From the NCBI RefSeq assembly GCF_005771525.1, contig NZ_VAVZ01000013.1, positions 1 to 64,000 of the forward strand: a stretch of DNA of 64,000 nucleotides. The letters are read 5' to 3'. Each line of letters opens with the position of its first letter. Within the stretch, counting starts at the first letter, position 1. Below, in pieces: positions 1 to 64,000 of the stretch. The notes below the pieces were generated by a model. The model ran no database searches. It had not been told where the DNA came from and saw only the letters and a list, made by a program, of their open reading frames with translations. The position numbers and the translations under genes are program-made. The stretch comes from Nesterenkonia salmonea. GTDB taxonomy: Bacteria; Actinomycetota; Actinomycetes; Actinomycetales; Micrococcaceae.

Positions 1-1
1 C

Positions 2-697
2 TACCCGGTCACCGGAACGCCGCTTCCAACTACGCAGACTATTGCTTCCAACTCCGGCTATCCGCCAATTGTGTTGGCGTTGATGTTCAATGAGCTGCGC
101 TCGAACACGTTTAAACGCATCGCCCAATCGATCAGCTATCTCCCGCATTTCATGTCGATTGTGATTGTGGCGGGCATGGTCATCCAGCTCACCAGTTTGA
201 ATGGGACCATCAACCAAGTCATCGGGGTCTTCGGTGGTGACGCGGTGCCGTTTATGCAGCTACCAGAATGGTTCCGCACCGTCTATGTCACCTCTGAGGT
301 CTGGCAGACCGTCGGATGGGGCACCATCCTCTACCTCGCGGCGTTGACCACGATCGATCCTCAGCTCTATGAAGCAGCCCGGATCGATGGCGCGAACCGG
401 TGGCAACAGATGTGGCATGTCACCATCCCAGGACTACTGCCCACCATGGTGGTGCTGCTGGTACTCAACGTCGGCACCTTCATGGCTGTCGGGTTTGAGA
501 AAGTACTGCTGCTCTATAGCCCGCTGACCTACGCCACAGCAGACATCATCGCGACCTATGTCTACCGGGTAGGGATCACCTCATCGAACTTCTCCTACGC
601 GACCGCGATCGGTCTCTTCGAAGCGATTATCGGTCTGATCCTGATCCTGTCCGCTAACTACGCAGCACGCAGAATGACGGGGACCTCACTATGGTGA
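2..697 (+). CDS. Sugar ABC transporter permease, LplB family (5' partial)
   Basis: Inner-membrane permease subunit of a binding-protein-dependent sugar ABC importer, of the type paired with LplC-like permeases. The reading frame is open to the window edge, so the N-terminus is missing. From about base 71 the protein aligns well with the family: 'FNELRS', 'ISYLPHFMS', 'VGWGTILYLAAL', then the EAA loop 'YEAARIDGANRWQQMWHVTIP' region that contacts the ATPase, and a final membrane helix. The first 23 codons before that do not resemble the expected membrane helix, and family-like fragments appear in the other two frames, so an indel near the edge is possible. The stop overlaps the next permease gene (ATGGTGA), which suggests translational coupling. 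The substrate is unknown. Confidence 0.85.
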   Translation, partial: YPVTGTPLPTTQTIASNSGYPPIVLALMFNELRSNTFKRIAQSISYLPHFMSIVIVAGMVIQLTSLNGTINQVIGVFGGDAVPFMQLPEWFRTVYVTSEVWQTVGWGTILYLAALTTIDPQLYEAARIDGANRWQQMWHVTIPGLLPTMVVLLVLNVGTFMAVGFEKVLLLYSPLTYATADIIATYVYRVGITSSNFSYATAIGLFEAIIGLILILSANYAARRMTGTSLW

Positions 698-1641
698 CCA
701 TCGCCGCTGAACCAGGGACGAAACCCTCGAAGAAAACAACCTTCGACGCCCGCCCCACGAAGACCACCGCGATCCAAGACTCAAAGTCTTATACCGCGTT
801 CCGGATCTTCAACGCCACCGCGATCATCCTGATCTGCGCAGTGACCCTCTACCCGTTTCTGAATATCGTCGCTCAGTCGTTTTCCTCGGAAGGGTTCATC
901 AACGCCGGGCAAGTCAACCTCATCCCGCGGGGATTCAACATCACCACCTTCGAAGTGGTCATGTCCGACCCCATGTTCTGGCGTAACTACGCCAACACCG
1001 TCATCTACACCGTGGTCGCGACCCTGATCGCGATGATCCTCACCACCACCCTGGCCTACGCACTCAGTAAGAAATACCTCAAAGGCCGGACCTTCTTCAT
1101 CGGTGTGGCAGTGTTCACCATGTTCTTCAACGGTGGACTGATCCCGAACTACGTGCTGATCAACACCCTCGGAATGACCAACACCATCTGGGCGATCGTG
1201 CTACCGAACGCGATCAGCATCTTCAACCTGCTAGTGATGAAAGCATTCTTCGAAAACTTCTCCACCGAATTAGAAGAAGCCGCCTCCATCGACGGACTCA
1301 CCACCTACGGCATCCTCTGGCGGGTAGTCATCCCACTATCAAAGGCCGTGATCGCGACCATGGTCCTGTTCTACGCCGTCCAATTCTGGAACGCATGGTT
1401 CCAAGCCTTCCTCTACCTCGACCGGCGAGAACTCTACCCCGTGACCGTCTACCTCAGAAACCTCCTCGCAGGAGCCACCGGCACCGAACAACTCGGCGGC
1501 GAATCAGCAGAATCCACCCAAATCGCCTCCAACGTCCGAGCCGTCACCATGCTCCTGACCACACTACCCATCATCTGCCTCTACCCCTTCCTCCAAAAAT
1601 ACTTCGTACGAGGCATCATGCTCGGATCCGTCAAACAGTAG
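691..1641 (+). CDS. Sugar ABC transporter permease, LplC family
   Basis: Second permease subunit (316 aa) of the same importer as the preceding gene. It has a cytoplasmic N-terminal tail of about 45 residues, then six predicted membrane helices. The MetI-type coupling loop 'EEAASIDGLTTYGILWRVV' lies around residue 193, and the C-terminal 'LQKYFVRGIMLGSVKQ' is typical of the LplC/YtcP group. The ATG lies inside the end of the upstream gene (7-nt overlap), so the two are translationally coupled. No ATPase gene follows; actinobacterial importers of this class often share one MsiK-like ATPase encoded elsewhere, but that is inference here. The solute-binding protein is presumably left of the window. 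Confidence 0.9.
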   Translation: MVTIAAEPGTKPSKKTTFDARPTKTTAIQDSKSYTAFRIFNATAIILICAVTLYPFLNIVAQSFSSEGFINAGQVNLIPRGFNITTFEVVMSDPMFWRNYANTVIYTVVATLIAMILTTTLAYALSKKYLKGRTFFIGVAVFTMFFNGGLIPNYVLINTLGMTNTIWAIVLPNAISIFNLLVMKAFFENFSTELEEAASIDGLTTYGILWRVVIPLSKAVIATMVLFYAVQFWNAWFQAFLYLDRRELYPVTVYLRNLLAGATGTEQLGGESAESTQIASNVRAVTMLLTTLPIICLYPFLQKYFVRGIMLGSVKQ

Positions 1642-1677
1642 GAGGGCAATCGGTCCTGCCGAATAAGGTTGGTCGAG

Positions 1678-2067
1678 TCAGTCTGACAACACTCCGATCT
1701 CGAATTCTGAAAGCTGCTCCTCAGGATTCTCTTGACCGCCGTGCTGGGCGTCGAACGCTTCAGAGGCATCCGTCCCGCAGAGTTGCTCGATGCGTGCTCC
1801 GCCGCCGGGATGCTCATCGATCCAGGCAGTGAGGTCATAGACAGCTCCGTCCATCACTGCCCAGCAAGAATCCGGCGCATCATTGTCTTCGACTTCAGCC
1901 ATGGTGAATGTGTCTGAGTCCGAGGTCTGCTGTGGCTCTTCTGCGACGCCCTCTTCGGGGGCCTGCTCCGGACTGCAGGCGATCAGTGAGAGACAAGCGA
2001 CCAGTGCGGAAAACGTCGCAGCTGTTCTGCGTGGGGCACTGCGACGGTGGGTGCTGGCTATCGACAA
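1678..2067 (-). CDS. Lipoprotein with cytochrome b5-like heme-binding domain
   Basis: 129-aa secreted lipoprotein. The start is a TTG preceded by a strong GAGGAGG ribosome binding site on the minus strand. It opens a signal peptide with basic 'HRRSAPRR', a hydrophobic stretch and the lipobox 'LIAC'. An acidic linker rich in E/D follows, then a compact cytochrome b5 fold. The hallmark 'HPGG' (first axial heme histidine) follows 'VYDLTAWIDE', and a second histidine in 'AFDAQHG' sits where the other axial ligand is expected. The product is likely a membrane-anchored extracytoplasmic one-electron carrier; its partner is unknown. It converges with the upstream ABC permease and is divergent from the arabinose operon. 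A longer frame reaches 2223 but lacks a comparable start signal. Confidence 0.8.
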   Translation of the reverse strand: MSIASTHRRSAPRRTAATFSALVACLSLIACSPEQAPEEGVAEEPQQTSDSDTFTMAEVEDNDAPDSCWAVMDGAVYDLTAWIDEHPGGGARIEQLCGTDASEAFDAQHGGQENPEEQLSEFEIGVLSD

Positions 2068-2179
2068 AGATCCTCCTCGATGGTGCGGAATCGATGCACC
2101 ACGATTCACGTGAATGCACGCCGCCAGTCTACGGAAGTGTCTCAGCAGGGAGGAGCTCGTGAGTCGAGCACCGGGACAA

Positions 2180-2210
2180 TTGACAAAACGTCCTATGTGA
2201 ACGTTAACAT
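2180..2210 (+). promoter_or_regulatory. Arabinose-operon promoter with overlapping LacI-type operator
   Basis: A perfect -35 box TTGACA (2180-2185) is followed by -10-like TAACAT (2205-2210; 19-bp spacer). Overlapping the -10 is the 16-bp near-palindrome ATGTGAACGTTAACAT (2195-2210; 7 of 8 symmetric pairs, central CG), the shape of a LacI/GalR-family operator. It lies about 120 bp before the GH43-araBDA operon and should act by blocking RNA polymerase. The regulator is not certain: the LacI-type gene at 15392 sits next to a different palindrome. Confidence 0.6.
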
Positions 2211-2331
2211 TACAGTGGTGCACATCACGTATATGGTGTCGTTCGCGGGGAGAGGGACCGAATTATGAACGGTATGGCCTTCGACCCAGGCGTCCAGCAC
2301 CAGCCTTGACCACCTGATGAGAGACGAGTGC

Positions 2332-3861
2332 ATGGCTTACGCAGAGAACCCCATCCTGCCCGGGTGCTATCCCGATCCGAGCATCTGCCGGGACGGGGAG
2401 TACTACTACCTGGCTACCTCAACATTCGAGGTGTTTCCCGCTCTGCCGCTTTTCCGCAGCAGCGACCTGGTGAACTGGGAGCAGATCGGGCACGCCATCG
2501 ATCGTCCCGACCAGATGAGTTTTGAGGGAATCAAGAGCTCCCAGGGAATATTCGCACCCACCATCCGCCACCACGAAGGTGTTTTCTACCTCGTGTGCAC
2601 TCATGTCGGAACGCCCGAGGGAACACCGGGTGGTAATTTCCTCATCACCGCGACCGACCCGGCAGGGCCATGGTCCGATCCGATCTGGTTGGATGCCGAC
2701 GGAATCGATCCTTCCATCTTCTTCGACACTGACGGCAAAGTGTGGCTACACGGGACCCGTTTGGCCGAAGCCCCAGAATGGCGCCAGCAGACCGAGGTGT
2801 GGCTGCGAGAGTACGATCGCGTTCACAAAGTCCTCCGAGGCCCAGAAACCGTTATCTGGACTGGCGCGCTCAAAGGAGGCATCTGGGCGGAGGCACCGCA
2901 CATCTTCCGCAAAGACGGAGAGTACTTCCTCCTCGCAGCAGAGGGTGGCACGGCGCACCACCACTCCGTCATGATCGCTAAGTCTGACACCATCACCGGT
3001 CCCTACAGAGGCAATCCCGGCAACCCCATCCTCACGCACCGGCATCTGGGCCGTCAGAGCGACGTCGTAGGCGCCGGGCACGCAGATCTGGTCGAAGCCC
3101 CCGACGGCACATGGTGGGCAGTCCTACTCGCTATGCGCACCTACGGGGGCTACCACTACAACCTCGGAAGGGAGACCTTTCTGGTGCCCGTGGTCTGGGA
3201 GGACGGCTGGCCGGTCTTTGCTCCCGGCGAAGGCCGAGTGCCTCAGCGGGTTCACGTGCCTGACGCAGAAGTACAGGACTCTTCGCACCCATCGCCTGGC
3301 GTGATCCCGCCCAATGACCAGCGCTGGACAGCGCTGCGTGGACCCATTGAGTCCTTTGCTGAGCCCTCAGGTCAAGGGTGGAATCTGGCCGTGAGTGCCA
3401 CCACCATTACCGAACCCTCCACTCCATCGTTCCTGGGGGTCCGTCAGCAGCATATGGACGTGGATGTCACTGCAGAGCTTTCGCTGGAGGGGCTCGCGGT
3501 GGGGGAGAGGGTCGGCCTCCTGATCCGCCAGTCAGAGGACGATCACGCCACACTCGACATCCGTCGCGAACACCATGGCGATACCGCGCGCCTGACACAC
3601 CGTCGGGCCGGTCACGACACCATCCTGCGCGAAGAGCCAGTCGACGCCTCGCCCGAGGTGACGCTGAGACTGACGGCACGCGGTCAGGACTACCGGCTGG
3701 TGGTCAACGGCACATCGATCGGAAGTATCGACGGCCGCTCCTTGGACACTGTCTCGACAGGCGGGTTCCTCGGTCTCTGGATAGGCGTCTTCGCCACAAG
3801 TGACGGAGCAGCGACAGAGTCGACGGTGACGCTGAACACCTTCGACTACACACCACGATGA
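2332..3861 (+). CDS. GH43 beta-xylosidase / alpha-L-arabinofuranosidase
   Basis: Glycoside hydrolase family 43 enzyme (509 aa), expected to release arabinose and/or xylose from short arabino-oligosaccharides. No signal peptide is visible, so it is probably cytoplasmic and acts after uptake. The five-bladed propeller catalytic residues are recognisable: general base Asp15 in 'YPDPS', the pKa-modulating Asp126 in 'GIDPS', and general acid Glu187 in 'WAEAPH'. A C-terminal beta-sandwich from about residue 330 to the end is usual for the GH43 xylosidase branch. I prefer the ATG at 2332, preceded by AGAGACGAG, over an upstream in-frame ATG at 2317 with no ribosome binding site. It is first gene of the araB-araD-araA operon, 33 nt before araB. 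Xylosidase and arabinofuranosidase activities cannot be separated by motif. Confidence 0.88.
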   Translation: MAYAENPILPGCYPDPSICRDGEYYYLATSTFEVFPALPLFRSSDLVNWEQIGHAIDRPDQMSFEGIKSSQGIFAPTIRHHEGVFYLVCTHVGTPEGTPGGNFLITATDPAGPWSDPIWLDADGIDPSIFFDTDGKVWLHGTRLAEAPEWRQQTEVWLREYDRVHKVLRGPETVIWTGALKGGIWAEAPHIFRKDGEYFLLAAEGGTAHHHSVMIAKSDTITGPYRGNPGNPILTHRHLGRQSDVVGAGHADLVEAPDGTWWAVLLAMRTYGGYHYNLGRETFLVPVVWEDGWPVFAPGEGRVPQRVHVPDAEVQDSSHPSPGVIPPNDQRWTALRGPIESFAEPSGQGWNLAVSATTITEPSTPSFLGVRQQHMDVDVTAELSLEGLAVGERVGLLIRQSEDDHATLDIRREHHGDTARLTHRRAGHDTILREEPVDASPEVTLRLTARGQDYRLVVNGTSIGSIDGRSLDTVSTGGFLGLWIGVFATSDGAATESTVTLNTFDYTPR

Positions 3862-3894
3862 CATCCCGGAGAGAAAGCGAACTAGAGGTAAAAG

Positions 3895-5574
3895 ATGGCT
3901 GACGACGCCGTGACAATCGGAGTGGACTACGGAACACTCTCCGGCCGCGCCCTCGTGGTGCGGGTACGGGACGGGGCAGAGCTGGGAACGGCAGTGCACC
4001 CCTATGAGCATGCGGTGATGGACACTGTTCTCTCTGCCCATCGGGATGAACAGCTTCCGCCTGACTGGGCCCTTCAAGTTCCGCAGGACTACATCAACGT
4101 CCTCAAACATGCTGTACCCGCCGCGTTGGCAGAGGCAGGTGTGTCACCACACCAGGTGGTGGGAATCGGCACCGACTTCACTGCGTGCACCATGATTCCA
4201 GTGCTCAAAGACGGCACGCCTTTGAATGAGCTCCCTCATTTCGCTGATCGCCCCCACGCCTACGTCAAGCTCTGGAAGCATCACGCCGCCCAGGGCCAGG
4301 CCGACCGCCTCAACGAGCTTGCTCATCAGCGTGGAGAAGGGTGGATCCGACGCTACGGCGGTTTCATCTCCTCTGAGTGGGAGTTCGCCAAGGGCCTTCA
4401 ACTACTTGAAGAGGATCCAGAGATTTATGCAGTGATGGACCACTGGGTTGAGGCGGCAGACTGGATCGTCTGGCAGCTGACCGGGCGGTACACCAAAAAC
4501 GCCTGCACTGCTGGTTACAAGGCCATTTACCAGGATGGCGCCTATCCCTCGCCAGAATTCCTCGCAGAACTGAATCCCGAGTTCGCAGAGTTCGTCCAGG
4601 ACAAAGTGGATCACCCGATTGCACCCCTCGGAGGACATGCCGGGTCGTTGACCACCGAGGCCGCCCAGTGGACAGGGCTGCCGGAGGGCATTGCAGTAGC
4701 GGTGGGCAACGTGGACGCACACGTCACCGCTCCGGCTGCCAACGCGGTCGAACCGGGTCAGATGGTAGCGATTATGGGAACCTCGACGTGTCATGTCATG
4801 AACGGCGAAAGGCTCAGCGAAGTCCCCGGAATGTGCGGGGCCGTTGATGGGGGCATCACCGAAGGGCTGTGGGGATACGAAGCAGGGCAGTCCGGAGTCG
4901 GTGACATCTTCGCCTGGTACGTCAAGAACCAAGTCCCCCACGATTACGCCCAGGAAGCCCAGAATGCGGAGCTCAGCCTGCATGAGCTGTTGACCCTCAA
5001 GTCCCAAGACCAGCCGGTCGGGGGTCATGGGCTCATTGCCTTGGACTGGCACTCGGGGAACCGCTCGGTCCTAGTTGACCATGAACTCTCAGGTCTGGTG
5101 GTAGGGCAAACGCTGGCCACCGCACCCGAAGACATCTACCGGGCACTTCTCGAGGCCACCGCGTTCGGGACCCGAACCATCATTGAAGCGTTCAACGACT
5201 CAGGGGTGCCCGTCCGTGAACTTGTCGTTGCGGGAGGCCTGCTGAAGAACACCTTCCTGATGCAGACCTACGCCGACGTCACCAACCTGCCCATCTCCAC
5301 CATCACCTCCGACCAAGGCCCCGCCCTCGGCTCGGCCATTCACGCCGCGGTGGCCGCCGGTGTCTACGAAGATGTCCGAGCAGCAGGACGCGTCATGGGA
5401 GGACGCACCTCTGACGCGTACACCCCAGACCCCGAGCGAGTTGAGCAGTACAACGCGCTCTATGCCGAGTACAAGCGGCTGCACGACTACTTCGGCCGCG
5501 GAGACAACGACATCATGCGCCGCCTGAAGGCAATTCGCCGCCAGGCCTACGCTCAGGAGGCACACACATCATGA
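3895..5574 (+). CDS. araB: L-ribulokinase
   Basis: Phosphorylates L-ribulose to L-ribulose 5-phosphate with ATP, the second step of bacterial L-arabinose catabolism. At 559 aa it has the usual AraB length. It is a FGGY-family kinase: N-terminal phosphate-binding 'GVDYGTLSGRALVV' (residues 8-21), a middle sugar-binding part with 'GTDFTACT', and a C-terminal FGGY-type segment 'VVAGGLLKNTFLMQTYADV' ending in 'GPALGSAIHAAVAAG' around residues 440-485. An AGAGG ribosome binding site precedes the ATG. The stop overlaps the araD start (ATGA), indicating coupled translation with the epimerase. Confidence 0.96.
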   Translation: MADDAVTIGVDYGTLSGRALVVRVRDGAELGTAVHPYEHAVMDTVLSAHRDEQLPPDWALQVPQDYINVLKHAVPAALAEAGVSPHQVVGIGTDFTACTMIPVLKDGTPLNELPHFADRPHAYVKLWKHHAAQGQADRLNELAHQRGEGWIRRYGGFISSEWEFAKGLQLLEEDPEIYAVMDHWVEAADWIVWQLTGRYTKNACTAGYKAIYQDGAYPSPEFLAELNPEFAEFVQDKVDHPIAPLGGHAGSLTTEAAQWTGLPEGIAVAVGNVDAHVTAPAANAVEPGQMVAIMGTSTCHVMNGERLSEVPGMCGAVDGGITEGLWGYEAGQSGVGDIFAWYVKNQVPHDYAQEAQNAELSLHELLTLKSQDQPVGGHGLIALDWHSGNRSVLVDHELSGLVVGQTLATAPEDIYRALLEATAFGTRTIIEAFNDSGVPVRELVVAGGLLKNTFLMQTYADVTNLPISTITSDQGPALGSAIHAAVAAGVYEDVRAAGRVMGGRTSDAYTPDPERVEQYNALYAEYKRLHDYFGRGDNDIMRRLKAIRRQAYAQEAHTS

Positions 5575-6299
5575 CCATCAGACTTGCCGGTCTTCCGGAA
5601 GCGGATCAAGACCGCATTGGCCGAACGCGAGCCAGCGTGGCGGCCCTCCATGCTGAGCTGCCCCGCAACGAGCTGGTGGTCTGGACTGCAGGAAATGTGT
5701 CGGAAAAGGTCCCGGAACTCACGTCGGGTCACCAACTGTTCGTTATTAAACCGTCAGGGGTCTCCTATGACGAATTGAGTGCGGAGAACATGGTGGTCTG
5801 TACTCTCGACGGGCAGAAGATCGACGACGGCACAGCGGACTCGCTCACCCCCTCGTCAGACACTGCGGCTCATGCCTACGTTTATCGGCATATGGATCAT
5901 GTGGGGGGAGTGGTCCACACCCACTCCACCTTCGCGACCGCGTGGGCAGCTCGTGCTGAACCGATTCCCTGTGTTCTGACCATGATGGCTGACGAATTCG
6001 GCGGTGACGTCCCGGTCGGGCCCTTCGCGCTAATCGGCGATGACTCGATAGGTCAGGGCATCGTCGAAACGCTCCGTGAATCCCGATCCAAAGCCGTACT
6101 GATGGAACGCCACGGCCCCTTCACTATCGGGGCAGATGCCAAGGCTGCGGTCAAGGCGGCCGTGATGTGCGAAGAAGTAGCACGCACCGTCCACTACGCG
6201 CGGGCCTACGGTGACCCCGTGCGCATCGACCAGGCGCAGATCGATTCACTCTACGCCCGCTACCAGAATGTCTACGGCCAGAAAGGCAACACAGCGTGA
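5571..6299 (+). CDS. araD: L-ribulose-5-phosphate 4-epimerase
   Basis: Converts L-ribulose 5-phosphate to D-xylulose 5-phosphate, feeding the pentose phosphate pathway. It belongs to the class II aldolase/epimerase family (242 aa; the E. coli enzyme has 231). Visible features are 'TAGNVSE' and 'KPSGVSYD' near the N-terminus (phosphate-binding loops), '[12 protein letters not shown]' with the catalytic Asp/His region, zinc ligands in '[11 protein letters not shown]', and 'ERHGPFTIG' with the third zinc histidine. The start overlaps the araB stop by 4 nt, and its own stop overlaps the araA GTG start by 4 nt, so the three genes form a tightly coupled unit. Confidence 0.96.
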
Positions 6300-7813
6300 G
6301 CGCACTTCAGTCACCATTCGAGGGCAAGAGCATCTGGTTCCTCACCGGGTCGCAAGACCTCTACGGCGATGAAACCCTTCAACAGGTGGCTGAGCAGTCT
6401 GCGTCCGTCGCTGGCATGCTCGACCAGTCGGGGGATATTGCCGCTGACATCGTGTGGAAGCCGGTGCTCAAAGAGCGTGACTCGATCCACCGTGCGGCGT
6501 TGGACGCGAACTCCGACCCAGACTGCCTAGGCGTCATCGTATGGATGCACACCTTTTCTCCCGCCAAGATGTGGATCAACGGTCTGGCAGCTCTCACCAA
6601 GCCGATGCTCCATTTCCACACGCAGGCTGAGGCCGCGCTGCCGTGGGACGAGATCGACATGGACTTCATGAACCTCAATCAGGCCGCTCACGGTGACAGG
6701 GAGTTCGCCTACATGGCCACGCGTATGGCCACCGCACGCACTACGGTCGTCGGACACGCCAGCGACCCGCGGGTACAGCATAAGATCAGCACCTGGGTTC
6801 GCGCCGCCGCAGGGTGGCAGGCTCTGCGAAGCATGAGGCTGTGCCGGTTCGGTGACAATATGCGCAATGTGGCCGCCACCGAGGGGGACAAGACGGAGGC
6901 GGAAATTCGTCTTGGCGCCTCGGTGAACACGTGGGCTGTGAATGACCTAGTTGAGCGCGTCGAGTCGATTGACGATGCGGACGTGCAGCAGCTCCTCACA
7001 GAGTATGACACCACCTACGACGTGGCCGAAGAATTGAGACCCGGTGGCGAGCGGCGTGACTCGTTGGTCTATGCGGCACGCCAGGAGCTGGGGATGCGCT
7101 CATTCCTCACCGAAGGCGGGTTCACGGCTTTCACCACAAACTTCGAAGACCTCGGAGGGCTGCGACAGCTGCCCGGTTTGGCCGTGCAACGGCTTATGGC
7201 CGACGGCTACGGTTTCGGCGCTGAGGGAGATTGGAAGACCGCGCTCCTGGTTCGTGCGGCCAAGGTCATGGGTCATGGTTTGCCAGGCGGCGCCTCCCTG
7301 ATGGAGGACTACACCTATGAGATGACCCCGGGCAAGGAGAAGATCCTAGGCGCACACATGCTGGAAATATGTCCCAGTCTCACCACCGAGGTCCCACGGA
7401 TCGAAGTTCACCCGCTGGGGATCGGCGACCGAGAAGACCCAGTCCGCATGGTCTTTGACACAGACACTGGCAGTGGCGTCGTCGTTGCCATGTCTGATAT
7501 GCGGGAGCGGTTCCGGTTCACGGCCAACGTCGTCGACATCGTTCCCCCCGATGCTCCCCTTCCGCGGTTGCCGGTCGCACGCGCCGTATGGGAACCACGG
7601 CCGGATTTTGCCACCAGTGCAGAATGTTGGCTCACTGCTGGGGCCGCACACCACACAGTCCTCACCACAGCACTCGGCCTGGAGGCATTCGAGAGTCTTG
7701 CCGAGATCGCAGGCGTCGAACTGGCCACAATCGACGCCGGGACCACCACGCGCGGATTCGCCCGCGAACTGCGATGGAACGCCGCCTACTACCGCTTGGC
7801 GCAAGGGCTCTAA
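6296..7813 (+). CDS. araA: L-arabinose isomerase
   Basis: First enzyme of the pathway: isomerises L-arabinose to L-ribulose with a divalent metal, usually Mn2+. Length 505 aa (family about 500). Family signatures are seen along the whole protein: N-terminal '[14 protein letters not shown]', '[12 protein letters not shown]', '[17 protein letters not shown]', and the metal/active-site region '[14 protein letters not shown]' with Glu, '[13 protein letters not shown]' with the second Glu, and 'MEDYTYEM'. The GTG start overlaps the araD stop. It is the last gene of the arabinose operon; a 130-nt gap separates it from the galactose operon. Confidence 0.96.
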
Positions 7814-7887
7814 CTCGTCAACGCTAGCGACTCCCCGGAGATCGGGAACTTTGCAAACCAGGTCTGGGATTACGGCGGGCCGAAGTG

Positions 7888-7927
7888 TTGATTCATGGTG
7901 ATGATTGATGGAAATTGTTGAAATTGT
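7888..7927 (+). promoter_or_regulatory. Direct repeats upstream of DeoR-type regulator
   Basis: The 130-nt gap after araA contains an AT-richer patch. In it GAAATTGT occurs twice in the same orientation (7911-7918 and 7920-7927), and TTGAT/TTGAA motifs recur at 7888, 7905 and 7918. DeoR-family repressors often bind direct repeats in their own promoter, so this is a plausible autoregulatory site for the gal operon. No clear -10/-35 pair stands out. The rest of the gap holds only the short palindrome CGCTAGCG near 7824. Confidence 0.35.
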
Positions 7928-7943
7928 GTGATGTGATGAGGCA

Positions 7944-8777
7944 GTGATCACTTCAGACCGCATGCTGGCCGCAGAGCGCCAATCTCACATCATGGATATG
8001 TTGCGCACCCAGGGTGCAGTGCGGGTAGCCGACCTCGTGGACTCCATGGGCGTTTCAGACATGACCATTCGTCGCGACCTTGACTCGCTCGCCGCCGAAG
8101 GGGCTCTCACCAAGGTTCACGGTGGGGCGGTGTCTCGTGTCACGAGGAGCACTGCGGAGCCGGGCTTCCAGGCCAAATCGGATCAGATGGAACTGGAGAA
8201 GATGGCCATAGCTGAGTCCGCAGCGCGCCGAATCGAAGCGGGTATGTCCGTGGTTCTTTCCGCAGGCACCACGACGTGGCATCTGGCGCAACAGCTCAGA
8301 GACATCGCCGACCTTACGATCATCACCAACTCGCCGCCGATATCGGACATCTTCCACGCCCAGCCTCGGCTCGACCGCACGGTCATCCTCACCGGTGGAA
8401 TCAGGACGCCGTCGGACGCGCTGGTCGGACCCACGGCCACCGCAGCGCTCCAGACGATGCACGCAGATGTGGCGTTCCTCGGGGCGCACGGGATGAGTTC
8501 CCAGGCGGGATTCACCACACCGAACTACTGGGAGGCTGAGACGAACCGGGCGCTCATGGCAGCTGCGCAGCAGCGCATCATTGTGACTGACCACTCCAAA
8601 TGGGGTGTTGTCGGCGTCATGACCTTCGCGCACCTGCAGGGTGTGGAAACGGTCATCTGCGATCACCGGCTCTCAGATGAGGCGCAGCAACACCTGCAGG
8701 ACACTGTCCCGGAACTTCACCTAGCGCGGCCGGACGCACAGCACTCATCAGACCAGACTCACCGAGAGACCTCATGA
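7944..8777 (+). CDS. DeoR-family transcriptional regulator
   Basis: Probable repressor of the following galT-galK operon (277 aa). The N-terminal winged helix-turn-helix is clear: 'AAERQSHIMDMLRTQGAV', 'VADLVDSMGVSDMTIRRD' (recognition helix) and 'LTKVHGGAV'. It is followed by the DeoR sugar-phosphate sensor domain of the ribose-5-phosphate isomerase-like fold: 'LSAGTTTWHLAQQL', 'TNSPPISDIF', 'LTGGIRTPSDALVGPTA' and 'DHSKWGVVG'. The likely ligand is a phosphorylated sugar, which cannot be named from sequence. GTG at 7944 has GAGG close upstream; an ATG 18 nt further in (7962) is the alternative start. The stop overlaps the galT ATG (ATGA). Confidence 0.9.
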   Translation: MITSDRMLAAERQSHIMDMLRTQGAVRVADLVDSMGVSDMTIRRDLDSLAAEGALTKVHGGAVSRVTRSTAEPGFQAKSDQMELEKMAIAESAARRIEAGMSVVLSAGTTTWHLAQQLRDIADLTIITNSPPISDIFHAQPRLDRTVILTGGIRTPSDALVGPTATAALQTMHADVAFLGAHGMSSQAGFTTPNYWEAETNRALMAAAQQRIIVTDHSKWGVVGVMTFAHLQGVETVICDHRLSDEAQQHLQDTVPELHLARPDAQHSSDQTHRETS

Positions 8778-9925
8778 ACAGAACAGCAGCACACCTGGCC
8801 GACGGCCGTGACATCTTCTTCTTCGACGACGCACCCCGGAATCGTCAGGTCCGGGACCCCCGTGACATTGCCCGAACAACGGGCGCATCGGAGCTTCGCT
8901 ACGATCCCTTCCTCGATGAATGGGTGGCAGTGGCCGCCGCACGGCAGCACCGTACGCATCTGCCCAGCACCGATCAGTGCCCACTCTGCCCGTCCACAGA
9001 GTCCCGAGCGACAGAGATTCCCCAGGACGACTATGACGTGGTCGTTTTTGAAAATCGGTTCCCGTCTTTCTCCGGAGGTGGGGCGCTAGCACCCCACCTG
9101 GCCGGCGATGCGCTGGCGGCTTTCGGGACGAAGGATGGCGACCTCGCTGACATACGCCATCCGGGGGCTGGGCGGTGTGAGGTCGTGTGCTTCACCCCTG
9201 ACCACGGGACCTCGCTCGCCCAACTCTCCGCTCGCCGAATCGAGACTGTGGTGGAGGCCTGGGCTGACCGAACGCAGGACCTGTATGCCACCGGTCAGGT
9301 GGATCAGGTCTACTGCTTTGAAAACCGCGGCGAAGAGATCGGCGTGACACTCCACCACCCACATGGTCAGATCTATGGCTATCCCTTCGCCACGCCTCGG
9401 ACGCGCACCATGTTGAGCCAGGCCCGGCGGTTTCGCGCCGCCACGGGTCTGGATTTGTTCGCGGAGACGCTGCGGGCTGAGCAGCACGCCGCAGAACATT
9501 CAGCAACTGGGCGCGTGATCCTCAGCACTGATCACTGGACGGCATTCGTCCCCTCCTGGGCGCGCTGGCCGGTCGAGATCCACATCTACCCACACCGGGC
9601 GGTGCGCAGTCTGCCGGAGCTGAGCCCTGCGGAACGCCGCGACTTCGCTCGCCTCTACCTCCAGGTCCTCGGTGCTGGGGACGCACTGTTCGCCACCCCC
9701 CTTCCCTATATCTCGGGCTGGCACCAGGCCCCCCTCTCTGCGCCCGAGACCGACTTTCGGCTGCACCTGCAGCTCTTCTCCATCCGTCGGGCGGACAACA
9801 AACTGAAGTACTTGGCAGGTTCGGAGTCTGGAATGGGAGTGTTCATCAACGACATCCCGCCTGAGGAGATGGCACAGCGGCTCAGGGACTCCCTCGCAGA
9901 AAAAGGCCAGGGCGGCGGCGAATGA
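8774..9925 (+). CDS. galT: Galactose-1-phosphate uridylyltransferase
   Basis: Leloir-pathway enzyme that exchanges UMP between UDP-glucose and galactose 1-phosphate. Length 383 aa. The HIT-superfamily active site 'HPHGQIYGYPF' (around residues 193-203) supplies the His nucleophile that forms the UMP-histidine intermediate. Zinc ligands are likely in 'CPLC' (around residue 72) and in 'HHPH'. Other family blocks are 'VVFENRFPSFSG', 'VVCFTPDHGTSLAQLS' and 'PVEIHIYPHRAVRSLPEL'. It is coupled by ATGA overlap both to the DeoR-type gene before it and to galK after it, so the three form one transcriptional unit. Confidence 0.95.
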   Translation: MNRTAAHLADGRDIFFFDDAPRNRQVRDPRDIARTTGASELRYDPFLDEWVAVAAARQHRTHLPSTDQCPLCPSTESRATEIPQDDYDVVVFENRFPSFSGGGALAPHLAGDALAAFGTKDGDLADIRHPGAGRCEVVCFTPDHGTSLAQLSARRIETVVEAWADRTQDLYATGQVDQVYCFENRGEEIGVTLHHPHGQIYGYPFATPRTRTMLSQARRFRAATGLDLFAETLRAEQHAAEHSATGRVILSTDHWTAFVPSWARWPVEIHIYPHRAVRSLPELSPAERRDFARLYLQVLGAGDALFATPLPYISGWHQAPLSAPETDFRLHLQLFSIRRADNKLKYLAGSESGMGVFINDIPPEEMAQRLRDSLAEKGQGGGE

Positions 9926-12351
9926 AACGGAACAAGACCGAGGACCTCAGGGCCGAATTCGTCGAGCGCTTCGGACGTGAGCCTGACGGGATGTGGGCCG
10001 CTCCTGGGCGGGTCAACCTGATCGGTGAACATACCGACTACAACGATGGGCTCGTGCTGCCGTTCGCACTGCCGCAGAACACACTCGCCGCGGCGAGCCG
10101 GAGATCAGACACCACACTCCGCGTGCACTCGGTCAATGCCGCCGAGTCGGAAGAGTTTGACCTGGCCACCTTGGCTCCGGGAGCCCACCAGGGGTGGTCC
10201 AGCTACGTGGCCGGCGTTTTCTGGGCGCTCCACGAGGCGGGATACGCACCGGCGGGCATGGACATCGCTGTCTACACCACGGTGCCTCTGGGAGCGGGTC
10301 TATCCTCTTCCGCCGCGTTGGAATGCGCCGTAGCATGCGCGGTGGCAGAGCTTTCCGGCCACCAGATAGCACCGCTGGAGCTGGCCACGATCGCCCAACG
10401 GGCCGAGAACGAGTACGTGGGCATGCCCTGTGGGCTGATGGACCAGATGGTCTCGATGGTGGCCCATGAAGGGTATGCGGTCCTTTTCGATACCCGCAGC
10501 CAGCAGGTGCAGCACGTGCCGTTCGCAGGGGAGCACGCGGAGATTCTTGTTATCGACACCAAAGCTCCGCACAAGCTGGTGGACGGCGAATACGCCGCTC
10601 GCAGGTCCCAATGCGAACAGGCCTCGACAGAGCTTGGTTTGGCCTCATTGCGGGAGCTCAACGACGTCGCCGAGGACGCATTGGACTCAGCTCTATTCCA
10701 GCTCAGCGACGATGTTCTGCGGCGCCGGGTTCGACATGTGGTCACCGAAAACCAGCGAGTGCTCGATATGGTCGAGGCGCTGCAGACGGGCAGGCTCGAT
10801 GCCGTCGGCGCGCTGATGAACGCTTCGCATGCTTCGCTTCGTGACGACTACCAGGTCACCGTGCCAGAGGTGGATCTCGCCCAGCGCATCCTCGTCTCCG
10901 CGGGGGCCTACGGGGCTCGTATTACCGGGGGAGGATTCGGCGGATGTGTGATTGCCCTCATCGACGCAGGCACGGGTGAGTTTCTGCAGCACAAGGTGGC
11001 AGAGGCCTACGCGGAGGCAGGCTTCACCGCTCCTGAGCACTTCGTCGCGGTGCCGTCCAGTGGGGCACGGCGTGTCAGCTCCGCTCGTAACTGGGCCGGA
11101 AACATCGAATACTCAGCGCGCCGAATCGCAGCTCCGCACAGCTATGACGACCTGCGAAGCCTCATCACCTCTGGAGACCGGGTCAAAGCTGTTGGCAGCC
11201 GCCACAGCTTCAGCACCGTCGCCGACACAACGGGCGATCTCATCAGCCTGGAAGATCTGCCCCGGGTCTTCGAAATCGACGACAGGGCACACACGGTCAC
11301 AGTGGATGCCGGTATCCGATACGGAGAGCTGGCACAACGGCTGCAGGAGTCTGGGTGGGCCCTGCAGAACATGGCGTCGTTGCCGCATATCACCGTGGTC
11401 GGATCTGTGGCAACGGGCACCCATGGATCAGGGGACCAGGTTCCTGCGCTATCGGCTGCCGTCAACGCGGTGGAGCTGATGCTGGCTGACGGCAGCACCG
11501 GTGTGTGGCGCCGCGGTGATCACGACTTCGGCGGCGTCGTCGTCAGCCTGGGAGCATTGGGTGTGGTCACTCGCCTCAGTCTGGACATCGTGCCCAGCTT
11601 TGAGCTCCGGCAAGATGTATATGGCGGACTGCAGTGGCAGGCTGTCCTGGAAAACTTCGAGGTCCTCACAGGGTCCGCCTACAGCGTGAGCCTTTTCACC
11701 CGGTGGGTGGGAGAGACTTTTGGACACGCCTGGCTGAAGTCAACACAGAACCCGCCAGAAGAACTGCTGGGTACACGCGCGCTGGCCCACGACGTCGGAT
11801 TGGTCGAGGGTGCGGTAGAAGCGACCACAGCGCAGTCGGGAGTCTGGGGAAGTTGGGATTCTCGCCTGCCGCATTTCAAGCTCCACTTCGCACCCAGCAA
11901 CGGCGACGAGTTGCAGAGTGAATACCTTCTTCCGCGCGAACAGGCGGTGGAAGCTCTTCGCCGAATACGCTGTCTGGGGTCGCGCATGGAGCCACATCTG
12001 TTGCTCAGCGAAGTCCGCACCATGGCGCCGGATGATCAGTGGATGAGTCCTGCCTACGGCCGTCAGACGGTGGGCATCCACTTCACATGGCGTCAGCACC
12101 CCACGGAGGTGGCTGCGCTGCTTCCGCTGATCGAAGAGCAGCTCATGCCGCTGGGAGCCCGTCCTCACTGGGGAAAGCTCTTCGCCGCCTCGCAACTGGG
12201 CGAGCTTTACCCCAAGTTTTCCGAATTCCGTCGGCTCGCGGCACAGCTTGATCCCGAGGGGCGCTTTCGAAACGCCTACCTCGACCGATTGTTCGCGCAC
12301 GACGGTGCTGACGGGTATAAGGTTGATCCAGATCACATTCCATCGTTGTAG
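9922..12351 (+). CDS. galK: Fusion protein: galactokinase + alditol-oxidase-like FAD enzyme
   Basis: 809-aa open frame joining two enzymes normally encoded separately. Residues 1-386 are a complete GHMP galactokinase: 'APGRVNLIGEHTDYNDGL', the ATP-binding 'PLGAGLSSSAALE', and the C-terminal 'ITGGGFGGCVIAL'. Residues 390-809 match actinobacterial alditol oxidase (AldO/xylitol oxidase) from its first residues: 'NWAGNIEYSARR', then 'GSRHSF' with the His expected to carry covalent FAD, 'NMASLPHITVVGSVATGTHG', 'YSVSLFTRW', 'SEVRTM' with the catalytic Glu/Arg pair, and 'HWGK' with the active-site Lys. The kinase ends at 'GARRV' and the linker is only a few residues. The kinase would phosphorylate galactose; the oxidase domain should oxidise a polyol with O2, releasing H2O2. 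No frameshift or stop is visible at the junction (11071-11090). Confidence 0.88.
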   Translation: MKRNKTEDLRAEFVERFGREPDGMWAAPGRVNLIGEHTDYNDGLVLPFALPQNTLAAASRRSDTTLRVHSVNAAESEEFDLATLAPGAHQGWSSYVAGVFWALHEAGYAPAGMDIAVYTTVPLGAGLSSSAALECAVACAVAELSGHQIAPLELATIAQRAENEYVGMPCGLMDQMVSMVAHEGYAVLFDTRSQQVQHVPFAGEHAEILVIDTKAPHKLVDGEYAARRSQCEQASTELGLASLRELNDVAEDALDSALFQLSDDVLRRRVRHVVTENQRVLDMVEALQTGRLDAVGALMNASHASLRDDYQVTVPEVDLAQRILVSAGAYGARITGGGFGGCVIALIDAGTGEFLQHKVAEAYAEAGFTAPEHFVAVPSSGARRVSSARNWAGNIEYSARRIAAPHSYDDLRSLITSGDRVKAVGSRHSFSTVADTTGDLISLEDLPRVFEIDDRAHTVTVDAGIRYGELAQRLQESGWALQNMASLPHITVVGSVATGTHGSGDQVPALSAAVNAVELMLADGSTGVWRRGDHDFGGVVVSLGALGVVTRLSLDIVPSFELRQDVYGGLQWQAVLENFEVLTGSAYSVSLFTRWVGETFGHAWLKSTQNPPEELLGTRALAHDVGLVEGAVEATTAQSGVWGSWDSRLPHFKLHFAPSNGDELQSEYLLPREQAVEALRRIRCLGSRMEPHLLLSEVRTMAPDDQWMSPAYGRQTVGIHFTWRQHPTEVAALLPLIEEQLMPLGARPHWGKLFAASQLGELYPKFSEFRRLAAQLDPEGRFRNAYLDRLFAHDGADGYKVDPDHIPSL

Positions 12352-12363
12352 TCGGGAGTTTGG

Positions 12364-13539
12364 GTGTCGTCATCAGTTCGAATCGCCGTCATCGGGCACG
12401 CCTTTATGTGCAAGGCCCATATTCACGCCTGGCGGACAGCGGGTCGCTTCTTCGACCTGCCTAAAACTCCAGAGGTGACGCTGCTGGTCGGACGGGATGC
12501 AGGCCGCGCGGCCATAGCGGCTGAGCGGCTGAACGTCGCAGAGAGCACGGCGGATTGGCGAGCCGCTGTGACCCGAGATGACATCGACGTGGTCGATATT
12601 TGCACCCCCGGAGATTCGCACCGCGAGATCGCCGTCGCCGCACTTGCCGCGGGAAAGCATGTGCTGTGTGAGAAGCCCTTGGCGAACTCCGTCGGAGAGG
12701 CCGAGGAGATGACCGCCGCGGCTGCGGATGCCGAGGCCAAGGGCATCGCAAGTTTCTGCGGCTTCAGCTACCGACGCACCCCAGGGCTTGCTCTGGCCCG
12801 CAAGTTCGTCCAGGAAGGCCGTCTGGGGGAGATCCGGCATGTGCGAGCCCAGTACCTCCAAGATTGGCTTTCTGATGCCAACGCGCCCCTGACCTGGCGG
12901 TTGGACAAAGACAAAGCTGGTTCGGGCGCCCTGGGAGACATCGGCGCACATTCCATCGACGCCGCCCAGTGGGTCTCAGGTCAGCGGATCGGGGGAGTCT
13001 CCGCTCTTCTTCACACCTTCGTCACCTCGCGTCCTGTTGGAGGTGTCGCCGAAGGATTGGGCGGGGCAGGAGACTTCACGTCAGAGAGAGGCCCGGTCAG
13101 CGTTGACGATGCCGCCGCCTTCACCGCGCGTTTTGACGGTGGTGCGGTTGGAGTATTCGAAGCCACCCGCTTCGCGTTGGGCCGCCGAAATGCGAACAGG
13201 TTGGAGATCAACGGCAGTAGAGGGTCCATCGCCTTCGACTTCGAGCGGATGAACGAGCTTGAGTATTTCGACGGGCGTGACGACCAGCAATCCCAGGGTT
13301 TCCGCAGAATTCACGTCACCGACGCCGTCCACCCCTACACCGACCGCTGGTGGCCGGTCGGCCACGGTCTGGGTTATGGGGATCTGTTCGTCCACCAGGT
13401 GGCCGATGTGGTGGCGGCACTGGAAGGCGACCAGCAGGCTCGCCCGCACTTCGCTGATGCTCTGGATGTTCAACGGGTGCTCCAGGCAGTGGAGGCCAGC
13501 GCCGAGGACTCCAGCCGGTACACCCCGGTAGCCCGTTGA
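12364..13539 (+). CDS. Gfo/Idh/MocA-family NAD(P)-dependent sugar dehydrogenase
   Basis: 391-aa oxidoreductase of the glucose-fructose oxidoreductase family. Visible parts are the N-terminal Rossmann segment 'IAVIGHAFMCKAHIHAW' (the glycine motif is atypical, with few glycines), 'DIDVVDICTPGDSHREIA', the family signature 'GKHVLCEKPLANS' with catalytic Lys, and 'GSGALGDIGAHSIDAAQWV', where the Asp and His complete the active site. GTG start with GGGAG upstream, 12 nt after the galK-aldO stop, so probably in the same operon. The substrate is unknown; neighbours suggest a sugar, sugar acid or keto-sugar. Members are typically cytoplasmic. Confidence 0.88.
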   Translation: MSSSVRIAVIGHAFMCKAHIHAWRTAGRFFDLPKTPEVTLLVGRDAGRAAIAAERLNVAESTADWRAAVTRDDIDVVDICTPGDSHREIAVAALAAGKHVLCEKPLANSVGEAEEMTAAAADAEAKGIASFCGFSYRRTPGLALARKFVQEGRLGEIRHVRAQYLQDWLSDANAPLTWRLDKDKAGSGALGDIGAHSIDAAQWVSGQRIGGVSALLHTFVTSRPVGGVAEGLGGAGDFTSERGPVSVDDAAAFTARFDGGAVGVFEATRFALGRRNANRLEINGSRGSIAFDFERMNELEYFDGRDDQQSQGFRRIHVTDAVHPYTDRWWPVGHGLGYGDLFVHQVADVVAALEGDQQARPHFADALDVQRVLQAVEASAEDSSRYTPVAR

Positions 13540-13573
13540 CAGCATCGATAACGCTAACCGCAAGGAGAAACGC

Positions 13574-14266
13574 GTGAGCAAGAAAGCCATCATCGTCCGC
13601 GGAGGCTGGGAAGGCCACCAACCGGTTGAAGCCACAGGCCTATTTCTGCCCTTCCTACGAGACCACGGGTATGACTGCGAGATCTACGAGTCCCCAGCTG
13701 TTTACGCCGACGCCGAGACCATGGGCGCGACGGATCTCGTGGTGCAGTGCATGACCATGTCCACCATCGAAAAGGATGAGGTGATGGGCCTTCGAGCTGC
13801 TGTGGAGGCAGGAACTGGTCTGGCCGGCTGGCACGGAGGGATCGCCGACTCTTACCGAGCCTCGGATGACTATCTGCAGCTCATCGGAGGTCAGTTCGCC
13901 CACCATCCGGCCAAGCATCCGGATGAACGCACCGGCGAACAGTCCGACTACTACATTCCCTACCGTGTGGATATTCGGCCAGAAGCGGCAGACCATCCCA
14001 TTACCCGGGGCATCGAGAGCTTCGAACTCGTCACCGAACAGTATTGGGTCCTGCATGACCAGCTGATTGATGTGCTGGCCACCACGACCCTTCCGAAACG
14101 GGAGTTCGACCCCTGGTCGGGTGAGCACGTGAACCCGGCCGTCTGGACTCGTCGCTGGGGTAAGGGGCGGATTTTCGTCTCCACCCCGGGACACCGGGTA
14201 GATGTTCTGGAGCACCCGAGCGTTCGGACCATGATTGAGCGCGGCATGCTGTGGGCGAGTCGATGA
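13574..14266 (+). CDS. ThuA-domain protein
   Basis: 230-aa protein of the ThuA (trehalose utilisation) family, which has a class I glutamine-amidotransferase-like fold. 'GWEGHQPVEATGLF', 'VVQCMTMSTI', 'GTGLAGWHGGIADSYR' and 'LIGGQFAHHPAKHPDE' match the family core. In rhizobia and agrobacteria ThuA works with the Gfo/Idh-type ThuB in disaccharide metabolism through 3-keto intermediates, and here it lies between two Gfo/Idh genes. GTG start with an AAGGAGA ribosome binding site. Its last codons overlap the next start (ATGA at 14263), indicating coupling. The exact reaction is not predictable. Confidence 0.87.
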   Translation: MSKKAIIVRGGWEGHQPVEATGLFLPFLRDHGYDCEIYESPAVYADAETMGATDLVVQCMTMSTIEKDEVMGLRAAVEAGTGLAGWHGGIADSYRASDDYLQLIGGQFAHHPAKHPDERTGEQSDYYIPYRVDIRPEAADHPITRGIESFELVTEQYWVLHDQLIDVLATTTLPKREFDPWSGEHVNPAVWTRRWGKGRIFVSTPGHRVDVLEHPSVRTMIERGMLWASR

Positions 14267-15363
14267 ACGCGGGGGTCCCTCAGCTGAGGGTGGGGATGGT
14301 AGGCGCCGGCAACATCAGCGGCCAGTACCTCTCCACACTCAGTCGACTCGATGACCTTCACCTGACTGCAGTGGCGGACCTTGATCTCGCACGAGCGCAG
14401 GAAGTCGCCGCAGCCCACGGCGCCCGAGCCATGGACGTCCAGGAGCTGATCGCCAGCGAATCCGTAGACGTGGTGCTAAACCTCACGATTCCGCGTGCGC
14501 ATGCAGAGGTTGCTCTGTCCGCGATCGCTGCAGGAAAAGGTGTGTACACCGAAAAGCCGCTCGCGGCCACGGTGGCCGAAGGGCGGTCTATGGTCGAAGC
14601 CGCCCGCTCGGCAGGGGTCGTGATCGGTGGTGCGCCGGACACCGTCCTGGGCACCGGCGTCCAGACCGCGCGTGAGGTCATTGACTCTGGCCGTATCGGC
14701 GTTCCGCTGAGCGCTACGGCAACGATGATTATCCCCGGCCACGAACGCTGGCATCCCAATCCGGACTTCTACTACCAGCCCGGTGGCGGCCCGCTGTTGG
14801 ATATGGGGCCGTACTACATCACCTCGCTCATCACACTCCTGGGGTCAGTCGCCCGCGTCGTCGGGGCGTCCAGTGCTCTGCGGACCGAACGCATCATCGG
14901 CTCCGGTCCGAGAGCTGGCGAGCGGCTACCGGTGAACACGCCAAGCCACGTCGCAGGCATTCTGATTCATCACTCCGGGGCCATCTCTTCTGTGGTGATG
15001 AGTTTCGACGGAGTGGCCACCCACGCGAAGCCACTGGAGATTCACGGCGAGCATGGCTCACTGACCGTTCCGGACCCGAACAACTTTTCTGGGGAAGTGC
15101 AGCTTAACCAGGGGACCGACGGCTGGCAGCAGGTACCGGTATCGGCCGGATACAGACACGCGGCGCGCGGCTACGGCCTGGCTGACCTGTTCTGGTCCGG
15201 CGCGTTTGACGGCCAACCTGGGGCAGGACGCTCTCAGGGTGAACTTGCACTGCATGTTCTGGAAGTGATGGAGGCAGTCCTGTCGGCAGCCAACTGCGGC
15301 CGCAGTGTGGATATCGACTCTCACCCTGATCGGCCCTCACCGGTTCCGCTTGACGAGAGGTGA
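14263..15363 (+). CDS. Gfo/Idh/MocA-family oxidoreductase (second)
   Basis: 366-aa dehydrogenase, the second of the family in this operon and only distantly similar to the first. The N-terminal Rossmann motif is canonical here: 'VGMVGAGNISGQYLSTL'. It is followed by 'SVDVVLNLTIPRAHAEVA', the signature 'GKGVYTEKPLAATV' (catalytic Lys), and 'GGGPLLDMGPYYITSLITLLG', where a Tyr replaces the common His of the family active site. ATG at 14263 overlaps the ThuA stop by 4 nt; an in-frame GTG at 14251 is less likely. It is the last gene of the run that begins with the DeoR-type regulator. The substrate is unknown. Confidence 0.87.
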   Translation: MNAGVPQLRVGMVGAGNISGQYLSTLSRLDDLHLTAVADLDLARAQEVAAAHGARAMDVQELIASESVDVVLNLTIPRAHAEVALSAIAAGKGVYTEKPLAATVAEGRSMVEAARSAGVVIGGAPDTVLGTGVQTAREVIDSGRIGVPLSATATMIIPGHERWHPNPDFYYQPGGGPLLDMGPYYITSLITLLGSVARVVGASSALRTERIIGSGPRAGERLPVNTPSHVAGILIHHSGAISSVVMSFDGVATHAKPLEIHGEHGSLTVPDPNNFSGEVQLNQGTDGWQQVPVSAGYRHAARGYGLADLFWSGAFDGQPGAGRSQGELALHVLEVMEAVLSAANCGRSVDIDSHPDRPSPVPLDER

Positions 15364-15391
15364 CCAGACTCAGCTCTCGTACAGTAGAACA

Positions 15392-16447
15392 ATGCCCTAC
15401 CCCATTTCACGTCCTACCATGCGCGACGTCGCTGAACGCGCCGGAGTGTCGCCGAAGACAGTCTCCAACGTCGTGACGGGGACGGTGCCCGTCAGTGAGA
15501 AGACAAGAACGCGAGTCGAAGCTGCGATGGTCGAGCTGGACTTCGTCCCCAACCTCAGTGCCCGCGGCCTGCGCAATGGGCGCACAGGGGTCATCGGTTT
15601 TGCGTTGCCCGATCTCGCCACTGCTTTCTCAGCGAGCATCGCCCACTCAGTCGTCGAGGCCGCCCACGCGCGCGGTCTCGTCGTCCAGATCGAGGAAACG
15701 GCCTTTGAGCCAGCGCGCGAGTACGACTTGGTCTACCGGGCTCGGACCCATCAGATCGATGGACTGATTCTTAACCCTGTACGTCTCGAAGACAGCGTGG
15801 TCGACCACGTTCAACACCTTCCGCCTGTGGTGCTGATTGGTGAAGTCGAGCAACACAGCACGGACCGGGTCTTCATCGACAGTCGTCAGGCGGGGCGGAC
15901 TGCAGCCCAACATCTGATGGAGCAGGGAGCGCGGCGTATTGCCGTCCTGGGCGGAACAACAACCGATATGTTCGCCAAGCAGGCCACGCTGGGCCAGCGC
16001 CTCCAGGGGGTGCTCGATGCCTTCAGTGCTGCCCAGGTCAAAGCTGCGCCGGAGCTGCAGGTGGACGTGCGCTGGAGCATCGCTGGCGGGGCCGACGCTA
16101 TGCGAGAGATCCTTGCCCGCGAGGTGGAATTTGACGCCGTATTTGCCTTTACCGATTCGATCGCCGTGGGAGCACTCCATGTCTTGCACGATTACGGACT
16201 GCGGGTGCCGGAGGATGTGCTGGTGATGGGCTTCGACAACGTTGAGCATGCCGCCTACACGTGGCCGCCCCTGACGACCATAGGTTTCGATCACAAGGAC
16301 TACGTCACTGCAGCACTGGACCTTCTGGCATCCCGTGTAGCCGACCGCAACGCACCGACCCGCGCGGTGGAAGTTGCGCACACCTTGATCCCCCGGAGGA
16401 GCACTCAAGGGCCTCCCCGAGGGCATACGCCTCCCGCTTCTCCTTAA
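15392..16447 (+). CDS. LacI-family transcriptional regulator
   Basis: 351-aa sugar-responsive repressor. The LacI-type HTH and hinge are at the N-terminus: 'TMRDVAERAGVSPKTVSNVV', then 'FVPNLSARGLRNGRTGVIGFAL'. The periplasmic-binding-protein-like sensor domain follows, with 'AAQHLMEQGARRIAVLGG', 'FAFTDSIAVGALHVLHDYG' and 'VMGFDNVEHA'. The frame is open further upstream (15305), but the HTH fixes the start at ATG 15392. TACAGT (15380-15385) lies exactly 6 nt before it, so the mRNA is probably leaderless. It precedes a sugar importer and a GH51 enzyme whose promoter carries a perfect palindrome, the obvious target. Confidence 0.92.
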   Translation: MPYPISRPTMRDVAERAGVSPKTVSNVVTGTVPVSEKTRTRVEAAMVELDFVPNLSARGLRNGRTGVIGFALPDLATAFSASIAHSVVEAAHARGLVVQIEETAFEPAREYDLVYRARTHQIDGLILNPVRLEDSVVDHVQHLPPVVLIGEVEQHSTDRVFIDSRQAGRTAAQHLMEQGARRIAVLGGTTTDMFAKQATLGQRLQGVLDAFSAAQVKAAPELQVDVRWSIAGGADAMREILAREVEFDAVFAFTDSIAVGALHVLHDYGLRVPEDVLVMGFDNVEHAAYTWPPLTTIGFDHKDYVTAALDLLASRVADRNAPTRAVEVAHTLIPRRSTQGPPRGHTPPASP

Positions 16448-16464
16448 GAACTTCCCCAAAGGGG

Positions 16465-16493
16465 TGTGACGCAGAGCACATTCTGTGTACTCT
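16465..16493 (+). promoter_or_regulatory. Promoter of the sugar importer-abfA operon
   Basis: TGTGAC (16465-16470), 17-bp spacer, TACTCT (16488-16493). Moderate matches to the -35/-10 consensus, placed just upstream of the 18-bp operator and about 75 nt before the binding-protein start. CCCC-AAA-GGGG (16454-16464) directly after the LacI-type gene could form a short hairpin, but no T run follows. Confidence 0.45.
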
Positions 16494-16502
16494 GGCTAGC
16501 AG

Positions 16503-16520
16503 CATTACATCGATGTAATG
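16503..16520. promoter_or_regulatory. Perfect 18-bp palindromic operator (LacI type)
   Basis: CATTACATCGATGTAATG reads identically on both strands and has the central CG dinucleotide of LacI-family operators. It lies in the 121-nt gap between the LacI-type gene and the binding-protein gene, immediately downstream of the predicted -10 box, where a bound repressor would block initiation. Confidence 0.75.
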
Positions 16521-16568
16521 GTGTGACTCTCCTCTTTTTCGGTCAGCGCAGCACAAGGTAGGTGTCCC

Positions 16569-17888
16569 ATGAGTCCCCCTCTTGTCAACAGAAGGCAGTT
16601 CCTCGGCGGCAGTTTGGCCGCTGCGGGTGCCCTGGCCTTCACCGGATGTGCCCAGACCGGGCCCGCCAACGCCACAACGGTGCAGTTCTGGCATCTGCTC
16701 AGCGGTGGCGACGGCATCACTATGGAAGGGCTGATCGACGGCATCAACGCCCAGTACAGCGAATTCTTTGTCCGCCCCACGGTCTTGGCTTGGGGCACTC
16801 CGTACTACACGAAACTCTCTATGGCCGGGGCCGGAGGCCGTGCACCGGAACTCGCCATGATGCACGCGGCGCGGGTTCCCGGATACGTTCCAGGCGGTCT
16901 GCTCGACCCGTGGGACCTCGAGATGCTTGCCGAACGCGGGGTGAGTGAAGAGATGTTTACCGCGCCCGTGTGGGAATCCAGCGTAGTGGACAACCAGCTC
17001 TACAGCGTGGCGCTGGACGCCCATCCCTTCATTGCCCTGTACAACCGTGACATCTGCGAAGCAGCGGGAGCGCTGGACAGTGACGGGCACCTGCAGCGGC
17101 CGGATAGCCCCGATGACTTCCTCGAGATGTGCCGCGAGATCGCAGCGGTGACGGGAGGCCGGGCACTCTCCTACGGGTTTCTCGGCGACGGGAATCAGAT
17201 GTGGCGGCTGTTCTACACGCTGTACTGCCAGCACGGGGTTGAGATGAGTTTCCCGCAAGGCGGCACCGCCGAATTCGATCGAGAAGCCTTTGTATCGTCC
17301 CTGGAATTCATGCACCAGATTGCCGATGGGGAAATCGCCGCGCGGCAGGGAACCATCGACTACGCAATCGCAGAGTTCGCTGGGCAGCAGACCGGTATCC
17401 ACTTCACCGGAGTTTGGGAACTTCCCACCATGCAAGAGGCCGGTGTTCCCGTGGACGCGACTATGATTCCCCCAATCTTCGGGAACGAAGCGGTCTACGC
17501 TGACTCCCACTCCTTCGTTCTACCCCACCAGTCCGAACCGGATGATGAAGCTCGCGGTCACGCTTACACCTTTGTTGCAGAACTGCTGAAGAACTCTCTC
17601 ACCTGGGCCGGTGCCGGCCATATCCCTGCCTACAGGCCGGTCCTTGAGGATCCGGAGTATGCAGAGCTGCTACCGCAGGCCAACTACGCCGATGCAGCCG
17701 ACTACCTGGTCTATGACCCCACAGCCTGGTTCACCGGATCTGGCTCCAACTTCATCCAAGACTTCGGTCAGATCGTCGGCGGGGCCATTGTCTCTGGAGA
17801 CGGTTACGACGCCGCGGCCGACGCTTTTCAGGAGCACGTGGACGCGATTCTCTCCAGAGCTAATCCTGCGAACCCGGAGGAGGGGTGA
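16569..17888 (+). CDS. Sugar ABC transporter substrate-binding lipoprotein
   Basis: 439-aa extracytoplasmic solute receptor. The signal peptide starts with a twin-arginine-like 'NRRQFLGG', then a hydrophobic stretch and the lipobox 'FTGC', so the mature protein is lipid-anchored. The rest resembles the family 1 (MalE/UgpB-like) binding proteins: 'TTVQFWHLLSGGDG' at the mature N-terminus, 'VDNQLYSVALDAHPFIALYN' and 'GQQTGIHFTGVWELP'. An AAGGTAGGTG region precedes the ATG. It is first gene of a putative operon with two permeases and the GH51 arabinofuranosidase, so arabino-oligosaccharides are the likely ligands (inference from context). Confidence 0.92.
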   Translation: MSPPLVNRRQFLGGSLAAAGALAFTGCAQTGPANATTVQFWHLLSGGDGITMEGLIDGINAQYSEFFVRPTVLAWGTPYYTKLSMAGAGGRAPELAMMHAARVPGYVPGGLLDPWDLEMLAERGVSEEMFTAPVWESSVVDNQLYSVALDAHPFIALYNRDICEAAGALDSDGHLQRPDSPDDFLEMCREIAAVTGGRALSYGFLGDGNQMWRLFYTLYCQHGVEMSFPQGGTAEFDREAFVSSLEFMHQIADGEIAARQGTIDYAIAEFAGQQTGIHFTGVWELPTMQEAGVPVDATMIPPIFGNEAVYADSHSFVLPHQSEPDDEARGHAYTFVAELLKNSLTWAGAGHIPAYRPVLEDPEYAELLPQANYADAADYLVYDPTAWFTGSGSNFIQDFGQIVGGAIVSGDGYDAAADAFQEHVDAILSRANPANPEEG

Positions 17889-17891
17889 ACC

Positions 17892-18854
17892 ATGACCGAT
17901 GTCGCAGCAGAACGCAGTGCTATCGGCCCGCGTGCCGACGTCGTGCCCGAGGCCCCCGGCACAGGGCCCACTGCCAAAGTGGCACGACGACGGAACCAGC
18001 TCATAGCCTGGGCATTCTTGGCCCCCTTCATGGCCGCGTTCGTATTGTTCGTCATATGGCCTCTGATGCACGGGGTGTACTTGTCGATGACTGACCAGTC
18101 TTTGACTGGTGCTGGCGGGCGATTCATCGGACTGCAGAACTACACGGAGGCACTGTCGGATCCTGTGGTCTGGTCATCGATAAGAAACACGGTGTGGTTC
18201 ACCGTCATTTCGACGGTGCCGTTGATCCTTTTTGCTTTGGTGATGGCACTTTTGGTCAACACAGGACTGCCAGGTCAGTGGCTATGGCGGTTGGCGTTCT
18301 TCATGCCTTTCCTTCTGGCCTCAACCGTGATCTCCCAGATCTGGATGTGGATCTTCAACCCAGAGCTCGGTGCGGCAAATGAGATTCTGCAACGGTTCGG
18401 AATCGAGCCAATCGCCTGGCTGCAGACAGAACATATCGACATCATCTCCATCACCATCGCCACCGTCTGGTGGACAGTCGGATTCAATTTTCTGCTTTAT
18501 CTCGCCGCTCTACAGAACATTCCTGATCTGCAGTACGAGGCAGCTGCGGTAGACGGGGCCGGACGTTGGCGTCAGTTGTTCTCGATCACGCTGCCGCAGC
18601 TCGGTCCCGTGACGGTGGTGGTGGTGATACTGCAGATGCTGGCATCGCTGAAGCTGTTCGATCAGGCCTATCAGATGATGGACGGCGGCTCTTCCGACAC
18701 ATCAAGGCCGATCGTGCAATACATCTTTGAGGCGGGCTTCACCGGTTACCGGTTCGGCTACGCCTCTGCCATCTCCTATATCTTCTTCGCTCTCATCGTC
18801 ATCGTGGGAATCTTCCAAATGACGGTCCTGTCCCGTCGGAGGGAGAACCGATGA
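17892..18854 (+). CDS. Sugar ABC transporter permease (MalF-like)
   Basis: 320-aa inner-membrane permease. A cytoplasmic N-terminal tail of about 38 residues precedes six predicted membrane helices, beginning 'LIAWAFLAPFMAAFVLFVIW'. The ATPase-coupling EAA loop 'YEAAAVDGAGRWRQLFSITLP' region is near residue 216. Start 3 nt after the binding-protein stop, with GGAGGAGGGG as ribosome binding site. The stop overlaps the next permease start (ATGA). It forms the translocation pore together with that gene; no ATPase gene is present nearby. Confidence 0.93.
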   Translation: MTDVAAERSAIGPRADVVPEAPGTGPTAKVARRRNQLIAWAFLAPFMAAFVLFVIWPLMHGVYLSMTDQSLTGAGGRFIGLQNYTEALSDPVVWSSIRNTVWFTVISTVPLILFALVMALLVNTGLPGQWLWRLAFFMPFLLASTVISQIWMWIFNPELGAANEILQRFGIEPIAWLQTEHIDIISITIATVWWTVGFNFLLYLAALQNIPDLQYEAAAVDGAGRWRQLFSITLPQLGPVTVVVVILQMLASLKLFDQAYQMMDGGSSDTSRPIVQYIFEAGFTGYRFGYASAISYIFFALIVIVGIFQMTVLSRRRENR

Positions 18855-19753
18855 GCACTTCAGTACCAACTATGCCTGAAACCGATGTCACGGTGTCCAC
18901 CCGGAGGCCGCGCAAACCGGGGGAGAGTCCTTTCAGCGCTGCTCGCGTGGTGGCTTTCATCGCGCTGGTCACCATGGCGCTGCTGTGGCTGCTTCCCATC
19001 CTGTGGGCAGTCGCCACAGCGTTCAAAACCGAAACCGATGCCGCATCCGGGGGCCTCAACCCGATCGGTGAATCTGGTCTTACCACCCAGGCGTTTCGCA
19101 CAGTTCTGGACGAAGGGAATGTCTATATACGGGGGCTGAACAGCCTCTGGACTTCGGCGGTCATCACTATCATCACCGTGGGCATCTCAGCTCTTGCCGC
19201 TTATGCGTTTTCTCGCTTGGCCTTTACCGGTCAGAAGGTGCTGTTCATCGCGGTGATCGCCTCCATTATCGTGCCGCCGCAGGCGTTGATCATCCCGCTC
19301 TACTACCAGATGCTCACCTTCAACATGGTGGACACCTACTGGGGTCTAATCCTGCCGCAGGTCGTCATGGCCCCGATCGTCTTCATCCTTAAGAAGTTCT
19401 TTGATGCCGTACCTATCGAACTGGAAGATGCCGCCCGGGTGGACGGGGCCAGCCGATTGCGAGTCTTCTGGTCCATCGTTCTGCCGCTGTCTCGGCCTAT
19501 TTTGGGTGCAGTGTCGATCTTCGTGTTCATCCAGGCGTGGAACAACTTTCTCTGGCCGTTCCTAGTCATCAATGACACGTTCCTGATGACCCTCCCGGTG
19601 GGTCTGCAGACAGTGATGAGTGCATACGGCATCCAGTACGCGCAAACCATGGCGCAGGCGCTTCTGGCCGCGCTGCCGCTAATTGTGGTGTTCCTCCTCT
19701 TTCAGCGTCAGATCGTCAAGGGAGTCGCGACGACCGGATTCGGGGGCCAGTAG
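18851..19753 (+). CDS. Sugar ABC transporter permease (MalG-like)
   Basis: 300-aa inner-membrane permease partner of the preceding gene. Six predicted helices from about residue 27, EAA loop 'LEDAARVDGASRLRVFWSIV' near residue 195, and a short C-terminal tail 'QRQIVKGVATTGFGGQ' typical of the MalG/AraQ group. The ATG overlaps the upstream stop by 4 nt. A 68-nt gap leads to the GH51 gene, probably within the same operon. AraQ-type permeases elsewhere import arabino-oligosaccharides, which fits the context but is not proven by sequence. Confidence 0.93.
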   Translation: MSTSVPTMPETDVTVSTRRPRKPGESPFSAARVVAFIALVTMALLWLLPILWAVATAFKTETDAASGGLNPIGESGLTTQAFRTVLDEGNVYIRGLNSLWTSAVITIITVGISALAAYAFSRLAFTGQKVLFIAVIASIIVPPQALIIPLYYQMLTFNMVDTYWGLILPQVVMAPIVFILKKFFDAVPIELEDAARVDGASRLRVFWSIVLPLSRPILGAVSIFVFIQAWNNFLWPFLVINDTFLMTLPVGLQTVMSAYGIQYAQTMAQALLAALPLIVVFLLFQRQIVKGVATTGFGGQ

Positions 19754-19821
19754 ACCCGCTCGCAAGCTCCCTTCCCCACCGCCCCAGATCCATCACCGCA
19801 CAAGCAGTACAAGGAGAAACA

Positions 19822-21357
19822 GTGCCATCAGCACGCATCGTCATTGACCGCGACTTCCACATCGGGCAGGTACCCCGCAGGATCTTCGGATCCTTCGTCG
19901 AACACATGGGTCGCTGTGTCTACACGGGCATCTACGAGCCGGGCCATCCGGAAGCCGATAGCCGTGGTTTTCGCCAAGACGTTTTATCCCTGGTCAAGGA
20001 GATGGGACCCACGGTCGTTCGCTATCCCGGAGGCAATTTCGTCTCCGGTTACCGCTGGGAAGACGGGGTAGGCCCAACGCAGGACCGGCCACGACGTCTA
20101 GACGGTGCCTGGCACACGATCGAGACCAACACCTTCGGCCTCCACGAATTCGTGGACTGGGCGAAAGCTGCAGACGTCGAAGTGATGGAAGCCATCAACC
20201 TCGGCACGCGGGGCGTGGAGGCTGCCAGAGCCCTGGTGGAATACGCCAATCATCCCTCAGGAACATACTGGTCGGATCTGCGCCGAGCCAACGGAGCTGA
20301 GGCGCCCTTCGACATCAAGCTGTGGTGCCTGGGCAACGAGCTGGACGGCCCATGGCAGATCGGTCACAAGACAGCCGATGAGTATGGCCGGCTTGCGCAG
20401 GAGTCGGCTAAGGCCATGAAACTGGTGGACCCGAGCATTGAACTTGTCGCCGTTGGCTCCTCCAATCGGGGAATGCCAACCTTCGGAACGTGGGAGCACA
20501 CCGTGCTCAGTCATACCTACGAAGAGGTCGACTACGTCTCCATGCACGCCTACTACCAGGAGCACGACGGCGATGCCGCCAGTTTCTTGGCTGAAGCAGT
20601 GGATATGGACGCTTTCATCGACGGAGTGGTTGCTACCATCGACGCAGTCAAGGCCGCTGGAAAGCACACCAAACAGGTCAACATTTCATTCGACGAGTGG
20701 AACGTGTGGTACCAACGCGGCCTCGACTCTGAGGACCAGCCGCATCAGGTGGCCAAAGAGTGGAAAACTCATCCGCGACTCATTGAAGATTCCTACTCAG
20801 TGACTGACGCGGTGGTCGTCGGGACCCTGCTGCATTCATTGCTGCGTCACGGGGATCGGGTCAAGATCGCCAATCAGGCGCAACTGGTCAATGTCATTGC
20901 ACCGATCTTGGCGGAGGAAGGCGGACCGGCATGGCGCCAGACCTCCTTCTGGCCATTCGCTCGAATCTCAGAGCTGGCGCGGGGCAACATCATGCAATTG
21001 GTCGTGGAGTCTCCTAAAGTTTCGACTGCCAAGTTCGGTGATGTCGACGCTGTGGATGCTGCTGCTACACGGGATGAGGACACCGGGAAGCTCGCGCTCT
21101 TCATCGCCAACCGAGGACTTGAGGACGCTACCGAGATCGCCCTGGATCTCCGAGGCATCGCCGCGACCTCTGTGGCCCGTGCAGAGCTTCTCACGGTCCC
21201 GGAGGGCGGTGACCGACACACCGCGAACACGCTGCAGGCACAGCAAGCTGTAGGTTTGGTTCCGCTGGATTCAGTACAGATTGACGACGGCGTCGTCACA
21301 CTTCGGCTGCCAGCGCTGTCTTGGGCCGTTGTGGAGTTGGAGACCTCCCGCACCTGA
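19822..21357 (+). CDS. abfA: GH51 alpha-L-arabinofuranosidase
   Basis: 511-aa intracellular (no signal peptide) enzyme that removes terminal alpha-L-arabinofuranosyl groups from arabinan or arabinoxylan oligosaccharides; usual GH51 length about 500. N-terminal '[21 protein letters not shown]' and '[20 protein letters not shown]' are family hallmarks. The general acid/base is Glu in '[13 protein letters not shown]' (around residue 173), and the nucleophile Glu is in 'SFDEWNVWY' (around residue 292). A C-terminal beta-sandwich follows. GTG start behind AAGGAG. It lies downstream of the sugar importer, so products of uptake would be trimmed here and the released arabinose passed to AraA-AraB-AraD. 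Confidence 0.95.
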
Positions 21358-21421
21358 GGAAGAGGTGGTCACCGCTGGGTTCGGTCGCGCCGGTCTGATG
21401 CTCACCGACTACGATGGTCAG

Positions 21422-23023
21422 GTGACATCAGATACTCCCGCAGCAGAACGCCCGGACCATACCGCTCAGACCGTCCTAGTCGTCGACTACGGCGCACAGT
21501 ATGCCCAGCTCATCGCCCGCCGGGTGCGTGAGGCCAGGGTCTACTCGGAGGTGGTTCCTCATACGCTGCCCGCAGCCGACATCATCAGCCGACGGCCCGC
21601 CGCAGTCATTCTGTCCGGTGGTCCGTCAAGTGTTTACGCTGACGGTGCTCCAGGGGTGGAGAAAGAGCTGTTTGAGGCCGGTATTCCGGTGCTGGGCATC
21701 TGCTACGGCTTCCAAGCTATGGCGCACGCCCTGGGCGGGGAGGTCACCCGCACCGGTCAGCGCGAATACGGAAAGACCGAGGTCCGGGCGACGACCGCCC
21801 CCCACGGGCTACTCGACGGGACCGACCGAGTCCAGACCACCTGGATGAGCCACGGTGATGCGGTGACTGCTGCACCAGAGGGCTTCGAGGTCCTCGCCGT
21901 TTCGGAGGCTGCTCCCGTGGCCTGTTTCGCCGACGAGGAGCGGAAGCTCTACGGAGTTCAGTGGCATCCAGAGGTGAAGCACTCACCCCAAGGCCAGCGG
22001 GTCATCGAAAACTTCCTCTACAGCGGGGCCGGTCTCAACCCCGAATGGACGACCGGAAGCATCGTCGAGGAGCAGGTTGCTGCCATCAGGGAGCAGGTCG
22101 GAGATGCGCAAGCCATCTGCGGACTTTCCGGCGGTGTGGACTCGGCCGTCGCCGCAGCCCTTGTTCAGAAAGCCATCGGTGATCAGCTGACGTGCGTGTT
22201 CGTTGATCACGGTCTGATGCGTGAGGGCGAGGCCGAGCAGGTCGAACGCGACTTCGTGGCCGCAACGGGTGCCAAGCTGCATGTGGCCGATGAGAAGAAG
22301 CGTTTTCTTTCGGCCCTCCAAGGCGTCACCGACCCGGAAGAGAAGCGAAAGATCATCGGGCGTGAATTCATTCGTGCTTTCGAGGAGGCTGAGCGCAACA
22401 TTCTGGAGGAGGCCCAGGCGGAAGGAGCAAGCGTTGAGTTCCTGGTTCAGGGCACTCTCTATCCGGATGTCGTCGAATCAGGCGGCGGTGAGGGCGCAGC
22501 CAATATCAAATCCCATCACAATGTTGGTGGGCTGCCCGATGACCTCGACTTCAGACTGGTGGAGCCTCTGCGTGCACTGTTCAAAGATGAGGTGCGGGCC
22601 GTCGGTGCTGAACTGGGACTACCCGCTGAGATAGTCCAGCGTCAACCGTTCCCAGGACCCGGTCTCGGCATTCGCATCATCGGTGAAGTGACTGAACGCA
22701 ATCTCGATATCCTCCGCACAGCTGACGCGATCGCCCGGGAGGAACTCACCCGCTCCGGGCTGGACTCCGAGGTGTGGCAGATGCCTGTTGTTCTGCTGGC
22801 CGACGTTCGCAGTGTGGGTGTCCAGGGTGATGGGCGCACCTACGGACACCCTGTGGTGCTTCGCCCGGTCAGCTCTGAGGATGCTATGACCGCTGACTGG
22901 TCACGACTGCCCTATGACCTGCTGGCAACGATCTCTAACCGCATCACCAACGAAGTCGAGGAGGTCAATCGGGTAACCCTCGACGTGACCTCGAAACCAC
23001 CAGGGACGATCGAGTGGGAGTAG
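21422..23023 (+). CDS. guaA: GMP synthase (glutamine-hydrolysing)
   Basis: Makes GMP from XMP with ATP and glutamine. 533 aa with this start. The class I glutamine amidotransferase half carries the nucleophile Cys in '[15 protein letters not shown]' and His/Glu in '[11 protein letters not shown]'. The ATP-pyrophosphatase half has the P-loop '[14 protein letters not shown]', followed by the dimerisation domain ending '[11 protein letters not shown]'. The frame is open back into the GH51 gene. GTG 21422 gives the usual short N-terminus and has TACGAT (21410-21415) exactly 6 nt before it, suggesting a leaderless start. GTG 21365, with GAGGA upstream, is the alternative. Confidence 0.95.
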
Positions 23024-23067
23024 CGGTAGCCTGCGTTCCAGACCTGTAAGTGTTGCGGAGGGAACCG

Positions 23068-26000
23068 GTGCCAGAGAAAACGTCAGCCTCTTCTGCGGAG
23101 TCTCCTGTCCATGAGGATTTTGAGTACGACGACGAAGTGGTATTGCCTCCTGCTGTGGCCTCCCCTGAGGCTGCCGCAGAACCCGCTACTCACCAGACCG
23201 CTCCGATCCTCTCCTGGATCGAATCCCAGGGCACTGGCACCGAGAACGACACGATGCTGCGGTTCACTCCCAGCCAGCACAACGCCATTGATCTCACAGA
23301 GGCAAACGCTTCTGGGCTGATGCAACTGTTCGGGGGCAGGCGCACTCGTCTGTCTACTCTGCTCAATGACGCCAGTGTGCTGGAACCAGGGCTTAAAGCG
23401 GCCTCCAATATCCGCAGCAAGATCCGGGAGCTGTCTGAGGAACGCGGCATCGAAGTCGGATACCTGGCTGCAGGCATCGCCTCCTGGACAGAGACGACCT
23501 CTGCAGGGACCGAGTCTTTCACCGCGCCGGTGATGCTGGTCCCGATCACTCTGCGAAGCCGCGCTGAAGGACACACGGGATCGAACGACTACGAACTGCA
23601 GTTCACAGCATCGGCAAAGCTCAACCCGGCGCTCCGGCGTCATCTTGGGCAGGTTCACGATGTCACCCTGGACCCTCAGGACTTTCACCAAGCCGGCTAC
23701 GTCACCGCGCGATTTGACCCCGCACGGACTGCCGACCTGCTGACGAAGATTGCTGCCACCGCCGCCGAAACCGCCCCTGAGACTCCTTTGAAGAGTCTCC
23801 AGGTGTGGAAGCAGCTCTACGTCTCGACGTTCGCGGATCTCGCCGATCTTGGCAATCCTTCGGCGCTCAACCTGGATCATCCGCTACTGCAGCAGCTGGC
23901 GGAGGGCACAAGCCTGAACCAGGATGAGCCGATTGCTCTCGCTGCAGGACTGGACCCCCTGGATGAACGTTCCCCTGCGTCTGAGCGGCTGATCTGTGAT
24001 GCGGACCAGGATCAGCAGAGGGCGCTCGACGCCGTGCTCTCCGGGGTCTCGACAGTGGTCTCGACACCCCCTGGGACCGGACAGACTCAGACGGCTGTCA
24101 ATGCTGTGGCCGGCCTCGCGTGGTCGGGTAAGCGCGTGCTGGTCGTTGCTGAGCGTTCCGATACGCTCGCCGAGTTTTCTGAACGGCTCTCCGCCGCCAA
24201 GGCGGGAACTCTAGCTGTCAACGTCACCGCATCGTCGTCGCCGGAGGAGCTCAAAGCTCAAATCGTTCGAGCCATCAAAAGAGCCGAGCGGGCTGAACCT
24301 CCCCGACTGGGAGAGCTCCACCGCAAACTCTCCCAGCGCCGGCATGAGCTGCGCGACCATGTAGCCAGCTTGCACAAGGTACGTGAGCGGTGGAGCTGCT
24401 CGCCGTACCAGGCCATGCAGGCTCTTGCCGCCCTGATCAGTCTCAACCCTGCGCCGAGCACTGCGGTGCGGCTGAAGCGTTCCGTTTTGGACAACACTGT
24501 GGACAGGTCCGGCATCGCGGTCAAACTCAAGCGGATCGCCGAGTTGGGGGAATTCTCCTCCGAGATGCGCACCAGTCCATGGTTCGGTGCAAAACTGTCC
24601 AACCGGCAGGAGACCAGAGACGCCCAGGTACTGGTCAACCAGTTGCATGCCGAGCTGCCTGACCTGTGGGAAAAAATCGAATCAGCTTGTCGGTCAGCCA
24701 ACGTCACGCCCGGTCAGAGCTTCGCAGAGTGGCACTCCCAGGTGCTGCTCTTCCAGCGGGTGCAAGAGTCGCTGGGACGCTTCAGCAGCGACATCTACGC
24801 CCGTGATGTTGGTGACCTCATCGCGGCCACTGCACCGGGGTGGTGGCGCCGCCAGAACAATGTTGAGATGAGCTCAATGGCCCGTTCCCGACTGCGCCGT
24901 GTGGCTAAGGAGTACATCCGCTCCGGCGTCTCCATCAACGATCTCCACGGATCCCTGGTCGACGTCCAGTCTGAACGAGAAGACTGGGCAAAGTGGGCGA
25001 AGGCCAACGACCGCGGAGACACCTCCCTGCCCAAGGTTCCCAAGAATCTGGATTCGCTCGTGGATCGAGTCGGTCAGGTCCAGACCAGGTTAGAGAAACT
25101 GACTTCCGTGCTGGTGCCCATGGACGATGCGGGCGCGACTCTGTTCGACGTCCCCGCGGAGACGCTCTTTTCCACTGCAGAAGCCCTCGCGCAGGACGAG
25201 CACTCGCTGCAGACTCTGCCCGAACGGACCCTGTTGGCTGAACAGCTGCGGGAACAGGGATTCGACGAACTGCTCAACGATCTGGCCGAACGCGAAGTCC
25301 CTGCCAACCACGTGGCAGACGAACTTGAACTCGCATGGTGGCAGTCTGTCCTGGAGGCGATGATCTCCGGGGACGAGTACCTCGCCATGACCTCAGGGGA
25401 GAACCTCCGCACTATCGAAGCTGAGTTCCGAGCAGCTGATGCAGCCCACATCGCCACCGGCGCGCAGCGTCTGAACCATACCCTGGCTGTGCGCTGGAAA
25501 TCCGCAGTTGAGTCCCACCCAGAGGCAGCCGCACACCTGCGAAGCTTGCTGCGTGAAGCCCAACCCACTGTGGCCGATCTGGAGTCAGTGGCATCTGAAC
25601 TGACCCAGCCGCTGGTGCCCATCTGGGCTACGTCACCACTGGGCCTCGCGGCACATTTCCCTGCCGCCGGCAGAGAGCCGAGTTTCGACGTCGTCGTTCT
25701 TCTCGACGCCGAAACACTGTCCGTACCGGCTGCGCTCGGCGCCATCTCCCGGGCTCACCAGGTGGTGGCATTCGGGGACCCCGCAAGCGGTGCACCCAAA
25801 CCGATGATCGTCTCCGCCGATCCGATCGCCCGCGAAGCTGAGGCGCAGGTACCTGAATCCAGCTACGCAGAATTGGCGCGCATTCTTCCTGAGCATCCCC
25901 TGCGCCACGTTCATCGGGGTGTCGACCAGGAACTCACCCAGCTGCTCTCAGAGGAGCTGTACGGGGGCCGACTGGCACGGCTGCCCGACGCCTCCCAGCT

Positions 26001-27072
26001 CACTGGGCAGGGTAGACGCTTCGGCGTGGAGTACGTCAGGGGGAGCGGCGGCCGCGAACCGGTTGAGTCGCCCACCGCTGAGGTCAACCGCGTGGTAGAT
26101 CTCGTCTTCGAACATGTCCGTGCTCACCGGAACCGGTCGTTGGCTGTCGTCACAGGCTCCGAATGGCACGCCAAGCGGGTGGCGGACGCTATTCGGCTGC
26201 ACCTCGCCAACCATCCGTGGGCGTCTCCGTTCTTCGAACATGGGGCGGCCGGAGTCCCAGGTGGTTCCGGTGCCGGAGCAGCAGGTGCTGGAACGGGTGA
26301 GAAATTTGTGGTCGCCCCCGTGGAGCGATCTCATGGAATCGTCCGAGACGATGTCATCTTCTCCATCGGGTACGGCCGGAGTGTCAAGGGAGAGCCTGCA
26401 CACGAGTTCGGCGAACTCTCAGGACCACGCGGGAAAGAGTACTTCGCGCAGGCCGTGACGCGTGCCCGGGGACGGTTGACCGTCGTCAGCTCAATAGCCT
26501 CTGAAGATCTCCACCGGGGAGCGCTTCAGCAGGGCGCAGCGCTGGTCTACGACCTGCTGAAGCTCGGAACGGGAGACCCTTCCAACCCGTCGGGCTCGGC
26601 AGAACTCGATGATCCCCTTGTCCTTGACCTGGTGGACCGCATCAGGGCTCGCGGCGGCCGGGTCGAGGACGGCTTCCGGGGCACATTGGACCTTGCTGCG
26701 TGCCCGCGGCGAATTGCCGCCGAAAGTCCTGTGACGCCGGTTGCCATGGTCTCCGACGGTACGCAGCACTACGCGGAGCTCTCAGTGCGTGAGCGCTCAC
26801 GTCTGCGGCCCGAACGTTTCGACACTCTCGGATGGCACTACATGGTGCTCTGGACCATTGAAGTTTTCACCGACCCAGGTGCCACAACTGAGATGGTGGC
26901 CCAAAAGGTCGGCCTCGGGTCCGGACCGGAATTCGCCCAACACGGCCGTGGGGTGCTTTCTCACACCACGGGCCCCGTGCACTTCGGTGGGGCCGCCGAT
27001 GCCCAGGATGAAGATTCTCACCGCCGCAACAAACTGTGGCCATCCCCTCAAGAGCGAAGACGACAACCATGA
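23068..27072 (+). CDS. SF1-helicase-like protein with degenerate ATPase motifs
   Basis: 1334-aa protein resembling Upf1/DUF4011-type superfamily 1 helicases, following guaA. An acidic disordered N-terminus (about 1-45) precedes a conserved domain, the split helicase core and a C-terminal extension. The motor motifs are altered. Walker A reads 'TPPGTGQTQT' with Gln339 in place of the essential Lys. Motif II reads 'LLDAETLS' (Asp880-Ala-Glu instead of Asp-Glu). Motif III 'GDPASG' lacks the usual Gln. Motif V lacks the GxE pattern ('SHGIVRDDVIFS'). Motif VI 'AVTRARGRL' is kept. GTG at 23068 has GGAGGG 5 nt upstream and is preferred over GTG 23050. It probably binds nucleic acid without normal ATP-driven unwinding. 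The last codons overlap the next gene (ATGA). Confidence 0.75.
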   Translation: MPEKTSASSAESPVHEDFEYDDEVVLPPAVASPEAAAEPATHQTAPILSWIESQGTGTENDTMLRFTPSQHNAIDLTEANASGLMQLFGGRRTRLSTLLNDASVLEPGLKAASNIRSKIRELSEERGIEVGYLAAGIASWTETTSAGTESFTAPVMLVPITLRSRAEGHTGSNDYELQFTASAKLNPALRRHLGQVHDVTLDPQDFHQAGYVTARFDPARTADLLTKIAATAAETAPETPLKSLQVWKQLYVSTFADLADLGNPSALNLDHPLLQQLAEGTSLNQDEPIALAAGLDPLDERSPASERLICDADQDQQRALDAVLSGVSTVVSTPPGTGQTQTAVNAVAGLAWSGKRVLVVAERSDTLAEFSERLSAAKAGTLAVNVTASSSPEELKAQIVRAIKRAERAEPPRLGELHRKLSQRRHELRDHVASLHKVRERWSCSPYQAMQALAALISLNPAPSTAVRLKRSVLDNTVDRSGIAVKLKRIAELGEFSSEMRTSPWFGAKLSNRQETRDAQVLVNQLHAELPDLWEKIESACRSANVTPGQSFAEWHSQVLLFQRVQESLGRFSSDIYARDVGDLIAATAPGWWRRQNNVEMSSMARSRLRRVAKEYIRSGVSINDLHGSLVDVQSEREDWAKWAKANDRGDTSLPKVPKNLDSLVDRVGQVQTRLEKLTSVLVPMDDAGATLFDVPAETLFSTAEALAQDEHSLQTLPERTLLAEQLREQGFDELLNDLAEREVPANHVADELELAWWQSVLEAMISGDEYLAMTSGENLRTIEAEFRAADAAHIATGAQRLNHTLAVRWKSAVESHPEAAAHLRSLLREAQPTVADLESVASELTQPLVPIWATSPLGLAAHFPAAGREPSFDVVVLLDAETLSVPAALGAISRAHQVVAFGDPASGAPKPMIVSADPIAREAEAQVPESSYAELARILPEHPLRHVHRGVDQELTQLLSEELYGGRLARLPDASQLTGQGRRFGVEYVRGSGGREPVESPTAEVNRVVDLVFEHVRAHRNRSLAVVTGSEWHAKRVADAIRLHLANHPWASPFFEHGAAGVPGGSGAGAAGAGTGEKFVVAPVERSHGIVRDDVIFSIGYGRSVKGEPAHEFGELSGPRGKEYFAQAVTRARGRLTVVSSIASEDLHRGALQQGAALVYDLLKLGTGDPSNPSGSAELDDPLVLDLVDRIRARGGRVEDGFRGTLDLAACPRRIAAESPVTPVAMVSDGTQHYAELSVRERSRLRPERFDTLGWHYMVLWTIEVFTDPGATTEMVAQKVGLGSGPEFAQHGRGVLSHTTGPVHFGGAADAQDEDSHRRNKLWPSPQERRRQP

Positions 27073-27293
27073 GCGCCCCTGACATGGCTGCAGCAGATGG
27101 TGAGGCACCCAAGAGGCAAAACCAGCGCCGGGGCAACCGCCGTGTCACTGCTCCGGCGACCTCTGGCCAGCCCGAAGCTCTGGAATCGCAGGTCCACGAT
27201 CCGCTGAGCGGCCAGCGCGCCGGAGCCGAGCACGAGGGTCAGCAGCGGGCAGAATGGCTGAAGTCCCAGAGGCCACCACACTGGGAAGACTGA
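27069..27293 (+). CDS. Small hydrophilic protein coupled to the helicase-like gene
   Basis: 74-aa hypothetical protein. The ATG overlaps the stop of the helicase-like gene (ATGA), so translation is probably coupled. The composition is very polar and looks disordered: 'PKRQNQRRGNRRV' is a basic Arg/Gln patch that could contact nucleic acid, then an acidic and Gln-rich middle, ending 'WLKSQRPPHWED'. No signal peptide or membrane segment. I do not recognise a named family. The overlap with a nucleic-acid-protein gene is the only clue to function. Confidence 0.6.
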   Translation: MSAPDMAAADGEAPKRQNQRRGNRRVTAPATSGQPEALESQVHDPLSGQRAGAEHEGQQRAEWLKSQRPPHWED

Positions 27294-27327
27294 TCAGCCT
27301 CCCGTCCCAGTCCTCGCTAGGTAAGCC

Positions 27328-28200
27328 TCAGGCTCCTGACTCGGACAGCAGCGCCTGTGCCGCCATCTTTCCGAATTCGTTCGCAGCATTGGGGCTATCG
27401 CCAGTGATGAGCCGGCGATCACGATGGCACGTTCCATTGGCTTGTGAGTTCACGATGTTGACGCCAAGCTCAGTCAGGCGCTCACCGAAGAACCACGGCA
27501 TATGGCCAGGCATGTAACCGACCAGGGGTGTGATCTTGTCGGTGCGGTCAGGGAAGACCGCCATCGAGTAGCCCCGGTAGGCAAAAGACGTCTGAGACTC
27601 GCCAAGATTTTCAGCCAGCAGTGCCGCCGGACCGTGACAGATGCTCAGCATGAAGAGGTCTTCCTCCAGTGTCCAACGGATGACTCGCTGCAGATCCTCG
27701 TTCTCGGGTAGGCCGAGCATGGCGCCATGGCCACCAGGAATGAATACGGCGGCGATGTCCTGATGAGCCTGCAGTGTCGAGGCGAAGTCGCTGAGGGAAT
27801 CTGGGTTGGCGAAAGCATCACGGTAACGGTCATAGATGTCCTGCACGGCAGGGTCCTGATCCGGCATGGCCCACATCTCGATCGCGACCGGACGCCCGGT
27901 GGGAGTGACGATGCCGATATGGAAACCGGCCTTCTCCAAATGCAGCATAGGTACCAGCATCTCCACCGGGTGATTTCCGGTGGAGAATTTCTTGCCATTG
28001 CGCATCGTCATTTCGCGCTCTTCTGTGCACACCATCAGGATCTTCCTCTTAGGTCCCTGGGGTGCATGCTCATAGACCGTGTTGTCATAGTCGGTCGTGG
28101 AGCTTGTGGCCAGCTTCAACGCCAGACGTGAGGGGGAGTACCCGCCGCGCTCATCGGCTTGTGGGCCGATTCTTGCCACGGACCTGATGTTCTGCCACAT
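27328..28200 (-). CDS. hchA: DJ-1/PfpI-family glyoxalase III / protein deglycase (Hsp31)
   Basis: 290-aa HchA homologue (E. coli Hsp31 has 283). It converts methylglyoxal to lactate without cofactor, and related activity as a chaperone/deglycase is described for the family. The nucleophile Cys lies in 'SICHGPAALL', with the adjacent His. The conserved Glu is in 'STGNHPVEMLVPM'. 'VFIPGGHGAMLGLPE', 'VGYMPGHMPWFFGE' and 'ITGDSPNAANEFGKMAAQ' are strongly conserved along the whole Hsp31 length. It converges with the small ORF ending at 27293 and is divergent from the SAF-domain gene. A cytoplasmic stress-response role is likely. Confidence 0.93.
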   Translation of the reverse strand: MWQNIRSVARIGPQADERGGYSPSRLALKLATSSTTDYDNTVYEHAPQGPKRKILMVCTEEREMTMRNGKKFSTGNHPVEMLVPMLHLEKAGFHIGIVTPTGRPVAIEMWAMPDQDPAVQDIYDRYRDAFANPDSLSDFASTLQAHQDIAAVFIPGGHGAMLGLPENEDLQRVIRWTLEEDLFMLSICHGPAALLAENLGESQTSFAYRGYSMAVFPDRTDKITPLVGYMPGHMPWFFGERLTELGVNIVNSQANGTCHRDRRLITGDSPNAANEFGKMAAQALLSESGA

Positions 28201-28399
28201 GTCCAGACTCCATTCCTCGGGGGTCGCCGGTTCTCAGTGCAGCACTCATCATAAGTCCCTTCGTTGCAGAGGCGTTCCTGATTCCTCAGGACTTGACGTT
28301 TTCCCCACTCTGAGTCCGAGGCCGCCCGACACTCTGCAAACTCCACAGCAGCCCGGGAGAGGACGGCTTAGTGACACTGAGTTTCGCACGCTGGGCGTT

Positions 28400-29323
28400 A
28401 TGAGCAGTGAGAACATCCTCCGCCCGGTGCCCCGGCGAGTCCGCAAAGCCTCACCCTCGGCCCCTGTGGTCGCGGTCAGCGTCACCAGACGTGCGAAGAA
28501 GTCAGTCCCCTTCATTCCACATCATCCGAAAGACGACAGGGCACCTGAACAAGCCAAGAAGACTGTTGGTGACTCTGCGCAGACTGCGGCTCGACAGCAG
28601 ATCAGAGCAGGTCGGAGTCGCAGAGCGAATAAGCCGTCGCGCAGCGGTGCCCTACGAAAACCTCCCCGCGTCCGTCGGCGGCTCAAACCGGGTGGACTCT
28701 TCCGCTTGATTCGTCGGTTCCGGATTGCGGTTGCCGTAGTGCTTGCGCTCTCCGCAGCTGCAGCCGCGCTCCTAGCCGGCGAGCGTTCAGAGATGGAGAT
28801 GGCAACAGTGGTGAGAGTGACCAGTGATGTGGTCTCCGGCGACATTCTCAATGCCTCGGTGCTGGAGCAGGCAGAGATTGATGCGGAGGCTGTCCCTGAC
28901 CACTACAGTGCGGATATTCACGACATGCTCGGGCAGACTGCGGCCGTGGCGTTGCCGGCCGGGGCGGTGGTTCATCCCACACATTTGGTAGGTCCAGGCC
29001 TGCTCACAGGACATGAACCGGGCACCGTGGCGGTGCCGGTGCGTCCCGCAGACACAGCGATCATCGGTCTGCTCTCTCCGGGGCAGCGGGTCGATGTCAC
29101 GGTATCAGCTGATGGCCCGGAATCGGAGGGAGGTTCTCGCAGGATTGCGGAGGCAGCTCCGGTGCTCTGGATACCGCAGGATGAGTCAGAGAACTGGCTG
29201 GGTGCCACGAGTGATTCCAAGAATGTGGTCATCCTGGCCGTCGATTCCGTCACAGCCGCGGAGATCGCTGAGTCCACCAGTTCAGGCAGGCTTCACCTGA
29301 CTGTGGTCAGTCCAGCAGGCTGA
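28400..29323 (+). CDS. SAF-domain protein, CpaB/RcpC-like
   Basis: 307-aa protein with a long, basic, disordered N-terminal tail (about residues 1-105, many Arg/Lys), one membrane helix 'RIAVAVVLALSAAAAALLAG' near 105-125, and an extracytoplasmic SAF domain: 'VVSGDILNASVLEQAEID', then 'ALPAGAVVHPTHLVGPGLL' and 'VPVRPADTAIIGLLSPGQRVDV'. This arrangement is that of CpaB/RcpC proteins of Flp pilus machines, but no other pilus gene is in the window and the protein is often found alone next to fmdB in related genomes (from memory). The frame is open upstream to 28097; ATG 28400 gives the natural start, though without a clear ribosome binding site. Confidence 0.78.
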   Translation: MSSENILRPVPRRVRKASPSAPVVAVSVTRRAKKSVPFIPHHPKDDRAPEQAKKTVGDSAQTAARQQIRAGRSRRANKPSRSGALRKPPRVRRRLKPGGLFRLIRRFRIAVAVVLALSAAAAALLAGERSEMEMATVVRVTSDVVSGDILNASVLEQAEIDAEAVPDHYSADIHDMLGQTAAVALPAGAVVHPTHLVGPGLLTGHEPGTVAVPVRPADTAIIGLLSPGQRVDVTVSADGPESEGGSRRIAEAAPVLWIPQDESENWLGATSDSKNVVILAVDSVTAAEIAESTSSGRLHLTVVSPAG

Positions 29324-29349
29324 GAAACGAGGATATCGGTCCCCGACTC

Positions 29350-29676
29350 TTAGCGGGAGGAAGTCGCCGGGGTCTTCGCTGCGGAGCTCCCTGAGTCCGT
29401 GGAGGCGCTACTGGTGGACGCTGACTTCTCCTTGGTGGATCCTTCACTACTGGTCGCCGTGGATGTGCTCTCGCCCGAGGAGTCGCTGCTGGAAGAGGCC
29501 CCGCGAGAATCGGTCCGGTAGAAGCCCGATCCCTTGAACGTCACACCAATGTTCCCGAACTTCTTGCGCAGCCGACCGTTGCACTGAGGGCATTCCGTCA
29601 GCGAATTATCGGAGAAGGACTGCACCACGTCAAACGCGTGATCGCAATCCTTGCAAGCATAGGCATAGGTAGGCAT
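29350..29676 (-). CDS. FmdB-family zinc-ribbon regulatory protein
   Basis: 108-aa protein. The N-terminal zinc ribbon is complete: 'MPTYAYACKDCDHAFDVVQ' with CxxC, then 'CPQCNGRLRKKFGNIGVTF' with the second CxxC, followed by the family's 'GSGFYRTD'. From about residue 58 it is a low-complexity Ser/Thr/Glu tail. FmdB proteins are small putative regulators of unclear target. A GAAGGA ribosome binding site precedes the ATG. A CIRCE operator and a consensus TATAAT lie directly upstream, so the gene should be heat-inducible through HrcA. It is placed after the 5-formyl-THF cyclo-ligase gene on the same strand. Confidence 0.9.
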   Translation of the reverse strand: MPTYAYACKDCDHAFDVVQSFSDNSLTECPQCNGRLRKKFGNIGVTFKGSGFYRTDSRGASSSSDSSGESTSTATSSEGSTKEKSASTSSASTDSGSSAAKTPATSSR

Positions 29677-29694
29677 GACAGCGGTCCTTCACGA

Positions 29695-29721
29695 TTGGCA
29701 CTCTAGAACTTCGAGTGCCAA
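29695..29721. promoter_or_regulatory. CIRCE element (HrcA operator)
   Basis: Perfect inverted repeat TTGGCACTC-N9-GAGTGCCAA. It matches the CIRCE consensus TTAGCACTC-N9-GAGTGCTAA with only the symmetric third position changed, as is common in high-GC Gram-positives. It sits 18 nt before the fmdB start on the minus strand and abuts the -10 box. Confidence 0.88.
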
Positions 29722-29726
29722 TTATA
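29721..29726 (-). promoter_or_regulatory. -10 box (TATAAT) of fmdB
   Basis: Consensus TATAAT on the minus strand, immediately upstream of the CIRCE arm (they share one base), placing the operator over the transcription start. A TTGACA at 29741-29736 is only 9 bp away, too close to act as its -35; the -35 at normal spacing is poor. Confidence 0.55.
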
Positions 29727-29730
29727 GGGT

Positions 29731-30360
29731 CTAAATGTCAAATACGCGGCATTCCGTCACTGCCCGAGCAACCCGCAGGTCGTGACCCTCCACAGGAAAT
29801 GCTCCGGACTCTACTATCTCCTCGGAGTGAACCACAGCGATCAACTCACAGCGCAGATCTGCGTCATCTTGGAGAACGGATGCCAATACTTCGGCCGTGG
29901 TGTCGTAGTACCCACCGCCTTGGCCTAAGCGAGCACCGGTGGAGTCCAATGCCAAGGTGGGGATGAGCAAGACCAGCTGGGCAGAGCCCAGTTCACGGAC
30001 CGCGGAGGCATGCTCCACCAGCATGGCAATGTCCTCCGGCGTGCCCTCCGAAGGTTCGCTGATCGGAAGCTTCTTGTGTTGGCGCATCGGGGTGTGCGGA
30101 GTCCACCGCTTCCACCTGAGAACACGGCCTGAAGGGGGCACTACCGGGACGTAGACACGTCCGGTCCTGGCTGCGTGCCGCTTCAGGAACGGCAGCACAT
30201 CCGGCTCGCCGGGAAGCGGTACATAACCTGCCACCACGGCCCTGGGGTGGATATGGCGTTCCAAGCAGTCAGCGATCGTCTCGCCCCGACGTGCCACCTC
30301 TGCCCTGGTGAGCTTAGCCCTGCCAGCTCTCACCTTCCGGCGAGTCTCCGCTTTCGTCAC
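29731..30360 (-). CDS. 5-formyltetrahydrofolate cyclo-ligase
   Basis: 209-aa MTHFS-family enzyme that converts 5-formyl-THF to 5,10-methenyl-THF with ATP. Conserved blocks are the N-terminal 'KAETRRKVRAGRAKL', 'AGYVPLPGEPDVLPFL', 'VYVPVVPPSGRVLRWKRW' and the ATP-site motif 'LALDSTGARLGQGGGYYD' near residue 150. The open frame runs upstream into the mannosyltransferase gene; GTG 30360 with AGGA 5 nt before it gives the expected N-terminus. It begins 10 nt after the mannosyltransferase stop, so they are likely co-transcribed. Confidence 0.92.
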   Translation of the reverse strand: MTKAETRRKVRAGRAKLTRAEVARRGETIADCLERHIHPRAVVAGYVPLPGEPDVLPFLKRHAARTGRVYVPVVPPSGRVLRWKRWTPHTPMRQHKKLPISEPSEGTPEDIAMLVEHASAVRELGSAQLVLLIPTLALDSTGARLGQGGGYYDTTAEVLASVLQDDADLRCELIAVVHSEEIVESGAFPVEGHDLRVARAVTECRVFDI

Positions 30361-30370
30361 GTGAGTCCTA

Positions 30371-32020
30371 TCAAATCCACGATTGCACCCACATGCGCAA
30401 CCGCCACTGATCATAAGGTATGAACTCTGCGGTCCACACTGGCCAGAAGAACACCGATACGGCCACTGAGAGCAGAACAAAGCAGAGCACCATGACCGTA
30501 TTGCGCTGCTGTGCGGACACGATCTCGGCAGCCGATCGCACTCTGCCAGCTCGGTCTGATGTGCCGGTGCCTGCTCGCAGCAGCAAGGAGGCCAACACCA
30601 CCACCGTGAGGATGACGAAGGGGTGGTAGCTGATGGTGTAGAAGAAAAACATGGTTCGGTCAGGGAACAGCAACCAGACGGCGCCTCCAGCGATGAATCC
30701 GGAAAGTATCGCTCCGTATCGCCAGTCCCGGCGCCCCAGCCACAAAGCCAGCACGACCAGCAGGCCGACTCCGCCGGCCCACCATATGAGCGGGTTCGCT
30801 AAGTCCACCACCGCTGAGGAGCAGGACTCCGCCTGGCATATCTCCCCTGTGTGTTCGTACTCTTCTCCCTGACTGCGGCCCTGATAGTGCATCGAGACTG
30901 GACGGCCCATGAATGGCCAGGTCAACGGATGTGAGGCGTATTCATGCTCTGAGTCCAAACCAGTGTGGAAATCCGCGGCAGAGCCGTGATAGTTCCACAG
31001 CGCGCGAATGGCGCTCGGTACCAGTGCTGCCAGGCCACTGGGGTCTGGGTCGTAGGCGTGCCGTCCCCACCCGGCTTCACTGACCAGCCACCCTGTCCAG
31101 GAGACCAGATAGGTGGCAGCGGCAAGGGGCAGAACCGTCAGTGTTGCTGGAAGAGCGTCGAAAAGGAGTCCGGACCGAACCCACTTCCGCACTCCGATGA
31201 TGCGGCGAGCCTGCAGGTCCCAAAGGACGACCATAATTCCGAAGACCAGCACGAACGACAGGGCTGAGAGCTTCACCGCCACGGCGCAGCCGAGCAGCAC
31301 CCCAGCAGCCAGTCGCCACGGCCGCCACAGCAGCACCGGGCCTGTTGTCCATTGGGCAGAGTCCCCAGAAGTCTCAGCCGCCCAGCCGGCCAGGCGTCGT
31401 CGTCCGCTGTACCTATCAACCAGAAGAGCACCGAATGCTGCGAGGACGAACAGCATGAGGAAGATATCCAGCAGGGCAACACGTGACATCACCAGGTGGT
31501 GGCCTTCTACAGCAGTGAGGACCCCAGCAATACCGCCGAGAAACACCGACCGGAACATCCGCTGCGCGATGAAAGAGATCAGCAGTGCGCCCAAGGCGCC
31601 CGCCACCGCTGCGGAGAATCGCCAGCCGAACGGATCCTCTATACCGAACGGCAGGATGCCCAAGGCAATCAGCCACTTTCCCAGCGGTGGATGAACCACA
31701 TAAGAACCCTCATTGGTAGGCTGTGGTGCGCCGGCCAGCCAGTCATCGTCGGCCGAATCTGGCCAGTTCAGCTCATAACCAGCTTGAAGCAGCGCGTAAG
31801 CATCCTTCGCGTAGTAGGTTTCGTCGAAGATCAGCGCATGAGGGTTGTTGAGCCCATAGAGCCGAAGGCCCAGGGCGCAGACGAAGACCGCAAGCGGTAT
31901 GACCCATCCCCAGACCCCAGGTGCAAACCGTTCAGCACCGAGCTTGGTCTCGAAGAACAGCCGAGTCCCGCGTGATCCGGTGGGGGACCGGCGCTCAGTG
32001 GTGGAGTCGGCGCGGTTCAC
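30371..32020 (-). CDS. Polyprenol-phosphate-mannose protein O-mannosyltransferase (PMT family)
   Basis: 549-aa polytopic membrane glycosyltransferase of family GT39. It transfers mannose from a polyprenyl-phosphate donor to Ser/Thr of secreted proteins during Sec export. The catalytic acidic pair is in 'LIFDETYYAKDAYALL' (near residue 60), and the substrate loop has 'YVVHPPLGKWLIALGI'. About ten hydrophobic helices follow, and a C-terminal PMT_4TMC-type region ends 'EFIPYDQWRLRMWVQ'. GTG start with CCAGG upstream. It is divergent from rsmI, an arrangement widely conserved in actinobacteria. Secreted targets with Ser/Thr-rich segments occur in this window, for example the vWA protein (inference). 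Confidence 0.93.
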   Translation of the reverse strand: MNRADSTTERRSPTGSRGTRLFFETKLGAERFAPGVWGWVIPLAVFVCALGLRLYGLNNPHALIFDETYYAKDAYALLQAGYELNWPDSADDDWLAGAPQPTNEGSYVVHPPLGKWLIALGILPFGIEDPFGWRFSAAVAGALGALLISFIAQRMFRSVFLGGIAGVLTAVEGHHLVMSRVALLDIFLMLFVLAAFGALLVDRYSGRRRLAGWAAETSGDSAQWTTGPVLLWRPWRLAAGVLLGCAVAVKLSALSFVLVFGIMVVLWDLQARRIIGVRKWVRSGLLFDALPATLTVLPLAAATYLVSWTGWLVSEAGWGRHAYDPDPSGLAALVPSAIRALWNYHGSAADFHTGLDSEHEYASHPLTWPFMGRPVSMHYQGRSQGEEYEHTGEICQAESCSSAVVDLANPLIWWAGGVGLLVVLALWLGRRDWRYGAILSGFIAGGAVWLLFPDRTMFFFYTISYHPFVILTVVVLASLLLRAGTGTSDRAGRVRSAAEIVSAQQRNTVMVLCFVLLSVAVSVFFWPVWTAEFIPYDQWRLRMWVQSWI

Positions 32021-32071
32021 CCTGGATATGCTACTTGCCAGGAGACATGTTTCGGTGGAACGAAGGAGAAG

Positions 32072-32977
32072 ATGCAGGTGCTAGACCCGTCTGAGGATTG
32101 GCTGTGGGATGCCCCCATCGTCCTGGCCGCCACTCCCATCGGGAATTTGGCCGACACCACACAGCGGCTTCGGATGTTGATTCGCAGCGCAGAGGTGATC
32201 GCCTGCGAGGACACCCGAAGCACACGCCACCTCATCCAAGCTCTGGGGGAGCACACAGATGCCCGATTGGTGAGCCTGCATGAGCACAATGAGGCCAGCC
32301 GCTCGGCCGAGCTTATTGAGCAGGCCCGGTCAGGATCCAGAATACTGGTCGTCTCCGATGCTGGCATGCCCGCTGTGTCGGATCCCGGGCGCCGCCTGGT
32401 GGCAGCTGCCATCGAAGCTGACGTCACTGTCACGGCAGCCCCCGGAGCCTCCGCCGTACCGACAGCGCTCGCGCTGTCCGGACTCGCCACAGATCGCTTT
32501 ACCTTCGGTGGATTCGTGCCCCGCAAACAGTCAGACCGCCGCGCACTGCTCGAAAGACTGCAGCATGAGCAGTGGACGACCGTCCTTTTCGAATCCCCTC
32601 ACCGGATCGCTGCGACCGTGGCTGAGTTCGCTGCGGCGCTAGGCAACCACCGCCGAGTGGCCATAGCGCGAGAACTCACCAAGAAATATGAGGAGATTCT
32701 GCGCGGAGAGCTCGGTGAGCTTGCCGAGGTTCTCGCAGTGCGCCAGCGAGGCACAGGAATCAAAGGTGAGATCGTTCTGGTCGTGGACAAAGCGGCCCCA
32801 GGAGACGGCGGTGAAGTGGACCCGTTGTCTGTCCAGGAAGCTGCCAGCGTCGTCCTCCAGAGTGCCGCGGCGGGGGAGCGGCTCAAGGCTGCAGCGAAAC
32901 GGGTTGCCGGCGAGCACGGGATGAACGCAAGCGAGTTGTACGACGCGGCGAACCGACTCAGAGGCCCCGGGAGCTGA
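32072..32977 (+). CDS. rsmI: 16S rRNA (cytidine1402-2'-O)-methyltransferase
   Basis: 301-aa SAM-dependent methyltransferase that 2'-O-methylates C1402 in the decoding centre. Tetrapyrrole-methylase fold: 'VLAATPIGNLADTTQRL' at residues 17-33, 'ACEDTRSTRHLIQAL', 'LVVSDAGMPAVSDPGRRLV', 'PGASAVPTALALSG' and 'FESPHRIAATVAEFAAALG'. The C-terminal domain 'LKAAAKRVAGEHGMNASELY' is also typical. GGAGAAG precedes the ATG. The divergent PMT gene begins 51 nt away. Confidence 0.96.
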   Translation: MQVLDPSEDWLWDAPIVLAATPIGNLADTTQRLRMLIRSAEVIACEDTRSTRHLIQALGEHTDARLVSLHEHNEASRSAELIEQARSGSRILVVSDAGMPAVSDPGRRLVAAAIEADVTVTAAPGASAVPTALALSGLATDRFTFGGFVPRKQSDRRALLERLQHEQWTTVLFESPHRIAATVAEFAAALGNHRRVAIARELTKKYEEILRGELGELAEVLAVRQRGTGIKGEIVLVVDKAAPGDGGEVDPLSVQEAASVVLQSAAAGERLKAAAKRVAGEHGMNASELYDAANRLRGPGS

Positions 32978-33040
32978 CACAGCCCTTCCCCGTTCAGCTG
33001 AGGGGTGGTTCATCACCGGGTTTGCCCAGGGACTGGTGGT

Positions 33041-33046
33041 TAGACT
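33041..33046 (+). promoter_or_regulatory. -10 box of the acyl-CoA ligase gene (leaderless)
   Basis: TAGACT followed by exactly 6 nt and the GTG start at 33053. No ribosome binding site is present, so the start codon is expected at the mRNA 5' end. Confidence 0.5.
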
Positions 33047-33052
33047 GGCGCG

Positions 33053-34909
33053 GTGACTACCGCCCAGCCTATTCGCGAGACCACCACAGAACCGATCACC
33101 CGGATTGGGGACCACATCAATGTCACACACGGTGTAGTGGCACTTTGTGAGGCGCAGCCAGGGCACCCCGTCTACGCCATCAGCAACGGGGCTGGTGGAT
33201 GGCTCGACATCACCATCAGCAGCTTCCTCTCCCAGGTTAAAAAGGTCGCCAAGGGCCTCATTGGTCTCGGAGTTGAACCCGGAGACAAGGTCGCCGTGAT
33301 GTCGGCGACCAGCTACTCCTGGGCTGTGGTCGATCAGGCTATTTGGTTCGCAGGCGGTATATCTGTACCGATCTACGAAACCAGTTCAGCCCACCAAATC
33401 GCTCATCTGCTGGCTAGTTCTGAGGCCCAGTTGGTCCTCATTGGAAGTGATCACCTGCGCAGCGCAGTTCAGGCCGGTGCCAATATGGTCGGTGGCAAGA
33501 AATCCGGGTTGGAGATCTACTCCATCGAGTCGACCGCTGACCTGGATGAAATTGCCGCGAATTCGACCAACGTGACCAATAGTCAGCTGGAGACGGCCAG
33601 GACGAGAGCCCGGGCGGATGACGTTGCCACGCTGGTCTACACCTCAGGGACTACCGGCAAACCCAAGGGTGTAGAAATCACGCACCGCAACCTTGTCGAG
33701 GGAGCGGCAAATATTGTGCCGTTCGCCGCCGATATTTTAGGGGAGGGTGAATCTCGCACGCTGCTTTTCCTACCCTTGGCTCATGTGTTGGCCCGGGCGG
33801 TCCAGCTGATCTGTCTGCACCGTGGCATCCAGGTCGCACACACTGCGGATACCTCCACGCTGCTGGATGACCTGGGCACCTTCAGGCCCACCTGGCTTCT
33901 GGTCGTGCCACGGGTCCTGGAGAAGGTCTATCATTCGGCGGCAGCCAAGGCCAGCGACGATGGCAAAGGCGCCATCTTCGAGGAGGCCCGCAAAACCGCA
34001 GTTGCTTACTCCCAGGCGCTGCAGGCCGCAGCTGACGGCAACGGTTCGGGACCGTCCCTGGCTCTGCGGGCCAAACATGCCCTGTTTTCTCCGCTCGTCT
34101 ACTCCAAACTTCGCGCGAAACTCGGTGGAGAGGTCACCCACATTGTGTCGGGTGCGTCCCCGTTGAACCCTGAGATCGCACACTTCTTCGCTGGCATCGG
34201 CTTGCCGGTTCAGGAAGGCTACGGGCTCACCGAGTCCACAGCACCCATCACGCTCAACATCCCAGGTGCGACCCGGATTGGCACGGTGGGTCTCCCTGTT
34301 CCTGGAAATACGGTCAAGATCGCTGAGGATGGAGAGATTCTCCTCAAGGGGCCAGTGATTTTCCACGGGTATTACAACAGGCCGGATGAGACGAAGGAAG
34401 CCTTCGATGACAACGGATTCTTCTGCACCGGGGACCTCGGCTCCTTAGACGCCGACGGGTTCTTGTCCGTCACTGGCCGGAAGAAAGAGCTGATCGTCAC
34501 CGCCGGAGGCAAAAACATCTTCCCGACGCCGTTGGAAGAGTCAGTGCGAAGCGACCCGTTGGTAGCCCAGACAGTCGTCGTCGGTGAAGGGCGGCCCTTT
34601 GCTGCAGCTTTGGTCTTTCCCGACCCTGAGGCCGTGAGCTCATGGGCGGAGCACAATGGTTTCGGTCATCTCAGCATTCGGGACGCGCTCGCCGATGAGG
34701 CGGCCTCACACGCGCTTCACGCGCAGGTCCAGCAGGCCGTGGATCGGGCCAACACTGAAGTCTCTCGGGCTGAATCGATCCGGTCGTTTGCGCTAGTGGA
34801 CGCTGAGCTCAGCATAGAATCCGGGCATCTGACGCCGTCGATGAAACTGATCCGCGCCAAGGTGATGGATGATTTCTCCGATGCGGTTGAGGACTTGTAC
34901 ACCGCCTAG
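33053..34909 (+). CDS. Long-chain fatty-acid--CoA ligase (AMP-forming)
   Basis: 618-aa member of the ANL adenylating superfamily, FadD15/ACSL-like. The ATP loop 'LVYTSGTTGKPKGVEITHRN' begins near residue 198. 'FLPLAHVLARA', 'SGASPLNPEIAHFFAG', 'EGYGLTESTAPITLN' (A5 motif) and 'CTGDLGSLDADGFLSVTGRKKELI' (A7/A8 region) follow. The catalytic lysine motif is near 'LTPSMKLIRAKVMDDF' at the C-terminus. It activates long-chain fatty acids for degradation or lipid synthesis. GTG start without ribosome binding site but with a -10 box 6 nt before it. It converges with ksgA, leaving 11 nt between the stops. Confidence 0.93.
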   Translation: MTTAQPIRETTTEPITRIGDHINVTHGVVALCEAQPGHPVYAISNGAGGWLDITISSFLSQVKKVAKGLIGLGVEPGDKVAVMSATSYSWAVVDQAIWFAGGISVPIYETSSAHQIAHLLASSEAQLVLIGSDHLRSAVQAGANMVGGKKSGLEIYSIESTADLDEIAANSTNVTNSQLETARTRARADDVATLVYTSGTTGKPKGVEITHRNLVEGAANIVPFAADILGEGESRTLLFLPLAHVLARAVQLICLHRGIQVAHTADTSTLLDDLGTFRPTWLLVVPRVLEKVYHSAAAKASDDGKGAIFEEARKTAVAYSQALQAAADGNGSGPSLALRAKHALFSPLVYSKLRAKLGGEVTHIVSGASPLNPEIAHFFAGIGLPVQEGYGLTESTAPITLNIPGATRIGTVGLPVPGNTVKIAEDGEILLKGPVIFHGYYNRPDETKEAFDDNGFFCTGDLGSLDADGFLSVTGRKKELIVTAGGKNIFPTPLEESVRSDPLVAQTVVVGEGRPFAAALVFPDPEAVSSWAEHNGFGHLSIRDALADEAASHALHAQVQQAVDRANTEVSRAESIRSFALVDAELSIESGHLTPSMKLIRAKVMDDFSDAVEDLYTA

Positions 34910-34920
34910 TGCACGCCGAG

Positions 34921-35817
34921 TCAGACCTGTTCGGAGGCTGAGCGCAGTGCAGCGGCGATCCGGGTGAAGTCATGGATGTTCAATGTCTCGCCGCGGGCCT
35001 GCGGGTCTACATCTGCCGAACGCAGAACCTGTTCAGCCAACGTTCCGGAGCCGATGAACCCGCTCAGCGCCGCACGCAGGGTTTTGCGACGTTGGGCGAA
35101 CGCGGCGTCGACCACCGCGAAGACTTCCTGACGAGTCAGCTCCTGGGAGGCTGGTTTTCCTCGGTCGAATCGGACCAGTCCGGAAGATATCCGAGGTTCG
35201 GGCCAGAAGACTTTCTTCCCCACGACGCCGACTTTACGCGTCTCGGTGTCCCAGGCGATCTTGGCACTGGGGACACCATAGATCTTGGATCCAGGCGCCG
35301 CCGCAAGCCTGTCAGCCACCTCGTCCTGGACCATGACCAGGCCCTTGGTCAGGCTCGGAAGGACCTCCAGCAGGTGAAGGACCACCGGCACCGCCACGTT
35401 GTAGGGCAGATTGGCCACCAGCACACTCGGACCGCCCAACGCCCCGGGCTTGAGCCGCAGGGCATCATCGCGGACCACGGTGAGGCTTGAGGCCTTTTCT
35501 GGGCGCATACGACCCACAGTCTCCGGCAGCTGTGCCGCCAGTTTCGGGTCAATCTCCACGGCCGTGACATGCTCCGCTTTGTCCAGGAGGCCCAGAGTCA
35601 GTGACCCGAGACCGGGACCTACTTCCAACACATGCTCGTCACCGGCCAAGTCGGCCAAATCCACGATCCTCCGGATCGTGTTGGGATCGATGACGAAGTT
35701 CTGCCCCCAGCGCTTAGTGGGCCACATATCGAATTCCTGAGCCAGACGGCGGACGTCGGCGGCAGAGAGCAGACCCGGCAATGCACCGTCAGCGCCATCG
35801 GGTGTGGGGTGAGTCAT
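34921..35817 (-). CDS. ksgA: 16S rRNA (adenine1518/1519-N6)-dimethyltransferase
   Basis: 298-aa RsmA/KsgA enzyme that dimethylates two adjacent adenines in helix 45 of 16S rRNA. Conserved: '[18 protein letters not shown]' at residues 34-51, SAM motif I '[17 protein letters not shown]', '[15 protein letters not shown]', and motif IV '[20 protein letters not shown]', where the NLPY block contacts the target base. The C-terminal small domain is present ('[16 protein letters not shown]'). ATG 35817 overlaps the tatD stop (ATGA) and is preferred over an ATG 15 nt upstream. It is co-translated with tatD, a common order. Confidence 0.95.
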
Positions 35818-36782
35818 TGAGCCGCGGTCCACTGCCCGTAGGCCTGGTGCGTGTTAAACATGACCTGCTGACACAACTGGCTGAGGTCGGAACCGCGGAC
35901 CTCGGCCATCAGTCGCATCGTCTGCGGCACCATATAGGGGGCGTTAGGCTGACCCCGGTGAGGGTGTGGCGTCAGGAAAGGTGAATCCGTCTCCACCAGA
36001 ATCAGGTGCGGATCAGCCAGTACCAGGGCCTCTCGCAGATCATGAGAGTTCTTGAAGGTCACGCTCCCGGAAAAGCTCATGTACCACCCGTTGCGGTTGC
36101 ATATCCGTGCCAGCTCAGCATCCCCGGAGAAGCAGTGGAAGACCACTGCATCGGGGAGGCTGGGGGCATCGTGAAGGACGGCCACCACGTCGCTGTGCGC
36201 ATCGCGGTCGTGGATTTGCATGGCAAGTCCCCGCTCAGACGTGAGCGCGATGTGATCAAAGAAGCTCCTGCGCTGAGCTTCACGCCCCCACTCACCGGTT
36301 CTGAAATAGTCCAGCCCAGTTTCTCCTACAGCGACGACCTCGGGCTCGCTGGCGAGCTGGGTGATGCGGGCGAAGGCGTCGTCGTACTCGCCTTTTTCTG
36401 CAAGGTGTGGAGCATCATTGGGGTGCAAGGCTACGGCGGCCTTGGCCCGGTGATCACGCTGAGCGGAGCGAACCGCAAATTCGCTGCTCGCGCAGTCGTA
36501 GCCGACCAAGACGGCGCCGGCGACGCCCACGCTCTGGGCAGCATCAAGATGCTGGCTGACGCTGACCTTCACGAGGCCGTCCCGGAAGTCCAGATGCGCG
36601 TGATTGTCAATGACCGGTACGGGAAGGGGTTCTGGCGCGGGGGGATATTCGAGCCGACGTTTCTTCTTCGACTTCTCGTCATTCTGGCTGCGCACCGGCC
36701 CATCAGCCTCGCCCACAGCTGTGCTGGTCTCCGGCCGGTAGGCCGAAGGCGTCTGACCCGAAATTGCAATTACCTCACTCAC
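35814..36782 (-). CDS. tatD: TatD-family metal-dependent hydrolase / DNase
   Basis: 322-aa TIM-barrel nuclease of the TatD/YcfH group. Metal ligands are recognisable: '[10 protein letters not shown]' (HxH), '[12 protein letters not shown]' (Glu), '[11 protein letters not shown]' (His), '[11 protein letters not shown]' (His) and '[16 protein letters not shown]' (Asp). The frame is open far upstream, into the ispE gene on the other strand. GTG 36782 is chosen because TACACT (36796-36791, minus strand) lies 8 nt before it, giving a nearly leaderless start; the first 45 residues are non-conserved. The stop overlaps the ksgA start. The substrate is DNA or RNA 3' ends by family knowledge. Confidence 0.9.
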
Positions 36783-36887
36783 AGCACCCCAGTGTATCCA
36801 CAGCCGGGGCTGCGGCTGAGCGATCCTCTTCTGCTGCGGAGACGACGGAGGACGGGAAAGTGGGTGGTCAGGGCTAAGGTTGAGGGG

Positions 36888-37901
36888 ATGAGAGACAGCG
36901 AGTTCTTTGGCCATGTCACAGCCCTGGCCCCGGGCAAAGTGAACCTGAGCCTGCGAGTCGGGCCGCTGCGCGCCGACGGTTACCACGAGGTGGCCACGTT
37001 GTACTACGCGGTCTCCCTCTATGAGGAGGTCCTCGCCAGTCCTCGGCAGGACGGCGCGATCACCGTCTCCCTTTCAGAACGCTCAGCTTTCACTGGTGTG
37101 GAACACCAAGATCACGCCACAGGCGGGACGGTTCCTGTACAGATTCCTCTGGATGAGAACAACCTCGCCTATCAGGCAGCGGACCTGCTGCGTAAGGCGC
37201 TCCAGGAGCGCGACGCCGCCACCTTGAGTTTTCCCGGCACAGAGCGGCCCAGTTACGGCGTGGATCTCACCATCACTAAGAATGTTCCCATTGCAGGCGG
37301 GATGGGTGGAGGATCGGCCGACGCTGCAGCCACCCTTGTTGCCTGTTCGGCACTGTGGGAGGCCGGTCTGACCAAAGAGCAGCTGGCGGAGCTTGGCGCG
37401 CGCCTAGGTGCAGATGTGCCTTTCGCCATCTTCGGCGGAGCAGCCGTGGGTCAGGGCGTGGGGGATAACCTGTCTCCGCTGCTCACCCGGGGTGAGCTCC
37501 ACCTGGTCATTGTGCCTGCCAGCACTGGCCTTTCGACACCTGAGGTGTATAGGAAACTGGACGCCATGCGTGATGCTGTTGAGCTGACAGCCGATGACCC
37601 CGAGTTGGACGATGATCTTGTGCGTGCCGCGTGTGCTGCGGATGCGGAAATGATCACCACTCTGATGGCCAATGACCTGCAAGCTCCGGCAGTGGCGATG
37701 CTCCCCGCTCTCGACGACATGATGGACGCAGGGATGGCAGAAGGTGCGATGCAGGGTATGGTCTCCGGTTCTGGGCCCACGGTGATGTTCTTAGCTCGGG
37801 ACGCCTCAGCGGCCAGCCAGCTGGCCACTGGCTTGCAAGAGCGGCTTGATGTGTGGGCTATTCCGGTCTCGGGTCCAGCACCCGGGGCACGGCTGCTGTA
37901 G
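36888..37901 (+). CDS. ispE: 4-diphosphocytidyl-2-C-methyl-D-erythritol kinase
   Basis: GHMP kinase (337 aa) that phosphorylates CDP-ME in the MEP isoprenoid pathway. Conserved: 'APGKVNLSLRVGPLRADGYHEV' region with the active-site Lys near residue 16, the glycine-rich ATP loop 'VPIAGGMGGGSADAAA' near residue 140, 'GADVPFAIFGGAAVGQGVG' with the catalytic Asp, and the C-terminal 'GMVSGSGPTVMF'. An overlapping frame open from 36006 is only antisense to tatD. ATG 36888 is preceded by TAAGGT (36875-36880) at 7 nt, so the mRNA may be leaderless; TGAGGGG directly before the ATG is too close to be a good ribosome binding site. Confidence 0.95.
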   Translation: MRDSEFFGHVTALAPGKVNLSLRVGPLRADGYHEVATLYYAVSLYEEVLASPRQDGAITVSLSERSAFTGVEHQDHATGGTVPVQIPLDENNLAYQAADLLRKALQERDAATLSFPGTERPSYGVDLTITKNVPIAGGMGGGSADAAATLVACSALWEAGLTKEQLAELGARLGADVPFAIFGGAAVGQGVGDNLSPLLTRGELHLVIVPASTGLSTPEVYRKLDAMRDAVELTADDPELDDDLVRAACAADAEMITTLMANDLQAPAVAMLPALDDMMDAGMAEGAMQGMVSGSGPTVMFLARDASAASQLATGLQERLDVWAIPVSGPAPGARLL

Positions 37902-37904
37902 ACC

Positions 37905-38666
37905 ATGGGCGAAGAAGGCGTACTCCTCGCTGTCGTTTTTGGCCTGATTTTGGTGGCAGCCGTGCTGCAGCGGATCACCGGGCTGGGCTTCGCGATGATG
38001 CTTGCCCCTTTTCTTGTGGTCATTCTGGGTCCCCATACCGGAGTGATGCTGACCAATATGCTGGCTTTCGTCGCCCCGCTGCTCATGCTGGCCTTGGTGT
38101 GGCGTGACATTGAGTGGCGTCGGCTGCTGTTGATCGCTCCGGTGGCGCTCCTGGTCATGCCGTTGTTCGGCTGGGTCGCCGCTGTGTCTGCGCCAGGACC
38201 GCTCTACATCGTGGTGGCGTCTTTGGTGCTGATCGGGCTCTCCCTGTCGCTGATTGTCGGTCGTATCCATGCCCGTGCGGACGGTCCGGTGACTCGCGTG
38301 CTCACTGGGATCGGGGCGGGTGGCGGCGTGGTCTTGGCCGGGGTGGGAGGACCCGCCATGACTATCTATGCGGTGGTGTCACGCTGGAACGTCAGGGCGT
38401 TCGCCGCGACACTGCAGCCCTTCTGGATTCTGCTCTCAGTTGCCGGATTTTTGACCAAAGTGACGTTCAGCGGTGACGAGATACCCGTCTTCCCCTGGTG
38501 GTTCTGGGCCGGAAGCCTGGCAGTTATCGTGGCCGGGTTGGGCATCGGCACCTTGATCCGCGGATGGGTTCGTGATGCTGCCGTGCGCAGGCTGGTGATC
38601 TTCCTGGCCTTTGTGGGGGCGCTTCTGTCACTGATCACCGGGATTCGCGAAACTATCGGCGCTTAG
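37905..38666 (+). CDS. TSUP (TauE/SafE) family membrane transporter
   Basis: 253-aa polytopic membrane protein with about eight hydrophobic helices. The N-terminal repeat begins 'VVFGLILVAAVLQRITGLGFAM' and the second half has 'ITGIGAGGGVVLAGVGGP'-like sequence ('LTGIGAGGGVVLAGVGGPAM'), the internal duplication of the sulfite exporter TauE/SafE family. Members move small organosulfur or other anions across the membrane; the substrate is not predictable here. It starts 3 nt after the ispE stop, so it is likely co-transcribed with ispE. Confidence 0.88.
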   Translation: MGEEGVLLAVVFGLILVAAVLQRITGLGFAMMLAPFLVVILGPHTGVMLTNMLAFVAPLLMLALVWRDIEWRRLLLIAPVALLVMPLFGWVAAVSAPGPLYIVVASLVLIGLSLSLIVGRIHARADGPVTRVLTGIGAGGGVVLAGVGGPAMTIYAVVSRWNVRAFAATLQPFWILLSVAGFLTKVTFSGDEIPVFPWWFWAGSLAVIVAGLGIGTLIRGWVRDAAVRRLVIFLAFVGALLSLITGIRETIGA

Positions 38667-38676
38667 GGCCTTCGAT

Positions 38677-38704
38677 TTGTCCAGGACTGGAGTGTCACTA
38701 CCCT
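38677..38704 (+). promoter_or_regulatory. Promoter of the ABC-F gene (leaderless)
   Basis: TTGTCC (38677-38682), 16-bp spacer, TACCCT (38699-38704), then 6 nt to the GTG start at 38711. No ribosome binding site precedes that GTG. Confidence 0.5.
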
Positions 38705-38710
38705 AGACAG

Positions 38711-40513
38711 GTGGCACATCTACTTGGCGCTGAGGCTCTGCATATCGAGTATCCGACGCATACTGTCTTCGAATCCATCACTCTGGGCGTCAACGAAGGT
38801 GACCGGATTGGCATAGTCGGCCATAACGGGGGTGGCAAATCGACGTTGCTCGGAATGCTCTCCGGAAGCGTGGAACCAGACTCCGGCCGGGTCACTCGCC
38901 GCAATGGGGTGCGGTTCGGGGTGCTGGACCAATCTGATGATCTGCAGCTCACCGACACAGTGGGCTTTTCGATCGTCGGGGATCAGGCTGACCACGAATG
39001 GGCCTCCGATGCCAAGATACGAGAGGTCATCTCCGGACTGGTTTCCGACCTGCCATGGAACGCCACCATCGACTCTCTCAGTGGTGGCCAGCGAAGGCGG
39101 GTCGCTCTGGCGAAACTGCTCGTGGGGGAGTGGGACCTGATCGCCCTCGACGAGCCCACCAACCACTTGGACCTCGAAGGCATCGCCTGGTTGGCACGTC
39201 ATCTCAAACGCCGTTGGGCAAAGAACTCTGGTGGATTGCTGATCATCACCCACGACCGGTGGTTCCTCGATGAAGTGTGCACCACCACCTGGGAAGTCCA
39301 CGACGGAACTGTGGAACCCTTCGACGGAGGCTATGCCGCCTATGTGCTTCAGCGCGTCGAACGGGACCGCCAGGAGGCCGCAGTAGAGGCCAAGAGACAA
39401 AACCTCATGCGCAAGGAACTCGCCTGGTTACGTCGCGGCGCCCCCGCGCGCACATCGAAACCAAAGTTTAGGATCGACGCCGCCAATCAGCTCATCAGCG
39501 ATGTTCCCCCGCCGCGGGACAGCATTGAGCTGAAGAAAACGGTGACTGCCCGGCTGGGCAAGGACGTTGTTGACCTGCTTGACGTTTCAGTCAGCTACGG
39601 GGACAAAACTGTCCTGAAGGAAGTCACCTGGCGTATCGCGCCAGGTGAGCGCACAGGCATCCTGGGACCCAACGGCGCAGGAAAATCCACGCTGCTGGGA
39701 CTAGTGGCAGGCACTGTGGAGCCTAGCTCGGGGCGCGTCAAGCGTGGCAAGACCGTTGAGATCGGGATCTTGGACCAGCAGTTTTCGCAGCTGTCAGAGA
39801 TCGAAGGAGACAGGGTCCGTGAAGTGCTCGCGAGGGAGAAAACGGAAGTGATGGTGGAGGGCAAGGAGCTCACCCCCTCCCAGCTCCTGGAACGCTTGGG
39901 CTTCTCCCGTGCTCACCTGTCCTCGCGGGTGGGGGACCTCTCTGGCGGCCAACGGCGTCGTCTCCAGCTGTTGCTGGTGCTGCTCAGTGAACCGAACGTG
40001 ATGATTCTCGACGAGCCGTCGAACGACGTCGACCTCGATATGCTTGCTGCCATTGAGGACCTGCTTGACTCTTGGCCAGCCACACTTCTGGTGGTCTCTC
40101 ATGACCGCTACCTGTTGGAGCGCGTCACCGACCAGCAGTACGCCATCCTCAACGGCGTGTTTCGCCACGTCCCTGGGGGTGTCGATGAATATTTGGAGCT
40201 CCGGGAGCAGCAGGACACCACAAGTTCCAACCCCAAGCAGCCGAACCCCACGGGCTCAGGTGCGCAACAGCAGGATGCCGGGTCCAGCCTCTCCGGCCCC
40301 GAGCGCCGTGCTGCGCAGAAGGAAGCCTCCTCCATTGAGCGAAAGCTGCAGAAACTCCAGGAGAAGGTCCACGCCTTGGATGCGCACATGGCGGCTCATG
40401 ACCAGAGCGACTTCGAGGCCCTTGGCAAAATCACAGCCGAGCGGCAGCAGGTTGCGGCTGAAGTTGACGAGCTCGAGGAACGCTGGTTGGAACTCTCCGA
40501 ACTGACCGACTGA
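38711..40513 (+). CDS. ABC-F family ATPase (Uup-like)
   Basis: 600-aa soluble protein with two ABC ATPase domains and no membrane segment. Domain 1 has Walker A 'GHNGGGKST', signature 'LSGGQRRRVALAKLL' and Walker B 'LIALDEPTNHLD'. Domain 2 has 'GPNGAGKST', 'LSGGQRRRLQLLLVL' and 'VMILDEPSNDVD'. The inter-domain linker (about residues 220-280, 'RQEAAVEAKRQNLMRKELAW') is the ribosome-contacting helical arm. A C-terminal coiled coil from about residue 530 to the end resembles Uup. ABC-F proteins act on the ribosomal E site or in DNA repair; a resistance role is possible but not indicated. Translation probably starts on a leaderless GTG. Confidence 0.93.
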   Translation: MAHLLGAEALHIEYPTHTVFESITLGVNEGDRIGIVGHNGGGKSTLLGMLSGSVEPDSGRVTRRNGVRFGVLDQSDDLQLTDTVGFSIVGDQADHEWASDAKIREVISGLVSDLPWNATIDSLSGGQRRRVALAKLLVGEWDLIALDEPTNHLDLEGIAWLARHLKRRWAKNSGGLLIITHDRWFLDEVCTTTWEVHDGTVEPFDGGYAAYVLQRVERDRQEAAVEAKRQNLMRKELAWLRRGAPARTSKPKFRIDAANQLISDVPPPRDSIELKKTVTARLGKDVVDLLDVSVSYGDKTVLKEVTWRIAPGERTGILGPNGAGKSTLLGLVAGTVEPSSGRVKRGKTVEIGILDQQFSQLSEIEGDRVREVLAREKTEVMVEGKELTPSQLLERLGFSRAHLSSRVGDLSGGQRRRLQLLLVLLSEPNVMILDEPSNDVDLDMLAAIEDLLDSWPATLLVVSHDRYLLERVTDQQYAILNGVFRHVPGGVDEYLELREQQDTTSSNPKQPNPTGSGAQQQDAGSSLSGPERRAAQKEASSIERKLQKLQEKVHALDAHMAAHDQSDFEALGKITAERQQVAAEVDELEERWLELSELTD

Positions 40514-40559
40514 TATCGTGCACGCTGGAGAACACTCAACGCAGGAGGAGAAGAAGTCG

Positions 40560-40655
40560 ATGAAGGTCACACCTGCCACGCGATTCGTGGCTCTGCTTCT
40601 GGTGGCCCTACTGATCCTCAGCATCGGAGCCGGAGCCTTCTCAAGCCTCATATAG
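40560..40655 (+). CDS. 31-aa membrane peptide (small ORF)
   Basis: ATG AAG start behind a strong GCAGGAGGAG ribosome binding site (spacing about 8-10 nt). The predicted 31-residue product has a short basic N-terminus 'MKVTPATRF' followed by one hydrophobic helix 'VALLLVALLILSIGAGAF' and ends 'SSLI'. It looks like a single-pass membrane micropeptide. The stop lies 11 nt before the preferred kinase GTG, so the two are probably one transcript. It is too short for standard gene calling. Function unknown; a regulator or partner of the adjacent membrane-anchored kinase is a guess from position. Confidence 0.55.
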   Translation: MKVTPATRFVALLLVALLILSIGAGAFSSLI

Positions 40656-40666
40656 GGTTGCCACCA

Positions 40667-41863
40667 GTGGGTGACATATTCGCAGGGCGCTACGAGCTGG
40701 TTGACCCCCTCGGTGAGGGTGGTGCTGGCGTGGTCTGGCGCGCCTGGGATCGCAAGACATCGCGCTATGTGGCCGCTAAAGTGCTGCGTCAGGTAGATGC
40801 CGCATCATTGCTGCGGTTCATGCGTGAACAGTCCATGCGCCTCGAACACCCCCATGTACTCGCTCCCACAGGGTGGGCTGGGGAGGACGACAAAGTGCTC
40901 TTCACGATGCCGATCATTCGTGGTGGGTCGGTCTCCACCCTGGTCAACGATTTCGGCCCACTGCCCTCGGCGCTGACGGCAGTGCTGCTGGACCAACTAC
41001 TGGCTGCGCTGGAGGAGATCCACGCCGAAGGCATCGTTCACAGGGACGTTAAACCGGCGAACCTCATGTTGGACGCCACCGGACGCGGCATGCCACGACT
41101 CTGGCTGGGTGACTTCGGAATTGCCGCAGGGGACAACGCGCCGCGCCTGACCCAGGGGCCGTTCGCTATGGGTACGCCGGGGTATGTCGCACCTGAGTGC
41201 CTCCACCAGGGGTGGCAGCCTCACGCCCCAGCTGATCTCTACGCAACTGGCATGTGTGCCGTGGAAATGCTCACTGGCACGGCGCCCGAGGCTGAGACCC
41301 ATGTCCTCCAGGCATTCTCCATGGCGGAGCGTGAGGAGCCTATCCCACTGGAGCTGACGCGCGTGGTGGCCCGGCTCGGGCAGGCCGTCATTACCGAGCG
41401 CTATCAATCTGCTTCAGACGCTCGCGCGGCCCTGGCTGCAACGGGTCTCTTGAGGTCCCAGGCCGCCGAAGAAATCCTCCAGGACATTGAAATCTTCGAC
41501 CATATTCCCGACCTGCCCGAAGGCTGGGACGAAAACGGGCCTGCCTCAGAGAATCCAACGCGGCCGCGGGCCGTATCCACGACGCGCGATTTGCCGGCCC
41601 CGTCGCCGCAACGGCCACTTTCTGTCCCGCAGCTGGCTGTCCGCGACCGGACGACTGACCAGGGATATGTCTCCTATGAGCCTCAGTCGCGGGATCTCAA
41701 TGGCGCCCGGAATACTGTTGCGCCGCAACAGAGCCCTGCACCGCGTGCGCCCGCACTGAACGAGACTCGGAGAAAGCGGGCCCAGGGTCTCGCAATCGCC
41801 TTCATCCTTTTCGGCCTCGGGCTCCTTGTGTTGGCTGCAGCGCTGTTTCTGGGGTTCAGCTGA
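40667..41863 (+). CDS. Membrane-anchored Ser/Thr protein kinase
   Basis: 398-aa Hanks-type kinase. Kinase domain about residues 5-260: glycine loop 'LGEGGAGVVWRAWD', ATP Lys in 'VAAKVL', catalytic loop 'IVHRDVKPANLML' and metal loop 'GDFGIA', followed by 'GTPGYVAPE' in the activation segment. A Pro/Arg-rich linker leads to a single C-terminal helix 'GLAIAFILFGLGLLVLAAAL' with only a few residues outside, so there is no PASTA or other sensor domain. GTG 40667, with AGGG about 9 nt upstream, is preferred; a TTG at 40658 is possible. It converges with two surface-protein genes, stops 2 nt apart. Substrate unknown. Confidence 0.87.
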   Translation: MGDIFAGRYELVDPLGEGGAGVVWRAWDRKTSRYVAAKVLRQVDAASLLRFMREQSMRLEHPHVLAPTGWAGEDDKVLFTMPIIRGGSVSTLVNDFGPLPSALTAVLLDQLLAALEEIHAEGIVHRDVKPANLMLDATGRGMPRLWLGDFGIAAGDNAPRLTQGPFAMGTPGYVAPECLHQGWQPHAPADLYATGMCAVEMLTGTAPEAETHVLQAFSMAEREEPIPLELTRVVARLGQAVITERYQSASDARAALAATGLLRSQAAEEILQDIEIFDHIPDLPEGWDENGPASENPTRPRAVSTTRDLPAPSPQRPLSVPQLAVRDRTTDQGYVSYEPQSRDLNGARNTVAPQQSPAPRAPALNETRRKRAQGLAIAFILFGLGLLVLAAALFLGFS

Positions 41864-41865
41864 CC

Positions 41866-43200
41866 TCACTCATCCGCCGGCCGTTTCTGCAAGACCTTCG
41901 CAAGGAAAATTCCGCCTCCTATGAGGAGCAACAGACCAAGCACCCCTATCCCAATCGCCGTGGCCTGGCCGGTGCTGAGGCCTGTGCCCGAACCGTCTGT
42001 GTCCGCGGGCGAGATGGGGGAGGCATCGTATTCAGGAGGTGGGTCATCGGAAGCGTCGTAGACCGCGGTGGTGAGCCGATACGGAACCTGAAAATCAGCT
42101 TCTTCCTCGCTCGGTTCCATGGCGACGGCGAGGTAGTAGCCGCCCGGGACTATCGCGTGGCGAGCATTGTCTCCCGCGCTCTGGGCGTAACGTCCGGCCC
42201 AGGTGATGGGGTAGGACTGGGCACGCAGGGTTGTGGCATTCGCGTGGTCCACCCGACTCGATAGGTTCTGCTCGGCTGCTTCTCGCTGCCCCCCTGGTGT
42301 GACCGCTCCGCGGTATGGGCTGACGATTGAGATCTGCGCGTCAGTCCATCCGCTGAGACTCTCGGAGAGTTCACTGGTGGGTTCTGGGAAGAACACCTCT
42401 GCCTGAATCTGCTGATCCCAGTCGGCGTCGACACGGAAAATGTGCACTTCTCCGGGTGCCAGCTGCGCGTCGTAGGTCAGACCCGGTTCGACTTGTGGGG
42501 CGTCGTGCCACGTCGTTCCCGGCTCGATGGGGTTATCGGCCTCTCTGTCGCGCTGGAGTTCATACCAGGGGACGCCGTCTTCTCCCCAGAGATCTGAATC
42601 ATCCTCAAACGCGTCTCGGAGTTCCTCTGCGCCGACCGGTTCGGGCTCTTCCGCCACCAGAATTTCGAAGTCCTGTTCGCGAAGATCCTCACCGAGTGTG
42701 TTGACTGCTAGGAGGAGCTCGCTGTCGGAGCCGCAACCGGGAACGGCCTGACCGCTCTCAGGGTCGAGCGGTGCCGTGGCTCGAACCTGAGTGCCGCGGA
42801 GCAGATTACCCGCACTGGAGGCTTCCCAGCCAAGTCGGTCTGAGTCGCAGCTGTCTCCCTCTAAAGTGCTGAGTTCAACATCGACATCGTCGGTCGTCTC
42901 GCCGTCAGTGCCGTGAGTGGTCAGGCCCACATGGAGGGTGGAGTCTTCCATGGTCCGGCCCACACGGTAGAACATGGTCTCGGCGTGGAAGGTGTCGATG
43001 TAGAGCTGACCGGGCTCCAGGACCGGGGCATTGTCCTGGTTGGAACCCGCCTCGACCCGGTCCCCACGCCATGAGGTATTTTCGTCTGCAGTGGCAGCCA
43101 CAGCCGGCGGTGCCAGTGCCAGTGCCAGCACCGCCGCTAAGGTACCGCCGAAACCGGCGGCACGCTTAGGTGTCTGGACCATAGTCGGGCTCCTGTTCAC
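41866..43200 (-). CDS. Secreted membrane-anchored protein, paralogue of adjacent vWA protein
   Basis: 444-aa surface protein of unknown function. An N-terminal signal peptide ('FGGTLAAVLALALAPPAVAA') is followed by an acidic extracellular region, then one C-terminal membrane helix 'GIGVLGLLLLIGGGIFLAKVL' and a short basic tail. It matches the C-terminal two thirds of the upstream vWA protein: 'GSNQDNAPVLEPGQLYIDTF', 'FYRVGRTMEDSTLHVGL', 'WDQQIQAEVFFPEP' and 'ISIVSPYRGAVTP' have close counterparts there, but the vWA domain is absent. The GTG start overlaps the upstream stop (GTGA), so expression is coupled. Cysteine pairs could form disulfides outside the cell. Confidence 0.8.
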   Translation of the reverse strand: MNRSPTMVQTPKRAAGFGGTLAAVLALALAPPAVAATADENTSWRGDRVEAGSNQDNAPVLEPGQLYIDTFHAETMFYRVGRTMEDSTLHVGLTTHGTDGETTDDVDVELSTLEGDSCDSDRLGWEASSAGNLLRGTQVRATAPLDPESGQAVPGCGSDSELLLAVNTLGEDLREQDFEILVAEEPEPVGAEELRDAFEDDSDLWGEDGVPWYELQRDREADNPIEPGTTWHDAPQVEPGLTYDAQLAPGEVHIFRVDADWDQQIQAEVFFPEPTSELSESLSGWTDAQISIVSPYRGAVTPGGQREAAEQNLSSRVDHANATTLRAQSYPITWAGRYAQSAGDNARHAIVPGGYYLAVAMEPSEEEADFQVPYRLTTAVYDASDDPPPEYDASPISPADTDGSGTGLSTGQATAIGIGVLGLLLLIGGGIFLAKVLQKRPADE

Positions 43201-45383
43201 TGACGCGTTGTGTCTTCAGAGTTGGACGATGAGAGGACTCGCGCCAGGATGAACCCGCCGACCGCTAATAGGAGAACGGCCAAGGCGCTGAGGCCGAGCA
43301 GTAATCCTGTCGCTCCAGACAGGAAGCCCGTTTGCTCCGTTGCCAATGCTTCCTCATTCTCGTCGCTGCTGGCATCCTCGGGTTCACTGTCTGTAGGTTC
43401 TGCTGGCGGTTCCGAAGCAGACTCAGTGTCTTGGGGAACTGCCTCTTCATCGGTTTCAGCCGGTTCGGGCTCAGGTGCCGCTTCTGTTGAGTCCGCCTCT
43501 CCTGTGCTGGATGCCTCGGCCGAATAGTCGGGGACCTCCGCATCAATGAAGTCGAACGTGTCCGCTGTGAGCCGGTATGGCATGGAATAGCTGACGTTGT
43601 CATCAATGGGTTCCGCGCTGACAACTACGTAGTAGTCTCCTGCCACGGTAGCCGGGTGTTCACTGTTGCCTCCCGAGGTGCTGTAGCGGTTGGGCCACCA
43701 CACTGGATGAGTGAAGCGGTGCAGTGTCGTGGCGTCGGTCCGGTCAAGCCTGGAGCGAGCATCGGCGATATCCGAGCCGCTGCTGTTGCGGGAGGGCGTG
43801 GCGGAGCCGCGGTAGGGGCTGAGAATGTCGAGGTGGATCTGGGTGGAGTTGGATTGGATGTTCTCTGAAGGTGCGCTGTCAGGCTCGGGGAAGAACGCTT
43901 CGGCCTGGATTTGCTGATGCCAGTCGGCGGCGACTCGGTACACTTGGACCTCACCGGGAAGGATGTCGGTGTCATAGGTCTCTCCTGGTTCCAGTTCAGC
44001 CGCGTTGTTCAGCGAGTTACCTGCGATGATCTCCTCATCGTTATCCCGGTCCCGTGGCATGTCTTGCCATTGGAGGTCGTCTGCTTCCCACGGCAGGCCT
44101 TGATCTTGGTAGTCGAGGTAGTAGGCCTCGCCGTTAGTGGGGTCGGGCTCTTCTTCAATAATGAGCTCGAATGGTTGACCCAGGATTTCGTCACCCTCGC
44201 CGAAGCGTCCACCGGAGTGAATGGCCAGAAGAAGTTCGTCGTTTTCCCAGCAGCCGGCATCACGGCTCTCCCCGTCGTATTCTGGCGCGGCGGAGATTTG
44301 AGCTGTGCGGAACAGGTTCGCGCCGGTGGTGCCCCACCGGTTGACCCGGTCTCTCCCGCAGGTTCGGTTATCGCCCATCGTCGTCAGTTCGATTTCTGCG
44401 TTTTCCCAGTTGTCCGCACTGTCGTTGTAGGTCGCGATGCCTACGTGGAGTGTGGAATCCTGCATGTTGCGGGGGACCCGGTAGTACATTGTTTCGTACT
44501 CGAAGCTGCCGATGTATTGAGCCCCGGGCTCCAATACGGGCGCGTTGTCCTGATTCGATCCCGGCTCCACCTCTTCGCCGAAGAGGCTGAAAGGCATCTG
44601 GGCCCGGTAGGTGATCCGCTCCAGCGTGTGGGTGAGCGTTTCGGCGTCGGTTGCGTCGAAGTAGTCGCCGCCGCCTGCTTCAGCAATGCACTGCAGCTGC
44701 TCACGGGCGGCCTCGGACTCCTCATCCTCGATCTGGAATCCGACGGTATGGATGGCGACGTCAATGCCTTGGTCGGCGATCGCTTGAGCGGCTTCGCATG
44801 GATCCTCGACGCAGTTCTCCTCACCATCGGAGACTAGGACGATAGTGCGGTTACCTTCATCGCCAAGGTCATCGGCTGCTTCTTCCAAGGCGTGGGCCAG
44901 CGGGGTGCGAGCACCCACGGCGTCATAGTCGTCGATGGCGGAGCGGAGTTCATCCCTGTTGTCAGTGTCGATGTCCACCACCAGGCGTGAGTCCTCGCAG
45001 GCTTCAGGTGCTTCACTGTCCGTGACTTCTCCTGCGAACACTCGCAGCCCCACGTGTTGGTGGTCTTCGAGGGAGTCCACCACGCTGTTGAGAGAGTCTT
45101 TGGCCGCAGCGATTCGTGTCTGGTCACCTGCATCATCTGCATTCATGGAGCCGGAGGCGTCCATGACGAGAATCATTTCAGAGTGTTCCATCTGGTGCCT
45201 GGGATCCTGCGCAGTATCGTCTGAATCCTCTGGCCCGGTGGTCAGTGGTGTTCCGTAGGCACTTGGCATGAAAGCCCCCACCAGAATTGCTGTGAGGGTC
45301 AGGCCGGTCAGGGTTCGAAGCGGGGTGGCCGTGGAAAATGGTGTGCGCTTCGACTCGGGGTAGGTTGAAGGGTGTGGTGTCAT
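43197..45383 (-). CDS. Secreted vWA-domain surface protein
   Basis: 728-aa secreted, membrane-anchored protein. Signal peptide near residues 22-44 ('TLTGLTLTAILVGAFMPSAYG'). A von Willebrand A domain spans about 68-260 with an intact MIDAS: 'VMDASGSM' (Asp75, Ser77, Ser79), Thr in 'ARTPLAHAL' and Asp in 'LVSDGEENC'. A middle region shared with the downstream paralogue covers about 270-630. A Ser/Glu/Pro-rich stalk (about 635-695) leads to the final helix 'GLLLGLSALAVLLLAVGGFIL' and a cytosolic tail. vWA domains bind protein ligands through a metal. Divergent from the HTH regulator at 45604, with putative operators in its promoter. The ligand is unknown. Confidence 0.86.
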   Translation of the reverse strand: MTPHPSTYPESKRTPFSTATPLRTLTGLTLTAILVGAFMPSAYGTPLTTGPEDSDDTAQDPRHQMEHSEMILVMDASGSMNADDAGDQTRIAAAKDSLNSVVDSLEDHQHVGLRVFAGEVTDSEAPEACEDSRLVVDIDTDNRDELRSAIDDYDAVGARTPLAHALEEAADDLGDEGNRTIVLVSDGEENCVEDPCEAAQAIADQGIDVAIHTVGFQIEDEESEAAREQLQCIAEAGGGDYFDATDAETLTHTLERITYRAQMPFSLFGEEVEPGSNQDNAPVLEPGAQYIGSFEYETMYYRVPRNMQDSTLHVGIATYNDSADNWENAEIELTTMGDNRTCGRDRVNRWGTTGANLFRTAQISAAPEYDGESRDAGCWENDELLLAIHSGGRFGEGDEILGQPFELIIEEEPDPTNGEAYYLDYQDQGLPWEADDLQWQDMPRDRDNDEEIIAGNSLNNAAELEPGETYDTDILPGEVQVYRVAADWHQQIQAEAFFPEPDSAPSENIQSNSTQIHLDILSPYRGSATPSRNSSGSDIADARSRLDRTDATTLHRFTHPVWWPNRYSTSGGNSEHPATVAGDYYVVVSAEPIDDNVSYSMPYRLTADTFDFIDAEVPDYSAEASSTGEADSTEAAPEPEPAETDEEAVPQDTESASEPPAEPTDSEPEDASSDENEEALATEQTGFLSGATGLLLGLSALAVLLLAVGGFILARVLSSSNSEDTTRQ

Positions 45384-45436
45384 TCTGGTGATTCCTTCGG
45401 TGTCACGACGCCCCGCTCTCAGACATCTGAACTACA

Positions 45437-45450
45437 TTTGCTAGAGCAAA
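45437..45450. promoter_or_regulatory. Operator copy 1 of the HTH regulator (putative)
   Basis: Perfect inverted repeat TTTGCT-AG-AGCAAA. It overlaps the predicted -10 (TATGTT, minus strand 45454-45449) of the vWA operon. Its centre is 22 bp, two helical turns, from the centre of copy 2. Confidence 0.7.
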
Positions 45451-45477
45451 CATATAAGGTTGCTATAGCAAAGTCAA
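45449..45477 (-). promoter_or_regulatory. Promoter of the vWA-protein operon
   Basis: Minus strand: TTGACT (45477-45472), 17-bp spacer, TATGTT (45454-45449). Operator copy 2 fills most of the spacer and copy 1 begins in the -10, so a bound dimer pair would exclude RNA polymerase. The start codon is at 45383, giving a leader of about 60 nt. Confidence 0.55.
45460..45471. promoter_or_regulatory. Operator copy 2 of the HTH regulator (putative)
   Basis: Perfect palindrome TTGCTATAGCAA, extended by one more A/T-type pair with a mismatch. It has the same half-site (TTGCT/AGCAA) as copy 1 and lies within the spacer of the vWA promoter. Confidence 0.7.
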
Positions 45478-45565
45478 TAGCTTGGTGTGCGCCTGTCTCC
45501 CTCGGGTTGCAGGGGCCTGTCGGCCCACTTCGGAAGTCTCCGCCGCCTGCATCCATGCCGTAGAG

Positions 45566-45579
45566 TTTACGGTAGCAAA
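45566..45579. promoter_or_regulatory. Operator copy 3, imperfect, before the HTH gene (putative)
   Basis: TTTACGGTAGCAAA: the right half-site AGCAAA is intact and the left half is degenerate. It lies 25 nt before the regulator start and just after a TAGAGT -10-like box (45561-45566), which suggests weak autoregulation. Confidence 0.45.
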
Positions 45580-45603
45580 CAGACTGCAAAGGAGTGTGTG
45601 TGA

Positions 45604-46137
45604 GTGATGAGTGATACGACCCACACTAATCGGCAAGCTCAACGGGCTGCCTACGGCGAGCCGCTGAATGAGACATTCGATCGAATCCGACAGGCTTTCG
45701 GGCTCAACCAGGCAAGTCTGGCGAGCATCCTGGGCCTGTCAGCCCCGATGCTCTCGCAGCTCAACAGCGCGCAACGCGTAAAGATTGGAAACCCAGCGGT
45801 GCTTTCTCGTGTCCATCAACTCAATGAGTTGGTCGACCAGCTGAACTCCGGACAAGCTCACACTGAGGAGATACCTGCACAGCTGGAGCACATCAAAAAC
45901 TCCAAGGGCACCATGGGGCGGACCACTCAGCTCATGGCGGATCAAGCCTCCGACGCGGCAGTTGTGGCCGGTATCCGTAGTCTTCTGCGCGCTGTCGCCT
46001 CCGGCGCTGAGATTCGTGAATCAGCCGACCTGCTGGAAACTTCCCACCCTAAATTGGCTGAAGTTCTGCGGATTTACGGCACCGGGCCGGCCCATCCGGC
46101 AGTCGATCACTTCGTTGAACACAAAGATCTGTTCTGA
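45604..46137 (+). CDS. HTH (XRE-like) transcriptional regulator
   Basis: 177-aa DNA-binding protein. The helix-turn-helix is near residues 24-60: 'TFDRIRQAFGLNQASLASIL' and 'LSAPMLSQLNSAQRVKIGNP', where the 'QASLASILGLSAPMLSQL' segment has the XRE/Cro pattern. The C-terminal part (about 105-177) is helical and may be for dimerisation or sensing. AAAGGAG (45588-45594) precedes adjacent GTG (45604) and ATG (45607) starts. Repeated TTTGCT/AGCAAA palindromes in the divergent gap make it the likely regulator of the vWA operon and of itself. A tRNA-Gln gene follows 48 nt later. Confidence 0.82.
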   Translation: MMSDTTHTNRQAQRAAYGEPLNETFDRIRQAFGLNQASLASILGLSAPMLSQLNSAQRVKIGNPAVLSRVHQLNELVDQLNSGQAHTEEIPAQLEHIKNSKGTMGRTTQLMADQASDAAVVAGIRSLLRAVASGAEIRESADLLETSHPKLAEVLRIYGTGPAHPAVDHFVEHKDLF

Positions 46138-46185
46138 GATCTGCTCCGGGACCGGTACCATGTATTGCGCGCTGGGAGCGCACAG

Positions 46186-46256
46186 TCCGCCATGGTGTAA
46201 AGGCAGCACATCGGTTTTTGGTACCGGTAGTCTAGGTTCGAGTCCTAGTGGCGGAG
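46186..46256 (+). tRNA. tRNA-Gln (anticodon TTG)
   Basis: 71-nt cloverleaf. The acceptor stem TCCGCCA pairs with TGGCGGA, the anticodon stem TCGGT pairs with ACCGG, the loop TTTTGGT has anticodon TTG at 46218-46220, and the T arm contains GGTTCGAGTCC. The discriminator base is G and CCA is not encoded. It lies between the HTH gene and glmU. Confidence 0.95.
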
Positions 46257-46287
46257 CTTGATGACAACTGAGAGCAGGAGCGCCTAC

Positions 46288-47760
46288 GTGTCAGACACTG
46301 AAGTCCGCCCCACAGCAGTCATTGTGCTTGCAGCCGGGGCCGGGACAAGAATGAAGTCACGTACTCCCAAGATTCTCCATACGCTCGGTGGGCTCTCGAT
46401 GATCGGCCATTCGCTCTCGGCCGCGCGAGCCCTGAATCCACAGCAATTAGTGGCAGTTGTGCGCCACCAGCGGGAAACGGTCGCCGCACACATCACCAGT
46501 CATGACCCTGCAGTCCTTCTCGCGGATCAGGATGATGTTTCCGGCACCGGGCGTGCTGTCGAATGTGGGCTGGAGGCGCTCGCTGCGCGCGGTGTCTCCA
46601 CCAACACCGGAACAATAGTGGTGACCTATGGAGATGTCCCCCTGCTGACTCCTGAACTGCTGCGCGATCTCGTTGCGGAGCATCATACGACCGGCAGCGC
46701 TGCCACCGTCCTGACAACCAGACTGGAGGACCCCACTGGATACGGACGAGTGCTGCGCTCCGGTGATGAGGTGACGGGAATTGTCGAGCAGAAGGACGCC
46801 GATGAGGCTCAGCGCCAGGTCAAAGAGATCAACTCGGGGATCTACGCATTCGACGCTGCCGCCCTCACTGAGGCGCTCGCGCAGGTCTCCACAGAGAATG
46901 CTCAGGGCGAGAAGTACCTCACTGATGTGCTCTCCATTGCAAGGTCATCAGGACGTCGGGTATCGGCCCTAGTCACTGAAGATCGATGGCAGGTCGAAGG
47001 TGCCAATGATCGAGTTCAGCTCCAAGCACTCGGCGCCGAACTCAACCGGCGGACAATCTTCGCTGCGATGCGTGCAGGTACCACTGTCATCGACCCAGCC
47101 ACCACGTGGATCGACACCACTGTCACGCTAGAAGAGGACACCACCCTACTGCCCGGCACCCAACTGCACGGTGCCACTCATATCTCACGTGATGCCGTCA
47201 TCGGGCCGGACACCTCGCTGCGCGATGTCACGGTCGGAGAGGGCGCCCAGGTCATTCGAACACACGCCACGGGCGCATCGATCGGAGCAGGCGGCGCCGT
47301 CGGACCCTTCAGCTACCTGCGCCCGGGCACAGTGCTTGGCGAGGACGGAAAAATCGGCGCGTTCTACGAAACAAAAAATGTCACCGTCGGGCGCGGTTCC
47401 AAACTGTCCCACCTGGGCTATGCAGGTGACACCACAATCGGTGAGTACACCAATATTGGCTGCGGCAACATCACAGCCAACTACGATGGGGAAAACAAGC
47501 ACCGCACAGTGATTGGATCGCATGTGCGCACCAGTTCCAATACGGTGTTCGTGGCTCCCGTTGAGATTGGCGACGGCGCCTATACAGGAGCCGGTGCCGT
47601 GGTGCGCAAGAACGTACCTCCCGGAGCGCTCGCACTCTCCGTCGCCCCACAGCGCAACGCCGAGGGGTGGGTTCAGGGCAAACGGCCTGGCTCCGCAGCA
47701 GCGCGTGCGGCCGAGGCTGCACAGAACTATGACGACGACGCCCCCACCGCCACGGACTGA
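46288..47760 (+). CDS. glmU: Bifunctional UDP-GlcNAc pyrophosphorylase / GlcN-1-P acetyltransferase
   Basis: 490-aa enzyme of peptidoglycan precursor synthesis. It acetylates glucosamine 1-phosphate, then forms UDP-GlcNAc. The N-terminal uridyltransferase has 'VLAAGAGTRMKSRTPKILH' and 'DQDDVSGTGRAVECGLEAL'. The C-terminal left-handed beta helix has hexapeptide repeats from about residue 255, including 'YLRPGTVLGEDGKIGAFYET' and 'NIGCGNITANYDG', with the acetyl-CoA site. GTG 46288 is chosen because CAGGAG lies 7 nt before it. The open frame begins at 46258, right after the tRNA, without such a signal. It is followed by prs, 18 nt away. Confidence 0.95.
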   Translation: MSDTEVRPTAVIVLAAGAGTRMKSRTPKILHTLGGLSMIGHSLSAARALNPQQLVAVVRHQRETVAAHITSHDPAVLLADQDDVSGTGRAVECGLEALAARGVSTNTGTIVVTYGDVPLLTPELLRDLVAEHHTTGSAATVLTTRLEDPTGYGRVLRSGDEVTGIVEQKDADEAQRQVKEINSGIYAFDAAALTEALAQVSTENAQGEKYLTDVLSIARSSGRRVSALVTEDRWQVEGANDRVQLQALGAELNRRTIFAAMRAGTTVIDPATTWIDTTVTLEEDTTLLPGTQLHGATHISRDAVIGPDTSLRDVTVGEGAQVIRTHATGASIGAGGAVGPFSYLRPGTVLGEDGKIGAFYETKNVTVGRGSKLSHLGYAGDTTIGEYTNIGCGNITANYDGENKHRTVIGSHVRTSSNTVFVAPVEIGDGAYTGAGAVVRKNVPPGALALSVAPQRNAEGWVQGKRPGSAAARAAEAAQNYDDDAPTATD

Positions 47761-47778
47761 AAGTAGGAACACCCGAGC

Positions 47779-48759
47779 ATGGACGAGATCAGGCAAAGCA
47801 CTGAGAAGACGATGGTCATCGCTTCGGGGAGGGCGCATCCGGAGCTGGCGCAGGAGATCGTCGAAGAGTTGGGCACCCAACTTCTTCCCATGAGCGCATA
47901 CGACTTTGCTAACGGAGAGATCTACGTGCGATCCTCCGATTCAGTTCGTGGCAAGGATGTCTTTCTGCTGCAGTCTCACCCAGCGCCGCTGAACAAATGG
48001 CTTATGGAGCAGTTGCTGATGATCGATTCCATGAAGCGAGCCTCTGCCAAGCGAATCACGGTTGTCTCTCCGTTCTACCCATACTCGCGTCAGGACAAGA
48101 AGGGCCGCGGCCGCGAGCCCATATCCGCCCGTCTGGTCGCTGACCTCTACAAGGCCTCAGGTGCCGACCGCATCATGAGCGTTGATCTGCACACCGATCA
48201 GATCCAGGGGTTCTTCGACGGGCCCGTTGACCACCTGTTCGGAATTCCACTGCTCGCCGATCACATCCGTCAGCAGGTCGCGGGTGAGGAGGTCACGGTG
48301 GTGTCCCCGGACACTGGCCGTGTGCGGGTCGCGGAGCGCTGGGCGGACCGACTGGGTGGGGTTCCGCTCGCGTTCGTGCACAAAACACGTGATCTCACGC
48401 AGCCGAACAGGGCTGAGTCCAAACAGGTTGTTGGCGAGATCGAAGGCCGCACCTGTGTGCTGATCGACGACATGATCGACACCGGGGGGACCATTGCCGG
48501 GGCTGTGTCGATTCTCAAGGATGCCGGAGCAAAGAGCGTGATCATCGCGGCGACGCACGCAATCCTCACCGCTCCTGCCACTGAGAAGCTGTCCAACTGC
48601 GGCGCTCGTGAGGTGGTGGTGACCAACACGCTGCCCATTCCGGCGGAGAAGCGGTTCGAGCAGCTGACGGTCCTGTCGATCGCCCCGATCCTCGCCCGCG
48701 CCATCAAAGAGGTCTTCACCGACGGCTCCGTCACCACCCTGTTCGACGGCGAGGCCTAG
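47779..48759 (+). CDS. prs: Ribose-phosphate pyrophosphokinase
   Basis: 326-aa PRPP synthase: ribose 5-phosphate + ATP to PRPP + AMP, supplying nucleotide, His and Trp synthesis. Conserved blocks are 'MVIASGRAHPELAQEIVEEL' at the N-terminus, the ATP-binding flexible loop region 'SPFYPYSRQDKKGRGREPIS', the metal/ATP signature 'RIMSVDLHTDQIQGFFDGPV', and the ribose 5-phosphate loop 'VLIDDMIDTGGTIAGA'. GTAGGA lies upstream of the ATG. The glmU-prs order is conserved in many Gram-positives and both genes here are probably one operon. Confidence 0.96.
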   Translation: MDEIRQSTEKTMVIASGRAHPELAQEIVEELGTQLLPMSAYDFANGEIYVRSSDSVRGKDVFLLQSHPAPLNKWLMEQLLMIDSMKRASAKRITVVSPFYPYSRQDKKGRGREPISARLVADLYKASGADRIMSVDLHTDQIQGFFDGPVDHLFGIPLLADHIRQQVAGEEVTVVSPDTGRVRVAERWADRLGGVPLAFVHKTRDLTQPNRAESKQVVGEIEGRTCVLIDDMIDTGGTIAGAVSILKDAGAKSVIIAATHAILTAPATEKLSNCGAREVVVTNTLPIPAEKRFEQLTVLSIAPILARAIKEVFTDGSVTTLFDGEA

Positions 48760-48934
48760 GGCTCCGCGGGGTGTACACTATGTAGCTGTGCCCAGGCGAG
48801 GGGACTGACGTCGAATATGATGCCAGTCCCGTGATCGACGGGGTGAGTTCATTCTGGCGGCTGCTTGATGCGGCGTCGATCTCTCTCCTTCTCATCAGCC
48901 TGGCGAAACGACCACAACTGTTGAAGGATTCCCG

Positions 48935-49570
48935 ATGGCTGACAAGATTCTTATCTCTGCTGAAGTGCGCACCGAGTTCGGCAAGGGCGCTGCCCGCCGT
49001 GCACGCCGCGCCGACCAGATTCCCGCTGTGATCTACGGACACGGCGACGATCCACGCCACGTGGTCCTACCTGGCCACCAGACCGCATTGGCCGTGCGTA
49101 ACCCCAATGCGCTGATCACGCTCGACATCGAGGGTGACGAGCAGATGGTGGTTCCCAAAGACATTCAGCGCGACCCGATCAAGCCCTTCATCGTGCACAT
49201 GGACCTGCTGGCCGTGCGCAAGGGCGAGAAGATTGTGGTCGATGTGCCTGTGGACGTCATCGGTGAGCCTGCCGACGGCTTCGAGTTCATGCTCGACCAG
49301 CCGACGGTTCCCGTCGAAGCCGACGCCCTGAACCTGCCCGACTCGGTGAGCATCGACATCACCGACCGCGACGAGAACGCGCTTCCGGAGTCGCTGGTGC
49401 TTCCCTCGGGCACGGAACTGGCGCTCACCGACCTGGAATCCCCTGTGGTCTCCATCTACGAGCCGCAGGAGCAGCCGCTGGAGGACGAGGACGCTGAGGC
49501 TGCAGAGGGCGAAGAGTCCGCTGAGGGTGAAGTGACCGAGACCGGCGCTGAGGGTGACGACTCCGAGTGA
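48935..49570 (+). CDS. rplY: 50S ribosomal protein L25 / general stress protein Ctc
   Basis: 211-aa Ctc-type L25. The N-terminal 5S rRNA-binding domain (about 1-95) has 'LISAEVRTEFGKGAARRARR', 'IPAVIYGHGDDPRHV' and 'DIQRDPIKPFIVHMDLLAV'. The C-terminal TL5/CTC domain (about 96-180) is followed by an acidic Glu-rich tail. AAGGA precedes the ATG. The 175-nt gap before it holds a possible -10 TACACT within the short palindrome GTGTACAC (48770-48777) and a long leader, but no recognised RNA element. pth follows, as in many actinobacteria. Confidence 0.95.
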   Translation: MADKILISAEVRTEFGKGAARRARRADQIPAVIYGHGDDPRHVVLPGHQTALAVRNPNALITLDIEGDEQMVVPKDIQRDPIKPFIVHMDLLAVRKGEKIVVDVPVDVIGEPADGFEFMLDQPTVPVEADALNLPDSVSIDITDRDENALPESLVLPSGTELALTDLESPVVSIYEPQEQPLEDEDAEAAEGEESAEGEVTETGAEGDDSE

Positions 49571-49602
49571 TCGGCAGGGCCGTTGTGCCTTAGCCTGTCT
49601 GT

Positions 49603-50181
49603 ATGGCAGATAACACGTGGCTGGTAGCGGGTCTCGGGAATCCTGGGGCTCGCTACCAGGGTACTCGGCACAATATTGGACAGGTCGTCCTCGACGAACT
49701 CCTGGAGCGGATGGGCGCGAGCTATACGCGGACCAAGGTCGGCGCGAAGGCGGTGGGCGCGCGGCTCGGTGACGGCGGACCGAAGGTGATCTTTGCGATC
49801 TCCGAGGGGTACATGAACGTCTCCGGCAAGCCCATCCGGAAAGTCATGGACTACTTCTCGGTGCCAGCGCACCAGCTGGTGGTCGTTCACGACGAGCTGG
49901 ATCTGGACTTCGGTCGGCTCAAACTCAAACGTGGTGGATCCGAGGGTGGACACAACGGTCTGAAATCCATCACTCAGCACCTCGGGGGAGACCGAGAGTA
50001 CATCCGGGTGCGCGTCGGTATCGGCAGACCTCCCGGACGAATGGACACCGCCGCCTATGTGCTGCAGAAATACTCCGACCGGGAAATGAAGGAACTCCCG
50101 GAGGTTGTCGGCCGCGCGGCGGACGCTGTTGAGGCTGTCCTTCTTCAGGACCTCACGACAGCGCAGAATACTTTCCACTAA
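49603..50181 (+). CDS. pth: Peptidyl-tRNA hydrolase
   Basis: 192-aa Pth1 enzyme that releases peptides from peptidyl-tRNA dropped off ribosomes. Signatures are 'LVAGLGNPGARYQGTRHNIG' with the catalytic His, 'EGYMNVSGKPIRKVMDYF', 'VVHDELDLDFGRLKLKRGGS' with the catalytic Asp, and 'GGHNGLKSITQHLG'. TAGCCT (49591-49596) ends exactly 6 nt before the ATG and no ribosome binding site is present, so its own transcript would be leaderless, although it may also be read through from rplY. Confidence 0.95.
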   Translation: MADNTWLVAGLGNPGARYQGTRHNIGQVVLDELLERMGASYTRTKVGAKAVGARLGDGGPKVIFAISEGYMNVSGKPIRKVMDYFSVPAHQLVVVHDELDLDFGRLKLKRGGSEGGHNGLKSITQHLGGDREYIRVRVGIGRPPGRMDTAAYVLQKYSDREMKELPEVVGRAADAVEAVLLQDLTTAQNTFH

Positions 50182-50270
50182 TCCCCGCGTCAGGCCGTTG
50201 TTGGAGTCTCAGAGTGCTCTAGGAGCCTGATGACCCCACAACTACCTGATAAGTGGCGATCGGGTCCGTC

Positions 50271-50774
50271 TCAGCCCTGAGACTCGATGAACCTGCTCAC
50301 CTCTTTGGCCTGCAGCTCTATGAACTTGGCCATATAGGGTTCAGCCTGGGCCTTCAGCTTCTTGCCGATCAGCGGGACCTTCACATCCACGTCTCCGCGC
50401 ACCGTTGCCAGAGTCTCCGATTCGCTGCGCGAGTGAAGGTTCTGCGAGGCGATTGCCTTCACAGGAGCGTTGGCAACATTCACCAGAGTGTCCGAGCGGC
50501 GTGATCCGCCGGCGTCTGGGGCACCCCAAGTGTCGGTGATGTTCACTGTGACAGTGCCCTTCATCACTTTGCGTGCCAGCTCAGGCAGCTTCTCAGAACC
50601 CATGGCCTGAACTGAGCTGATCACCACACTGCCGTCATCGGCTCGGGTCACATCGAAGCTCTTCAGCTCCGAACCGACTTTGGAGGCCAGGTGCTTGTGG
50701 AACTCCTCAGTGGTGTAGGCCTGGACGATGTTCTCGACCGAGTGGGGGATCACTTTTTCAGATTCGATGGCCAC
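50271..50774 (-). CDS. DUF2505-family protein (START/SRPBCC-like)
   Basis: 167-aa protein of unknown function, recognised as DUF2505 from its length and pattern. 'HSVENIVQAYTTEEFHKHL', 'GSELKSFDVTRADDGSVVIS' and a C-terminal 'VPLIGKKLKAQAEPYMAKFI' amphipathic helix give the helix-grip fold expected of SRPBCC lipid/ligand-binding proteins. No signal peptide. AAGGAG lies well placed before the ATG. It converges with pth and is divergent from the antiporter gene. The ligand is unknown. Confidence 0.85.
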   Translation of the reverse strand: MAIESEKVIPHSVENIVQAYTTEEFHKHLASKVGSELKSFDVTRADDGSVVISSVQAMGSEKLPELARKVMKGTVTVNITDTWGAPDAGGSRRSDTLVNVANAPVKAIASQNLHSRSESETLATVRGDVDVKVPLIGKKLKAQAEPYMAKFIELQAKEVSRFIESQG

Positions 50775-50893
50775 AGTTGCTCCTTGGCTTTGAGGTGCGC
50801 CTTCATTGCCCTGTCATCCTAACGGCAGTTTCGGCACCGCGCGTCGGCCAAGAGGTACCCCGTTCGGCTCAGGCACTGAGTACCATGTGACGA

Positions 50894-52033
50894 GTGACCC
50901 TCTTGAGCCTCGTCCTTCTGATCTGTGGTTTCCTCCTCCTCGTCCTGGGAGGCGAAGCCTTGGTCCGCGGTGCTGCCTCTTTGGGGAAAACCGTTGGACT
51001 CTCCTCACTGATCATTGGCCTGACAGTAGTGGCGTTCGCCACGTCTACGCCAGAGCTCGCTGTCAGTATGGGCGCGGCCTTCAGCGGATCGCCCGGGTTG
51101 GCCGTGGGAAACGTGGTCGGGTCAAATATCGCCAACATACTTTTTGTGATGGGTTTGACGGCGATCTTCGGAGCTCTGCTGGTCAAAGTCCAGCTCATCA
51201 AAGCAGATATCCCCATCATGATCGGGTTCTCCGTCTTGGCGCTGGTGCTTGCGCTGGACGGCGGTTTCTCCCTGATCGACGGCGTGGTGATGTTCAGCCT
51301 GCTGGTGGTCTACCTCGTGGGGACCATCTGGTACGCCCGCCGGAGGCTGTCCCATGGCGAAGATCCCCAGCTCGGAGTTGAAGGCATCCTCGACCAGGGT
51401 GCCGGGCGCCTCACCTCCAGACTGCGGTCCACTCCACTACGGTCCACCACGGTGGACATCATCCTGATAGCGGTTGGTGTGGTGATGTTGGTGGTCGGCG
51501 CCCAGTTCCTCGTCAGTTCGGCCACCACTATCGCGGCCGCCCTAGGAGTCAGTGACCTCATCATTGGGCTGACCATTGTGGCGATAGGCACCTCCCTGCC
51601 GGAACTGGCCACATCAGTCATTGCTGCGGTGCGAGGCGAGCGGGATATGGCCGTCGGCAACCTCGTGGGTTCCAATATCTTCAACATTGGGGCCGTGCTG
51701 GGACTGACCAGCATCTTTTCACCCACGGGAATCGACGTTGACCAGGCTGCTGTGAACTTTGACCTGCCCGTTATGGTCGCCGTTGCACTGGTGTTGCTGC
51801 CCTTGGCTTTCACCGGCCAGGCGATCGCCCGCTGGGAGGGTTTCGTGTTGACGGGCATGTATGTGGCCTACGTGGCGTATCTGGTGCTGGCTGCGGCCGA
51901 CCATGAGGCATTGGGCCCGTTCAGCGCCGCCATGCTGTGGTTTGTGGTGCCTGTGACGCTCCTTTGGGTGAGCGCTCTGGCCATCTACGAGCTTGGCGTA
52001 TACCTGCGCAGGAGAGCGAAGCCAGCCGACTAA
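50894..52033 (+). CDS. Na+/Ca2+ exchanger family antiporter (CaCA, YrbG-like)
   Basis: 379-aa inner-membrane cation antiporter with about ten helices in two inverted repeats. The alpha repeats carry the ion-binding residues: 'GLTVVAFATSTPELAVS' in the first half, followed by 'AVGNVVGSNIANILFVMG', and 'GLTIVAIGTSLPELATS' in the second half, followed by 'AVGNLVGSNIFNIGAVLG'. A cytosolic loop of about 50 residues separates the repeats. TACCAT (50881-50886) is 7 nt before the GTG and no ribosome binding site is seen, so it is probably leaderless. The exact ion cannot be read from sequence. Confidence 0.93.
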   Translation: MTLLSLVLLICGFLLLVLGGEALVRGAASLGKTVGLSSLIIGLTVVAFATSTPELAVSMGAAFSGSPGLAVGNVVGSNIANILFVMGLTAIFGALLVKVQLIKADIPIMIGFSVLALVLALDGGFSLIDGVVMFSLLVVYLVGTIWYARRRLSHGEDPQLGVEGILDQGAGRLTSRLRSTPLRSTTVDIILIAVGVVMLVVGAQFLVSSATTIAAALGVSDLIIGLTIVAIGTSLPELATSVIAAVRGERDMAVGNLVGSNIFNIGAVLGLTSIFSPTGIDVDQAAVNFDLPVMVAVALVLLPLAFTGQAIARWEGFVLTGMYVAYVAYLVLAAADHEALGPFSAAMLWFVVPVTLLWVSALAIYELGVYLRRRAKPAD

Positions 52034-52059
52034 ACCGGCCCAGCACGTACCATCGGTGT

Positions 52060-53328
52060 ATGCACCTGGATGATCTCCCCCGGTTCGGCAGTGTCAGCCT
52101 CATTGGGCTCTTGGCACTGACATCCTGTGGTGGTGGGGGCGAGGACCACCGTTCATCGGTCGAGTACGAGCCAGCTTCACTCAATGAGGCCGATGCGCTG
52201 ACGGAAGTGGTCAATGCCTCTACTCGGTTTGGCTCTGAGTCCCTGTCCGAGCTGGCCGAGGGGCAGAATACAGTGGTGTCCCCGGCGTCGATCCTGGTGG
52301 CTTTGGCCATGCTCGCCGAAGGTGCCCGGGGTCCCGCCGCGCAGGAGCTGGATGGTCTGCTGGGGGCTGCCGGATCCGAGAGGACTGAAGCGTTCAGCGC
52401 CCTCCAAGCAGCCGTGCTGGAATACGATGGTGATCCGGAGGTGGTGCAGGAGGATGAGCTCCCAGAGACCCCGCTCCTGCATCTGGCGAACCAGCTGGTG
52501 CTAGCAGAGTCCACCTCACCGGAGCAGGACTTCATGGATGTCCTCGCAGCTGCCTTCGATGCTGGGGTCGTCACCACGGACTTCGGCGCAGCCGGTTCCC
52601 AACGTCTCCTCGATGACTGGGTCAACGAGCACACCGGCGGGCTGATCGAGGAGTCTGCTGTCGAGACACCCAATGCTGACTTGGTCTTTGTCCTGCAGAA
52701 CGCAATTCTCCTGGCTGCCCGGTGGCAGAGTCAGTTCGATCCGGCCGATACTTCGGAAAGAGACTTCACCACCCCTGATGGCGCCACCGTCGATGCGGAG
52801 ACGATGCACCAGACGCTCGAGGCCGAATACACCGAGCACGACGACGCCCAGATCATACGACTGCCCTACACCGAAGCGTTTGCCATGGATGTGGTGCTGC
52901 CTGCTGAGGGGTCTGCACCAACTGACTTCACCGATGAGGACTGGGCTGCTGTGGATGCTGCTTTTATCGGTCAGGAGCGCGCCACGGTGGATCTGGCACT
53001 GCCGACCGTGGACCTGCGGACTGGTGAAGACCTCGTCGCACTGTTGCGGAACCTGGGCGGATCAGAGACGGTGGCCGGCAATGACCTGTCGCGGATCGAT
53101 CCAGCGGTGGAAATCGGCCAGTTGGCCCACCAGGCCGTGCTCACCATCGATGAAGAAGGAACAGTGGCCGCTGCCGTCACCGAGATCGTTGGGGTGACCT
53201 CTGCACCTGCGGATCCTCCCAAGACCGTCGAGATGACAGTGGATCGGCCGTTCAGCCTGAGAATCGTGCATGAGGAAACCAGCTGGCCCCTCTTCATGGC
53301 TGCCATCTTCGACCCCACTGAGGACTAG
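52060..53328 (+). CDS. Serpin-family serine protease inhibitor, lipoprotein
   Basis: 422-aa bacterial serpin. A short signal peptide 'FGSVSLIGLLALTSC' ends in a lipobox, so it should be anchored outside the membrane. The serpin fold runs to the C-terminus: 'NTVVSPASILVALAMLAEGA', 'VLQNAILLAARWQSQFDP', 'IIRLPYTEAFAMDVVLP' and the terminal 'SWPLFMAAIFDPTED'. The reactive-loop hinge 'EEGTVAAAV' has the small residues required for inhibitory serpins. Counting from P17 Glu puts P1-P1' near Ser-Ala in 'VGVTSAPAD', suggesting elastase- or subtilisin-like targets. ATG 52060 follows TACCAT (52048-52053) by 6 nt, so it is leaderless; the longer frame begins inside the antiporter gene. Confidence 0.9.
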   Translation: MHLDDLPRFGSVSLIGLLALTSCGGGGEDHRSSVEYEPASLNEADALTEVVNASTRFGSESLSELAEGQNTVVSPASILVALAMLAEGARGPAAQELDGLLGAAGSERTEAFSALQAAVLEYDGDPEVVQEDELPETPLLHLANQLVLAESTSPEQDFMDVLAAAFDAGVVTTDFGAAGSQRLLDDWVNEHTGGLIEESAVETPNADLVFVLQNAILLAARWQSQFDPADTSERDFTTPDGATVDAETMHQTLEAEYTEHDDAQIIRLPYTEAFAMDVVLPAEGSAPTDFTDEDWAAVDAAFIGQERATVDLALPTVDLRTGEDLVALLRNLGGSETVAGNDLSRIDPAVEIGQLAHQAVLTIDEEGTVAAAVTEIVGVTSAPADPPKTVEMTVDRPFSLRIVHEETSWPLFMAAIFDPTED

Positions 53329-53347
53329 TCCGCGGCACGGAGGTCCG

Positions 53348-53392
53348 GCAGCACCGCCAAGAGCAGCACTGCCCACAGCAGCACTGCCAAGG
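53348..53392. repeat. Three 15-bp tandem repeats before the clpP pair
   Basis: Units GCAGCACCGCCAAGA, GCAGCACTGCCCACA and GCAGCACTGCCAAGG, followed by a partial fourth (GCAGCA). They fill much of the 102-nt gap between the serpin stop and the first clpP start. Confidence 0.65.
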
Positions 53393-53405
53393 GCAGCAAA
53401 AGTAA

Positions 53406-53420
53406 GCATCTGTGAGATGC
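53406..53420. promoter_or_regulatory. Inverted repeat GCATCT-GTG-AGATGC before the clpP pair
   Basis: Perfect 6-bp arms with a 3-bp centre, 10 nt before the first candidate start codon. Position and symmetry suit an operator, perhaps for the ClgR-like regulator encoded downstream; a small hairpin in the leader is the alternative. Confidence 0.4.
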
Positions 53421-53430
53421 GCAGACAACA

Positions 53431-54093
53431 GTGGACTCCATGAGCGAAGAGAATACGGGCAGGCACATGAGCGCCCACATCCACGAAGAGTTAGCCCACC
53501 GGCGGGTCCTGATGCTTGACTGCGCCCTTGAGGAACACAATGCGTCTTGGCTGATGGGCAAACTGCTCACTTTCGCCGCTGATAGTCCCACCCAGGGCAT
53601 CTGGCTCTGGATCAACTCACCCGGCGGGTCTGTGCCGGCCATGCTTGCCATACGCGATGTCATCCGGGCCATCCCCAACCCGGTGTCAACCCTGGCGCTG
53701 GGCATGGCCGCCAGCGCGGGGCAGTTTCTGCTCTCTGGCGGCACTCCCGGAAGACGCTTTGCCCTCCCGCACGCCAAAGTGCTGCTGCACCAGGGTTCGG
53801 CGGGTATCGCCGGCTCGGCCGCAGACGTGGAGTTGGCGGCAGAGGAACTGCGCGATATGCGTAACACAGTGCTCGGCATCGTCGCTGAAGATACAGGCCA
53901 ACCCGTGGACCGGGTCTTTGCAGACTCGCTACGCGACCGATGGTTCACCGCCGAACAAGCTCAGCAATACGGTTTCATCGATCACATTGTGTCGAGTTTT
54001 GCCGATATCTCACCCACCGGGCCACGGCACACCATTGGACTGACCACAGCAGTGGAAAAGGCTGCGTCTTCCGCCGAAGGAGACCAGTGGTGA
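53431..54093 (+). CDS. ClpP-family protease subunit (catalytic)
   Basis: 220-aa ClpP paralogue. The Ser-His-Asp triad is present: Ser95 in 'GMAASAGQFLLSGG', His120 in 'VLLHQGSAGI' and Asp165 in 'VFADSLRDRWFTAEQA'. 'LWINSPGGSVPAMLAIRD' is the family's oxyanion and substrate-strand block. It lacks the usual N-terminal 'IPMVIEQT'-type loop and begins instead with a polar 'SAHIHEELAHRR'. Candidate starts are GTG 53431, ATG 53440 and ATG 53467. The stop overlaps the next gene's GTG (GTGA). With that gene it would form a hetero-oligomeric ClpP; the Clp ATPase partner is not in the window. Confidence 0.87.
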   Translation: MDSMSEENTGRHMSAHIHEELAHRRVLMLDCALEEHNASWLMGKLLTFAADSPTQGIWLWINSPGGSVPAMLAIRDVIRAIPNPVSTLALGMAASAGQFLLSGGTPGRRFALPHAKVLLHQGSAGIAGSAADVELAAEELRDMRNTVLGIVAEDTGQPVDRVFADSLRDRWFTAEQAQQYGFIDHIVSSFADISPTGPRHTIGLTTAVEKAASSAEGDQW

Positions 54094-54722
54094 GCAGCTA
54101 CACGATTCCTAACGTCATCACCAAGGATTTCCGCGGCGAACGAGTGATAGATGTCTATTCGCAGCTGCTGTCGCAGCGGATCATCTACCTGGGTACGGCT
54201 ATCGACTCAGGGGTCGCCAATGTGGTGATCGCCCAGCTGCTCCATCTGGAGGCTGAGTCGATGGAGAACCAGGTTGATCTGTACATCAACTGTGAAGGCG
54301 GGGACCCTTCCGCGATGATGGCGATCTACGACGCGATGCAGTACATCGCTGCTCCGGTGGCGACGACCTGTGTGGGACAGGCGTTCGCTGCGGGGGCGGT
54401 GCTGCTCGCCGGGGGAGAGGCCGGCCGTCGGGCGGTGCTGCCCCACACCCGGATCGTGCTGCACCAGCCGGCCATGAACAGCGGGCGCGCCTCGATACCG
54501 GACCTCATTCTGCACGCTGATGAGCTAGTGAGGATACGCGGTGAGATCGAACAGGTACTCACCCGGCATACCGGACAGAATGTGGCGACTCTGCGCGAGG
54601 ACACAGCCAGGGACCGAGTGTTCACAGCCCAGAACGCCGTGGACTACGGTCTGGCAGACGAGGTGCTGAAGGGGAGGACTGGAGAGTTCACCCCAGAGGG
54701 TCATGCCACCAGTGACAGCTGA
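54090..54722 (+). CDS. ClpP-family subunit lacking the catalytic serine
   Basis: 210-aa ClpP paralogue. The fold is intact: 'ERVIDVYSQLLSQRIIYLG', 'DLYINCEGGDPSAMMAIYD', 'RIVLHQPAMNSGRASIPDL' and 'RDRVFTAQNAVDYGLADEV'. His125 and Asp171 of the triad are conserved. The serine block, normally GxAASxG, reads 'GQAFAAGAVLLAGG', so Ala100 (54387-54389) replaces the nucleophile. The codons are unambiguous (GCG TTC GCT GCG GGG). GTG 54090 has AAGGAG upstream and overlaps the previous stop. It is probably a structural or regulatory ring partner of the catalytic subunit. The 3' end overlaps the convergent regulator by 22 nt. Confidence 0.87.
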   Translation: MSSYTIPNVITKDFRGERVIDVYSQLLSQRIIYLGTAIDSGVANVVIAQLLHLEAESMENQVDLYINCEGGDPSAMMAIYDAMQYIAAPVATTCVGQAFAAGAVLLAGGEAGRRAVLPHTRIVLHQPAMNSGRASIPDLILHADELVRIRGEIEQVLTRHTGQNVATLREDTARDRVFTAQNAVDYGLADEVLKGRTGEFTPEGHATSDS

Positions 54723-55054
54723 GTCCAGCTGCCTGAATCTGGCCGCAGTGGGTAGACAGCGTGGGAAGATGTGCCTCGCTGCAGTTCGTCCGTCACATGG
54801 GAGGTGAGATCCATCAATGTCAGCCCCAAAGCCCCTGAGATTGCGGCGATCATCTCGGAAGAGGCTTCTTTGCGACCTCGTTCCACCTCGGAGAGGTATT
54901 GAGGTGAGACCCCGGCCCTGGCTGCGAGCTCGGTGAGCGTGAGCCTGCGGCTCTTCCGAAGCCTGCGCAGACGTGCGCCCAAGACTTTTCTCCACAGTGG
55001 TTGCGCGCTCGGGTGCTCCCTGCGTGACTGCCGGTACCGAGTGAGCTCATCCAT
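54701..55054 (-). CDS. ClgR-like XRE-family transcriptional regulator
   Basis: 117-aa HTH protein. 'LGARLRRLRKSRRLTLTELA', 'ARAGVSPQYLSEVERGRKEA' and 'SSEMIAAISGALGLTLMDL' match the XRE HTH; the 'YLSEVERGRKEASSE' recognition region is characteristic of ClgR, the activator of clp genes in actinobacteria. ATG 55054 is preferred because TATCGT (55067-55062, minus strand) lies 7 nt before it, implying a leaderless mRNA; an in-frame GTG at 55087 has no signal. It is convergent with, and overlaps, the clpP pair, its likely target. The C-terminal 40 residues are non-conserved. Confidence 0.85.
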   Translation of the reverse strand: MDELTRYRQSRREHPSAQPLWRKVLGARLRRLRKSRRLTLTELAARAGVSPQYLSEVERGRKEASSEMIAAISGALGLTLMDLTSHVTDELQRGTSSHAVYPLRPDSGSWTQLSLVA

Positions 55055-55117
55055 GGCGGTCACGATACAGAGTCTCCGGTTCACCAATCCACTACTTCTG
55101 CCTTCAGCAGAGAGCCC

Positions 55118-55804
55118 TCACATTGGGTATACCGCGACGCCCAGGGCGTGGGTGACCGATGAGTCATCAGCCTGCCGCGCGGCCCCGCTGGTCATGCCTT
55201 CGATCATCTCGCGCGGGTCCGGGTGGTCACCGAGTTCCGAGAGGTAGGCCTGGTGGGCCTGGAGTGAGCGGATCGCTTGCTCTACAGGTTCGCCTGAGAC
55301 ATCGATGACGTGATCGGCTGCCCCATTGGGCACTAGGAGCCATTGCGCACCCCATGGCTCTAACCCTTCCTTCTCCTGCAGGTCACGGAAGATCCAGGGG
55401 TTATCAGCATCGCGGATCGCATCCATGGTGGCGATTCCGGTGGCGCGATGATCAGCGTGGTTGAGTCCCCACTCAACGTAGACGTCCCAGGGCTGGGTGA
55501 ACACTACATCGGGGCGGAACCTGCGGATGTGGCGTGCTATGTGTTTCCGGGTGGGCAGATCAGGCTGCAGCATGCCGTCGGGAAGGTCAAGTACCTCCAA
55601 GTCGCTGACTCCCACTTCCGAACAGGCGCTGCGCTGCTCCTCGAACCGCAGTTCAGCGGCCCTTCCAGGCTCGACGCTGCGCATCCCCGCTTCGCCGGCG
55701 GTGAGAAGGAGGTAGGAGACTTCTACACCCATGGCCGTCCAACGAGCGACTGCGGCCGAACCGCCGTATTCCATGTCGTCAGGGTGAGCAACCACGCACA
55801 GCAC
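55118..55804 (-). CDS. PIG-L family deacetylase
   Basis: 228-aa zinc-dependent N-acetylglucosaminyl-type deacetylase (PIG-L/BshB/MshB superfamily). Zinc ligands and catalytic Asp are in 'VVAHPDDMEYGGSAAV' near the N-terminus; the third ligand is in 'WGLNHADHRATG'. 'LLLTAGEAGMRS' and 'LDLPDGMLQPD' are also typical. Possible roles are in mycothiol synthesis/detoxification or glycan deacetylation. GTG 55804 is the only usual start. Codons upstream, to an in-frame stop at 55850, encode 'LTLFDDSAITR', which looks like a normal family N-terminus but has no standard start codon. Confidence 0.88.
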   Translation of the reverse strand: MLCVVAHPDDMEYGGSAAVARWTAMGVEVSYLLLTAGEAGMRSVEPGRAAELRFEEQRSACSEVGVSDLEVLDLPDGMLQPDLPTRKHIARHIRRFRPDVVFTQPWDVYVEWGLNHADHRATGIATMDAIRDADNPWIFRDLQEKEGLEPWGAQWLLVPNGAADHVIDVSGEPVEQAIRSLQAHQAYLSELGDHPDPREMIEGMTSGAARQADDSSVTHALGVAVYPM

Positions 55805-55924
55805 TCTGGTGATCGCACTGTCGTCAAAGAGGGTAAGGAGCCCATGAGCTCAGCATAGGGTGCCTTCACCGTGTTGTCTCCTATGGGGTTCACAACCAGG
55901 GCCCAGCCGGCGTAGCCTGAAGCC

Positions 55925-56236
55925 ATGTTGGTTGCCTTTTCTGTTGCGCCCACCACCACAGAGCACGACGACGCCTCCCTCACCAGAGCAGTTTCGGAAG
56001 CGGTCAAAGTGGTCACAGAGTCGGGATTGCCCTATGAGCTCAACTCCATGTTCACCATCGTGGAGGGGGAGTGGGGTGAGGTCTTCGAGGTCATTAAACG
56101 AGCTACCGACACCGTGGTCGCCACCAGCCCCCGGGTCAGCCTCGTGGTGAAAGCTGATATCAGGCCTGGGCACACCGACCAGCTCACTGAGAAGGTCCAG
56201 CGGGTCGAAGCCCAGCTCGGCGGAGCTGAAACTTAG
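55925..56236 (+). CDS. DUF77/MTH1187-family thiamine-binding-like protein
   Basis: 103-aa small cytoplasmic protein with the ferredoxin-like fold of the UPF0045/MTH1187/YkoF group, some members of which bind thiamine. It begins directly with 'MLVAFSVAPTTTEHDDAS', followed by 'VSEAVKVVTESGLPYELN', 'MFTIVEGEWGEVFEVIK' and 'VSLVVKADIRPGHTDQL'. TAGCCT (55913-55918) ends 6 nt before the ATG and no ribosome binding site is seen, so the transcript is probably leaderless. The 3' end overlaps the convergent nitronate monooxygenase gene by 4 nt. Confidence 0.88.
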   Translation: MLVAFSVAPTTTEHDDASLTRAVSEAVKVVTESGLPYELNSMFTIVEGEWGEVFEVIKRATDTVVATSPRVSLVVKADIRPGHTDQLTEKVQRVEAQLGGAET

Positions 56237-57300
56237 GCTTCGGGATCTGGGTGCCTGGCAAGGCGGCGAATGATATCCGCCGCAGGCTCAGCCACCGCCT
56301 CCGCGTATCCGGTGCCAGCCCAGAGGTTGACAGCGCTGCTGTCCCCTTGCGCTGCGGCGGCCTTCCTCAGCGGGCTGGTGAGATAGTGCAGTGCTGGAAA
56401 GCCCAGTGGGGCTGAGGCGGAGAATTCTTCAGCGAACTCATTGCGCAGCGCCCGCGCCGGGCGGCCCGAGAACGCCCGGGTCAGTGCGGTGTCAGAGTAC
56501 TTAGTGGAAGCCAACCCTGCTCTATGTGCGGCGTTGGCGCCGCTCTCCGGGGACCGCAGGAGGACAGTACCCACCACAGCAGCTTCAGCTCCCGCAGCGA
56601 TGGCCTCCCGCGCCGCGCCAGGTGTCGCGATCCCGCCAGCAGCCCAGAGCGGCAGCGTCGATTCGGCGCCGATAGTGCGCACCAGTTGCGGTGTCGTGGT
56701 CTCTTGCAACGGTTGGCGCGGGGACCAGGTCCCCGAATGTCCGCCGGCCTGACTCGACTGCAGGATCAGTCCGTCGACGCCGGCTGCTTGAGCTTGTAGG
56801 GCCTCTGCGCCACTGGTGACGGTCTGCAGGACCCTCGAGCCCGCGTGTTGCAGTTCCGTGATGATCTCCGCTTGAGGGAGACCAAATGTCAGACTCACTA
56901 CGGGCGCTGGCTGGTCGAGCAGAAGCTGCAGCTTTTTCTCCCAGGCGTCGTCGTCCTCCTGAGGCTTTTCAGGCAGATCCACGCCATAATGGTAAGCCCA
57001 GTCTTCCAGCTGATCCCGGTAGCGGCAGTACTCGGTGGGGTCCACCGGGAGAGGGTTCGGCACAAAGAGGTTGACCCCAAACAGGGGCGCTACCGCCCGG
57101 ACGTGATCGATCTGCTCCGCCAACTTCGCAGCCGATGCGTAACCCCCGGCAAGGAACCCGATCCCGCCGGCTGACCACGCGGAGACCACGAGCTCTGGCG
57201 TGCTGGGTCCACCCGCCATGGGTGCAGCCACAATAGGCGTCTTCGCACCGAGCTCCGCAGCGAGGCCCGTGGCGCTCATCTGTTCGCTCATGACCGGCAT
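56233..57300 (-). CDS. Nitronate monooxygenase (FMN-dependent)
   Basis: 355-aa NMO/2-nitropropane dioxygenase family TIM-barrel flavoenzyme, which oxidises alkyl nitronates and so detoxifies compounds such as propionate 3-nitronate. 'TPIVAAPMAGGPSTPELVVS' and 'GGIGFLAGGYASAAKLAEQI' form the N-terminal FMN region. 'GVDGLILQSSQAGGHSGTW' contains the catalytic His, and 'LPLWAAGGIATPGAAREAI' and 'AGAEAAVVGTVLL' bind the phosphate of FMN. ATG at 57300 or three codons later are both possible. No neighbour gives further context. Confidence 0.92.
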   Translation of the reverse strand: MPVMSEQMSATGLAAELGAKTPIVAAPMAGGPSTPELVVSAWSAGGIGFLAGGYASAAKLAEQIDHVRAVAPLFGVNLFVPNPLPVDPTEYCRYRDQLEDWAYHYGVDLPEKPQEDDDAWEKKLQLLLDQPAPVVSLTFGLPQAEIITELQHAGSRVLQTVTSGAEALQAQAAGVDGLILQSSQAGGHSGTWSPRQPLQETTTPQLVRTIGAESTLPLWAAGGIATPGAAREAIAAGAEAAVVGTVLLRSPESGANAAHRAGLASTKYSDTALTRAFSGRPARALRNEFAEEFSASAPLGFPALHYLTSPLRKAAAAQGDSSAVNLWAGTGYAEAVAEPAADIIRRLARHPDPEA

Positions 57301-57321
57301 CCTACTAGTTAGGCGAGTCCC

Positions 57322-58035
57322 TTATGGCACCAGGGATTGCGCGATGAGTTCCGCCGCCTCCGGGTCACCGTAGGCAGGGCTCCAAGGAATCCGGTGCCAG
57401 ACCAGCAGCAGGAGTTCCGCCGCTGGCCCCTGCACGGCGGCAGTCTGCTTGGCATCTCCGATGACCACCGGTTCTGTGTCAAGATCGGTTGCCGTGAACA
57501 CCAGACTCCTCTGCAGTGGCGCTACCCGGTCCGCCTTGAGCATCCGCGGGTACATGACGTCGCGGATTTCGGCGACACCATCAAAGGCTAGAACGGGATC
57601 GATCTGAAGGCTCTGCCCCTTCGCATGGTGTGCATCCCACAGGTGGACGATAGTTTCGTGTACCTGGCGGCGTTGCCAGAACAGTGCTGTCCGCTGGTCC
57701 TCCACCAGTGTCCAGCAGGGAGCATCGGGGCCCGCGAAAGCCAGCGCCTTGCGCAGGGTCTCAGCCTCCGAGGCATACCACTCGGAGAGCAGTTCCTGCT
57801 CATCCGGCTCGATCTGAGGGCGCTGCCTGGGGTCGGCCCCCTCCAGGATGCCTACGGCCCAACGGTGTGTTCTCCCAAGGTGGACCGCCAATTCCCGAAG
57901 ATCCCACCCAGGGCAGGCCTGCACAGGGGAGGTGAGGTCGGTGTCATTGCGCTCAGCAGAGACCAGCAGAGCTGCAAACTGTTCGGTAGCAGCAGCCAAC
58001 TCATCCAGCCAGGGCTTTCCAGTGGGACAGATCAC
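57322..58035 (-). CDS. Maleylpyruvate-isomerase/mycothiol-dependent family protein
   Basis: 237-aa protein of the actinobacterial DinB-like 'maleylpyruvate isomerase family mycothiol-dependent enzyme' group. The N-terminal helical domain has 'TDLTSPVQACPGWDLRELAV' then 'HLGRTHRWAVGIL', with the conserved His of the metal site. 'FWQRRQVHETIVHLWDAHHA' supplies more metal-ligand histidines. A C-terminal SCP2-like part carries 'VQGPAAELLLLVWHR'. GTG 58035 is chosen because TATGCT (58047-58042, minus strand) lies 6 nt before it; the frame is open to 58125. The reaction in this organism is unknown. Divergent from mfd. Confidence 0.85.
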   Translation of the reverse strand: MICPTGKPWLDELAAATEQFAALLVSAERNDTDLTSPVQACPGWDLRELAVHLGRTHRWAVGILEGADPRQRPQIEPDEQELLSEWYASEAETLRKALAFAGPDAPCWTLVEDQRTALFWQRRQVHETIVHLWDAHHAKGQSLQIDPVLAFDGVAEIRDVMYPRMLKADRVAPLQRSLVFTATDLDTEPVVIGDAKQTAAVQGPAAELLLLVWHRIPWSPAYGDPEAAELIAQSLVP

Positions 58036-58125
58036 AACTCGAGCATACAGCTCCACGTGCTGCACATTGCCGGTAATGTAAGGGAGGTCTTTTTCTCCGT
58101 GGCTGAATATGGTGAGGTGATTCAC

Positions 58126-61100
58126 GTGTCGCTGAAAGGTCTACGAGACGCGCTGGCGGCGTCGTCGTCATATGCGCGTGTAGTCTCCGCGGCCGCGCAT
58201 CCGGCTTCCGAGCGGACTGATGAGCTGCAGATCGCCTCCACTTCAGGGCTCCGGCCTGCGCTTATCGCTGAAGTGGCCGCTGGCCTGCGCAAGAACCACC
58301 ACGACGCCGTGGTGCTCACCATCACTGCCACTGACCGCGAGGCAGAAGAACTCCAGTCCGCGCTGAGTTGCTTCGCGCCGGATGCGCAGATCGCGCACTT
58401 TCCCTCCTGGGAGACCCTGCCGCATGAGCGGCTGTCTCCGCGGTCTGACACTGTGGGCCGGCGCCTTGGGATCCTGCGCCAGCTGGCGCACCCTGAACAG
58501 GCGGGACGTTTGGATGTGGTCATCGCGCCCATCCGGGCCGTCATTCAGCCCATTGTTGCGGGCCTGGGAGACCTCCAACCGGTCACCCTGAGCAAGGGCG
58601 AGTTCTACCAGTTCGATGAGGTGGTGGCGGGCCTCTCCGGTGCTGCGTACAACCGGGTAGACATGGTGACACGCCGCGGTGAGTTCGCCGTCCGAGGTGG
58701 AATCCTGGACATCTTCCCGCCCAATGAGACCCACCCGGTGCGCGTGGAGTTCTTCGGTGACGAGGTCGAACAGCTGCGTCACTTCTCGGTTGCCGACCAG
58801 TTGTCGATCGAAACCGATGAGCCCCCGCTTGCGGTGCACGCGGTGCCCTGCCGTGAGCTGCTGATCACCGACGATATTGCCGCTCAGGCCAAGAAGCTGA
58901 TGAGCTCTATGCCACATGCGGTCGACATGCTGGAGAAGATCAGCCAGCACCAGGCAGTCGAAGGCATGGAGTCACTGACACCGGTGTTGGCCGACTCCAT
59001 GGTGCCGCTGGTCGCTGAGCTGCCGGAGGGTTCCCTCGCGGTGGTGGTCGAGCCGGAGAAGGTGCGCACCCGTGCCCATGACTTGGCTGCCACTAATGAG
59101 GAGTTCATGGCCGCGGCCTGGCAGGCCAGCTCCGACGGTGCCTCAGCGCCGATCGACATCACCGCCCAAGCGCAGTCCTCACTGGACACTGGGGCCTTCG
59201 CCTCCCTGACGGAAACCCGCGAAACGTCCCTGGAGTACGGAGTCGGTTGGTGGTCGATCACGTCTCTGGGGCTGGACTCTGAGCTCGAGCAGGACGCTGA
59301 CATCGTCTCCCTCGACTCCCGGGAACCGATCGGATACCGCGGCTCGGTTGAGCAGGTCATGGAGTTCTTGGCGAGCCGAGCCAAAGACAAATGGTCAGTG
59401 GTGGTGACTACTGCCGGCTCAGGTTCCGCCCAGCGGGTGGCTGAGCTGCTCACCGACCACGACGTGCCGCATCAGCTCTCCGGAACGCTCGACGACGCCC
59501 CGCAGCCTGGGCAGATCACGGTCACCACCGCGAACCTGTCCGAGGGTTTCGCACTGGACTCCCTGCAGCTGGCTTTGCTGACCGAGTCAGAAATGCTGGG
59601 CCGGGCCATCCGCCAGGACTCTCGAGCGGGGAAGGGCCGGGCGACCCGCCGAAAGAAGAACCCCGTAGACCCTCTCTCACTCGCCAAGGGCGACTTTGTG
59701 GTCCACGAACAGCACGGTATTGGGCAGTTCGTCGAACTCATTCAGCGCCCGGTGGGGTCCCCTCAGTCCATCCGCGCCGGAACGGCCGGTATGCGCGAGT
59801 ACATGGTGCTGGACTACGCCTCATCAAAGCGTGGCGCGCCCAAAGACAGGCTCATGGTCCCCACTGACCAGCTGGATCAGGTCTCACAGTATGTGGGCGG
59901 GGATGAGCCGCGGCTGTCCAAGATGGGCGGCTCTGACTGGTCAGCCACGAAACGAAAGGCCCGCAAAGCGGTCAAAGAGATCGCTGCAGAGCTCATCCGG
60001 CTCTATGCGGCTCGCATGGCTTCCCGAGGTCATTCCTATGCTTCTGACACACCGTGGCAGGCTGAATTGGAAGATGCCTTCCCCTACGTCGAAACCCCAG
60101 ATCAGCTCTCCGCCATGGATCAGGTCAAGGCAGATATGGAGGCTGAGGTCCCTATGGACCGGCTGATTTCCGGCGATGTGGGATTCGGAAAAACTGAGAT
60201 CGCGATTCGCGCTGCCTTCAAAGCAGTGCAGGACGGCAAACAGGTGGCAGTCCTGGTGCCGACAACCCTGCTCGTCTCCCAGCACTATGAGACCTTTACC
60301 GAACGCTATGCGGGGTTCCCGGTGAGGGTCCGCGCGCTGTCCCGCTTTCAGAGCGCCAAGGAGTCCAAGGAAGTCATGCTCGGGCTACAGGAGGGGACCA
60401 TCGACGTCGTCATCGGCACCCACCGCCTACTGAGCAAGGATGTCCAGTTCAAGGACCTCGGACTGGTGGTCGTCGACGAAGAGCAGCGGTTCGGTGTCGA
60501 GCACAAGGAGCAGCTGAAGAAGATGCGCACCAATGTGGATGTGCTCGCCATGACCGCAACGCCCATTCCCCGGACCCTAGAGATGTCGCTGGCCGGGATC
60601 CGGGAAACCTCGGAGTTGAACACGCCTCCCGAGGAGCGACACCCCGTTCTGACATATGTGGGCCCCTACACCGATAAACAGGTATCGGCGGCGATACGCC
60701 GTGAGCTGATGCGTGAAGGTCAGGTCTTCTTCGTTCACAACCGGGTCGCCGATATTGACCGAGTGGCCGCGCGCGTCCGCGAGCTGGTGCCAGAGGCCAG
60801 GGTCGAGGTAGCTCACGGTCAGATGGGCGAGACCCAGCTGGAGCAGATCGTTCAGGATTTCTGGGAACGCCGATTCGATGTGTTGGTCTCCACCACCATC
60901 ATCGAAACCGGACTCGACATTTCCAATGCCAATACGTTGATTGTGGACAGAGCCAGCGCTTTCGGGCTCAGCCAGCTGCACCAGCTGCGCGGAAGAGTCG
61001 GACGTTCCCGTGAGCGTGCCTACGCCTACTTCCTCTACCCGGCTGAGAAGCCATTGGGTGAGGATGCGCTGGAACGGCTCAAAGCTGTGGCAGCACACAA

Positions 61101-61734
61101 CGAGCTCGGCGCCGGTTTTCGGCTTGCCAAGAAGGACCTCCAACTCCGCGGTGCCGGAAACCTCCTGGGAGGGGAACAATCCGGGCATATCGAAGGTGTC
61201 GGGTTCGACCTCTACCTCCGGATGGTGGGCGAGGCCGTCGCGGACTTCCGGGGGGATGAGGACACTCACCCAGAAGAGGTCAAGATCGAGCTGCCCATCA
61301 ACGCCCACCTCCCGGCCGCCTATGTGCCCTCGGAGCCCCTTCGGCTGGAGGGCTACCGGAAGCTGGCGGCCGCGGATACAGAGGACAAGATCCACGAGGT
61401 GGTTGCCGAGTGGACGGACCGTTACGGTGAGCTGCCTGCGGCAGCGCAGAACCTCGTGGAAGTCGCACGCTTCAGAAACCGGGTCCGCGCGGTGGGCATC
61501 ACCGATGTTGGAGCCCAGGGCAAATTTATCCGGTTCGCGCCAGTGGCAGAACTGCCCGAGTCACGGCAACTGCGGATGGAGCGGATGTTTACCGGTCAGC
61601 ACAAAGCGTCGATGCAGCAAGTGCTGCTCACCAAGCCCACGACCAAGAAAATCGGCGGCGAGGACCTCACCGATGGTGCTCTGCTTCAGTGGCTGAATCA
61701 GGTCTACGACGCCTTGTTCGCGCCCACTGCGTGA
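58126..61734 (+). CDS. mfd: Transcription-repair coupling factor
   Basis: 1202-aa ATP-dependent translocase that pushes stalled RNA polymerase off DNA lesions and recruits UvrA. Domain order is complete: UvrB-like D1-D2 (from 'FPSWETLPHERLSPRSDTVG' near residue 90), the CarD-like RNA polymerase-interacting domain ('KGDFVVHEQHGIGQFVELIQ' near 522), the RecG-like motor with Walker A 'GDVGFGKTEIAIRAAFKA', DEEQ box 'VVVDEEQRFGVEHKE', 'TATPIPRTLEMSL', the TRG motif region 'RGRVGRSRERAYAYFLYP', and the C-terminal UvrA-binding D7. GTG 58126 is fixed by GAGGTG 6 nt upstream; the frame is open to 57625 only as antisense to the preceding gene. Confidence 0.96.
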   Translation: MSLKGLRDALAASSSYARVVSAAAHPASERTDELQIASTSGLRPALIAEVAAGLRKNHHDAVVLTITATDREAEELQSALSCFAPDAQIAHFPSWETLPHERLSPRSDTVGRRLGILRQLAHPEQAGRLDVVIAPIRAVIQPIVAGLGDLQPVTLSKGEFYQFDEVVAGLSGAAYNRVDMVTRRGEFAVRGGILDIFPPNETHPVRVEFFGDEVEQLRHFSVADQLSIETDEPPLAVHAVPCRELLITDDIAAQAKKLMSSMPHAVDMLEKISQHQAVEGMESLTPVLADSMVPLVAELPEGSLAVVVEPEKVRTRAHDLAATNEEFMAAAWQASSDGASAPIDITAQAQSSLDTGAFASLTETRETSLEYGVGWWSITSLGLDSELEQDADIVSLDSREPIGYRGSVEQVMEFLASRAKDKWSVVVTTAGSGSAQRVAELLTDHDVPHQLSGTLDDAPQPGQITVTTANLSEGFALDSLQLALLTESEMLGRAIRQDSRAGKGRATRRKKNPVDPLSLAKGDFVVHEQHGIGQFVELIQRPVGSPQSIRAGTAGMREYMVLDYASSKRGAPKDRLMVPTDQLDQVSQYVGGDEPRLSKMGGSDWSATKRKARKAVKEIAAELIRLYAARMASRGHSYASDTPWQAELEDAFPYVETPDQLSAMDQVKADMEAEVPMDRLISGDVGFGKTEIAIRAAFKAVQDGKQVAVLVPTTLLVSQHYETFTERYAGFPVRVRALSRFQSAKESKEVMLGLQEGTIDVVIGTHRLLSKDVQFKDLGLVVVDEEQRFGVEHKEQLKKMRTNVDVLAMTATPIPRTLEMSLAGIRETSELNTPPEERHPVLTYVGPYTDKQVSAAIRRELMREGQVFFVHNRVADIDRVAARVRELVPEARVEVAHGQMGETQLEQIVQDFWERRFDVLVSTTIIETGLDISNANTLIVDRASAFGLSQLHQLRGRVGRSRERAYAYFLYPAEKPLGEDALERLKAVAAHNELGAGFRLAKKDLQLRGAGNLLGGEQSGHIEGVGFDLYLRMVGEAVADFRGDEDTHPEEVKIELPINAHLPAAYVPSEPLRLEGYRKLAAADTEDKIHEVVAEWTDRYGELPAAAQNLVEVARFRNRVRAVGITDVGAQGKFIRFAPVAELPESRQLRMERMFTGQHKASMQQVLLTKPTTKKIGGEDLTDGALLQWLNQVYDALFAPTA

Positions 61735-61767
61735 ACAGCGGGGCGTGTAACTACCCGGTGCTGAAAC

Positions 61768-62100
61768 TCAGCGCTGATCGGAGGGCTGGCGCTCTCCGCG
61801 CGGAGCAGCTGATTCGGCTTCCCTGGAAGCCATGGCGTCGAGCGGTTCGCCGTGCTCGCCATGGAGATCCTGCTGCTCCAGAGTGTCCGAGACTCCGATC
61901 ACTTCTTTAGCGATCAGGAAGGAGCCGGTGAAGAGTGCCATGAAGGCCAGCCCGGGCCACCATGCAGCATCCAGGTCCCAGAAATTAAGCGCCACCATGG
62001 ATGCCAGCAACAGTCCGAAGACGACGAGGAAGGCAACCATATTGCCGAGGAAGTGTCCCTGTCCGGAGTAGGCCTTGACCTGGCCGCGAGCGTCAATCAT
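61768..62100 (-). CDS. Small two-helix membrane protein
   Basis: 110-aa hypothetical protein. Two hydrophobic helices, 'LGNMVAFLVVFGLLLASMVA' and 'WWPGLAFMALFTGSFLIA', are joined by a short 'LNFWDLDAA' turn. A polar, Glu/Arg-rich C-terminal tail of about 40 residues follows. AGAGGGAT precedes the ATG. Function unknown; it converges with mfd and follows deoC on the same strand, 44 nt away. I do not recognise a named family. Confidence 0.7.
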   Translation of the reverse strand: MIDARGQVKAYSGQGHFLGNMVAFLVVFGLLLASMVALNFWDLDAAWWPGLAFMALFTGSFLIAKEVIGVSDTLEQQDLHGEHGEPLDAMASREAESAAPRGERQPSDQR

Positions 62101-62144
62101 GCGATCCCTCTACTGTGCAGTGGTGGCCACCGGCAATGCCACTA

Positions 62145-62840
62145 CTAGTAGACACCGCCGGTGCTTGAATTATCTGCTCCCACAATATCAAGAGACGAGC
62201 TGGCTCCGATTCGTGTTGCCCCGGCTTTGACGACAGCGACGGCGTCGTCGTAAGTTCTCACCCCGCCTGAGGCCTTAATGCCGAGCCGGCCTCCCACCTC
62301 ACGGTGCATCAGGGCGATGTCCTCAACAGTTGCCCCTCCACCAGCAAATCCGGTGGAGGTTTTCACGAAGTCAGCACCTGCGGCCTCCGCTGCTCGGCAG
62401 ACGAGAACCTTGGCGCCCTCTGATAGCAGGGTGGTCTCCAGGATGACCTTCAGGGAAGCTCCGCCTGCATGCGCTGCGGCAGCGATCGCGGCAATCTGGG
62501 CGCGCACGGCGTCCTCGGCTCCAGCGTTCGCATCAGCGATGTCCACCACCACGTCGATCTCCTCGGCACCGGCGGCCACTGCCTCTTGGGTTTCGAAGAC
62601 TTTCTGGGTGGTGGTGGTTGCTCCCAGAGGGAATCCCACCACCGTGCAGGTTTTCACCGAGGTGCCGACCAGACTCTCTGCAGTCAGGGCCACCCATTTG
62701 GGGTTGATGCACACTGCAGCAAAGCTGTGGACTTTCGCTTCGTCGATCACCCGGCGGACCGTTGCCTCATCGGTATCGGGTTTCAGGACCGTGTGGTCAA
62801 TAAGACCAGCCAAACTGGCTGGTGTGGGAGTAGCAGTCAC
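62145..62840 (-). CDS. deoC: Deoxyribose-phosphate aldolase
   Basis: 231-aa class I aldolase: 2-deoxyribose 5-phosphate to acetaldehyde and glyceraldehyde 3-phosphate, in deoxynucleoside catabolism. Family motifs are 'LIDHTVLKPDTDEATVRRVI' at the N-terminus, 'AAVCINPKWV', 'CTVVGFPLGATTTTQKVFET', 'EIDVVVDIADANAG', 'LKVILETTLL', the Schiff-base Lys in 'GADFVKTSTGFAGGGATVED' and the second Lys in 'GIKASGGVRT'. AAAGGA lies before the GTG start. It begins 4 nt after the phosphosugar mutase stop, so the two are one operon and the mutase may act on pentose phosphates. Confidence 0.96.
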   Translation of the reverse strand: MTATPTPASLAGLIDHTVLKPDTDEATVRRVIDEAKVHSFAAVCINPKWVALTAESLVGTSVKTCTVVGFPLGATTTTQKVFETQEAVAAGAEEIDVVVDIADANAGAEDAVRAQIAAIAAAAHAGGASLKVILETTLLSEGAKVLVCRAAEAAGADFVKTSTGFAGGGATVEDIALMHREVGGRLGIKASGGVRTYDDAVAVVKAGATRIGASSSLDIVGADNSSTGGVY

Positions 62841-62844
62841 GGGG

Positions 62845-64000
62845 TCAGTCCTTTCCCAGAATCTCTTGCATGGAGCTGCGCATGAGTCTCAGGTGCGTTT
62901 CAGCGTCGGTTCGGGCGTCGGAGACAGCGCTCGAATTCTCAGACTCAGGCACCGCCACAGCCTCCAGATAGCACTTGACCTTCGGCTCGGTGCCGGAGGG
63001 CCGGACAATCACCCGGTGCCCAGCCTCTGTCAGGTAGATCAGCGCGTCTGTGGACTTTGCGGCCGTGAATTCTTTTCCTGGCAGCGGCACCGCCTGCAAG
63101 TCCAAAGACTCGACCACCGCATCCCCGGCGATCTCCGCAGGTGGAGCTTTACGCAGCGCGGCGGTGACCTCACCTAGTTGGGACAGGTCATCAACCCGAA
63201 TGGTCACCTGACCGGTGACGTGCACTCCGGCTTCGGCGGCGATCTCATCCAATGCGTCGATGGCAGTGGTCCCTTTGGCTTTGAGATCGGCCATCAGCTC
63301 ACTGAAGATCAATGCCGCTGAGACGCCGTCTTTGTCCCTGACATGCACAGGGTCAACATCGAATCCGATGGCTTCCTCGTAGCCGAAAATAATGTTCGGC
63401 ACCCGGGCCAACCATTTGAAGCCCGTGAGGGTTTCTTCATGACCCAGTCCGCGGGACTCAGCGAGTTTGCCCAGAAGTCTGGAGGACACCACAGAGTTGC
63501 CGATGACGGGCTTGTCATCACGCTCAGTAGTCTGCCATCCGTCACGCAGTGGGCCGCGCTCCAGAATGTGCCGACCCAACAGGGCGCCGATCTCATCTCC
63601 TGAGAGCTGCCTCCAGGATTCGGCTGCAGTGTCGTAGACAGCTGCGGAAAGCCTGTCCGCGTCGGGGTCATTGGCCAGCACAAGGTCTGCATCATGGTCC
63701 CGAGCAGCCTTGAGCGCCAGATCAAGGGCGCCATCCTCTTCCGGGTTGGGGAAGTCCGCGGTGGGAAATGCGGGATCGGGCTCAAACTGTTCTTTGACAG
63801 CGATGACCTCGGTGAACCCGCCTGCCTCCAGCAGGTCGGTGACGGCTTCGCCTCCGACTCCGTGCATGGCGGTGTAGACGATCGTGAGGTCCCGGTGAGG
63901 ATAGCTCTGAGGATCCAGAAGCTCGACGGCCTCCCGCTGATAGCTGTGCCGTGCTTCTTCCCCGATGGTGTGCACGCCAGTGGGACGGGACACTTCAGCA
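62845..64000 (-). CDS. Phosphoglucomutase/phosphomannomutase family enzyme (5' partial)
   Basis: C-terminal part (at least 384 aa) of an alpha-D-phosphohexomutase; the N-terminal domain with the phosphoserine loop lies beyond the right edge. Present are the metal-binding loop 'ANDPDADRLSAAVYD', the sugar-binding loop 'IFGYEEAIGFDVDP' (GYEEA type) and the phosphate-binding loop 'RVIVRPSGTEPKVKCYLEAV'. The GYEEA form and the coupling to deoC suggest a glucose-1,6-bisphosphate-dependent phosphoglucomutase that may also serve as phosphopentomutase. The frame remains open to the edge (an internal GTG at 63993 is not the true start). Confidence 0.92.
   Translation of the reverse strand, partial: AEVSRPTGVHTIGEEARHSYQREAVELLDPQSYPHRDLTIVYTAMHGVGGEAVTDLLEAGGFTEVIAVKEQFEPDPAFPTADFPNPEEDGALDLALKAARDHDADLVLANDPDADRLSAAVYDTAAESWRQLSGDEIGALLGRHILERGPLRDGWQTTERDDKPVIGNSVVSSRLLGKLAESRGLGHEETLTGFKWLARVPNIIFGYEEAIGFDVDPVHVRDKDGVSAALIFSELMADLKAKGTTAIDALDEIAAEAGVHVTGQVTIRVDDLSQLGEVTAALRKAPPAEIAGDAVVESLDLQAVPLPGKEFTAAKSTDALIYLTEAGHRVIVRPSGTEPKVKCYLEAVAVPESENSSAVSDARTDAETHLRLMRSSMQEILGKD

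Follow-up and report, generated by a model that had tools for sequence, protein, structure and literature searches.

The window analysed here, a stretch of 64,000 nucleotides from Nesterenkonia salmonea, contains a compact locus between positions 40560 and 46137. An ORF for a 31-aa membrane micropeptide (40560-40655, forward strand), preceded by AGGAGG and lacking a Pfam match, ends 11 nt before the start of a 398-aa tail-anchored Hanks-type Ser/Thr kinase (40667-41863, forward strand; best start GTG at 40667). Facing the kinase on the reverse strand are par (41866-43200), an exported, membrane-anchored ectodomain protein with a predicted structure and no Pfam family, and a 728-aa exported, membrane-anchored vWA protein with the same ectodomain (43197-45383). 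Only 2 nt (41864-41865) separate the stops of the kinase and par, and the GTG of par shares 4 nt with the vWA stop. Divergent from the pair is the gene for an XRE-like HTH regulator (45604-46137, forward strand) with a Thr-rich linker (G-R-T-T) and a helical C-terminal part; its likely start is ATG at 45607, the alternative being GTG at 45604. The gene order, the convergence of kinase and par, and the coupling of the two paralogues are all as described in the initial annotation, which had proposed a surface-sensing locus. A housekeeping gene adjoins this three-part set, which comprises a DNA-binding protein, a protein kinase anchored in the membrane, and surface proteins that are exported.

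The kinase matches PF00069 (E = 2.5e-35; 122.6 bits, cut-off 31.7), and its Lys, HRD and DFG catalytic motifs are intact, as they are in 15 of 15 aligned relatives. It had been described as having no sensor domain, and indeed its C-terminus consists of a membrane helix and a few residues, with no extracytoplasmic domain. Like PknB and StkP, the PASTA kinases, it is a membrane Hanks-type enzyme; unlike them it carries neither PASTA nor any other extracytoplasmic domain, and its score against the PASTA kinase model NF033483 of NCBIfam is 144 bits, under the cut-off of 450, with no extracytoplasmic PASTA repeats. It is the orthologue of S. coelicolor SCO3860, a predicted tail-anchored protein; the tail listed in Table 1 of PMC3087755 resembles the tail of the S. 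lavendulae orthologue. In S. lavendulae, gyrA/gyrB flank the locus on one side and peptidyl-prolyl isomerase/rhomboid genes on the other. Judged by its number and the order of the genes, the S. coelicolor DNA-binding protein SCO3859 would be the HTH regulator.

A direct Pfam scan of the vWA protein (P0004) finds PF00092 (E = 9.8e-14; 52.4 bits, cut-off 23.8), and its MIDAS motifs (DxSxS, T, SDGE) are all present, as they are in 10 of 10 aligned relatives, so that one paralogue does carry a vWA domain with a complete MIDAS as claimed. Unlike the direct scan, a six-frame search of the organism's own genome with PF00092 gives no match at E<=0.001. Read by eye, both surface proteins terminate in a membrane helix with a short tail behind it. 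For par no Pfam family scores above its cut-off; its model (pLDDT 89.1, pTM 0.91) consists mostly of beta strands forming two sandwiches. Tandem beta-sandwiches are also what the ectodomain shares with its top Foldseek matches, the collagen-binding domains s3a-s3b of ColG (PDB 5iku; E 3.2e-8) and SID1-family ectodomains (E 3.8e-9), though with TM-scores of only 0.23-0.34 this may be no more than structural likeness. The ectodomain sequence finds no match in PDB. Its identification as a PPC domain (PF04151) was rejected, since none of 65 members hits that Pfam family even at E = 1.

Across relatives it is this ectodomain, a family with no Pfam match, that is the constant partner of the kinase, while the vWA domain is an optional part of the module: a strong vWA match is missing in 4 of 12 Nesterenkonia carriers and present in only 6 of the 54 Streptomyces-group loci that have an ectodomain gene. 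The surface proteins vary from 1 to 3 copies, with or without vWA. The original pairing of kinase with vWA thus stands as a linkage to ectodomain proteins, and fails as a constant association with the vWA domain itself. Among 30 Nesterenkonia genomes, kinase and ectodomain occur together in 12 and are both absent from 18 (4 of these 18 less than 90% complete), in agreement with the co-occurrence expected of them. Carrier and non-carrier states change at least 7 times on a GlmU tree covering 29 of the 30 genomes, with 4 changes forced by well-supported branches; independent pairs are too few to give a sign test power (4 of 4 in the same direction, p = 0.125), and Fisher tests of co-occurrence ignore relatedness.

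Nor is the module limited to Micrococcaceae, the family in which the initial annotation suggested looking for it; it recurs in many actinobacteria, including Streptomyces. All three components, HTH, kinase and ectodomain, are found at 90 of 114 HTH-bearing loci, and 17 more have HTH and kinase. The HTH gene stands alone at 4 of the 114, one at a contig end, and at 6 (5 Streptomyces-group loci and L236) HTH and kinase lack a detected ectodomain gene despite enough flanking sequence. Module gene orders differ among loci. Kinase and ectodomain genes lie on opposite strands in 89 pairs, with a median of 14 nt between stops (six large negative distances represent pairing with non-adjacent copies), and in the Streptomyces group the kinase comes after the HTH gene, on its strand, at 70 of 70 loci. 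Kinase and vWA proteins are together in most relatives, the exceptions being G034, G040 and G045, where kinase relatives are apart or alone. The 114 loci leave out L084-L086 (a contig piece, G009 and G013), L094-L098 (G034, G040 and G045, with kinase, HTH or vWA apart), and L099-L103 and L105-L107 (species already represented). A marginal match in G013 to the tail of the vWA query (E 8.4e-4, residues 621-712) is not counted as an ectodomain.

The likely operators of the HTH protein had been placed in the vWA promoter, and a palindrome pair, the putative operators, is found there. The predicted promoter (45449-45477, reverse strand), read by eye, has -35 TTGACT (45472-45477) and -10 TATGTT (45449-45454). 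Its 17-bp spacer contains operator 1, GTTGCTATAGCAAA (45459-45472, one mismatch), while operator 2, TTTGCTAGAGCAAA (45437-45450), a perfect TTTGC-N4-GCAAA, overlaps the predicted -10 at a spacing of 22 bp from the first. The same -35/operator/-10/operator layout is seen, by eye, in 7 of 7 Nesterenkonia promoters compared (of 12 carriers). A degenerate operator with one mismatch to TTTGC-N4-GCAAA lies near the HTH start (45566-45579), through which autoregulation is possible; the kinase gene in the window has no recognisable operator ahead of it.

The operator pair exceeds chance expectation: a strict tandem TTGC-N4-GCAA pair is unique in the 3.28-Mb genome, and a reversed-pattern control is absent from it. 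Single sites with at most one mismatch are no commoner there than those of the reversed control (28 vs 34), and therefore only tandem or conserved sites are counted. Across the module loci, promoter windows contain 78 sites in 67.2 kb vs 30 in 1,876 kb elsewhere, a 73-fold difference in density, and 51 of 96 promoters have at least one site. With at most one mismatch allowed, 3 of 12 Nesterenkonia promoters have none. The motif having been derived from Nesterenkonia, it can be tested only in the other groups. Of 30 promoters belonging to neither Nesterenkonia nor the Streptomyces group, 21 have a site, while the best of 19 permuted half-sites finds 1. Only 21 of 54 Streptomyces-group promoters have one (at most one mismatch), fewer than the 27 of 54 windows matched by the permuted half-site TGTTC; the TGTTC matches are not read as operators because they lie 486-701 bp upstream, in a stretch of almost invariant sequence that may be an RNA gene. 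Within the genus the strict tandem pattern occurs in 8 of 30 genomes, and in 7 carriers falls within the module. Across the class it is found in 10 of 394 genomes, mostly not module carriers since Streptomyces sites deviate (TGTGC half-sites), and that count neither supports nor refutes the motif. Pairs spaced by 20 bp, found elsewhere in G023 and in the non-carrier G013, are uncounted. Two perfect single sites, C53:73594 and C119:23691, were dropped as lying inside reading frames.

The palindrome also lies upstream of two unlinked exported-protein genes. One encodes a 317-aa exported protein present in 8 of 30 genomes, every one a carrier; its upstream region has a site pair in 6 of them and only one site in the other 2 (a second copy in G014, 27% identical, has no site). 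The other, a lipoprotein gene, is the weaker target. It has matches in 7 of 30 genomes (E under 1e-20 in 6), and its upstream site is perfect in G000, G009 and G001, carries one mismatch in G026 and two in G002, and is not found in G013 or G006. Its association by Fisher tests, which ignore relatedness, is significant with the HTH (p = 0.005) and not with the kinase (p = 0.15). Because the palindrome covers the vWA promoter, is enriched, and precedes these two unlinked genes, the HTH protein is probably a repressor of a surface regulon.

The HTH protein has only sub-threshold HTH matches in Pfam (HTH_3, 13.9 bits, cut-off 23); against Xre-like-HTH it scores 16.8 bits (cut-off 25.8), and its profile finds no match in PDB. 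The best Foldseek matches are mostly of XRE/lambda type (C.BclI, lambda cI), with probability at most 0.96 and no E under 0.2, to a model of moderate certainty (pTM 0.55; five models at 65-83 pLDDT). A ThrE match (23.5 bits, cut-off 26.3) was treated as noise. The linker, predicted to be disordered, is the sole segment of three or more residues with pLDDT below 50. It contains 11.6% Thr vs 3.3% in the rest of the protein, and the most Thr-rich window falls within it in 98 of 101 HTH sequences (of 105 distinct sequences, 4 were dropped as too short or having no anchor motif). Two Nesterenkonia species, G009 and G013, have the HTH gene without the kinase. Among 70 positions invariant in the 12 carriers, 7 are changed in G009 and 6 in G013; as a control, leaving out the carriers one at a time gives 0-2 such changes. 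The invariant Arg preceding the Thr/Ser pair of the linker is altered in both, though in G013, whose frame is open, the alignment at this Arg is uncertain because the linker has an insertion there. Linkers rich in Thr and Ser are a frequent feature of disordered regions, a point against the switch proposed below.

On balance we lean towards a surface-regulon switch, which would connect the observed gene linkage, promoter and operator anatomy, conserved sites before further genes, and the pattern of kinase loss and HTH relaxation. The HTH repressor would bind TTTGC-N4-GCAAA palindrome pairs, about 21-22 bp apart, over the vWA/ectodomain promoter, and in Nesterenkonia would act also before one or two more exported-protein genes. 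The membrane-tethered kinase, as the signal input, would phosphorylate the HTH protein within its Thr-rich linker and so alter its grip on DNA, thereby switching the production of surface proteins on or off. The output would be the exported ectodomain proteins, which, contacting the kinase through the membrane helices, would likely also be its outside sensing half, closing a feedback loop.

Possibly, though we doubt it, the surface proteins are instead adhesins or wall-associated effectors controlled by HTH and kinase, with a membrane or cytoplasmic signal as what the kinase senses. The complete MIDAS would fit adhesion, and this reading is also favoured by the variation of the surface proteins in copy number and architecture and by the six loci with room for an ectodomain gene and none detected; against this, the kinase is always accompanied by an ectodomain gene in the 12 Nesterenkonia carriers, and has almost nothing of its own beyond the membrane. 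Another reading, which we judge unlikely, keeps the HTH protein as repressor of the surface genes and the kinase under the control of the ectodomain proteins, but gives the kinase other targets, such as envelope or division proteins, a common process being the reason why the genes lie together. PknB-type kinases do act on envelope targets, no feature of the module is more constant than the convergence of kinase and ectodomain genes, and the kinase has no visible operator in the window; yet the kinase follows the HTH gene at all 70 Streptomyces-group loci, and the Thr-rich linker is conserved but altered where the kinase is lost.

The micropeptide, included in the initial annotation as a partner of the kinase, appears on comparison of genomes to belong instead with the upstream ABC-F gene, since it is retained directly behind that gene in G009 and G005, both of which lack the kinase. 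Regulation of the kinase by the micropeptide is accordingly very improbable, despite the short distance between the two and codon changes relative to G009 that are mostly synonymous (6 vs 2 non-synonymous), and a tblastn search at E 1e-3 does not recover the micropeptide from the remaining kinase carriers. That the locus is an anti-phage or other conflict system is scarcely credible: PADLOC PD-T4-6 models do match the kinase (E 3.6e-48, and 1.6e-53 for that of S. lavendulae), but in our judgement generically, many matching together as kinase-domain models would, vWA and par have no PADLOC match, and the HTH gene, present in 39 of 39 Streptomyces-family genomes sampled, lacks the patchy distribution of a defence gene.

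The switch has partial parallels in AfsK-AfsR of Streptomyces and PknH-EmbR of Mycobacterium, which likewise join a Ser/Thr kinase to a transcription regulator. AfsR and EmbR are SARP-type regulators with other domains, whereas here the regulator is a small XRE-like HTH protein with a Thr-rich linker, and exported proteins are partners. In TerY-P triads, a standalone vWA gene and a kinase gene are accompanied by a PP2C phosphatase. Similar vWA-kinase-PP2C associations, with a standalone vWA, are described in PMC7159879; in contrast, the vWA here is exported and fused to the ectodomain, and the module genes include no phosphatase, the five module ORFs and the neighbouring ABC-F, GlmU-type and PRPP-synthase genes showing no PP2C match in a Pfam scan. 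Among the matches listed in our literature search, no paper treats SCO3860 and SCO3859 as one system, and none mentions the operator or the ectodomain gene convergent with the kinase. Tentatively, then, the three-gene module may be a previously undescribed one, combining a tail-anchored kinase, a sensor acting in trans (an exported vWA/beta-sandwich protein with paired helices), direct phosphorylation of a repressor, and a surface regulon. For many bacterial Ser/Thr kinases signals and substrates are unknown; here comparative genomics gives a kinase a probable substrate and phosphosite, an operator, a target promoter and a probable extracellular partner, and these proposals are testable in the genetically tractable Streptomyces. 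In related literature, the SCO3859 of PMC9779433 seems a misprint for SCO3589, and a phosphorylated VWA protein, SRIM_014225, is reported in PMC9600765.

The HTH regulator, the tail-anchored Ser/Thr kinase and the exported ectodomain proteins form a real and widespread module, apparently unstudied so far. In the window, which lies on contig C35 of a 3.28 Mb genome, the kinase gene (40667-41863) converges on genes for an exported paralogue (41866-43200) and the vWA protein (43197-45383); a divergent HTH gene (45604-46137) is followed by tRNA-Gln (46186-46257) and then a GlmU-type gene. On the other side stand an ABC-F-type gene (38711-40513, PF00005) and, 3' of it, the gene for a 31-aa membrane peptide (40560-40655). 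The coordinates in the initial annotation, its 2-nt gap between stops, the coupling of the paired genes, the complete MIDAS and the lack of a sensor domain in the kinase were all confirmed. Linkage of the module genes and the operator are strongly supported and repression by the HTH protein is likely, while phosphorylation of the HTH protein by the kinase, with sensing through the ectodomains, is what we infer.

Among 30 Nesterenkonia genomes (this one and 29 others), 12 encode an orthologue of the kinase (56-100% identity) grouped with the HTH and an ectodomain protein beside tRNA-Gln/glmU, except that in G008 the kinase sits at the edge of a different contig. Kinase and ectodomain proteins are both absent from the other 18, four of which are less than 90% complete. 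The HTH is retained in two of these 18, G009 (N. haasae) and G013; for 15 of the remaining 16, tblastn found no module gene upstream of glmU, and the sixteenth, G025, has no glmU match and hence falls outside that reading. Relatedness ignored, the kinase is associated with the ectodomain (12/12 vs 0/18, Fisher 1e-8) and with the HTH (12/12 vs 2/18, Fisher 1e-6). In a GlmU tree that covers 29 genomes, carrier state switches at least seven times, with four switches forced by strong branches, and kinase and ectodomain change the same way in 4/4 independent well-supported pairs, too few for significance. The G013 locus (L086 5059-5945) is a decaying module: all that is left of the kinase is 29 aa, 90% identical to the protein in the window, next to an HTH gene whose frame is open and whose linker is longer and altered. 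In N. haasae (L085 5160-5897) there are no kinase or vWA/ectodomain genes from the micropeptide to the HTH, and a one-mismatch operator is still present before the HTH gene. N. alkaliphila (L087 6522-12581) has an enlarged cassette of two vWA proteins and one paralogue, each vWA gene with its own tandem operators. Kinase relatives outside the genus but within the family (L093 8567-10057, L094 3866-5242) extend further beyond the membrane helix than the Nesterenkonia kinases do.

The micropeptide had been grouped with the kinase and vWA genes as one locus, which is not borne out: G005 has it (87%) in the order ABC-F, micropeptide, tRNA-Gln, glmU, without any module gene, so it belongs with the ABC-F gene. 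Copies lie at 40560-40655 of the window, L322 435-527 and L085 5805-5897; the peptide is conserved behind the ABC-F gene in three related genomes, two without the kinase. Between this genome and N. haasae it differs by six synonymous and two non-synonymous codon changes, the latter being the last two codons.

Beyond Nesterenkonia, the HTH family is present in 16/396 sampled genomes of the order, 60/394 of the class, and 39/39 of family f37, which includes Streptomyces. We kept 80 named loci out of at least 566 confirmed stretches, 70 of them from Streptomyces and close labels, and 70/70 of that group have the kinase after the HTH gene, both in the same orientation. We also fetched 14/14 non-Nesterenkonia order-level matches and 16/19 class-level matches outside Nesterenkonia and f37; among these 30 loci the combinations are HTH, kinase and ectodomain (23), HTH and ectodomain (2), HTH and kinase (1) and HTH alone (4). 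Across 114 HTH-bearing loci the respective counts are 90, 3, 17 and 4. The contig stops at or near the kinase in 11 of the 17 HTH-kinase loci; the ectodomain gene was not detected despite room in L112, L126, L138, L142, L177 and L236. The full set occurs under eight family labels (f1 and f37 included). Gene order is variable, with kinase and ectodomain genes on opposite strands in 89 pairs (median 14 nt stop to stop; 21 pairs overlap, by 4-37 nt). From S. lavendulae landmarks and the kinase tail, we identify SCO3860 as the S. coelicolor orthologue of the window kinase; SCO3860 is predicted to be tail-anchored (PMC3087755). Among the literature matches listed, SCO3860 and SCO3859, the latter the probable counterpart of the HTH protein, are mentioned incidentally only.

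The constant partner of the kinase is the ectodomain; the vWA domain is optional. The vWA query matched only from residue 262 onward in 4/12 carriers (G002, G003, G004, G019), and a strong vWA profile match occurs in only 6/54 Streptomyces-group loci with an ectodomain gene (L135, L140, L146, L155, L158, L176). No Pfam family scored above cut-off in 65 collected ectodomain members, and no PDB sequence match was found. The predicted structure is confident (pLDDT 89.1, pTM 0.91) and mostly beta; its top Foldseek matches, with low TM-scores, are SID1-family ectodomains and tandem collagen-binding domains.

The palindrome TTTGC-N4-GCAAA, the proposed HTH binding site, occurs twice before the vWA gene (operator 2 at 45437, operator 1 at 45459; spacing 22 bp), with a degenerate copy at 45566 before the HTH gene. 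Most Nesterenkonia carriers, and members of other families, have tandem sites, mostly 21-23 bp apart, ahead of their vWA/ectodomain genes; no tandem site appeared in 70 mononucleotide shuffles made from 14 loci. Sites are denser in promoter windows (78 in 67.2 kb) than in the remaining sequence (30 in 1,876 kb). At least one site is found in 51/96 promoters: 9/12 in Nesterenkonia (the genus in which the motif was initially recognised), 21/54 in the Streptomyces group and 21/30 in others. Among 19 permuted half-sites the highest counts were 4, 27 and 1 respectively; the 27 reflect half-site TGTTC, 486-701 bp upstream in one nearly constant sequence, and are not read as operators. In 7/7 printed Nesterenkonia promoters the 17-bp spacer is taken up by operator 1, directly adjoining a TTGACT, and a TA-rich -10 and operator 2 overlap. 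This layout suggests a repressor that would block RNA polymerase. In three Streptomyces-group loci with no ectodomain gene detected, a tandem operator, perhaps a remnant or one serving another target, lies right behind the kinase (L112 11953, L126 11734, L138 11658). Outside the module, two genomes share a comparable tandem palindrome spaced by 20 bp (G023:C6:45436-45467, G013:C4:140314-140345), which probably belongs to another regulator.

Across 101 related HTH sequences, Thr makes up 11.6% of the linker (the proposed site of phosphorylation) that follows the DNA-binding part, against 3.3% of the other residues; the 12-residue window richest in Thr falls in the linker in 98/101. Residues 102-112 of the HTH model are the sole segment of at least three residues with pLDDT below 50. 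Of 70 positions invariant in the 12 carriers, seven are altered in G009 and six in G013, against 0-2 changes at such positions when each carrier is left out in turn. An invariant Arg before a Thr/Ser pair is changed in both, the G013 column being uncertain because of an insertion. Both species have the HTH without the kinase, and such changes are those expected after a functional partner is lost.

Perfect sites also lie elsewhere in this genome. One, at C130:72651, precedes a lipoprotein gene, and gene and site are retained in G009 and G001. G009 has lost the kinase and surface genes and kept the HTH, the lipoprotein and its operator, which may explain why the HTH survives there. Another, at C75:9912, lies before a gene whose 317-aa product is exported and belongs to no known family; a weaker site about 21 bp further on (by eye) and a one-mismatch site at 9955 precede this gene too. 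This protein occurs in 8/30 genomes, every one a carrier (8/12 vs 0/18, p=8e-5, relatedness ignored); upstream of its gene, 6/8 have two sites spaced 43-45 bp and 2/8 have a single one. At L240 528-1481 and L253 3360-4874 (both minus strand), an AztD-like zinc-chaperone gene (336 bits, under the 400-bit cut-off) comes after the operator-bearing 317-aa gene.
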